A stretch of 28,265 nt of DNA from the IMG/VR virus record IMGVR_UViG_3300032293_000065, positions 1 to 28,265 of that record; one strand, given 5' to 3'. A program made the translations under genes and the position numbers. The stretch comes from a virus. Positions 1 to 28,265 of this stretch are shown here, piece by piece. The notes below the pieces were generated by a model. The model searched no databases. It had not been told where the DNA came from and was given only the letters and a program-made list of their open reading frames with translations. How positions within the stretch are numbered: the first letter of the stretch is position 1; each line of letters begins with the position of its first letter.

Positions 1-270
1 AAACTTGGTGCTATTAGTATCGACAGAATTAGCAGAATCCAATTTAGCCTTAACTTCATTTAGTTCTGTTTTTAATTCTTTTACTTCTTGCTTTAAGGTA
101 ACTATTGTTTTTACTGTCTTTGTAATTACCTTCTTGTTATCCTGAGAAGCCACACCCTGCACCGCTTCACTCTGCACTTGGCTTTGCTTTACTTTGTCTT
201 GCAACTCTTTAATCTGGTTATCGGTCTTAGTTCCGCAACCTATCAAAGCTATTAATAATAAATAGCGCAT
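1..270 (-). CDS. Lipoprotein with coiled-coil, 3' part cut by window edge
   Basis: The frame is open from an ATG at 270 to the left edge of the window, so the C-terminus is missing. The product begins MRYLLLIALIGCG, a short lipoprotein signal with a lipobox and Cys12 as the likely lipidated residue. It continues as a Lys/Glu/Gln-rich stretch with heptad-like spacing that suggests a coiled coil. Its ATG overlaps the stop of the upstream gene (TAATG), so the two are probably translationally coupled. It lies in the lysis region after a holin-like gene and a spanin-like gene. An outer-membrane spanin-type lipoprotein partnering the 90-residue membrane protein just upstream is possible, but this is inference from topology and position. 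Confidence 0.75.
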   Translation of the reverse strand, partial: MRYLLLIALIGCGTKTDNQIKELQDKVKQSQVQSEAVQGVASQDNKKVITKTVKTIVTLKQEVKELKTELNEVKAKLDSANSVDTNSTKF

Positions 271-542
271 TACTTAAACTTTTTAAGAGCCTTAAGGTCT
301 ACTGCCATTTCCAGACGAGCCGTACTCGCTGCGTTACTGCTATCACTTTTACGCACCATTTCATACAAGCTGCCTATCTTTTCGTCTTGCTTTTCGTTAC
401 GCTTTGCATTGTCGATATAGAGGTAACTAATACCGCATATACATAAAAACAACATACCCACGACAGGGTTTTTGCTAAACTCTTTGAATGAAATTGGTAA
501 CGGGTTTGTCGATACGTTTACGCTTCTTGCTGCTTTTGCCAT
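270..542 (-). CDS. Small single-span membrane protein, lysis region
   Basis: This 90-residue protein has one hydrophobic segment at about residues 25-43, preceded by a polar N-terminus and followed by a charged region that may be helical. I do not recognise a family. It starts one base after the stop of the spanin-like gene and shares TAATG with the downstream lipoprotein gene. N-terminal anchor plus charged soluble part is the topology of an inner-membrane spanin, and the following gene encodes a lipoprotein, so an i-spanin/o-spanin pair is conceivable. A second holin or antiholin is the main alternative. Confidence 0.7.
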   Translation of the reverse strand: MAKAARSVNVSTNPLPISFKEFSKNPVVGMLFLCICGISYLYIDNAKRNEKQDEKIGSLYEMVRKSDSSNAASTARLEMAVDLKALKKFK

Positions 543-543
543 A

Positions 544-975
544 TTATTTACGTTTCCAAAAGAATAAGATTAGCGTAATTATCAATATAAGCGCGATTAG
601 AGCCTTATAAAATTCGCTGAAGGACTTATCCTTAGTTTTAGTTATCTTCGAAATTTGAGTACTTTCTGTGCGATTTAGAGCCATTGAGTCCGTCTTGGTC
701 TGCTTACTATCTGTCTGCTTCTCTTTTGTACCTCTTGTATACGTTTCGGTGTACTTAGGAATAGTTATCATACTATCCTTAGTAACCCACAAAGTATCGT
801 AGTAAGTAATGGTCTTGGTAAAATACTCTTCCTTTTCTACTATTTTAGTTACGCTATCTAAAACGATAACACGCACCGAGTCAAAAGTTTTAACTACTGT
901 GCTATCTAAACGCTCCGATGCCTTCTTAACTGAGGCGCACGAAGTAAGTAATAAGGCTAAAAGTATTAATCTCAT
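544..975 (-). CDS. Putative unimolecular spanin (u-spanin-like lipoprotein)
   Basis: The 143-residue product begins with a lipoprotein signal ending LLLTSC, with Cys13 as the likely lipidated residue. It has a long, very polar Thr/Ser/Lys-rich middle and ends in a strongly hydrophobic segment (about 124-139) followed by the positive tail WKRK. A lipid anchor for the outer membrane at one end and an inner-membrane span at the other is the layout of unimolecular spanins such as T1 gp11, which join the two membranes in the last step of lysis of Gram-negative hosts. It directly follows the holin-like gene with an ATGA overlap. The fold is inferred from topology only, since spanins share little sequence. 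Confidence 0.65.
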   Translation of the reverse strand: MRLILLALLLTSCASVKKASERLDSTVVKTFDSVRVIVLDSVTKIVEKEEYFTKTITYYDTLWVTKDSMITIPKYTETYTRGTKEKQTDSKQTKTDSMALNRTESTQISKITKTKDKSFSEFYKALIALILIITLILFFWKRK

Positions 976-1142
976 TTAAGCTTTTTGGTCATTTTGTAAT
1001 AGTATCTAATAGCCATACCGCCAGAAACAATAGCCACCAAACTTGCAATCAATGTGAATAGTGGTTGAATACTTGTAATGCTTATTGTTGCACTTACTAC
1101 TGATACAATTGTTGATTGGTCTGCTTGGTGGTTATTTTCCAT
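972..1142 (-). CDS. Putative small holin
   Basis: This 56-residue ORF starts MENNHQADQ and has a mildly hydrophobic stretch at about 12-24, a clear membrane segment at about 28-46 (LFTLIASLVAIVSGGMAI) and a basic C-terminus ending MTKKLK. Size, hydrophobic core and Lys-rich tail fit a phage holin, which forms pores in the inner membrane to start lysis. Its ATG overlaps the upstream stop (TAATG) and its stop overlaps the start of the spanin-like gene (ATGA), which strongly supports it as a real coupled gene despite its length. Holins are too diverse to name a family from sequence alone. Confidence 0.7.
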   Translation of the reverse strand: MENNHQADQSTIVSVVSATISITSIQPLFTLIASLVAIVSGGMAIRYYYKMTKKLK

Positions 1143-1528
1143 TAAAGTTCTTCTTCTTCTTGTTTATTAAAGTCAATGCCGGTAGTCCAATCTTCTAAGA
1201 ATGTAAAGTCCTCAAGACCTTGTTGATTGACTACGTTAATTATTACAAAGTCAAATTCTTTATCATTTAAGGCTTCAATATCTTTAGTCAGCTTCTTGAT
1301 GCCTTCTTTTGAGTACTTGTAATTCCCTTTGTCATCTAATAGTAAACAGTCCTTATCGTCTGTCTGCGCATTGTCTAAACGCAAGATTTCAACTTCGGCT
1401 TGGTAGTCCTCGTGGTGTTGTTTTACCTTCTCGTAAATTTTAACGAGTTTCTTTTGTGTCTTAGTTTCAGAATTACCGATTACGGCATTAAGGTTGCTCA
1501 CTAATTGGAGCAGTTGTTTGTTCTTCAT
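1142..1528 (-). CDS. Conserved phage protein of unknown function, tail-lysis junction
   Basis: The 128-residue acidic product has a predicted helical N-terminal half (about 1-50) with many Lys and Glu. A segment around 51-80 (LDNAQTDDKDCLLLDDKGNY) resembles small proteins I associate with the end of phage tail operons. It ends in a Glu-rich tail (QEEEEL). No signal peptide or membrane segment is visible. It overlaps the upstream gene by 41 bases and shares TAATG with the downstream holin-like gene. I cannot assign a function. Confidence 0.75.
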   Translation of the reverse strand: MKNKQLLQLVSNLNAVIGNSETKTQKKLVKIYEKVKQHHEDYQAEVEILRLDNAQTDDKDCLLLDDKGNYKYSKEGIKKLTKDIEALNDKEFDFVIINVVNQQGLEDFTFLEDWTTGIDFNKQEEEEL

Positions 1529-1880
1529 TTTCGTTGTTTTTTATTTGTAAAGATAATTGTGGATTGCTAAACGGCAAAGGTAAATTTACGATTGGCGGGT
1601 TTTTAAGGTTCTCAATCTGTATAGCTAAGTTTTCATTCATAGCTTCTACGTTAAGACCTGCTTCTAACCAAGTATATACTTGCTCATAAGTTAAATCTTC
1701 GTAAGCAGTAAAGTCAGTTTCCGAAGGTGTTTCGCAAGACAATACTCCGTAAATATCTGCAAAGTATTGTTCGTCTGTACCCTCATAACGATAATGCACT
1801 TTTTTAACTACGTCTTTTAATTTGTCCTCTGAAGGTGCGGTATCCATTTGAACCACAACCCATTTTGTTTCTAATGCCAT
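1488..1880 (-). CDS. Small tail-fibre-associated protein (DUF7936-like)
   Basis: This 130-residue protein follows the tail fibre gene by about 10 bases. Its first 75 residues (WVVVQMDTAPSEDKLKDVV, then VHYR, then FTAYEDLTYEQVYTWL) resemble a small domain found downstream of tail fibre genes in several phage groups. The C-terminal 50 residues are low complexity, rich in Asn, Pro and Gln. Accessory tail or fibre-assembly protein is the best guess from position. The family name comes from memory of the motif and was not searched. Confidence 0.6.
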   Translation of the reverse strand: MALETKWVVVQMDTAPSEDKLKDVVKKVHYRYEGTDEQYFADIYGVLSCETPSETDFTAYEDLTYEQVYTWLEAGLNVEAMNENLAIQIENLKNPPIVNLPLPFSNPQLSLQIKNNENEEQTTAPISEQP

Positions 1881-1889
1881 TTTATATTT

Positions 1890-4800
1890 TTAAGGTAATG
1901 ATGAATAAACATTAATAAAGTATATTGTGCCGTCAATGTTTACAGGTAGGTGACCACCTGAATTGAACGCTTGCCCTGTATTTCTTGCACCTATCTTGAT
2001 TGCTGCCCTGCCATACCCCGTGTCTGGTTCTCCTGTTTTAATTGAATCTGAGAATGTAGCTGCACCTGTAGTTCCTATAATTAAAGGACTTCTAACTACA
2101 CTAAAATCAGAACTTGCTTGTCTTAATGTAAAAGTTCCAACTGTTGTTGTGTTAGCTCCATAAGATTGCCAAAAAGCACCATTTGCTCCTTCTTGTGATA
2201 ATGTAGTTCTATTTGCTCCGTGTCCTGTAATTGCACCGGTAGACATTATTGCACCTACAACATTTAATTTTTCAGGTGCTGATGTACCTCCTATACCTAC
2301 GTTACCCCCACTTGTTATGCGCATACTTTCTGTTGCACTTGTATAAAATTGTATTGTACTACCCCCAATACCTAATGGTATTAAGCTTCCAATAGAGTTT
2401 ATTCCAAATATATCAATACTATTACTATAAGAACTATTAGTGTTAATGTATAATCTTTTATCTGTTGTAGCTCCTTGAATTTCTAATTTACCAAAATTAG
2501 GAGTGCAACCTATACCAACTAAACCGCCTTCTGATTGTAATGATATATTAGCAGCACCAACTCCACCATTAACACCTTGTATGTTCACAATATCTGTTAA
2601 TGCAGATGCTCTTGCAAACTTAATATATCTTGTATTTACAGTATTAGTATCTCCTATGTAAGCAAGAACTGTAGTTTGCGCAGTCCCTAAAGATGCTATT
2701 CCACTTGCCGTAACCGAACCTGTTACCCCAAATGCTCCGTTTTGAATACTAACTAATCTATTACCATTTTGAGAAACAATACCAAAACCTGCATTTGAAC
2801 TATATCTTAAATCTCCACTTGTTAAATATAATTGACTTGATGCCCCTATTGTTACATCACTTGAGAATGTAGCTGCTCCTGTAGAGGCTATTGTAAGACG
2901 TGGGGTGTCAAATGTACCAAGAATTAAATCTTTTGCAGATGATGTCCTTAAATAAGTTGCAGTACTATTTGCATATAATAAAGCAACATCAGTAGTATTT
3001 CCTATTTTTATACCACTACCAACAGAACCCCTTAAGTCCATTGTCGGATAACCACTACCATATCCCGAAGGTGACGTAGTTCCCAATCCTAAATTCCCAC
3101 TCGCATCTAACGTCATTGCTTGGGTAAAGGTTATAGCGTTACCTGCCGTTCCTGAAGGAGCTTGTGACCAAGCTATTGAACCATCTGTATTATGATAAGT
3201 TCTTGAAGCTCCTGCCGTTCCAATATATCGATAATTAGAACCATCATAGTAAGCATTAGCAATAATTGAAGCATCGTTGCCTGTACTCCAAAAAGAAGCA
3301 TTCTTAACTTGTAATGCGGTAAAACCACTCGCCCACGCACTCGGGCTTACTCCTAATCCTAAATTGCCTGAAGTATCAATAACTGCTCTTTGAGAACCAT
3401 TTGTCATTAATGATAATTCATGATTAGAAGCAGTCCCTAAATATACACCCAAGCCGTTAATAGAAACCATTTCTCCTATTACTGCATTTGAGTTAGTTCT
3501 TATTGATGCTCTTGAAGTTGTATTAACTGAATTTGAATTTGAAACTAATAATCTTGTAGTAGCGTTTTGATTTTTTGTAATTTCAAGAATTTCACTTGGA
3601 AATGCATTATTAATACCTACATTAGTACCATTATCAAACACTAAGCTATTCCCTATTGTACTTGCGCCTGTAAACTTAGGTAGGTAGTTAGTAGTACCTG
3701 TACCCGTTACCGGATTAGTTAAAGTAGAAACAGAACCATCAGCCATTAAATATTGACTTGATGTACCGCCTGACTTAACTAAAGTAGTTGCGTTTAAAGT
3801 GCCTATGATTGTCGCAGCGTTACCCGAACCGCTTGTCTTGTTTATGTATAATCCTTCGCCATTACCACCCTTAGTGATATTTAAAGCAATACCACTACCG
3901 CTTGAATGTGTTATTCCAACTGTATCGCCACTACCAGAACTTGAAAAAGTACCTTTAGCGGCAAGTAAAGTAAAAGTTCCTAAATCTAAGTTAGCCGTTG
4001 CGCCCGTATAAGGAACGTAACCCGTAAGTCCGCTTGTATAATTAGGGATATTTAAAGTAGCACCTACTAAGGTAGCAGCACCACTTGTTCCTGTTGTTGT
4101 TAAAGTAATAGCGTTCTGCTTAGAATTAAAAGAAGCCCAATCTTCACTTGATAAAGCACCTCGATTAGTAGCACTTGCAGTAGGTACGTTTAAAGTAATT
4201 ACCGGAGTAGTAGTTCCGTTAGCAACAGTTGAACTTAAATCAGTTCCTGTAGTTCCTATTGTTAAAGCAGCTACCGAAGTAACAGTTCCGCCCGTTAAAT
4301 CACTAACCATAGCAAATGTTCCGTTTTTATCTGGGAACAAATATTGTCTTGTAGTAGTACCAAGTAAAGCAGAACTTAAGTCCACATTCTTTTGACTTAG
4401 GTCTGTTTGGCTATATCTTATATACAAGCTATTTTGTGCAAGTGCATATAATGAAGTATAGCCATCTGCACCAGAATTAGAACCACTGTATTGTTTAAAA
4501 GCAAGGTAACTTCCTGTGTCAGTTCCATTACCATTTAAAATATTATTTTGAGCAGTTATGTTATTAGTTCCTAAATTAACGTTTGCAGTTGCACCTGTGT
4601 ACGGAACAAAACCTGTTAAAGAAGGGAAGGTTTCTAAAGTACCATTCCCACGAATATACTGAGCCGTTGTGCCATTAAAAGTTAAACCTAAAGTTCCGCT
4701 TGTAGTTAAAGGACTACCAGATACGCTTATCGCATCGCCACCAACTGTTAAAGCTACACTTGTAACTGTACCTACCGCACCGCTTGAACGCTGCCAAATA

Positions 4801-5339
4801 GTACCGCTATAAATCACATAATCGCCAACCGCAAAAGTAATACCACCCGCACCAAAATCTACTGTTCCTGCTACGTTACAAATATAAACATCTCCCGTGT
4901 CGCCCGTTCCGTTTGCAAGTGTAGGGGTGTTAGTAGATGCGTTCCAAGTTCCTTTGTATTCCATAATAGAACTTGGTAGCTGACTGATAGGAACTTTACC
5001 GCCACTATCAAGTGAAGCATAACCATTAGCGTTGCCCTTCTCACTTCTTAACTGATAGGTATCTAAAAGTGCTTGTGAAGGGAATACTTCAACATAAGCA
5101 GAACCAGACCATAAGTAAAGTTTCTTTGTGTCTTTAGCGCAATATATAACGTCAATAGTTCCCGGATTAGGGAACGCTGCAAGGTTAGTATAAAACGAAA
5201 CTGCACCGCTAAATATCGCCCCTAATTGCGCAAGTGTAATCTTCTTACTCACTCCCGTTGTCGGGTCGCCTATAATAGTTAAATCTGTGCTAACTGGTGC
5301 TAACTCGGTAGCTAATTGGTTAATTTTTTTGCCTATCAT
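1890..5339 (-). CDS. Tail fibre / receptor-binding protein
   Basis: At 1149 residues this is the longest gene in the window. It is rich in Gly, Ser, Thr, Asn and Ala and is built of beta-type repeats. PYTGATAN followed by V/L-N/D-LG occurs twice (about residues 246 and 442). The GNLGLG or NVGIGG motif recurs near 575, 660, 755 and 1060, each followed by SP, TSP or TSAP and a short strand. The N-terminus (KKINQLATELAPVSTDL, then a ValThr-rich stretch) resembles virion-attachment regions of Bacteroidota phage fibres. The C-terminus ends FINVYSSLP; I do not see the Ser-Asp signature of an intramolecular chaperone (peptidase S74). The gene overlaps the upstream gene by four bases (ATGA). It probably determines host recognition; receptor and oligomer state cannot be read from sequence. 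Confidence 0.85.
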   Translation of the reverse strand: MIGKKINQLATELAPVSTDLTIIGDPTTGVSKKITLAQLGAIFSGAVSFYTNLAAFPNPGTIDVIYCAKDTKKLYLWSGSAYVEVFPSQALLDTYQLRSEKGNANGYASLDSGGKVPISQLPSSIMEYKGTWNASTNTPTLANGTGDTGDVYICNVAGTVDFGAGGITFAVGDYVIYSGTIWQRSSGAVGTVTSVALTVGGDAISVSGSPLTTSGTLGLTFNGTTAQYIRGNGTLETFPSLTGFVPYTGATANVNLGTNNITAQNNILNGNGTDTGSYLAFKQYSGSNSGADGYTSLYALAQNSLYIRYSQTDLSQKNVDLSSALLGTTTRQYLFPDKNGTFAMVSDLTGGTVTSVAALTIGTTGTDLSSTVANGTTTPVITLNVPTASATNRGALSSEDWASFNSKQNAITLTTTGTSGAATLVGATLNIPNYTSGLTGYVPYTGATANLDLGTFTLLAAKGTFSSSGSGDTVGITHSSGSGIALNITKGGNGEGLYINKTSGSGNAATIIGTLNATTLVKSGGTSSQYLMADGSVSTLTNPVTGTGTTNYLPKFTGASTIGNSLVFDNGTNVGINNAFPSEILEITKNQNATTRLLVSNSNSVNTTSRASIRTNSNAVIGEMVSINGLGVYLGTASNHELSLMTNGSQRAVIDTSGNLGLGVSPSAWASGFTALQVKNASFWSTGNDASIIANAYYDGSNYRYIGTAGASRTYHNTDGSIAWSQAPSGTAGNAITFTQAMTLDASGNLGLGTTSPSGYGSGYPTMDLRGSVGSGIKIGNTTDVALLYANSTATYLRTSSAKDLILGTFDTPRLTIASTGAATFSSDVTIGASSQLYLTSGDLRYSSNAGFGIVSQNGNRLVSIQNGAFGVTGSVTASGIASLGTAQTTVLAYIGDTNTVNTRYIKFARASALTDIVNIQGVNGGVGAANISLQSEGGLVGIGCTPNFGKLEIQGATTDKRLYINTNSSYSNSIDIFGINSIGSLIPLGIGGSTIQFYTSATESMRITSGGNVGIGGTSAPEKLNVVGAIMSTGAITGHGANRTTLSQEGANGAFWQSYGANTTTVGTFTLRQASSDFSVVRSPLIIGTTGAATFSDSIKTGEPDTGYGRAAIKIGARNTGQAFNSGGHLPVNIDGTIYFINVYSSLP

Positions 5340-5785
5340 TCTGTATAATTATAGATGCTCGGTACTTGGCATCTGTCGTTTAAGTAAGGTAATTCCATTG
5401 TAATGTCTATCTTAACTCCTGCAAGATAGTCAGGGTCGCTTTCTGTAAAGTAAGTCAAAGGTGCGGTATCGCCAATATCCCAAATAGCTTTAGGGTATCT
5501 AAGCTGCGCAACTATGTCTTGACCTACTAAAGTCATATCCGATAAAACCTCAGTTTCGTTTGTTTCCTCCATTAACATTCTGTCCATAAAATAAAGGCTA
5601 AAATTATAAGTAATATTTTTAGCGTTTATAGTCGCACCCGTTAGCGTGTAGAACATAGCCGGATAAGTTACCTCTCCGTTGCTTAAACGTTCCCATACAT
5701 CGCCAAAGTAAACAAAGTTAATTTGTTCGTGGTCGTTTCCGAGTGTCGTTATTTGTTTGACGATTTGGTTTAGGCTCAGGCTCAT
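5336..5785 (-). CDS. Putative tail completion / tail terminator protein
   Basis: The 149-residue product has a helical N-terminus (LNQIVKQITTLGNDHEQINF), then YFGDVWERLSNGEVTYPAMF, then alternating beta-type segments. Composition and position between the head-tail connector and the tail fibre resemble small joining proteins at the head-tail junction. No catalytic motif, signal or membrane segment is visible. It starts at an ATG that lies inside the preceding small ORF (68-base overlap in another frame) and ends in an ATGA overlap with the tail fibre gene. Function is inferred from position. Confidence 0.7.
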   Translation of the reverse strand: MSLSLNQIVKQITTLGNDHEQINFVYFGDVWERLSNGEVTYPAMFYTLTGATINAKNITYNFSLYFMDRMLMEETNETEVLSDMTLVGQDIVAQLRYPKAIWDIGDTAPLTYFTESDPDYLAGVKIDITMELPYLNDRCQVPSIYNYTE

Positions 5786-5849
5786 TCTTAATTTTTTCTA
5801 AATAAACACGCAGTTTATTTTGGTTTTTAATCGTTGTTACTTTACTCAT
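5718..5849 (-). CDS. Possible small basic protein
   Basis: A 43-residue ORF starts MSKVTTIKNQNKLRVYLEKI and ends with a basic, Pro- and Arg-rich tail (KRPRTN). Its ATG lies two bases after the stop of the connector gene, where a coupled gene would start. It fills what would otherwise be a 66-base gap and then overlaps the start of the next gene by 68 bases in another frame. It has no membrane segment. Placement argues for a real gene; the long overlap argues against. Confidence 0.4.
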   Translation of the reverse strand: MSKVTTIKNQNKLRVYLEKIKNEPEPKPNRQTNNDTRKRPRTN

Positions 5850-5851
5850 AA

Positions 5852-6433
5852 TTAGCAATCACTACAACCTCTGTTACCTTGATAAAGTTCCTCGAAGCTT
5901 TTACCTGCGCAGCAATCGAAATCACCAAGCCAAACGCTCGTTGTGTAAGCATCGTTCTCAGGGTGTATTGCATCAATGCCACTTCCGGGATTAAGGTACT
6001 CAGGGTAAGTTGTAGAATATTCTTTTAGGTATTTAATCATTCTTTGCTTGTAGAACTCAGCACGAGCCTTGTATCTATTAGCTACGTCTATCATATCTTG
6101 CATTGAAGGGTTCTCGGTATTTTCACCGCCCTTCCTTAATAAACCTTTGTTGTAGAACTGATAAGATAAACCCATAGGTAACTCACTAAGTACATAGTGT
6201 ACCAAAGTATCTGCTATGTAGTTATCTAATAAAAGAACTTCGTTAGCGTTTAAGTTGTTAGCCGTTATACCTGCTTGAAGCCTGTTGTATAATGCGCTAC
6301 CAAGTGCCGGTAAGATAAAAATATCTTGTGCGGTCTTAATCTCAGGAAGCACAAGTTTCTCGTCTACGTTAGCGTGTAAGCCAGAGCGGTCTTTAATATT
6401 CTGTACGCTTATGAATAATGTGTTTAAGCTCAT
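5852..6433 (-). CDS. Putative head-tail connector protein (DUF6712-like)
   Basis: This 193-residue, mostly helical protein contains DRSGLHANVDEKLVLPEI near the N-terminus, QDIFILPALGSALYNRL, then long helices (about 60-145). These features fit head-tail adaptor proteins that bind the portal ring. It lies directly downstream of the portal gene, as connectors usually do. The C-terminus is unusual: after SVWLGDFDCC it ends GNRGCSDC, four cysteines in the last 22 residues, possibly a metal site or disulfide cluster. Family membership is judged by pattern only. Confidence 0.7.
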   Translation of the reverse strand: MSLNTLFISVQNIKDRSGLHANVDEKLVLPEIKTAQDIFILPALGSALYNRLQAGITANNLNANEVLLLDNYIADTLVHYVLSELPMGLSYQFYNKGLLRKGGENTENPSMQDMIDVANRYKARAEFYKQRMIKYLKEYSTTYPEYLNPGSGIDAIHPENDAYTTSVWLGDFDCCAGKSFEELYQGNRGCSDC

Positions 6434-6436
6434 TTG

Positions 6437-8410
6437 TTATTTTTTTCTCTTTACTACGTTTGTTTTCCACTCGTGTCTGCAACTTGGAGAAATTCTGCCA
6501 TTGTCATTCCACCATCCACCGCCTCTATTCCATACGCTATAACCAAGCCTTGCACTCATTGATTCTATTTCGCTTCTACTATACATTTTTTTAGCATCTA
6601 ATAAGTGTACGCAAAATGGTCTGCTTGTACCTTTGTTAGCATTACTAAAGCCTGACTTCCATTCATAAGAATAACGAATCAAAATTTCAGTTGTAGTAGG
6701 CTTAACTTCGCCAACAGTAATACCTAATGGCTTAACTAATTCCCTTTCAACAATCACATTAGAATCGTCACCTCTACCTATTGTCTTAGATATTGCTTTA
6801 ATGATATTTCTTTCTTCTAAGCTCTTTATAATAGCAACTATTTCAGGAACAGTAACCTTTAAAACATCGGCTAATACCTCTGGAGTAATGTTCTTTTGTT
6901 TGCTAATTTGGTCTAATACGTTTGCTTCTAATTGGTTTACATCGGCAAAGGTTTGGTAGTCGTCATCATCGCTAAACCTTGACTTACTTTTAAACACTTC
7001 AAATTGCTCCCTATCTTCTCCAAACTCATAGAAAACCTGAAAATCATCTTCGCTAAATTCAAGCTCTTCAGCACCTAACCAAGTAGCAACCTCTTCGTCA
7101 CTTAAAGCGTAACCGCCTTTTAACATTGAACTTGCTTGTTCTCTTGTTATTTTACCCTTGTTAAAATCTCTAATAATACGCTGCATATTTTGCCACTCTC
7201 TACCTTTCAGACCTTTAATATGCTCGTTTACACTTAAAGGATTTGCTGCCATTGGTTGTTCACTTTCAATAGGCAATCCGTATTTAGTAGGGTCTATACC
7301 AAGCTTCTCTAATATCCACTCTTTAGGTGCTACTTCTTTTATAACGCTTTCGCTAAACTCAATACCAATCGGGTCGGTAGGTTGTAACTTTAATTCTTCT
7401 GTTACACCTGCATATTGTCCAAGCATATTAAATACACCTTCTAATTGCATCTGCTTATAGCGTACATAGGTGTTATTAAATATCTCGTAGCTATCACGCA
7501 TCTGCTGACGGCTTCCTAATTGACCCGGAGTAGCAATACCAAACAAATCTGGACTTGTAATTTGATGTCCAGAAAATAGGTTACTTTGTATAAGTTCGTC
7601 TACTCTACCAAAGTCCTCTTTAGTTAAATCACTCGCACCCAAATCATCTACAATAGGCTTACGAGTTACATCGTTTACAAAAGCAAGTAAATACTTTTTG
7701 CCGTCTGCACCCGTGTACATATTGTCGAACTGTCTGCTAACCGCTCGTTTCTCGTCAGGACTTGGCTCACCATTTGGTAAGGTAATAAGTTTACTGGCAG
7801 AAAACCCGGTTTGAGCATTTCCTAAAACGTGCTTACTTACTTCAACATCACTTTCGATGTAGTTTAAAGCACCGAAATAACCCGGTAAGCTATAAACATT
7901 CATACCCGGTCTGTATTCTTTTACATAAAGTATCTGTACACCAATAGGGTTTTTAGGATTAAACGCTGCGTATACTTCTGGTTTCTCTTGGTTGCGTGTA
8001 GCTTTCCAATCTTCTTTATACCAGAACTGAGTATTGTCTTTATTGGTTCTAATCTTTGTATAGTCACAATGCCATAACTCTGCGATTTGTTCGCCCATTA
8101 CAGACCAAATAACTTGGATATAAGCACCGCCAAATAACTCAATATCTAAAGCAACCTTTTTAGTTAGGTCGTTTAAAGTTTCTTCTCTATTAACTTGCTT
8201 AACAATAGGCTGCTCACCTGCCCAACCATTACCAACAATGTAGTTTACTTTGCCTCTTACGATAGCATTGTGCTTGGCTGACTTGTTAAAAAGGTCTAAT
8301 AGGTATTGCGGATAGTCATTATTTTGACCATACTGCATATAACCTTCTCCTTTTTTCTCTTTATATTCCGGTTGCTTTGCTTCCGCAAATGTCAATACTT
8401 GTATTTCCAT
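6437..8410 (-). CDS. Phage portal protein with C-terminal winged-helix and Cys/His domains
   Basis: The 657-residue product begins with a portal domain (about 1-385): NDYPQYLLDLFNKSAKHNAI, IVGNGW, LDIELFGGAYIQVIW and a long C-terminal helical part including LFSGHQITSPDLFGI. The portal is the 12-subunit ring at one capsid vertex through which DNA is packaged. Around 400-445 is a segment with KGKITREQASSMLKGGYALSDEE. At 493-542 there is a helical winged-helix-like segment (LADVLKVTVPEIVAIIKSLEE). At 596-657 lies a Trp/Gly-rich domain with Cys600, His602, Cys644 and His646 that could bind a metal. Ordinary portals end at 400-500 residues, so the last 150-200 residues are an extension that might serve a minor-head role. 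The portal call is firm; the extension's job is not known. Confidence 0.85.
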   Translation of the reverse strand: MEIQVLTFAEAKQPEYKEKKGEGYMQYGQNNDYPQYLLDLFNKSAKHNAIVRGKVNYIVGNGWAGEQPIVKQVNREETLNDLTKKVALDIELFGGAYIQVIWSVMGEQIAELWHCDYTKIRTNKDNTQFWYKEDWKATRNQEKPEVYAAFNPKNPIGVQILYVKEYRPGMNVYSLPGYFGALNYIESDVEVSKHVLGNAQTGFSASKLITLPNGEPSPDEKRAVSRQFDNMYTGADGKKYLLAFVNDVTRKPIVDDLGASDLTKEDFGRVDELIQSNLFSGHQITSPDLFGIATPGQLGSRQQMRDSYEIFNNTYVRYKQMQLEGVFNMLGQYAGVTEELKLQPTDPIGIEFSESVIKEVAPKEWILEKLGIDPTKYGLPIESEQPMAANPLSVNEHIKGLKGREWQNMQRIIRDFNKGKITREQASSMLKGGYALSDEEVATWLGAEELEFSEDDFQVFYEFGEDREQFEVFKSKSRFSDDDDYQTFADVNQLEANVLDQISKQKNITPEVLADVLKVTVPEIVAIIKSLEERNIIKAISKTIGRGDDSNVIVERELVKPLGITVGEVKPTTTEILIRYSYEWKSGFSNANKGTSRPFCVHLLDAKKMYSRSEIESMSARLGYSVWNRGGGWWNDNGRISPSCRHEWKTNVVKRKK

Positions 8411-8787
8411 TATTGTCTAATTGTGAATGTGCTTGTTGTTTCGTATTCTGTAAATGATATAGTAGTGCCAGATAGTTCCATAATGCCAGTTTCAAGCAGG
8501 TTTAAGCCTGTTGGATTAAGGTTTGATGTACTTGCTTGTTCGTAAACTGAATAGGTATATTGCCCGTTTAAACTCGTATTAAAGTGGCTATTGACTACAA
8601 TGCTAAACTCGTTGTAACGTTCCTTGTATGCGCTTATATCCGTATTGTTTAGCTTAACAAACTTAACATCGGTATTTGTGCTTCTATTCTCAAACACAAA
8701 TAGATAGTTTGGGTTAGTAAGCGTTTGCTTTTCGGTTAGTGTCAAAATGATATTTTGGGTTTGCCCTTTCGTTAATTGTATCATCAT
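8410..8787 (-). CDS. Small structural protein upstream of portal
   Basis: The 124- or 125-residue product (two adjacent ATG codons) is mostly beta-type with alternating polar and hydrophobic residues, for example YLFVFENRSTNTDVKFVKL, YTYSVYEQ and FTEYETTSTFTI. It has no catalytic motif, signal or membrane segment. It is the first gene after the terminator at 8823-8852 and shares TAATG with the portal gene. A small virion protein is likely; I cannot name the role. The start lies only 3-6 bases after a promoter-like TATATTTA, which could mean a leaderless transcript. Confidence 0.7.
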   Translation of the reverse strand: MMIQLTKGQTQNIILTLTEKQTLTNPNYLFVFENRSTNTDVKFVKLNNTDISAYKERYNEFSIVVNSHFNTSLNGQYTYSVYEQASTSNLNPTGLNLLETGIMELSGTTISFTEYETTSTFTIRQ

Positions 8788-8790
8788 CTA

Positions 8791-8820
8791 TAAATATACT
8801 AAGAGCCAAAACTTTGCAAA
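8791..8820 (-). promoter_or_regulatory. Candidate promoter for portal operon
   Basis: On the minus strand TTTG (8817-8820) is followed after 18 bases by TATATTTA (8791-8798). This differs from the Bacteroidota TAnnTTTG box only in the last base, and the spacing is one base short of the usual 19-21. It lies between a terminator and the next start codon, a sensible place for a promoter. Confidence 0.4.
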
Positions 8821-8822
8821 AT

Positions 8823-8852
8823 AAAAAACCCCCGCCAAATTAATGACGAGGG
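8823..8852 (-). terminator. Rho-independent terminator after tail tube-like gene
   Basis: On the minus strand CCCTCGTC (8845-8852) pairs with GGCGGGGG (8829-8836), an 8-bp stem with two G-T pairs and an 8-base loop. A run of six T (8823-8828) follows at once and then ATTTT. It sits 26 bases past the stop of the 173-residue gene. Confidence 0.85.
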
Positions 8853-8877
8853 CATCTATATACAAAACCAAAACAAC

Positions 8878-9399
8878 CTAAGTTCCCGGAGTAGTTAAAG
8901 CTGCTGCTACACCTGAAGCAACCGCAGGAGCAAGAGCTGCCTCTGCACCCGTGAAAGTCAAAGTGTAACCACTTCTATCTCCTTCAGCCGTTCCTGTACC
9001 AGAGTTGCCACCAGTAAGGTCTAAGCCTCTTGTTTTACCTAAGTACCAGAATAAGCCATTGTTATCTTTGGCAACTGCTACTAAAGTGTTTTGAGCCAAC
9101 AACAAGATTTCGTTTCTTGTGTTCGCTTGTAATTTGTTTAATACGATAGTTAATTCTGGAGCATAGAAAATAGTCCCGTTTTGTACGTTTGCGTTTACGT
9201 TCTCAACTAATTGAGAAGTACCCTTAACAAGTTCGTACTTATAGAACTTCTTACCTGCTGCCTTAACAAGAGCGGTAATAACACCACTTGCTTCGGTAGT
9301 TGAGGTAACATCTGATGCTGCTGCAAAATAAACTTCGGTTATACCGCCTAAACTGTCTTTACAATCTAAGGTATAATTTTGAGTTAAAGCACAAGGCAT
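8878..9399 (-). CDS. Probable major tail tube (or other abundant virion) protein
   Basis: The 173-residue product starts MPCALTQNYTLDCKDSLGG, has a beta-rich middle, and then TRGLDLTGGNSGTGTAEGDRS followed by YTLTFTG and an Ala/Pro-rich tail. The GDRSGYTLTFTG stretch and overall size fit tail tube subunits of long-tailed phages. The gene stands between two terminators directly after the major capsid gene, consistent with a protein needed in many copies. Capsid decoration protein is the main alternative. Confidence 0.6.
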   Translation of the reverse strand: MPCALTQNYTLDCKDSLGGITEVYFAAASDVTSTTEASGVITALVKAAGKKFYKYELVKGTSQLVENVNANVQNGTIFYAPELTIVLNKLQANTRNEILLLAQNTLVAVAKDNNGLFWYLGKTRGLDLTGGNSGTGTAEGDRSGYTLTFTGAEAALAPAVASGVAAALTTPGT

Positions 9400-9421
9400 A
9401 TTAAATTAATTTGTTAGTTTG

Positions 9422-9452
9422 AAAAAATGGGTAGGTGTATTTCAACCTACCC
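9422..9452 (-). terminator. Rho-independent terminator after major capsid gene
   Basis: On the minus strand GGGTAGGT (9445-9452) pairs perfectly with ACCTACCC (9429-9436) around an 8-base loop, followed by A and six T (9422-9427). It starts seven bases after the capsid stop codon. No promoter is visible between it and the next gene, so it probably lowers rather than abolishes downstream transcription. Confidence 0.85.
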
Positions 9453-9458
9453 TATAAA

Positions 9459-10412
9459 TTATGCAAGAACGAAAGCAGCAACTTCGTCTGGGAATGCAAC
9501 GTTAACTCCCATTTTGAACTCACTTACAAAACGTACTTGGTCAGCTTCTTTAGCGTAGAAAATTTCAAACTTCTCTTCTTCATTCAATAAGTCAGTACCT
9601 AAGAACAAGTTAGATAAACGCATAGCGTAAACTTTGTTTGTTCCGTTAAGACCTGCAACTGCAATAACTTTGATTGTAGTACCCGGTAATACAAATTCGC
9701 TATCAGCTTTAACATCTATTTGGTAATTGAAGCTACCAGAGTTTTTAAGAGCGATTGTATAAGTACGGAATAAATCTTGACCACAGAAGATAGTCATATC
9801 GTCAGCAGCTACTACGTCAGCAGGGATTGCTCTGTAAACACCATCAAAGATAGAGATTACGTTAGCAGAAGTAATAGAACTTAAAGGCGCACCTGAAATA
9901 AAGGTAGAAGCGTTTGCAGCAACAACACCTGAAGCAGCACCGATTAACTTAACAAGACCATCGAACTTGTTTAAGTTTACGTTTACACTTGAAGTGTCAC
10001 CTTGCCATAAACCAGTTTCTAATTGTGCAGCAATTGTCTTAGCTTTCTTATCAGCAAATTCTTGCTCGAAAGGAATGCTATCGTACATAGAACCTGTAGG
10101 TAAAGCTTTTTGTAAATACTTTGCTTCAAGGTCTTTAGGACATAAAGCTTCGTTTACTTTAATCTTACCCGGAGTTACAGTTCTTTGAGTGAAAGTTGTA
10201 GAACCAGAAGCATTGAAGCCACAAGTACCACCAGCTTGGAAGATAGCATCAGTTTCCATAATGTTAATCTTCTCGCTTGACTTTACACCAACCATAACGT
10301 TACCTGCGCTCTTAATAAGAGAAGCAGTTTTTGCACCCAATACAGACGAAGTTACTAATAGAGCTTCGTTTTCTTTTGTATAGTTTGCTAATGCAGATAC
10401 ATCAAATCCCAT
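9459..10412 (-). CDS. Major capsid protein
   Basis: This 317-residue protein follows protease and scaffold-like genes and is followed at once by a strong terminator, the usual context of a major capsid gene. It has a helical N-terminus (ANYTKENEALLVTSSVL), a glycine/threonine-rich loop around 60-75, a long helix around 115-140 (FEQEFADKKAKTIAAQLETG) and beta-rich C-terminal parts (TTIKVIAVAGLNGTNKVYA). Length and layout suit an HK97-fold capsid subunit without a long N-terminal delta domain, in line with the separate scaffold gene. The start codon follows a long A-rich leader (AAATAAAATAAA), favourable for translation in Bacteroidota. Assignment is by context and composition, not by search. 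Confidence 0.8.
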   Translation of the reverse strand: MGFDVSALANYTKENEALLVTSSVLGAKTASLIKSAGNVMVGVKSSEKINIMETDAIFQAGGTCGFNASGSTTFTQRTVTPGKIKVNEALCPKDLEAKYLQKALPTGSMYDSIPFEQEFADKKAKTIAAQLETGLWQGDTSSVNVNLNKFDGLVKLIGAASGVVAANASTFISGAPLSSITSANVISIFDGVYRAIPADVVAADDMTIFCGQDLFRTYTIALKNSGSFNYQIDVKADSEFVLPGTTIKVIAVAGLNGTNKVYAMRLSNLFLGTDLLNEEEKFEIFYAKEADQVRFVSEFKMGVNVAFPDEVAAFVLA

Positions 10413-10424
10413 TTTATTTTATTT

Positions 10425-11012
10425 TTATTTGTTTAATAAAGCGTTTCTATATTTTTCAATTCTATCGTACTTCATATCGTTTGTAGTTACGTTAGAACTA
10501 AATTTGTTCTTTGGTTGCGCAATAGGTTCAGCGTTAGGTGTCTTAGTAAGTGCTTCTATAAGTTCAGCTACTTGACTAAAGCCATTCTTAACTTTTGCCT
10601 CTAATTGTGCTACTTGTGTTTTAAGATTTTCGTTTTCAGAAACTAAAGCAGCGATTTCGTCTGCCATCTTTTCGTCCATTTTCTTGCCCATTTCAGCCGG
10701 AGTTTCGTCAGCAATTTCTGCTTCTGCCTCTGGAGTTTCAATAGATACGATTTTAGAAGCCTCGTCTAAAACGATTTGTGTTCCGTCTGCTAATTGGTGT
10801 TCGCCCATTGGAGCAGGAGTTCCGTCTGCCAATGTAACTTCGCCACCGATAGCAAGTTCGCTAATCATAACCTTTGTACCATCCATAAGGCTATACTCTG
10901 CGAATGTAACAGGTACTTCTTCGATTGGTGCAGGAGCAGGTGCAGGAGCATCTACTATTGGCATATCTTCGAACAAAGCCCTAATTTGCATAATTGCATC
11001 TTTTGCGTTCAT
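10425..11012 (-). CDS. Scaffold-like protein
   Basis: The product is about 195 residues (MNAKDA start; an ATG one codon earlier gives MMNAKDA). It is acidic, with an Ala/Pro linker at about 23-33 and two DGT-containing repeats (MDGTKVMISELAIGGEV and LADGTQIVLDEASKIVSI). These are followed by a coiled coil (about 105-150, with KTQVAQLEAKV) and a basic C-terminus. Acidic coiled-coil proteins between the prohead protease and the major capsid gene are typically scaffolds that guide capsid assembly and are then cleaved. The C-terminal basic helix may contact the capsid protein. Confidence 0.65.
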   Translation of the reverse strand: MNAKDAIMQIRALFEDMPIVDAPAPAPAPIEEVPVTFAEYSLMDGTKVMISELAIGGEVTLADGTPAPMGEHQLADGTQIVLDEASKIVSIETPEAEAEIADETPAEMGKKMDEKMADEIAALVSENENLKTQVAQLEAKVKNGFSQVAELIEALTKTPNAEPIAQPKNKFSSNVTTNDMKYDRIEKYRNALLNK

Positions 11013-11051
11013 CATTCTTTTTGTTTAAATATTAATAAAAGATTTTGTTTA

Positions 11052-11636
11052 TCATTTAACCCTTTGCAATATTTCCTTTATTGCATTCATAACCTCTTGC
11101 TCTTTAGTAGGTTTTGTCTTGTAAGTAAACAAACCCTCTACGCTAAAGCCTTTAAATTTGCCATCTTTAACATCGTTCCAAACCTCGTTATTGTCTACCT
11201 TAAAGCTACCAAACCAACTTCCGTCTGGTGCATCTTCAAAGCCTTTCATTGGTAAGATACCTCTGCTCTCGTCTGTAATAAAGCTTTCAAACATTGTAAC
11301 ACCTTCTACCTGTGCGTTAGGTGAGTGCATCAAGTTTACGTTTGATTGATAGCCTCTTTTGAAAAACTTTTGCGCAATCTTAAAAATAGTATCTTTAGAA
11401 AACACCACATAGTAATCACCATAAGTAGCATCACTCCTAAAGATAGGCATATCAGCCAACATAAGAGGACCAGAAATAATCCGCTTATCTTCGCTAACCA
11501 CCTCAAATCGTTGTTGGTTTTTAAAAGCATTCCAGTTCTTTTGAATAGCAGGTTTGTCTACCAATGCAACGTAATCTACTTCTGCATCGTCATTCATATC
11601 CTCGCTAATGTCTAATAAATAAACAGGTAAGTCCAT
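11052..11636 (-). CDS. XkdF-like prohead protease
   Basis: The 194-residue product has the XkdF-type layout: YVALVDKPAIQKNWNAF near the N-terminus, ISGPLMLADMPIFR at 54-67, NVNLMHSP with His104, VTMFESFI, and DGSWFGSFKV followed by GKFKGFSVEGLF with Ser165. His104 and Ser165 are the likely catalytic residues of a serine protease that processes scaffold and capsid proteins during head maturation. The gene stands directly upstream of scaffold and capsid genes, as expected. Motif recognition is good; protease activity of XkdF-like proteins is mainly inferred from context. Confidence 0.75.
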   Translation of the reverse strand: MDLPVYLLDISEDMNDDAEVDYVALVDKPAIQKNWNAFKNQQRFEVVSEDKRIISGPLMLADMPIFRSDATYGDYYVVFSKDTIFKIAQKFFKRGYQSNVNLMHSPNAQVEGVTMFESFITDESRGILPMKGFEDAPDGSWFGSFKVDNNEVWNDVKDGKFKGFSVEGLFTYKTKPTKEQEVMNAIKEILQRVK

Positions 11637-11671
11637 ACTCGTAAATATTAAGTTTTTATAATTGTTATCAT

Positions 11672-13669
11672 TTAACCAAATCTTGCCCTCTGCTGAATAG
11701 CTGCGATACGTTGCTGACTGCTTGTAACATCGCTCTCTACTACATAAGCTCTTGATGTTTGGCTACCTAAAGCATTAATAGATTGGCTATCTAATGTTGT
11801 TGTTTGTGCTTGTGGTTGTGGTGGAGCTACCGGAGCAGATGCGCTTAAATTAGCAGATGCACCACTTCCTGCACCACCCGGAACTCCCGGTAAAGGTGTA
11901 CTAATAATCTTCTTAACGCTTAATAAACCTTGTGCAATAGTACTACCTGCTGCCACAAAGTTAAAAGGAAATGGAACATCCTTTAAGGCTCTTGTAGCAC
12001 CTGTGTATGTATTCATTACCGCTTGTGCGATACTAAGTGCTTTACCTGCTGCTGATTCCTTTCCTACTATTTCAATCGCTGTGTTAATACCATTGTTAAG
12101 AATAGCTAACTTTTGGTCTTGCACCGCCCTTTCTAATGCAATCTTACCTGCTGCGGTTTGCTTATCAAAGGCTTCTAATTCGGCAGCCGTTGCTCTTCTT
12201 GCTGCTAAGTCCTTCCTTTCTAATTCTCTCCTTTGGTCATATAAAGCAAACTGGTCTTGGAATGTAGCCTCGCCTAAAGCTTTATTTAGTTCGTAGTCAG
12301 CTTGTGCTAATGCTAATGTGTCAGCTCTTACTTTAGCTTCCTTATCTAATTTAGCTTGTGCAATAGCTGCATCCAAAGTAGTAATTTGGTTATCTATTTC
12401 TGCCTTCTTTTCTGCAAAGGCAATCTCTGCATCTACCCTTGCTTGTGTACCCTTATTAGTATTGTTAATGTTATCTTGTAACCTTTTTAATTCTAAGGAT
12501 GCCTCTTCTTCTGCTATTTGCTTTTTAGTAGTTTGCTTTAATACCTCGTCTTTAATTAAATCGGCATTAATTTTTCTTTGGTCGAGTGCTATCTTGTTTG
12601 TACTTGCAGCAACCGCTTTATCTAACTCAAGCTTTTCTTTTGCTAATGCAACTTGGTTAGCTAATTGCTCCGACCTTAAACCTGCAACTTGTGCTTCTAC
12701 ACCGGCTACTTCGTTTTGCGCTTCAATTAACGCAGCTTGTAATTCTACGCTTTGTTTATTTTGTGCAAGTTCGGCAGCAGCAGCAGCAACCCTTGTTTGT
12801 GCAAGTTTCTTTTGTGCTTTTTCTTGTTCGTCTAAAACTTTAGCTAATTGATTATTAGCTGCAATCCTTTCATCTACGCTCTTAAATTCATCATCTCTAA
12901 TCTGTCTTAATTGCTCTGCTTGTCTGTCATACTTTTCTACAAGACCTGCTAATTGTGCAGCAGCAATCTTTGCACTATTTTGTAAAGCGATAGTTGCTTT
13001 AGCTTGTTCGTAAACCGCAGCTACGTTTATCTTAGATGCCTTTTCTACTACACCGCTAACAACCGCACCTACTGACTTAGCTGCTTCTCCAAAGTTGTTG
13101 TAAATATCCTTACCTGCTTCTACCGCATTCTTGCCTGTGTCCTTTAAACTGTCCTTTGTCTTGTTAATGTTTTCAGTAAGTTCCTTAATAACCTTTTGGT
13201 CGCCATCTCCTAAAGGTGACTTTTCCCAAGCAAGTTGAATCTCGTTAATTACTAATTTAAGACCATCAAAAGCTAACTTCAAAGGTGTAACGGCAAGAGT
13301 AAACACCCCACTTAATACCTTACCAAGTGCAGCAAAGCCATTTGTATTCTTGCCAACCTCAGATGTTACGTCTATAAAAATATCTACAAGGGTAGATATA
13401 ATAGTAGATATTGTATTAAACACCGCAGCTACGCTATCGGCTACCTTTTGGTTCTTACTAAGCGCATCTTTAAAAAAGTTAAAAGCACCGGCTATAACAC
13501 TAACTACTCCTAATGACTTAATCGTATTACCTAAAGACGAAAATGCTCCTTGTCCTTGTTTAGCCGACTTGGTAGCATCTTGGGTTTTGTCCGATAATTT
13601 ATCTATATTCTTTTCCCCGTCTTTAGTATTAACGTTAATTTCGAGGTTAAATTTTTGATTTTCTGCCAT
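11672..13669 (-). CDS. Tail tape measure protein
   Basis: The 665-residue protein is dominated by Ala/Lys/Glu/Gln-rich coiled coil (about 215-500). It has a hydrophobic helical segment near 48-70 (GVVSVIAGAFNFFKDAL), a second near 80-105, and a C-terminal hydrophobic part (AIEIVGKESAAGKALSIAQ, then PFPFNFVAAGSTIAQGL). These features mark tape measure proteins, which set tail length and assist DNA passage. By the rough rule of 0.15 nm per residue the tail would be near 100 nm, so short for a siphovirus. It follows the 689-residue tail gene by three bases and, unusually, precedes the capsid genes. Confidence 0.75.
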   Translation of the reverse strand: MAENQKFNLEINVNTKDGEKNIDKLSDKTQDATKSAKQGQGAFSSLGNTIKSLGVVSVIAGAFNFFKDALSKNQKVADSVAAVFNTISTIISTLVDIFIDVTSEVGKNTNGFAALGKVLSGVFTLAVTPLKLAFDGLKLVINEIQLAWEKSPLGDGDQKVIKELTENINKTKDSLKDTGKNAVEAGKDIYNNFGEAAKSVGAVVSGVVEKASKINVAAVYEQAKATIALQNSAKIAAAQLAGLVEKYDRQAEQLRQIRDDEFKSVDERIAANNQLAKVLDEQEKAQKKLAQTRVAAAAAELAQNKQSVELQAALIEAQNEVAGVEAQVAGLRSEQLANQVALAKEKLELDKAVAASTNKIALDQRKINADLIKDEVLKQTTKKQIAEEEASLELKRLQDNINNTNKGTQARVDAEIAFAEKKAEIDNQITTLDAAIAQAKLDKEAKVRADTLALAQADYELNKALGEATFQDQFALYDQRRELERKDLAARRATAAELEAFDKQTAAGKIALERAVQDQKLAILNNGINTAIEIVGKESAAGKALSIAQAVMNTYTGATRALKDVPFPFNFVAAGSTIAQGLLSVKKIISTPLPGVPGGAGSGASANLSASAPVAPPQPQAQTTTLDSQSINALGSQTSRAYVVESDVTSSQQRIAAIQQRARFG

Positions 13670-13672
13670 AAC

Positions 13673-15742
13673 TTATATTATTGGGTATCTTGTGTTTATC
13701 ACTTTTAAAAATGATAGTTTAGTTGTGTTGTATTCCATCGGGTTAAAGTTCTCTACTTTGTTAAGCCTAAATAAAACCCCGTCTATATATACATACTTGC
13801 TAAAATCTAAATTAAATATATCTACTATGTCTAAAAGTCCAAAACAAGTTAATAGCTTACTGTCTTTGTTTGTAATTTCTGCAAGGTATGGACTATGATA
13901 ATCAGCAAATAAATTAAACTCTGTAAAGTTAGCAGGGCTAAATTGTACTTCTTTAGGTGCGCCAAAGTTAATATCGCTTGTAGAATTGATAGGGTCGTTC
14001 AAGTGTCCTGCATAACCATAACTTGTATAAGTTCCTAAAGTTGATGTAGTGTCCATTATTTTCCAACTTGATACACCTGTTATTTTTTTGGTCTGCATTA
14101 TACGAATGATGCTCTCCATTCTATCTTCTGCACTATTCGTATTCGACTTCTTATAAATAGCAGGGAATACTTTGTCTTGCCCTTGTTCTTGGTATAATAC
14201 CGATGCAGCAAATATAACTTCTAAAACATCTGTTTCTTTTACAAAATCAAACTCCGTATCGTAAATTAAATCTCCATAACCTTCGGTATACTTCTTTCGA
14301 TAGTTTTCATTATAGAAGTCATTGTCTTGCTTAAACTTATAGTTATAATAACGAGCATTAACTTCACTCATTGGCTTAATGCTTATAGGTCTTGCCCTAT
14401 CTACTTTGTTAGTCCAATCTTCTGCGTTATCTGCCTTCTCAGGATAAAAAACCACATACGGACTAATAACCAGTTCCTTGTCGTTAAACTTATTCTCATA
14501 TACATAAAGGTTAAACATCTTAACAATGCTTAAAAAGAAATCTCTTTGAAATATACCTTTAGGTATAGTATCGTTTACTTTAATAGTTTCGCCTAAGTTT
14601 ACAGGTACTTGTGTCGGTGTGCTTGTAGTAACACCAAGTTCTCCTAATGTAATATCAAGTATAACCCCGTTAGCTACTATTTCAACTTGCATATAATCGC
14701 CATTCGCAAACGTTATTCCATTAGCAGTAAACTCGCAATTAAAAAAACTACTAACACTTGCATCGAAATCTTGTCTGCCTATTTCTGTGTTATTCTTTTT
14801 AAGTACAACAGAAAAGTTTGGTAATGGTGGATTGTAATACGTTACGTTGCCTCTTAATAGTATATTTATGTTAGTTGTAATTGTTGGTGCTGGAACTACT
14901 CCATAAGTAAATAACTGCCCTAATCCGTCAAGTGTAAAGCTACCTGCCGTTATCATTGTATATTCTACAATAGAACTAAGGTTTGTATTTATAGTTATTA
15001 ACTTAGCTGCTGCGTTTAAACTTGTATTATTTAACGTTGATATGTTAATTTGGTTATGCGGTATGATAAGCCTTTTAAATAAAGGAGTATCAAAGAACGA
15101 GCAATCAAATGTATATTCTGTTCCTGCAAATATCTTTTGTATATACTCCTTAACATACAATGCCGGTCTAAAGGTTGTGTATTGAAAGTCCTTTTTAAGT
15201 ACTCCGTATTGTCCTGTACTAACGTTCCCGTAATCAATAAGCGGATAGTAATAACCAGAGCCACCGGGATTATCCCAACTGGCACTTATATTAGCTGCGT
15301 TATAAGTGTGATTATATGCGCTAAAGTTTAAATCTTCTAAACGCTTATTGCCTAACTGATTAATAAAACCGCCAAGCTCTCCAAACACATTACATTGATA
15401 TTCGATAGTTTCTTTGTCGATAACTATTTCCAATATTCGTAAAGTGCCTTTAAATATCTGCACCTTATCAATAAAGATTTTACAGTTAGCTTGTTTGGTT
15501 ACGTTGTAGTTATAACCTACGTTTGGTAGTGAATTATAAGTTACGTTAGCATTATTAAGTTCGAAGATGTAGCCAAATATCAAATTGTTATTTGCCGTTC
15601 CCGGTATGCTTATTGTTTTGCTAAAAGAAGTATTGCGACTACCGAACTCGCTTACGTCATCAATAGCGTAAGTAAACTCGGTAGATATATCTTGCAATAA
15701 GTCAATCTTCTGCTCTTCGATGTATATTTCTGTGCTAATCAT
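13673..15742 (-). CDS. Large tail / baseplate-like structural protein
   Basis: The 689-residue product starts with beta-type segments and contains FGSRNTSFSKTISIPGTANN (about 33-52), a motif I associate with tail proteins of Bacteroidota phages. Then comes IFKGTLRILEIV, and a C-terminal half with aromatic-rich regions (EVNARYYNYKFKQDNDFYNE). There is no signal, membrane span or enzyme motif. Size and position next to the tape measure gene suggest a tail-tip or hub protein. It overlaps the upstream gene by one base (TAATG). Confidence 0.65.
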   Translation of the reverse strand: MISTEIYIEEQKIDLLQDISTEFTYAIDDVSEFGSRNTSFSKTISIPGTANNNLIFGYIFELNNANVTYNSLPNVGYNYNVTKQANCKIFIDKVQIFKGTLRILEIVIDKETIEYQCNVFGELGGFINQLGNKRLEDLNFSAYNHTYNAANISASWDNPGGSGYYYPLIDYGNVSTGQYGVLKKDFQYTTFRPALYVKEYIQKIFAGTEYTFDCSFFDTPLFKRLIIPHNQINISTLNNTSLNAAAKLITINTNLSSIVEYTMITAGSFTLDGLGQLFTYGVVPAPTITTNINILLRGNVTYYNPPLPNFSVVLKKNNTEIGRQDFDASVSSFFNCEFTANGITFANGDYMQVEIVANGVILDITLGELGVTTSTPTQVPVNLGETIKVNDTIPKGIFQRDFFLSIVKMFNLYVYENKFNDKELVISPYVVFYPEKADNAEDWTNKVDRARPISIKPMSEVNARYYNYKFKQDNDFYNENYRKKYTEGYGDLIYDTEFDFVKETDVLEVIFAASVLYQEQGQDKVFPAIYKKSNTNSAEDRMESIIRIMQTKKITGVSSWKIMDTTSTLGTYTSYGYAGHLNDPINSTSDINFGAPKEVQFSPANFTEFNLFADYHSPYLAEITNKDSKLLTCFGLLDIVDIFNLDFSKYVYIDGVLFRLNKVENFNPMEYNTTKLSFLKVINTRYPII

Positions 15743-16956
15743 TATCTAAATTGGCTTGTTAAATACTTACCTACTTCAACTTCAATCTCAAAGTTAAATA
15801 GTTTATCTGCACTTTCTAACTTGTACTCGTAATTAGTTACAGTTATAGTAACAGGAAAATAAGCACCAAGTACTTCCATATAAACAATAGGACTCGATAC
15901 GAGTTGAGCCAACCAACTATAATCTTGTTCGCTAACCCAATCAGAAGTAAGCTTATATCTATCTTTATGTTGGATAGCATAGTTAAAAGTCGTTTCGTTG
16001 TATCTGTTATATCCATCTATGTTTGTCATTTGCCCACCTACAAGCTGCCAATCGCTGCGCCTATATGATGCCCTTTGATATTCGCTTGACCTTCTATTAA
16101 CTAAGGCAAACTTCTTTGTATCCCAACCGCCAAGCCTATTTAAGAACTCAAGGTTAAATTGTTGGTATTTAGGATAGCACTTATGTCTTATCTTAATAAC
16201 CCTTGTTTGTGCTATGCCTCTTTTTAAATAGAAGTTATAGCCGTATGTGTTTTCGTTTATAATAGTTCCAGATGCCCAATCGTTTATGTGTCCGGCTTGT
16301 AGGTTAAACATATTGAATTGTCCGTTCAATGTTATGTTACCCGATACAGTATTAGTTACTGCTTCATTTTGTCCGACTACTTCAACCCAAGCAGAATAAC
16401 CGCCCGTTGCTATTCGTAGGAAGGTAATGTAAAAGTTATCTCCGTATTCTAAAGTAATATTGTCTGTGTCCCTTTCCGTTAAGAAGTCATCTGTAAAGTT
16501 TTCTAATAGTAAATTATCGTAATAGTCCGATAGCACTAAAGGTGTTTGGTTCTTTGTCAAGAACACATCAGCAAACAATGGGGGTACAAAGTTATAAGCT
16601 GAGAAACTGCCAGATGCTAAGTTAGTTGTAGTTACACCGCTTACCTCTTCTCCTATTCTTAAATCGTAATCTACTTTAATCTTATCATTTGAAGCTACAA
16701 GTATTGAATTGCCTGAAGGCTCAAAGTAATTAGTTACGAAACTACGCACCATTGGTGATGCGTTAAAGACCCCATAACTACCCTCTGCACTTGGAGAAGG
16801 GAATACCTTAGACCTAATTACTTGGCTTCCGTTTATATAAACATCGTACACAAACTTAAAGTTTGTAGTTCCGCTATTAGTAGAACTTGATACGAACCAT
16901 AGGTTATCGTGCATTGACGAGTATGGTGCAGGACTACTTGTTATTGTTATTGCCAT
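15742..16956 (-). CDS. Tail structural protein
   Basis: The 404-residue, beta-rich protein has many aromatic residues. Recognisable stretches include SSPAPYSSMHDNLWFV at the N-terminus, a Thr/Tyr-rich middle, and LEFLNRLGGWDTKKF with RRSSEYQRASYRR around 270-300. It lies in a tail cluster between a 236-residue protein and the 689-residue tail protein. A tail-tip or baseplate part is likely. I know of no enzyme motif in it and assign no specific role. Confidence 0.65.
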   Translation of the reverse strand: MAITITSSPAPYSSMHDNLWFVSSSTNSGTTNFKFVYDVYINGSQVIRSKVFPSPSAEGSYGVFNASPMVRSFVTNYFEPSGNSILVASNDKIKVDYDLRIGEEVSGVTTTNLASGSFSAYNFVPPLFADVFLTKNQTPLVLSDYYDNLLLENFTDDFLTERDTDNITLEYGDNFYITFLRIATGGYSAWVEVVGQNEAVTNTVSGNITLNGQFNMFNLQAGHINDWASGTIINENTYGYNFYLKRGIAQTRVIKIRHKCYPKYQQFNLEFLNRLGGWDTKKFALVNRRSSEYQRASYRRSDWQLVGGQMTNIDGYNRYNETTFNYAIQHKDRYKLTSDWVSEQDYSWLAQLVSSPIVYMEVLGAYFPVTITVTNYEYKLESADKLFNFEIEVEVGKYLTSQFR

Positions 16957-16959
16957 TAT

Positions 16960-17670
16960 TTATTTGCCTTTTATTTCTTTAGATATTTTAGCAGATGCCT
17001 TAACTGCATAGTCGCTTATAATAGCATAAGCTACATCTTGCGTAAATGTATTATTAAATACCTGCGCAATAGCGTTATCAAAGTATTTGGTCTGCTCAAT
17101 ACCCTTCTTCTTAATAGAAGAAGATATTGCATAAGCTAACCTTTTCTTGTTTTCCGATTCGCTTACTATTTTTTTAAGTGCTTGTTTTTTGGTTTCCGTC
17201 TTACTTACTTCGCCCTTCTTGTTTGTAGCTACACTATCAGCCTTAACAGTTTTCCTTGCTTTGTTAAGCCAAGCAAATATGTTAGCTGCCATCTTCCTAT
17301 TAGGGTAAGGACTTTTAAAAGAGTAGGGTGTATTGCTTGGACTTCCGCTATCGTACCCCTTTACACCTTTATTGATATAATCAAAATACTCTATTTGTTT
17401 GCTGCCCATAGGATAGCCTAAGTTCAATGTATAAGTATTACCGAACTTAGTAATAACAGGTTGCGAAGGTTCGGCTAATGCGCCAGAAGAGATAGAACCA
17501 GACCTTTCAAGGTTATCTTGGATTGCATCGTTAAAGGCTATGCCGTATTCATATAGTACCTTCTCAAGTAATGGCAGTTCGTCTTTATTGATAATGCTAT
17601 AATCTCCCCCTTCTATCTTATCGAAGTAGCCATCTCTTAAAGCCTTTAATTGATTCCTGCTAATACTCAT
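16960..17670 (-). CDS. Tail-region protein of unknown function
   Basis: The 236-residue product is mixed helical and basic. N-terminal residues 1-60 look helical (LKALRDGYFDKIEGGDYSI, then LLEKVLYEYGIAFNDAI), followed by a Ser/Gly linker. A middle segment with YPMGSKQIEYFDYINKGVKG follows, and then a Lys-rich C-terminal half (TNKKGEVSKTETKKQALKKI). It is the first gene after the terminator at 17694-17729 and its ATG lies five bases from a promoter-like TATATTTA. Position between the chaperone-like gene and tail proteins suggests a head-tail joining or tail assembly role. Confidence 0.6.
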   Translation of the reverse strand: MSISRNQLKALRDGYFDKIEGGDYSIINKDELPLLEKVLYEYGIAFNDAIQDNLERSGSISSGALAEPSQPVITKFGNTYTLNLGYPMGSKQIEYFDYINKGVKGYDSGSPSNTPYSFKSPYPNRKMAANIFAWLNKARKTVKADSVATNKKGEVSKTETKKQALKKIVSESENKKRLAYAISSSIKKKGIEQTKYFDNAIAQVFNNTFTQDVAYAIISDYAVKASAKISKEIKGK

Positions 17671-17675
17671 ACCAA

Positions 17676-17683
17676 TAAATATA
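17676..17683 (-). promoter_or_regulatory. Weak promoter-like -7 box before 236-residue gene
   Basis: TATATTTA on the minus strand matches seven of the eight bases of TAnnTTTG if the two free positions count as matches. It lies between a terminator and an ATG only five bases away. No TTG is present 18-20 bases upstream, so support is weak. Confidence 0.3.
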
Positions 17684-17693
17684 TGGGCAGCCT

Positions 17694-17729
17694 AAAAATA
17701 ACTAACCCCACCAAAAAAGGCAGGGTCAG
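17694..17729 (-). terminator. Terminator after tail-chaperone-like gene
   Basis: On the minus strand CTGACCCTGCC pairs with GGTGGGGTTAG (11 bp with three G-T pairs) around a loop of six T (17702-17729), followed by TTATTTTT (17694-17701). It lies 17 bases past the stop of the -1 frame extension and 24 bases before the next start. Confidence 0.65.
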
Positions 17730-17745
17730 ACATCTGGGGAAACTA

Positions 17746-18000
17746 CTATTTTATTTTCTTAATGGCTTCGCTATCAAAGTCCGATTTGGCTTTTAGGTAA
17801 GACAAGCTATTTAAGAAGTGTATTATTTTAAGCTCGTAAGCATCTTGTAAAGGTATGGCTTCGTACTCCGATACTATTTTAGCACAGTATTGCCATCCAA
17901 AGTATTCCATAAAATTGCTGCCACCTTTTGTGCCTTGTCCATCGGAATACCCCCCTCTAACAGGCTCTTCTCCAAAAAGTCCTGAGTAATTGGCATCCAA
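17746..18000 (-). CDS. -1 frame extension of tail assembly chaperone (gpGT-like)
   Basis: This frame is open from above 18000 to a stop at 17746 and overlaps the 208-residue gene by 127 bases. A -1 slip at GGGGGGT (17949-17955) would join residue 184 of the upstream product to the 67 residues from Tyr18 (YSDGQGTKGG) onwards, giving a 251-residue fusion. The extension contains EYFGWQYCAKIVSEYEAI and a helical, Lys-rich end. Long-tailed phages commonly make such a longer chaperone by programmed frameshifting. An independent start at the ATG encoding MEYFGW (17910) is the alternative. Confidence 0.6.
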   Translation of the reverse strand: MDANYSGLFGEEPVRGGYSDGQGTKGGSNFMEYFGWQYCAKIVSEYEAIPLQDAYELKIIHFLNSLSYLKAKSDFDSEAIKKIK

Positions 18001-18500
18001 TCGTTGAATACTTGATAAAAAAAAACAACCGAATAATAAACCTCTTTGAAATTGGCAAATAAAAAGTCGTTAGCATACTCTTGGTGCTTGTCAGAATCGT
18101 AAGGTAAGTCCACAAATTTAAGCCACTTCCTTTCTTGTGGTATGGTTACCGATGCAGCTACCTTATGTAAGTTTGGTATTAAGTCCTTACAGAAGTACTT
18201 GCTCTCTATATACCTTGCTGCGTTAATGTCTTTTGCATCTTGGATAAACCTATAATATTTTCCATTGGCTTTTACCCTTTGGATAGGTGTACCCTCGTAG
18301 TTGTCTTTAAGGAATATAATATCCGACCTGTATTTGTTTAACTTGTCTTTAGATAAGTTAAGCACTTGGTTATCCGTTAGGCTATTTACTATGCCTACTA
18401 ACTTACACTCTAAGTCAAACTCCGACATATCTTCCGGTGGGTTTGTCATTAAAGGGTGCATTTGTTGGTACTGCCATACCGATATTTTATTCCAACTCAT
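17874..18500 (-). CDS. Putative tail assembly chaperone (gpG-like)
   Basis: The 208-residue product starts MSWNKISVWQYQQMHPLM, followed by PPEDMSEFDLECKLVGIV and VLNLSKDKLNKYRSDI. This early pattern (xWQYQ, an acidic stretch, then a helical segment) is like tail chaperones of Bacteroidota phages, which coat the tape measure protein before the tube polymerises. Its 3' part overlaps a second frame and contains a slippery G6T run in the correct phase, so a longer -1 frameshift product is expected. The start overlaps the stop of the preceding tiny gene (ATGA). Unlike the usual order, three large tail genes separate it from the tape measure gene. Confidence 0.65.
   Translation of the reverse strand: MSWNKISVWQYQQMHPLMTNPPEDMSEFDLECKLVGIVNSLTDNQVLNLSKDKLNKYRSDIIFLKDNYEGTPIQRVKANGKYYRFIQDAKDINAARYIESKYFCKDLIPNLHKVAASVTIPQERKWLKFVDLPYDSDKHQEYANDFLFANFKEVYYSVVFFYQVFNDWMPITQDFLEKSLLEGGIPMDKAQKVAAILWNTLDGNTVLK
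17949..17955 (-). promoter_or_regulatory. Slippery heptamer for programmed -1 frameshift
   Basis: The minus strand reads G GGG GGT with the zero-frame codons GGG and GGT, fitting the X XXY YYZ rule. After a -1 slip both tRNAs can re-pair and reading goes on as TAT TCC GAT in the extension frame. A T9 run at 18017-18025 (zero frame GTT TTT TTT TAT) is an alternative slip site into the same open frame. Confidence 0.6.
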
Positions 18501-18589
18501 TTTCTTAGTTTTAACATTATCTCATAAGCAAGATGCCCACCTATGTAAGCTAACGCTGCCAAAGGTAAGCAAATTGCAAAGAAGTACAA
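18497..18589 (-). CDS. Tiny membrane protein
   Basis: A 30-residue ORF with a TTG start (18589) encodes a hydrophobic segment (YFFAICLPLAALAYIGGHLA) followed by a basic end (KLRK). It fills the gap between the 154-residue gene and the chaperone-like gene; its stop overlaps the next ATG (ATGA), which argues for coupled translation. The lack of an ATG is the weak point. It resembles two other tiny membrane-protein ORFs nearby. Confidence 0.45.
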   Translation of the reverse strand: MYFFAICLPLAALAYIGGHLAYEIMLKLRK

Positions 18590-18597
18590 TATTTTAA

Positions 18598-19062
18598 TTA
18601 TTTTAATGATACGGCTACACTTGTTGTGCTACTCTTAGCAGGTGGGTAAACTCTTGTAACCTCGCCAGTAACTCCGTTAATAATATCAAGTCCTTGATGC
18701 GGAACTTTTTTAAGGAACTCTTCCATATCCTTTTTGGCTTTAGCTGCGCTATTGTATTCGTTCATTATCTCATCGTATGCAGGACTTTCACATTTGCTAA
18801 AGTCATACTTAACCCCTACTTCTCTAATGTTAAACTTTGCTCTCATATATTCAAAGTCCTTGCCATTTAATACGGCTGCTTGTAATACGGCATCTTTGTA
18901 ATCCTTATTTGCCTTTAGGGTTTCAAGCATATCCTCTAAGGCTTTAACCTGAAGATGTGTTTTTAACGGGTCAAGTTCCCCTGCGTTTAAGCGTTCAATT
19001 AATTGGTAGGTAAACTCAGTCCTTTGTTCTTTTGTTGTTTCAAATATTTGTTGAAGTTCCAT
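18598..19062 (-). CDS. Phage protein of unknown function between terminase and tail chaperone
   Basis: The 154-residue product (start MELQQIFETTKEQ, ATG one base after the upstream stop, TAAAATG) is mainly helical and charged. It contains KTHLQVKALEDMLETLKANK, a central EYMRAKFNIREVGVKYDFSKC and a C-terminal segment with PHQGLDIINGVTGEVTRV. No membrane or enzyme motif is seen. The frame is open for 15 more codons upstream, but that would overlap the previous gene. Position just before the tail chaperone suggests a tail or head assembly function. Confidence 0.65.
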   Translation of the reverse strand: MELQQIFETTKEQRTEFTYQLIERLNAGELDPLKTHLQVKALEDMLETLKANKDYKDAVLQAAVLNGKDFEYMRAKFNIREVGVKYDFSKCESPAYDEIMNEYNSAAKAKKDMEEFLKKVPHQGLDIINGVTGEVTRVYPPAKSSTTSVAVSLK

Positions 19063-19063
19063 T

Positions 19064-19276
19064 TTATATTGTTTCGGGTTTGTAATTCTCAATGTCAAAA
19101 AAGCCAATTTCTGACTTATGTTCTGGTCTTCTTAATCTACGCTTAGAAGGTTCGTAACCCTTCTCGGTGCAGTATGTAAGTATCTCCAGATAGGTCGCAT
19201 CAATGTTAGTCATCATTATACTAATCGGCTCACTTGCGTAATATTTGTCTATGTAATCTTTTGTTGTTTGGTTCAT
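19064..19276 (-). CDS. Small hypothetical protein
   Basis: The 70-residue product starts MNQTTKDYIDKYYASE, has a hydrophobic but not membrane-spanning centre (ISIMMTNIDATYLEIL), and then a basic patch KGYEPSKRRLRRPEHK. It may bind nucleic acid, but nothing more can be said. A TTG seven codons upstream also keeps the frame open; the ATG is preferred. It overlaps the preceding tiny membrane gene by 47 bases in another frame. Confidence 0.55.
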   Translation of the reverse strand: MNQTTKDYIDKYYASEPISIMMTNIDATYLEILTYCTEKGYEPSKRRLRRPEHKSEIGFFDIENYKPETI

Positions 19277-19355
19277 TATGTTTAATTGTGTAGTCAAATA
19301 ATGCTGCCATTACAAAACCTGTTGCAATTAGCAGAAGGCAAATAGCGTAAATCAT
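19230..19355 (-). CDS. Tiny membrane protein
   Basis: A 41-residue ORF encodes a hydrophobic segment near the N-terminus (IYAICLLLIATGFVMAALF) followed by a basic tail (NNKRLHRQILRK). The ATG overlaps the stop of the preceding ORF (ATGA), a sign of coupled translation. The layout, one membrane span then a basic end, recurs in neighbouring tiny ORFs. Function unknown; interference with host membranes or early lysis control are only guesses. Confidence 0.5.
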   Translation of the reverse strand: MIYAICLLLIATGFVMAALFDYTIKHNEPNNKRLHRQILRK

Positions 19356-19438
19356 TTTGAGTAGATGTCTTGTAATTGTCCAATAAGGTAACAAGCTGCT
19401 AAAAATACGGCTAAAAGTTGTGCGGTTTCTTTTTTCAT
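19352..19438 (-). CDS. Tiny membrane protein behind strong promoter
   Basis: A 28-residue ORF starts MKKETAQLLAVFLAACYLIG and ends YSK. It begins with a charged tip and has a hydrophobic centre. The start lies 28 bases after a near-perfect TAnnTTTG promoter and is preceded by an A-rich leader (CAAAACACAAACACA), good for translation in Bacteroidota. Its stop overlaps the next ATG (ATGA). The frame is open further upstream into the terminase gene, but the promoter makes the internal ATG the likely start. Confidence 0.55.
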   Translation of the reverse strand: MKKETAQLLAVFLAACYLIGQLQDIYSK

Positions 19439-19466
19439 TGTGTTTGTGTTTTGATTAAATAATAAC

Positions 19467-19497
19467 CAAATATACAAGTTTTTCACAATCCACCAAA
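19467..19497 (-). promoter_or_regulatory. Strong Bacteroidota-type promoter after terminase
   Basis: On the minus strand TTTG (19494-19497) is followed after exactly 19 bases by TATATTTG (19467-19474), a full match to the sigma-A consensus TTTG / TAnnTTTG. Transcription should begin near 19460 and serve the small genes and the tail operon downstream. Confidence 0.8.
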
Positions 19498-19532
19498 TAT
19501 TTCTTAAATTTATTTTTGTAACCTTGTTGCAA

Positions 19533-20681
19533 TTATAGGAAGGCATACCTACCCGTTCCACGTTTAAGGCTGAAGTTCTGCCAAGCCAAAGCCAAAGCCA
19601 TTACGGCATCATCGTGAAAGCCTGAAGGTGCTGAGTACTTAACCCCCGTTGCCGTGTACATATATTCAAATACTTCAAGTTCCTGGCTTATTATCCCTTC
19701 AGGATAGCCAATCTTACCTTGATGTATAGCAGCTTGTAAGCCTTCCATTAGTTGTTGTTTACTTGAACTTGTAAACTTTAAGCCTTGTATCATTACCCCT
19801 TCTCTTTGTAGGTCTTCAAGTATCGGGTCGCCAACCCCCGTAGAATCGACAAGGATAGGGCATTTAGGCAGCCTAAGGATATTTTGCTTGGTATTGTGCC
19901 AATCCATTTGAAAGCGGTCAAAATAAGCCACATTCCCATCTTCGTCTAAACCTACGATAACTGTCCAATCGACCGACTTTGCAAGGTCAATCCCATAAGC
20001 TACAATCGGCATTGTTGTTACTGGGTGTAAGCACTTGCGTATATGTTGGCTTCCAAAAGGGTTTGCTGCGTTCTCAGCCGGGTTTGCCATATACTCTTGC
20101 TCAAACACAACCTCTGGGAGTTGTCTACGGGCATCGTCTATCTCTTGTGGGTCAATGTAAGGGTTATCGTATGTAGTAAACTTAAAGCTTTGCCAATCGG
20201 GTTCGGCTTTGCTAAACAAACTAAAGAAGTAGTTTTTGCCTTTAGGGGTGCTTAAGAATATAGCCTTGCCCTTGTAGTCCGTTAAGGTAGGTCTTATCGA
20301 GTTGAGCCACCCATCTTCAAGGTTAGGTATAAAGGAAGCCTCGTCTACTATTACCAGGTTAAACTTGCGCCCTCTTAAGTTGTCCAAGCGTTCGCCCGTA
20401 AAGAACTCGACCTTGCCACCATTCGGGAAGCTAATGTTTAAGTCCGATTTGTTATTTGGAAATGGAAGGCTATTGCATAGCTTCTCAAAGAATACCTTTG
20501 CCAATTTATAGGTAGGGGTTATGTAAGCAACCTGACCGCCTTTGATTGCGGTTGTAATGCATTTAATCTGGCTTAGTTCCGATTTCCCAAACCTTCTACC
20601 GCACATAACAACAATGTACCTGGCTTCGCAGTCAAGTATCTTCTTTTGATTTATATGTCCGTTAGGTAGTTCTATCCGCAT
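19533..20681 (-). CDS. Terminase large subunit
   Basis: The 382-residue ATPase-nuclease packages DNA into the prohead. Walker A is GRRFGKS (28-34) and Walker B LVIVDE (109-114); a coupling-type segment LSTPKGKNYFF follows at 143-153. The nuclease domain shows Asp232 in YGIDLAKSVDW, an Asp in VDSTGVGD (near 280) and HDD (356-358) in the last acidic motif. It is shorter than many large terminases (450-550) but all key motifs are present. It starts inside the stop of the small-subunit gene (TAATG), and the next promoter lies just after its end. Confidence 0.95.
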   Translation of the reverse strand: MRIELPNGHINQKKILDCEARYIVVMCGRRFGKSELSQIKCITTAIKGGQVAYITPTYKLAKVFFEKLCNSLPFPNNKSDLNISFPNGGKVEFFTGERLDNLRGRKFNLVIVDEASFIPNLEDGWLNSIRPTLTDYKGKAIFLSTPKGKNYFFSLFSKAEPDWQSFKFTTYDNPYIDPQEIDDARRQLPEVVFEQEYMANPAENAANPFGSQHIRKCLHPVTTMPIVAYGIDLAKSVDWTVIVGLDEDGNVAYFDRFQMDWHNTKQNILRLPKCPILVDSTGVGDPILEDLQREGVMIQGLKFTSSSKQQLMEGLQAAIHQGKIGYPEGIISQELEVFEYMYTATGVKYSAPSGFHDDAVMALALAWQNFSLKRGTGRYAFL

Positions 20682-21040
20682 TAAAGAATTGTCTTGCCGT
20701 CTACAAATACTATCTCTATTCTATTATCTGTTTGGATATCCATTTGTTCTTTAGGCTTACCATAAACACGGGTAAGTAAAGTTTCTAAACTATAAAGGCT
20801 GCCCTTCTCCAAGCTCTTACGCATAGCTGCTGCTATCGTCTTTTCAAGTATTGTTGCCTTCGGGTTATCCCATACTGTTTTGAGTTCCTCTAAGTCCATT
20901 GACATCATAGCCTGAATGGTGTCGTTTATCTCCGCAAGTTTATATCCCTGCTCTTTAAGTAGGCTTACATACTTCCTGGGTCTGCCGTTTGGGTTTCCTG
21001 ATTGTCCTGGTTTGAAAGGTATTAAGTGTTCTTTGCTCAT
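20681..21040 (-). CDS. Putative terminase small subunit (DUF5681-like)
   Basis: The 119-residue product has FKPGQSGNPNGRPR near the N-terminus (about 9-22), a DNA-binding-type motif typical of DUF5681 proteins next to large terminases. It is followed by helices (LLKEQGYKLAEINDTIQAM, then ILEKTIAAAMRKSLEKGS) and a C-terminal IEIVFVDGK. I chose the ATG at 21040 (MSKEHL), five bases after the methylase stop; a start 12 codons earlier would overlap the methylase. Immediate coupling with the large subunit supports a role in DNA recognition for packaging. Confidence 0.75.
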   Translation of the reverse strand: MSKEHLIPFKPGQSGNPNGRPRKYVSLLKEQGYKLAEINDTIQAMMSMDLEELKTVWDNPKATILEKTIAAAMRKSLEKGSLYSLETLLTRVYGKPKEQMDIQTDNRIEIVFVDGKTIL

Positions 21041-21044
21041 TCTG

Positions 21045-22196
21045 TTACGCTTCTGTTTTAACATAAGGTTGACCATTCCTTTTAACTTCTAATGTTGGGT
21101 CAAGTTTAATCATTCGGTCTATAATTGTTTGGCAGTAATTAGGACTCATTTCAACCATAAAACACTTCTTTTTAATTTCCTCACAAGCAACCATTGTAGA
21201 ACCTGAACCACCAAATCCGTCAAAAACATTATTACCTTTTGTATATTCTTGTAATAAATCTGCGCACAACTTTATTGGCTTTTGTGTAGGGTGTACTCTT
21301 TTACCATTTTCCCCTTCCTTAATCATTCCGTTCCAAATTTGTTTTTTTATTCTTACTGGACTATCAAAAGAAGTCCAAGCCATTTCCCCATCAGCAAAAT
21401 TATTGCTATTCATATCTCCCCTTTTATCCCATATTATCCAACAAGGTTTTGGTTCTAAAAAGTCGGTAAAATAGTTCCCACCCCATATTATATAATTTTC
21501 GAACCCTAATGATTGACAAGTATGATAAAACTCTTTTGCAGTTTCGGTTGTATCGTCTCCAATTATTTCTGCATAAACTCCATTTTTTGCTAAATTATCT
21601 CCACCTACTTTACCATTTTTACCTACTACCTTAATCCCGTAAGGTGGGTCTGTAAAAACCATATCTGCCTTTTGCCCGTTCATTAAATTAGCTACTTGGT
21701 CGCTATCCGTACTATCTCCACAAAGCAATCGGTGTTCCCCTATCTCAAATAAATCTCCTAATACTATATCGGTTTCAATTCCTCCGTCTGGAACTGCAAA
21801 GTCATCTTCCTCTGCTTCTATAACTTCTGCATCAAAGCCAGGTATGTCTAATCCCCAATCTTGTAATTGATCTGCATCCCAATTATTAGCTAAGTCGTTC
21901 CAATCCCACTCTCCATAACCGACGTTGTCTTTAACTATAAACTCCTTTTGTTGTTGCTCTGTTAATTCACTTGCTTTAATAATTGGTATCTCTTTAAGTC
22001 CTGCTTCCTTACAAGCCTTTAATCTCATATTGCCACCAAGTACAACCATATCGTCATTAACTACAATAGGTCTAAGGTTTAGCATTTGTGGGAACTCGTT
22101 AATTGACTTTACGAGCTTTGCAAACTTATCGTCTTTAATTATTCTGGGGTTGTTAGGGTTTGCTTTTACTGTGTTGATTGGTACGTTTTGTATCAT
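21045..22196 (-). CDS. ParB-like domain / DNA methyltransferase fusion
   Basis: The 383-residue product starts with a ParB/Srx-like domain (about 1-110; VKANPNNPR, then VVLGGNMRLKACKEAGL). It continues with an amino-methyltransferase domain with DPPY at 183-186 (in FTDPPYGIKV) and FDGFGGSGST at 325-334. The order DPPY before FxGxG, with HPTQKP at 302-307, marks a beta-class N6-adenine or N4-cytosine methylase. No cognate restriction gene is visible, so it is an orphan methylase, probably protecting phage DNA or marking it for packaging or expression. It overlaps the upstream gene by four bases (ATGA). Confidence 0.9.
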   Translation of the reverse strand: MIQNVPINTVKANPNNPRIIKDDKFAKLVKSINEFPQMLNLRPIVVNDDMVVLGGNMRLKACKEAGLKEIPIIKASELTEQQQKEFIVKDNVGYGEWDWNDLANNWDADQLQDWGLDIPGFDAEVIEAEEDDFAVPDGGIETDIVLGDLFEIGEHRLLCGDSTDSDQVANLMNGQKADMVFTDPPYGIKVVGKNGKVGGDNLAKNGVYAEIIGDDTTETAKEFYHTCQSLGFENYIIWGGNYFTDFLEPKPCWIIWDKRGDMNSNNFADGEMAWTSFDSPVRIKKQIWNGMIKEGENGKRVHPTQKPIKLCADLLQEYTKGNNVFDGFGGSGSTMVACEEIKKKCFMVEMSPNYCQTIIDRMIKLDPTLEVKRNGQPYVKTEA

Positions 22197-22414
22197 AGTA
22201 TGCCGTTTATTATATCGTTTGCTTCGTCTATTGCATTCTGTTGTTCAATGAAAGTGTCAACGTCTGCTATGTGCTTATTGATTAAAGTTTCTGCCATCGC
22301 ATAGGTGTAGTTACCGATTGTGGTCATATCGTCTCCATTTTTACCTGTCTTACATACCGCAAGGAAGTAAGCTTTGTTTGTTAATAAATACCATATAGCC
22401 CATAACTTTCTCAT
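22193..22414 (-). CDS. Small hypothetical protein
   Basis: The 73-residue product starts MRKLWAIWYLLTNKAYFLAV, a stretch that is hydrophobic but interrupted, then CKTGKNGDDMTTIGNYTYAM and a helical acidic end. The gene overlaps its neighbours on both sides by four bases (ATGA), so it is part of a tightly coupled cluster. I do not recognise the family. Confidence 0.65.
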   Translation of the reverse strand: MRKLWAIWYLLTNKAYFLAVCKTGKNGDDMTTIGNYTYAMAETLINKHIADVDTFIEQQNAIDEANDIINGIL

Positions 22415-22533
22415 CTGCCTTGACCTCTATAAGATTTTTCTCTGGGCGTGTGCTTATTAAAGGACTTCTTTGCAGAGCCTCGTTTTCTTTTCCCAAAGCT
22501 AATTTTGTTCTTATTCTCGTTACCCTTTGCCAT
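22411..22533 (-). CDS. Small basic protein, 40 residues
   Basis: The ORF starts MAKGNENKNKISFGKRKRGS and ends REKSYRGQGR. About a third of its residues are Lys or Arg and it has no hydrophobic core. It overlaps the HNH gene by 14 bases and the next gene by ATGA. The SFGKRKRG ... KSFNKHTPREKSYRGQGR pattern looks familiar from small proteins near packaging genes in related phages, but I cannot name it. It may bind nucleic acid. Confidence 0.6.
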   Translation of the reverse strand: MAKGNENKNKISFGKRKRGSAKKSFNKHTPREKSYRGQGR

Positions 22534-22774
22534 AATTCTTTGCGTGTATATCTTTTAAAAACTCTTTATATTGTTTCTTGTCTCCGTATTCTATATGGCA
22601 CTTTCTACAAAGTCCCATCAAATTGGCAATCGTGTCTTTGTCTTTGCTGCCACCCATTCCCCTCGCCTCAATATGATGTATGTCTACCGCTTGTGAGCCA
22701 CACACTTCGCAAGGAATGAAGTCCGTTTTTTTATACCCCATTCCCTGCAAATATATTTGTGTGTGTTTCTGCAT
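22520..22774 (-). CDS. HNH endonuclease
   Basis: The 84-residue protein shows the compact HNH layout: CEVCG at about 22-26, DIHHIEARGMGG with the paired His, an Asn in ANLMGLC, and CRKCH. The two CxxC pairs bind a structural zinc and the His/Asn residues form the nicking site. HNH proteins close to terminase genes are often part of cos-type packaging machinery. Homing-type activity is the other possibility. Its ATG lies within one arm of an inverted repeat, which could influence its translation. Confidence 0.85.
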   Translation of the reverse strand: MQKHTQIYLQGMGYKKTDFIPCEVCGSQAVDIHHIEARGMGGSKDKDTIANLMGLCRKCHIEYGDKKQYKEFLKDIHAKNYGKG

Positions 22775-22827
22775 AGTTTCCCCATTAAATTTTCCGTTGA
22801 TTAATAATTAAAAAATTTAACTATGCA
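22770..22827. repeat. Inverted repeat enclosing HNH start codon
   Basis: TGCATAGTT (22770-22778) and AACTATGCA (22819-22827) are perfect 9-bp complements 40 bases apart. On the minus strand the distal arm contains the HNH ATG. A shorter AT pairing inside (AAATTTT with AAAATTT) may extend the stem with a bulge. Confidence 0.5.
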
Positions 22828-22829
22828 AA

Positions 22830-23252
22830 TTATTTATTGTCTATTTCTTTTAGTTTGTTAATCGCCCATTCTACACCAGAAGTTCCGCCCCAAGCGTCCC
22901 ACATTAAACCGCCACAACCTTCACTATAAGGCACATCTTTATGTTGTTGGTGTCTTTTAAACGAAGCCATACGAGCAATCGTATCTCTACTAATCGGTTC
23001 ACGATTTGCCAACTGTCTTGCCCTTGCCTTACCAGTTGCTTCTCCGCACGAACCCCAACCATTTTTCTCAGCCCATTCTATTGCCCTCTTTGCGTTGTTA
23101 GTTGCTGACTCAGGATAATCGGTATAGCTATCTGCAAACTTGCCACCTGCAAGAATAGCCTTCCAAACTTGGTTAGCCTTCTCTTCGGTATCGTAAACGC
23201 AACCGCCGTTACCTATTCTATATTTCCCGTTTGAGCATTTTATTACTGGCAT
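22830..23252 (-). CDS. Small conserved phage protein of unknown function
   Basis: The 140-residue protein begins MPVIKCSNGKYRIGNGGCVY, followed by EEKANQVWKAILAGGKF. After a linker comes a distinct domain (about 48-140) with NAKRAIEWAEKNGWGSCG, TGKARARQLANREPISRD and FKRHQQHKDVPYSEGCGG. I have the impression that this C-terminal domain also occurs fused to phage head proteins and proteases, suggesting a virion or packaging role, but no activity is known to me. It overlaps the upstream glycosyltransferase gene by ten bases. Confidence 0.65.
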   Translation of the reverse strand: MPVIKCSNGKYRIGNGGCVYDTEEKANQVWKAILAGGKFADSYTDYPESATNNAKRAIEWAEKNGWGSCGEATGKARARQLANREPISRDTIARMASFKRHQQHKDVPYSEGCGGLMWDAWGGTSGVEWAINKLKEIDNK

Positions 23253-24238
23253 AGTTTACTATAAATATACTTTCGGTCTAAATTTATCTCGTCAAAGTTA
23301 TACTTCTTTTGGCAGAACTCAAACAACTTCTGTCCGCTTTCCTTTCGCATATCCGCATCGCTCACTAAATCTTTGATGTGTTTGTACCAATCCTTCTGAC
23401 TTTTAACGTAGTGTACCGGCATATCTAAGTACGGATTGACATAGCTAACAATGGCAGGGTTCTTTTTAGAAGCCGTTTCTAATACTTTTAGATTGGACTT
23501 CATAGCGTTAAACTTGTTATCAACCAATGGAATAACTGAAATATCGCTATCCGTATAAGCACCCATATATTCCGTAACCTTTGCGTAATTATAAATCGTA
23601 GGGTTTAGCTTTAGTCCGCAAGTAAAGGCATCAATCATTTTATCCCATATAGGTTTCTCGCCGTCATTGTAACCTGCAATAACAGTTCTTATATTCATAC
23701 CTTGTAGCCTTTTGAACGGCTGCCTTAGTATTTCTAAATCTCTTTCGTGCGTTCCGCTACCGCTCCAAAATAATCTAACCTTGTAATCTTCGGTCTTGTT
23801 ATCCTGGAACTGCTCTTGCCCGTAGGGTAAAGCGTTTGGTAATATGTGAACGTTCTTATTAAATGGTGTTATCTCCCCTGCTAACCTTTCGTGTGTGCAG
23901 GTACAAAGGTCAGCAATATTTAAGTAATCGGTAATTTGTTTGCCTATGTTATTGTACTTATATCGGTAATACAATAAATGCGTTTCGCTAAGTTCCCAAT
24001 GGTCGTCATTATCGACTACTAACTTAAAGCCGTACTTAGTGCGCCAAGTGTCTATTTGCTTTGCATCTATCTCGTTAAGCATTCTATTCATTAACACAAT
24101 ATCCCAACCCTGCTCTAATAACTCGTCATTAAGTACATCTGTTATAAGTGCGTACTCCTTTTCTAAGTGTACTATCGGCATCATTATTCGGTGCAGTCCT
24201 ACACCTGAGTTGGCTGAAGTTATACAAAGTATTCGCAT
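23243..24238 (-). CDS. Glycosyltransferase, GT4/GT1-like
   Basis: The 331-residue protein has a Rossmann-type N-terminus (MRILCITSANSGVGLHRI) and a central strand KLVVDNDDHWE. Then VRLFWSGSGTHERDLEIL begins the second lobe, and the C-terminal donor-site region reads SDISVIPLVDN, then FNAMKSNLKVLETASKKNPA, then NPYLDMPVHY. This two-lobed GT-B pattern fits retaining glycosyltransferases that add sugars from nucleotide donors. It overlaps the GT2 gene by 19 bases. The substrate is unknown; virion, host envelope glycan or phage DNA are all possible. Confidence 0.75.
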   Translation of the reverse strand: MRILCITSANSGVGLHRIMMPIVHLEKEYALITDVLNDELLEQGWDIVLMNRMLNEIDAKQIDTWRTKYGFKLVVDNDDHWELSETHLLYYRYKYNNIGKQITDYLNIADLCTCTHERLAGEITPFNKNVHILPNALPYGQEQFQDNKTEDYKVRLFWSGSGTHERDLEILRQPFKRLQGMNIRTVIAGYNDGEKPIWDKMIDAFTCGLKLNPTIYNYAKVTEYMGAYTDSDISVIPLVDNKFNAMKSNLKVLETASKKNPAIVSYVNPYLDMPVHYVKSQKDWYKHIKDLVSDADMRKESGQKLFEFCQKKYNFDEINLDRKYIYSKLCQ

Positions 24239-24903
24239 CTTACATTCTTTTGGTTGTGATATATGTCTTGGTATTTTTCCCAGACGCTTTGCGCCCTTTG
24301 TAAGCTTTCGTCCTTCATTCGTCTATAATCAGTTCCGTTGCCGACATCGTGTCCTATATGCTCCGACCTCATATCCGGTAGGTAATAGTTAGTAAAGCCT
24401 GATATTGTTGCTCGTTCTCCGTAATCTCTATCCTGCATTCCGTAGGGGTCATACTCCTCATTGTAACCGCCAACCGCATCTATAAGCTCACGAGTAATAA
24501 AGTTATCTCCAAAAGGTGTATGCGTTTTATGAACTCCGTCTACTATTGGTGGCAGTTCCTCTACACAATGTATTCCTATTATGCCGGTCTTTTCTATTCG
24601 TTGTGCAAACAATACAAACTTAGCTAACCAATTCTCAGGCAGTAAAATGTCATTCGCTAATAAACAAACTGCATCGTAATTAGTAGTAAGCCTAAGTCCT
24701 GCGTTTACTCCTGCTGCTATGCCTCTTTTTTCTTTTGATAAGTCATAACCGGCAAAAGGGTAGTTAAAGTTTTCGTGCGTATCGCTTCCGTTATCTATTA
24801 AAAAACAATCAGCATTGTAACCAGAGTTAAAAAAGTTTTGGTTAATTACACGCTGCGTTAAATCGTGCCTATTTTGTGTAAGTAATAAAATAGCTACTTT
24901 CAT
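24220..24903 (-). CDS. Glycosyltransferase family 2-like protein
   Basis: The 227-residue protein begins MKVAILLLTQNRHDLTQRVI, the first strand and loop of a GT-A fold. It shows LIDNGSD (35-41) for nucleotide binding, LLANDILLP with the Asn84-Asp85 metal-site position, and YGMQDRDYGER (154-164) in the place of the catalytic base motif. The C-terminal part is short. It starts in the stop of the acyltransferase gene and overlaps the next glycosyltransferase gene, so the three probably act on one glycan. Confidence 0.8.
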   Translation of the reverse strand: MKVAILLLTQNRHDLTQRVINQNFFNSGYNADCFLIDNGSDTHENFNYPFAGYDLSKEKRGIAAGVNAGLRLTTNYDAVCLLANDILLPENWLAKFVLFAQRIEKTGIIGIHCVEELPPIVDGVHKTHTPFGDNFITRELIDAVGGYNEEYDPYGMQDRDYGERATISGFTNYYLPDMRSEHIGHDVGNGTDYRRMKDESLQRAQSVWEKYQDIYHNQKNVRCEYFV

Positions 24904-25382
24904 TATCTTATGTTTGAGCCGATTTCTCGTGCAGGAACTCCTGCGTATTTAGTATTTGGTTTTGCATCTCCTTTTACAAATGCACTTGCTCCTATCATAC
25001 AATTTTCTCCGACGTGCGTAAATTGATGTAGAACTGCGTTAAGTCCTATATTAGCACCCTCGTCAATAATTGAGTGACCGCCTATCTTAGCACCGCAACT
25101 TATTGTTACATTGTCAAAGATTTGGCAATCGTGTCCGATGTGTGCGTGTTTCATTATAAAGCAACTATTGCCTACAAATGTATCTATCTCAGTTCCTGCA
25201 TCAATAGTTACAAGACCTGTAATTACATTGTTATTGCCAATATAAACTTTGCCTTTTTCTTTTTCCCAGAACTTCTTGTGTTCTGGTTTGTCTCCTATTA
25301 TACAATAAGCACCGATGTAGTTGCCATCTCCGATAATTACGTTGTCGCCAATAATAGCGGTAGGGTGGATAAAGTTTGCCAT
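24903..25382 (-). CDS. LpxA-like hexapeptide-repeat acyltransferase
   Basis: The 159-residue protein is a left-handed beta-helix. It starts with HPTAIIGDNVIIGDG, includes YIGAYCIIGDKPEH, and its second half (HAHIGHDCQIFDNVTISCG, then AKIGGHSII, then LNAVLHQFTHVGENCMIGAS) closely follows the acyl-transfer region of LpxA. His103 in IGGH occupies the place of the catalytic His of LpxA. It lacks the LpxA C-terminal helical domain and ends instead with YAGVPAREIG, as in sugar O-acyltransferases. It probably acylates a sugar nucleotide or glycan used by the two adjacent glycosyltransferases. Confidence 0.75.
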   Translation of the reverse strand: MANFIHPTAIIGDNVIIGDGNYIGAYCIIGDKPEHKKFWEKEKGKVYIGNNNVITGLVTIDAGTEIDTFVGNSCFIMKHAHIGHDCQIFDNVTISCGAKIGGHSIIDEGANIGLNAVLHQFTHVGENCMIGASAFVKGDAKPNTKYAGVPAREIGSNIR

Positions 25383-25386
25383 TCTT

Positions 25387-25620
25387 TTATTTTTTAGGTT
25401 GTAAATCGTACCATTCGTAAAGCCTTTTAATCATATCAAAAATACAATGGCTGCACCATACTGTCAATATGAAATCTGGACTCATATACTTTCGGTATAT
25501 ATGCTCATACATTTTTAAGATGTCTAAATCTATATTCCTAACATATCCGTTCTGCACCATTTCGTAATTAGGTCTATGCAGGTCTAAATATTGGCTATGT
25601 TCTATTTCCATAAGTTCCAC
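25387..25620 (-). CDS. Small hypothetical protein with CxxC
   Basis: The 77-residue product starts MELMEIEHSQYLDLHRPNYE, has a helical middle and a C-terminal WCSHCIFDMIKRLYEWY. The CSHC pair could bind a metal or form a disulfide, but a single pair is not enough to assign a zinc finger. It overlaps the small membrane-protein gene by 19 bases. I do not recognise it. Confidence 0.6.
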   Translation of the reverse strand: MELMEIEHSQYLDLHRPNYEMVQNGYVRNIDLDILKMYEHIYRKYMSPDFILTVWCSHCIFDMIKRLYEWYDLQPKK

Positions 25621-25835
25621 ATTATTTTTGAAAGTAAAGGTGCTAACACTCCTGGTATAAATACAAACGCAATAATATCAGTACATATTGCAGGTAATAA
25701 ATATAAAACTAAACCTGTCCAAGCTGCTAAACAACTCGTGCAGCTAAACGGCTTAAAATCTAATTTCCACTTTCTATGAAATTGATGTATCTCTACAAAG
25801 AATATTGCGAAACATATTGCTGCTATAATTATCAT
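25602..25835 (-). CDS. Small membrane protein
   Basis: The 77-residue product has an N-terminal hydrophobic stretch (MIIIAAICFAIFFVEI), a polar loop with FSCTSCLAAWTG, and a second hydrophobic part (LVLYLLPAICTDIIAFVFI). Two membrane spans with a CxxC at the start of the second are expected. It overlaps the sigma-like gene by four bases (ATGA). It recalls small conserved membrane proteins with a Cys-x-x-Cys-leu-ala pattern. Function unknown. Confidence 0.65.
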   Translation of the reverse strand: MIIIAAICFAIFFVEIHQFHRKWKLDFKPFSCTSCLAAWTGLVLYLLPAICTDIIAFVFIPGVLAPLLSKIMWNLWK

Positions 25836-26308
25836 TTTCGTAATTGTTTTTTAAGTTCACGTTTAGTTAGTTTTAGTTCCCTATGAATTGACATATAAGG
25901 TATCCCTGTAACCCTGCTTAGTTCTTTAGCGTTGCAGTTATGCTTAATAGCGTACACTCTTAAAAGTTCTGCTTTGTACCAGTGCATTTTAGATAACTCA
26001 TCTTCTACTTTATTTAGTAAATCTTCGTCTCTATCGTGTACTATCAATTTAACCTCTAAAGGTTTGCGGTATGTTCTATAAAATTGGCTTGTATTACTTT
26101 GCATCATATTAATCATAGTTCTAACCAAGTAGAACTTTAATACGTTACGGGTTCGCATATCTATTAAACGTTCCTCGTCCATTTCACATAGCACCTTAAA
26201 TAGTTCGCTTCTTAAATCTTCTCGTAAATCTTCAGGCTGCATCTTTTCTATTGCTTCCTTAAGTTCTCGGCTTTCCCAAAGTTCTAATATGATGCTATTC
26301 TTGTTCAT
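25832..26308 (-). CDS. Sigma-factor-like DNA-binding protein
   Basis: The 158-residue product has two helical parts. Residues 30-85 (LRSELFKVLCEMDEERLIDM, then NVLKFYLVRTMINMMQSN) resemble sigma region 2-like helices. The C-terminus, about 108-158, looks like a region 4 helix-turn-helix: HWYKAELLRVYAI, then ELSRVTGIPYMSIHRELK with a basic end. Small sigma-like or HTH proteins could redirect host RNA polymerase to phage promoters. It overlaps the nuclease gene by 14 bases. A simple HTH regulator is the alternative. Confidence 0.65.
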   Translation of the reverse strand: MNKNSIILELWESRELKEAIEKMQPEDLREDLRSELFKVLCEMDEERLIDMRTRNVLKFYLVRTMINMMQSNTSQFYRTYRKPLEVKLIVHDRDEDLLNKVEDELSKMHWYKAELLRVYAIKHNCNAKELSRVTGIPYMSIHRELKLTKRELKKQLRK

Positions 26309-26600
26309 ATTCTTTTAGGATTAGTTTGCCGTTTTCTTCGGTTGCTATGTAGCAAAAACAATTACCGCTCTTTGCTAAGTTTAAGAATGCTATCTGATAG
26401 CTGCTTAATTTATCCCCTATTGCTTTTATTTCGCAATAAACCGCAACCCCTGTTTGTGTATGAAATCCTACCACATCTGGAACTCCTTTAAGACCTATGA
26501 AGGTGCGCCCTCGAACCGCAAGATTGTTATTGCGCCATACAAAGCACCCGTTTTTATTTAGAGTTTGGATTGCTTGTTTGGTTAATTCGTTTGCGGTCAT
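26295..26600 (-). CDS. VRR-NUC domain nuclease
   Basis: The 101-residue protein has the compact PD-(D/E)xK layout of VRR-NUC nucleases. KGVPDVVGF contains Asp42, VYCEIKA contains Glu57 and Lys59, and GDKLSSYQIAFL gives the conserved Gln69. Such standalone phage enzymes probably cut branched or flap DNA during replication or recombination. It lies between a replication-region gene and the sigma-like gene. Confidence 0.85.
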   Translation of the reverse strand: MTANELTKQAIQTLNKNGCFVWRNNNLAVRGRTFIGLKGVPDVVGFHTQTGVAVYCEIKAIGDKLSSYQIAFLNLAKSGNCFCYIATEENGKLILKEYEQE

Positions 26601-26614
26601 ATTACAAAACTATA

Positions 26615-27373
26615 TTAAGAAAATGAAACTTTACCATTTTTAATTTGCAAATCAAAAAATAAAGCTACGGCTACGGCTCTTGCCTGGTTCTTTAACCATT
26701 GCTCAGTCCATTCGTCTCGGTACTGCTTAGCGCTTATTATATCCATTTTATTAGCCTTGAAGGTAATAATCTCCATAAGTTTCTTTTTAGCAAGTGCGCC
26801 ATCTTCTTTTGTCCATACCTTAATGCCTGAACTATTAAGCTTTGTAAACACACTTAATGGGTTAAATAACCTATCAAAAGTTCTATTCTCAAGCAGCTTA
26901 TATTCTTGATAACTGTAATCAATTATTTCTAAATCGGTCAAGTGTGGTATTGCTTCTACTCGTTCTTGTGGCATCATTTTTCTTACTTCGTTTGCTTTTT
27001 TCTTGTACCTATCCATTACTTGACTAAAGTATGCAGGACTAAAGTTTTGGTAATGGTCTATAAAGTCATTAGCTACCATTTGCTTAAACGCTACTTTAAC
27101 TTCATTTATTGTAAACGCTCCGTACTCGGTTCTTATCCAATCCTCTAAAATTGCTAACTTAACTTCGCCAGGATTGTTAATACCCACAAGCTGCATCAAG
27201 TAAACAAGGTTTTGTTTAAATATGGTAGAGTTCAGATTGCGAACTCTCTCCCCCGAAAAGCTTTGCATAATCTCCTTCTCCATAGGAAGTAGAGTGGATA
27301 TAGTTGTAGTTTCTAAGGTTGTCGAGTTCGTGCTTATTAAGTTTTGGCTTATTGTTTGTAGTTCCTTTTGCAT
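26615..27373 (-). CDS. Replication-region protein of unknown function
   Basis: The 252-residue product (if the ATG at 27373 is used) is helical. It has a Thr/Ser-rich N-terminus, a central YGAFTINEVKVAFKQMVAND with ARN-like helices, YFSQVMDRYKKKANEVRKMM and a C-terminal basic helix pair. It begins inside the replication gene and overlaps it by 158 bases in another frame; an internal ATG (27283, MEKEIMQSF) would reduce the overlap to 68. Position after the replication protein suggests a helicase loader or other replisome component. I see no Walker motif, so this is position-based only. Confidence 0.65.
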   Translation of the reverse strand: MQKELQTISQNLISTNSTTLETTTISTLLPMEKEIMQSFSGERVRNLNSTIFKQNLVYLMQLVGINNPGEVKLAILEDWIRTEYGAFTINEVKVAFKQMVANDFIDHYQNFSPAYFSQVMDRYKKKANEVRKMMPQERVEAIPHLTDLEIIDYSYQEYKLLENRTFDRLFNPLSVFTKLNSSGIKVWTKEDGALAKKKLMEIITFKANKMDIISAKQYRDEWTEQWLKNQARAVAVALFFDLQIKNGKVSFS

Positions 27374-28025
27374 CTTCTTTTAAATTAAATAGACCTTTCC
27401 AACCATTTGCCATTGATTGATTAATTATTTTTATGGCAATGTCTTCGTGTCCTTTTGATAAAATTAGTAATTCTTTTAATGTTGCAAGTTCACTTTGGGT
27501 TGTCCTGTATGTAAACTTAAATTGTTTTTTCTTATAATCCTTCCAACTAAACCATAATTTTTCAAAATCCTTAGAAACAAAAGGTAGCTCTATACTTTCT
27601 TTTATTTCTTTTATATCCTTTACTTTACTTTCCTTTATAGCATTGCGGTCGCATTGCGGTGGCATTGCGTTTGCATTATTTGTGCTGCTATCCCATCGTT
27701 TAAAGGCATTTTGTCTGGCTTTTTTACTCTTCGTATCTCGTTCATCCATACGTTTTTGTACTGACATACTACCAAAGTTTTCGCCTTCAAATACAAATAA
27801 CCCGAAGTCCTGTATTACGCTTCTAATTGTTTCGCTATCCACTCGCATATCATAAGCAATGCCATCGCAGTCCATTCGCAATGCGTTTGCATTATTATAC
27901 AAGTCCTCAATGATTGTCCAGAAGATGCCGTAACCAAGCATTCCGTGTTTCCTAATAAGGAATTTAATCTTCTCATCGTTCCGACTATTATAGTCGTGTG
28001 AGAAGTAAAAGGTTTCTTTTGCCAT
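27216..28025 (-). CDS. DUF4373-type replication protein
   Basis: The 269-residue product starts with a domain (1-115) carrying YFSHDYNSRNDEKIKFLIRK and MLGYGIFWTIIEDLYNNANA, the signature of the DUF4373 (Lin1244/Lin1753-like) N-terminal domain found in phage replication initiators. A Gln/Asn/Pro linker (about 115-130) leads to a C-terminal part with WFSWKDYKKKQFKF and INQSMANGWKGLF, common at the end of phage replisome organisers. Three 11-bp tandem repeats lie in the DNA coding for the linker, and a further copy of the repeat unit lies in the region coding for residues 44-50. The ATG follows directly on a terminator T-run. Confidence 0.8.
   Translation of the reverse strand: MAKETFYFSHDYNSRNDEKIKFLIRKHGMLGYGIFWTIIEDLYNNANALRMDCDGIAYDMRVDSETIRSVIQDFGLFVFEGENFGSMSVQKRMDERDTKSKKARQNAFKRWDSSTNNANAMPPQCDRNAIKESKVKDIKEIKESIELPFVSKDFEKLWFSWKDYKKKQFKFTYRTTQSELATLKELLILSKGHEDIAIKIINQSMANGWKGLFNLKEDAKGTTNNKPKLNKHELDNLRNYNYIHSTSYGEGDYAKLFGGESSQSELYHI
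27640..27683. repeat. 11-bp tandem iteron-like repeats in replication gene
   Basis: On the plus strand the units are GCATTGCGGTC (27640-27650), GCATTGCGGTG (27651-27661), GCATTGCGTTT (27662-27672) and the diverged GCATTATTTGT (27673-27683), joined without gaps. The period of 11 is not a multiple of three, so the protein does not repeat. Confidence 0.7.
27878..27896. repeat. Distal copy of iteron-like sequence
   Basis: GCAATGCGTTTGCATTATT matches 18 of 19 bases of 27662-27680 (GCATTGCGTTTGCATTATT), 216 bases away in the same direction. A further GCAATGC lies at 27856-27862. Confidence 0.65.
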
Positions 28026-28063
28026 AAAAAAATAAACCCCGATAGCTGCGAACTACCAGGGTT
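28026..28063 (-). terminator. Terminator hairpin directly before replication gene (possible attenuator)
   Basis: On the minus strand an 11-bp stem (28053-28063 with 28035-28045, two G-T pairs) closes a 7-base loop TTCGCAG. It is followed by TA and seven T (28026-28032) that reach the ATG of the replication gene. The loop is perfectly complementary to the loop of the upstream hairpin. Confidence 0.7.
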
Positions 28064-28082
28064 ATTATTATTTAACCACTAA

Positions 28083-28114
28083 ACACATAGGCGGTTCGCA
28101 GTTCGTCTATGTGT
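28083..28114 (-). promoter_or_regulatory. 5' leader hairpin with loop complementary to terminator loop
   Basis: On the minus strand ACACATAG (28107-28114) pairs with CTATGTGT (28083-28090) around a 16-base loop. The loop holds CTGCGAAC (28094-28101), the exact complement of GTTCGCAG (28046-28053) in the downstream terminator. The hairpin should sit at the very 5' end of the transcript. Confidence 0.65.
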
Positions 28115-28122
28115 CTTTTTTA

Positions 28123-28152
28123 CAAATATAAACTAATTTTCCGTAATTTCAA
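28123..28152 (-). promoter_or_regulatory. Bacteroidota-type promoter for replication operon
   Basis: On the minus strand TTG (28150-28152) is followed after exactly 19 bases by TATATTTG (28123-28130), a full TAnnTTTG match. It overlaps the end of the upstream coding sequence. Transcription would begin near 28117. Confidence 0.75.
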
Positions 28153-28265
28153 TCTTTTGGCAAATTCTTTTTAATTTGTCCTTAAACCAATCTTCCGTGT
28201 CAATTAGGTTGTTTGCTTGTTTGATATTGTGAATTGCGGTGGTATGGTCTTTAGTGCCGGTGTAT
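28133..28265 (-). CDS. DnaA domain IV-like protein, 5' part beyond window
   Basis: The last 43 codons are seen, ending with a stop at 28133. YTGTKDHTTAIHNIKQANNL matches the DnaA box-binding signature of domain IV (GxxDHTTxxHxxxK), which reads DnaA boxes through a helix-turn-helix. A short charged tail follows (KLKRICQKIEITEN). It may be a small phage protein holding only this domain, or the end of a longer initiator. A host dnaA gene at a phage boundary is unlikely, since the next genes are phage genes. Location upstream of the replication protein suggests a role in origin binding. Confidence 0.7.
   Translation of the reverse strand, partial: YTGTKDHTTAIHNIKQANNLIDTEDWFKDKLKRICQKIEITEN

Follow-up and report, generated by a model that had tools for sequence, protein, structure and literature searches.

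What do two hairpins with complementary loops do directly ahead of a phage replication operon? The question is raised by the right end of the window, by which we mean the whole stretch of DNA analysed, a linear IMG/VR record of 28,265 bases. The leader element lies on the minus strand and, in the order of that strand, comprises TATATTTG (28130–28123), a -7 box of the Bacteroidota promoter type (TAnnTTTG), then TAAAAAAG, the hairpin H1 (28116–28081), a linker, the hairpin H2 (28063–28035) and a T tract (28034–28026) that runs into the ATG (28025). Here we describe how the two hairpins are conserved, and we weigh the ways in which they might act.

A two-hairpin leader ahead of a replication initiation gene

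The first gene of the operon (27216–28025, minus strand) encodes a Lin1244/Lin1753-like (DUF4373) replication initiation protein, with matches to PF14297 (E = 9.9e-11) and phrog_2562 (E = 1.6e-16). An earlier note on this DNA had put both hairpins, the second as a terminator, in one leader of a replication operon, downstream of a promoter; the assignment of the first gene agrees with this, and promoter and terminator are conserved. The note had also placed H1 correctly but made it too short, and the 16-base loop it described is really a 10-base loop, closed by two pairs (28105/28092 and 28104/28093) that sit on a 1x1 internal loop and a 10-pair stem. H2 has an 11-pair stem, G-U pairs included, and a 7-base loop. 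The leader fold is far more stable than those of shuffled sequences (z = -4.3). Of the parts of an attenuator built on an intrinsic terminator, a promoter, a leader, and a GC-rich hairpin with a T tract ahead of the first gene are present.

In Flavobacterium, the promoter box sits at -12 to -5 (PMC9723704), which would place the start of transcription near 28118 and give a terminated RNA of about 90 bases. The distance from promoter to H1 differs among leaders. Promoter type and terminator style together point to a host among the Bacteroidota.

Wherever the upstream side of a leader was read, the leader has a DnaA domain-IV-like gene on that side and the replication operon on the other. In the window this upstream gene is cut by the contig end, leaving its 3' end (28133–28264, minus strand) with the stop directly before the promoter; in relatives it encodes 142 residues, and an intact homologue is found in record L168. 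The 43-residue fragment in the window has no Pfam DnaA match, and it is from the motif KDHTTAIHN that we take the gene to be DnaA-like. On the downstream side, the first gene is either endonuclease-like or encodes one of three replication protein types that are related in their C-terminal parts. The replication gene of the window and its homologues has had its N-terminal domain swapped (DUF4373, MAKDPAFLFY and MAKRFTDTEK types), with the related C-terminal part kept. In some relatives an HNH or GIY-YIG endonuclease-like gene sits between leader and replication gene, and the leader stays at the head. In records L007, L014, L075 and L060 such a gene, HNH (MTYxEK..) or GIY-YIG-like (MAQLKY..), is inserted exactly between the two and takes over the start position of the leader.

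All 12 matching related records carry one sense-strand copy of the leader each. Neither an integrase (PF00589) nor an HTH_3 repressor (PF01381) was matched in 13 related records, none of them confirmed complete, and these records thus give no sign of lysogeny. Elsewhere in the window (21048–22196, minus strand), a gene for a ParB N-terminal domain joined to an N6/N4 DNA methylase lies one gene away from that for the terminase large subunit.

Covariation supports a loop–loop helix

The H2 loop, TTCGCAG (28052–28046), together with G28053 is the exact reverse complement of CTGCGAAC (28101–28094) in the H1 loop, as the earlier note had reported for the terminator loop and one flanking base. CTGCGAAC (28094–28101, minus strand) would be the 5' half of a loop–loop helix and GTTCGCAG (28046–28053, minus strand), the terminator loop with its closing G, the 3' half. 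We estimate that an 8-base match between these two loops would arise by chance roughly once in 10^4 hairpin pairs. Homologous leaders were gathered from IMG/VR by searches with the downstream protein and with patterns of the DNA, and 63 distinct ones, kept only if they contained AGTGGTTAA, were aligned. All lie right before the first ATG. The loop–loop helix is paired in 497 of 504 cells (98.6%), leaving 7 unpaired, and five of its eight pairs are altered on both sides. Cells changed on both sides number 144, compared to 50 in shuffles; the covariation score of 0.68 falls to 0.17 on shuffling and does not exceed 0.12 when the pairing is slid. Both stems are likewise conserved in the 63 leaders: 99.3% of cells are paired in H1, where three pairs are altered on both sides, and 97.2% in H2. 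Pair 28105/28092 of H1 swaps from C-G to G-C in relatives.

This conserved, covarying pairing leads us to reject a chance match. The earlier note had proposed covariation among related phages as a check and relatives lacking the complementarity as evidence against the contact; what the relatives hold is the opposite, a match that is kept and covaries. The rebuilding of the loop pairing by matching mutations indicates that it matters to the phage. The same note had allowed for either a kissing contact or a switch between structures. The letters one base outside the helix are A-C and C-A in 63 of 63 leaders. Since the match does not extend past the loops and the two stems are kept, a kissing contact that leaves both hairpins intact is favoured over a mutually exclusive, longer helix, and the switch half of the proposal is disfavoured.

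The pairs also point to the molecule and strand concerned. G-U pairs are many in the stems and almost absent from the kiss (1 of 504 cells), which argues for RNA of the coding sense, since the other strand would have A-C mismatches. On the opposite strand of the window H1 is terminator-like, but the T tract needed there is not kept in all relatives.

The second hairpin resembles an intrinsic terminator

A T tract follows H2 and runs into the start codon in every leader: all 83 have T at -6, and 66 of the 83 have T at -3; among other genes of the window, 23 of 31 have A at -3. In Flavobacterium johnsoniae, initiation is favoured by adenine at -3 and -6, and well-translated genes are poor in U at -3 (PMC6847099). 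The T tract is thus unfavourable for translation in Bacteroidota and better explained by termination, for which it looks to have been kept. Furthermore, the model matches in 395 Bacteroidota genomes were only ordinary terminators that look like H2, several of them directly after gene ends, and hairpins like H2 with T tracts stand at Bacteroidota gene ends, for example in records L331–L333. We infer that H2 probably terminates transcription in vivo.

A structure this close to the ATG might alternatively act on translation or on mRNA stability, the kissed 5' structure protecting the mRNA or blocking ribosomes at the ATG 9–14 bases downstream. H1 would lie near the inferred 5' end, and the terminator stem reaches to about 10 bases from the ATG, within the -20 to +20 zone in which structure lowers initiation in F. 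johnsoniae (PMC6847099). However, such an element by itself leaves unexplained why a T tract that disfavours initiation is conserved directly after the stem, and we regard this reading as distinctly unlikely.

We lean mildly towards a cis-acting transcription attenuator that heads the replication operon and has its closed state locked by the kiss. RNA polymerase would start at the TAnnTTTG promoter and transcribe H1, the linker and the terminator hairpin in turn, whereupon the terminator loop would pair with the waiting H1 loop over 7–8 bases and produce one compact unit of H1, kiss and terminator. Because the kiss leaves the terminator in place, we take the closed, kissed form as the terminating state, from which a structured RNA of about 90 bases would be released. 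Readthrough into the replication genes would then require that the unit be opened or not form in time. A factor that recognises the invariant linker and the 3' arm of H1 (ATGTGTTTAGTGGTTAA) would probably bring this about, or else a weak competing pairing of the linker with the 5' arm of H2. The kiss is thus presumed to favour termination and to be regulated by something. A terminator this strong may need no kiss, and the kiss could also slow the folding of the terminator and so raise readthrough. We count it in favour of an attenuator that the layout heads the operon even where the first gene is homing-endonuclease-like, and that it recurs with unrelated sequence.

An invariant linker and a candidate antiterminator

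TTTAGTGGTTAA (28072–28083, minus strand), which takes in the last three bases of H1 and the start of the linker, is identical at every base in 63 of 63 leaders, in part through our own selection of leaders for AGTGGTTAA. It is present as a single copy in the window and in each record. The ATGTG that precedes it is nearly as constant, record L008 being one base short there, and the arm of H1 opposite ATGTG varies and even mismatches. Since the 3' arm of H1 and the linker stay constant despite this variation, something beyond pairing seems to read them. The earlier note had included neither this linker nor the loop types and the wider spread of the layout described below.

One conceivable reader is a protein bound to DNA. 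The linker would then be a binding site in an operator or a replication origin, for example for the DnaA-like protein encoded upstream, and this would suit both the invariance of TTTAGTGGTTAA and the likeness of its complement, TTAACCACT, to a DnaA box (7/9). Neither a cluster of DnaA boxes nor further copies of the linker were found nearby, however, and frequent G-U pairs together with loop–loop covariation call for RNA. DNA hairpins or an origin are accordingly disfavoured, and we hold a DNA-level element to be very improbable. A ribosome is another conceivable reader: across H1 and the linker runs the frame ATG TGT TTA GTG GTT AAA TAA (MCLVVK), open in most leaders and with its stop codon just before the terminator, and translation of such a leader peptide could control the terminator. 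But the frame is lost in L008 and the stop in L009, L071 and L262, and the peptide was rejected as not retained in all leaders; no synonymous change occurs anywhere, so the constraint is on the bases, and other leader families have a different linker. A leader-peptide attenuator therefore appears extremely improbable.

Within the attenuator that we prefer, the linker might also act by pairing. GGTTA (28077–28073) can pair with TAACC (28064–28060) in a weak predicted hairpin (28060–28077, minus strand) that involves the 5' arm of H2. This hairpin arises in predicted folds of growing transcripts, and the pairing is predicted, with energies of -3 to -7 kcal/mol, for most leader types, which is suggestive of an antiterminator. 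In the aligned leaders the linker stays the same while the 5' arm of the terminator varies, and the two show no covariation, which weakens the case for this candidate. Between H1 and the terminator, several unrelated leader families (records L496, L501, L502, L504, L510, L514, L524 and L535) share a small hairpin in the linker, GGTT..AACC, which resembles the linker of family 1, the family of the window.

Loop types are reassorted against both flanks

Six loop types, each with its exact partner, occur in the family: CTGCGAAC, CTACGAAC, GTACGAAC, GAGCGAAC, AGTCGAGC and AGTCCAGC. Their frequencies are intermediate (29, 21, 17, 15, 13 and 6). Computed energies of own loop pairs range from -9.4 to -13.0 kcal/mol; most types cross-pair weakly, and some still cross-pair (CTGC with CTAC, -9.4). 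Among phage pairs with at least 97.5% identity over the 600 upstream bases, only 28% have the loop type in common, compared to 19% at random. The T/C variant of the promoter, compared in leaders chosen by TATATT[TC]G, is common to 98% of pairs alike to this degree. Where the first gene is at least 98.5% identical over 300 bases, 48% of pairs have the loop type in common. The loop types (28094–28101 and homologues) thus show almost no linkage to the upstream gene and only partial linkage to the first gene, which suggests that they switch faster than both flanks. As the region is mosaic throughout, this reassortment is no proof of selection for diversity.

Loop types could reflect an RNA that acts in trans. 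The loops of the terminated RNA of about 90 bases would pair with nascent leaders of the same type and shut the replication operon; the RNA would accumulate with phage copy number and so serve to sense that number or to exclude superinfection, in the manner of plasmid antisense attenuators and the P4 and P1 immunity RNAs. In agreement with this, the six types cross-pair mostly weakly, have intermediate frequencies and are reassorted against both flanks, and in pT181 attenuators the specificity of the kissing hairpins can be re-engineered (PMC3753616). However, a contact in cis needs the same complementarity and is simpler, some types do cross-pair, the region is highly recombinant anyway, and the 13 related records give no sign of lysogeny. 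We consider action in trans unlikely. That the kissing loops form a recognition code between phages, by which the terminated leader RNA shuts the replication operon of a co-infecting phage of the same type, strikes us as decidedly doubtful; in that reading, the loop types would diversify and be reassorted like incompatibility or immunity groups, in phages free of repressors.

Leaders of unrelated sequence share the layout

In more distant relatives the leaders follow the same plan without evident sequence similarity. A second leader family has AACTTATTG as its linker and a terminator that is longer; its loop pairs number eight, each with exact partners (GTTGCAG, GTACCAG, GTCGGAT, GTACGAG, GTCGCAT, GTAGGAT, ATGCGAC and GTCGTTT). 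Groups ahead of MKYFLHD-type replication genes have the loops GTAGGAGT, GTCGGAGT, GTCGTAG, GTGGTAG, GTGAGAG, GTCGAGA, GTTGTGAG, TATAGGG and others. In all, more than a dozen loop pairs other than those of family 1 stand in the same layout, with unrelated sequence, before the replication genes of other phage groups. Because MAFFT misaligned the second family, we used a permutation test with one member per sequence cluster (n = 36), chosen regardless of complementarity. When the first 50 bases were compared with the terminator region, 28 of 36 leader clusters had a match of at least 7 bases to the own partner; 9.3% of cross pairs had one, and none of 20,000 permutations gave more than 12 such clusters. 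Two things make the test conservative, namely a few clusters that are no true leaders and cross pairs that join members of the same family. Such a leader is missing from some related loci, among them L404–L417, in which another gene extends as far as the replication gene.

Several records hold leaders or structures elsewhere. Record L221, a family-1 phage, carries a second, unrelated kissing leader (9048–9139) with the loop GTGGTAG and its own promoter, before an HNH-type homing-endonuclease-like gene that comes right after the terminase gene. At L173:13770–13880 (-), L179:2270–2370 (+) and L147:4900–5020 (-), counted on the named strand, a terminator loop is complementary to the loop of an upstream hairpin before an ATG; these contigs were caught by the loop pattern scan only, not as relatives, and their leaders have no Rfam match. 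The distant relative L040 (2890–3000) has a large pseudoknot just before the ATG (GCTTAGTCCGA with TCGGACTAAGC, CCTACGC with GCGTAGG), possibly a rearranged form of the same idea. In L342, L347, L367 and L374, second-family terminator stems have a recurring purine-rich internal loop, which might be a protein-binding or tertiary motif.

As for cellular homologues, nine pattern matches in genome contigs have no loop match and look like chance. BLAST found no similar DNA in cultured phages, and the kissing descriptor had no match in the whole records of Flavobacterium phages 1/32 and 11b, Leeuwenhoekiella Arctus_1 and Porphyromonas phage005b or in a 5.4-kb part of Pan5. A first generic scan, of poor recall, yielded no other Bacteroidota leader family, and a second missed the known family 1; because recall was poor, absence from these scans means little. 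The carriers are many uncultured phages, which probably infect Bacteroidota.

Relationship to known leader RNAs

The leader has no Rfam match at the gathering score, nor was Guanidine-II among the lax matches. The best weak match is the trpB motif (RF04312), at 27.1 bits compared to a gathering score of 59; the two share two hairpins followed by a T tract, and the weak alignment is full-length, but the leader scores below the gathering threshold. The remark in the earlier note that no named family is known to have this layout therefore holds. No description of the layout was found in the literature covered, which leaves out most subscription journals.

The loops of the Guanidine-II (mini-ykkC) riboswitch are short, conserved tetraloops (ACGR). 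Like the phage leader, this riboswitch has two leader hairpins in tandem, between whose loops a kissing contact is proposed (PMC7544219, PMC5486947). In contrast, Guanidine-II senses guanidinium, whereas the phage leader has freely changing loops of 7–10 bases that make 7–8 pairs (10 and 7 bases in H1 and H2, in six sequence types) and has a terminator as its second hairpin. Attenuators of the pT181 type sit in the leader of a plasmid replication gene. They too have a terminator in the leader and kissing hairpins that set specificity (PMC3753616). Their partner is a separate antisense RNA, while the partner loop of the phage leader lies within the same RNA. The P4 CI and P1/P7 C4 RNAs have complementary segments in one phage leader, before replication or antirepressor genes, and are linked to premature termination. 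These are processed RNAs of temperate phages, whereas the 13 records related to the window have no integrase or HTH_3 repressor match; the leader has no Rfam match to C4.

A final comparison is with put of phage HK022. The part of PMC9378689 consulted describes putL as about 70 bases with two stem-loops, just downstream of PL, and thus, like the leader, a short two-hairpin phage RNA near an early promoter. The leader, with its two stem-loops just after the promoter and about 90 bases, might in the same manner bind RNA polymerase once folded and let it pass terminators further down the unidirectional genome. But put suppresses terminators and is none, whereas the second hairpin of the phage leader is itself terminator-like and carries a T tract in all leaders; stems and loops vary with only the linker fixed; and no loop–loop helix is described for put in that part of PMC9378689. 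We find a put-like antiterminator quite improbable. We have filed the phage leader as an attenuator-type leader RNA with a layout outside any named family.

If the attenuator that we prefer is correct, a large group of uncultured phages, probably of Bacteroidota, would control entry into replication by a terminator that is always loop-paired to an upstream hairpin. With about twenty interchangeable natural loop pairs on few scaffolds, these leaders are a clean system for how RNA tertiary contacts steer intrinsic termination. They would also provide a set of naturally distinct RNA parts, and a way to find the leaders of replication operons in phages without a cultured relative.
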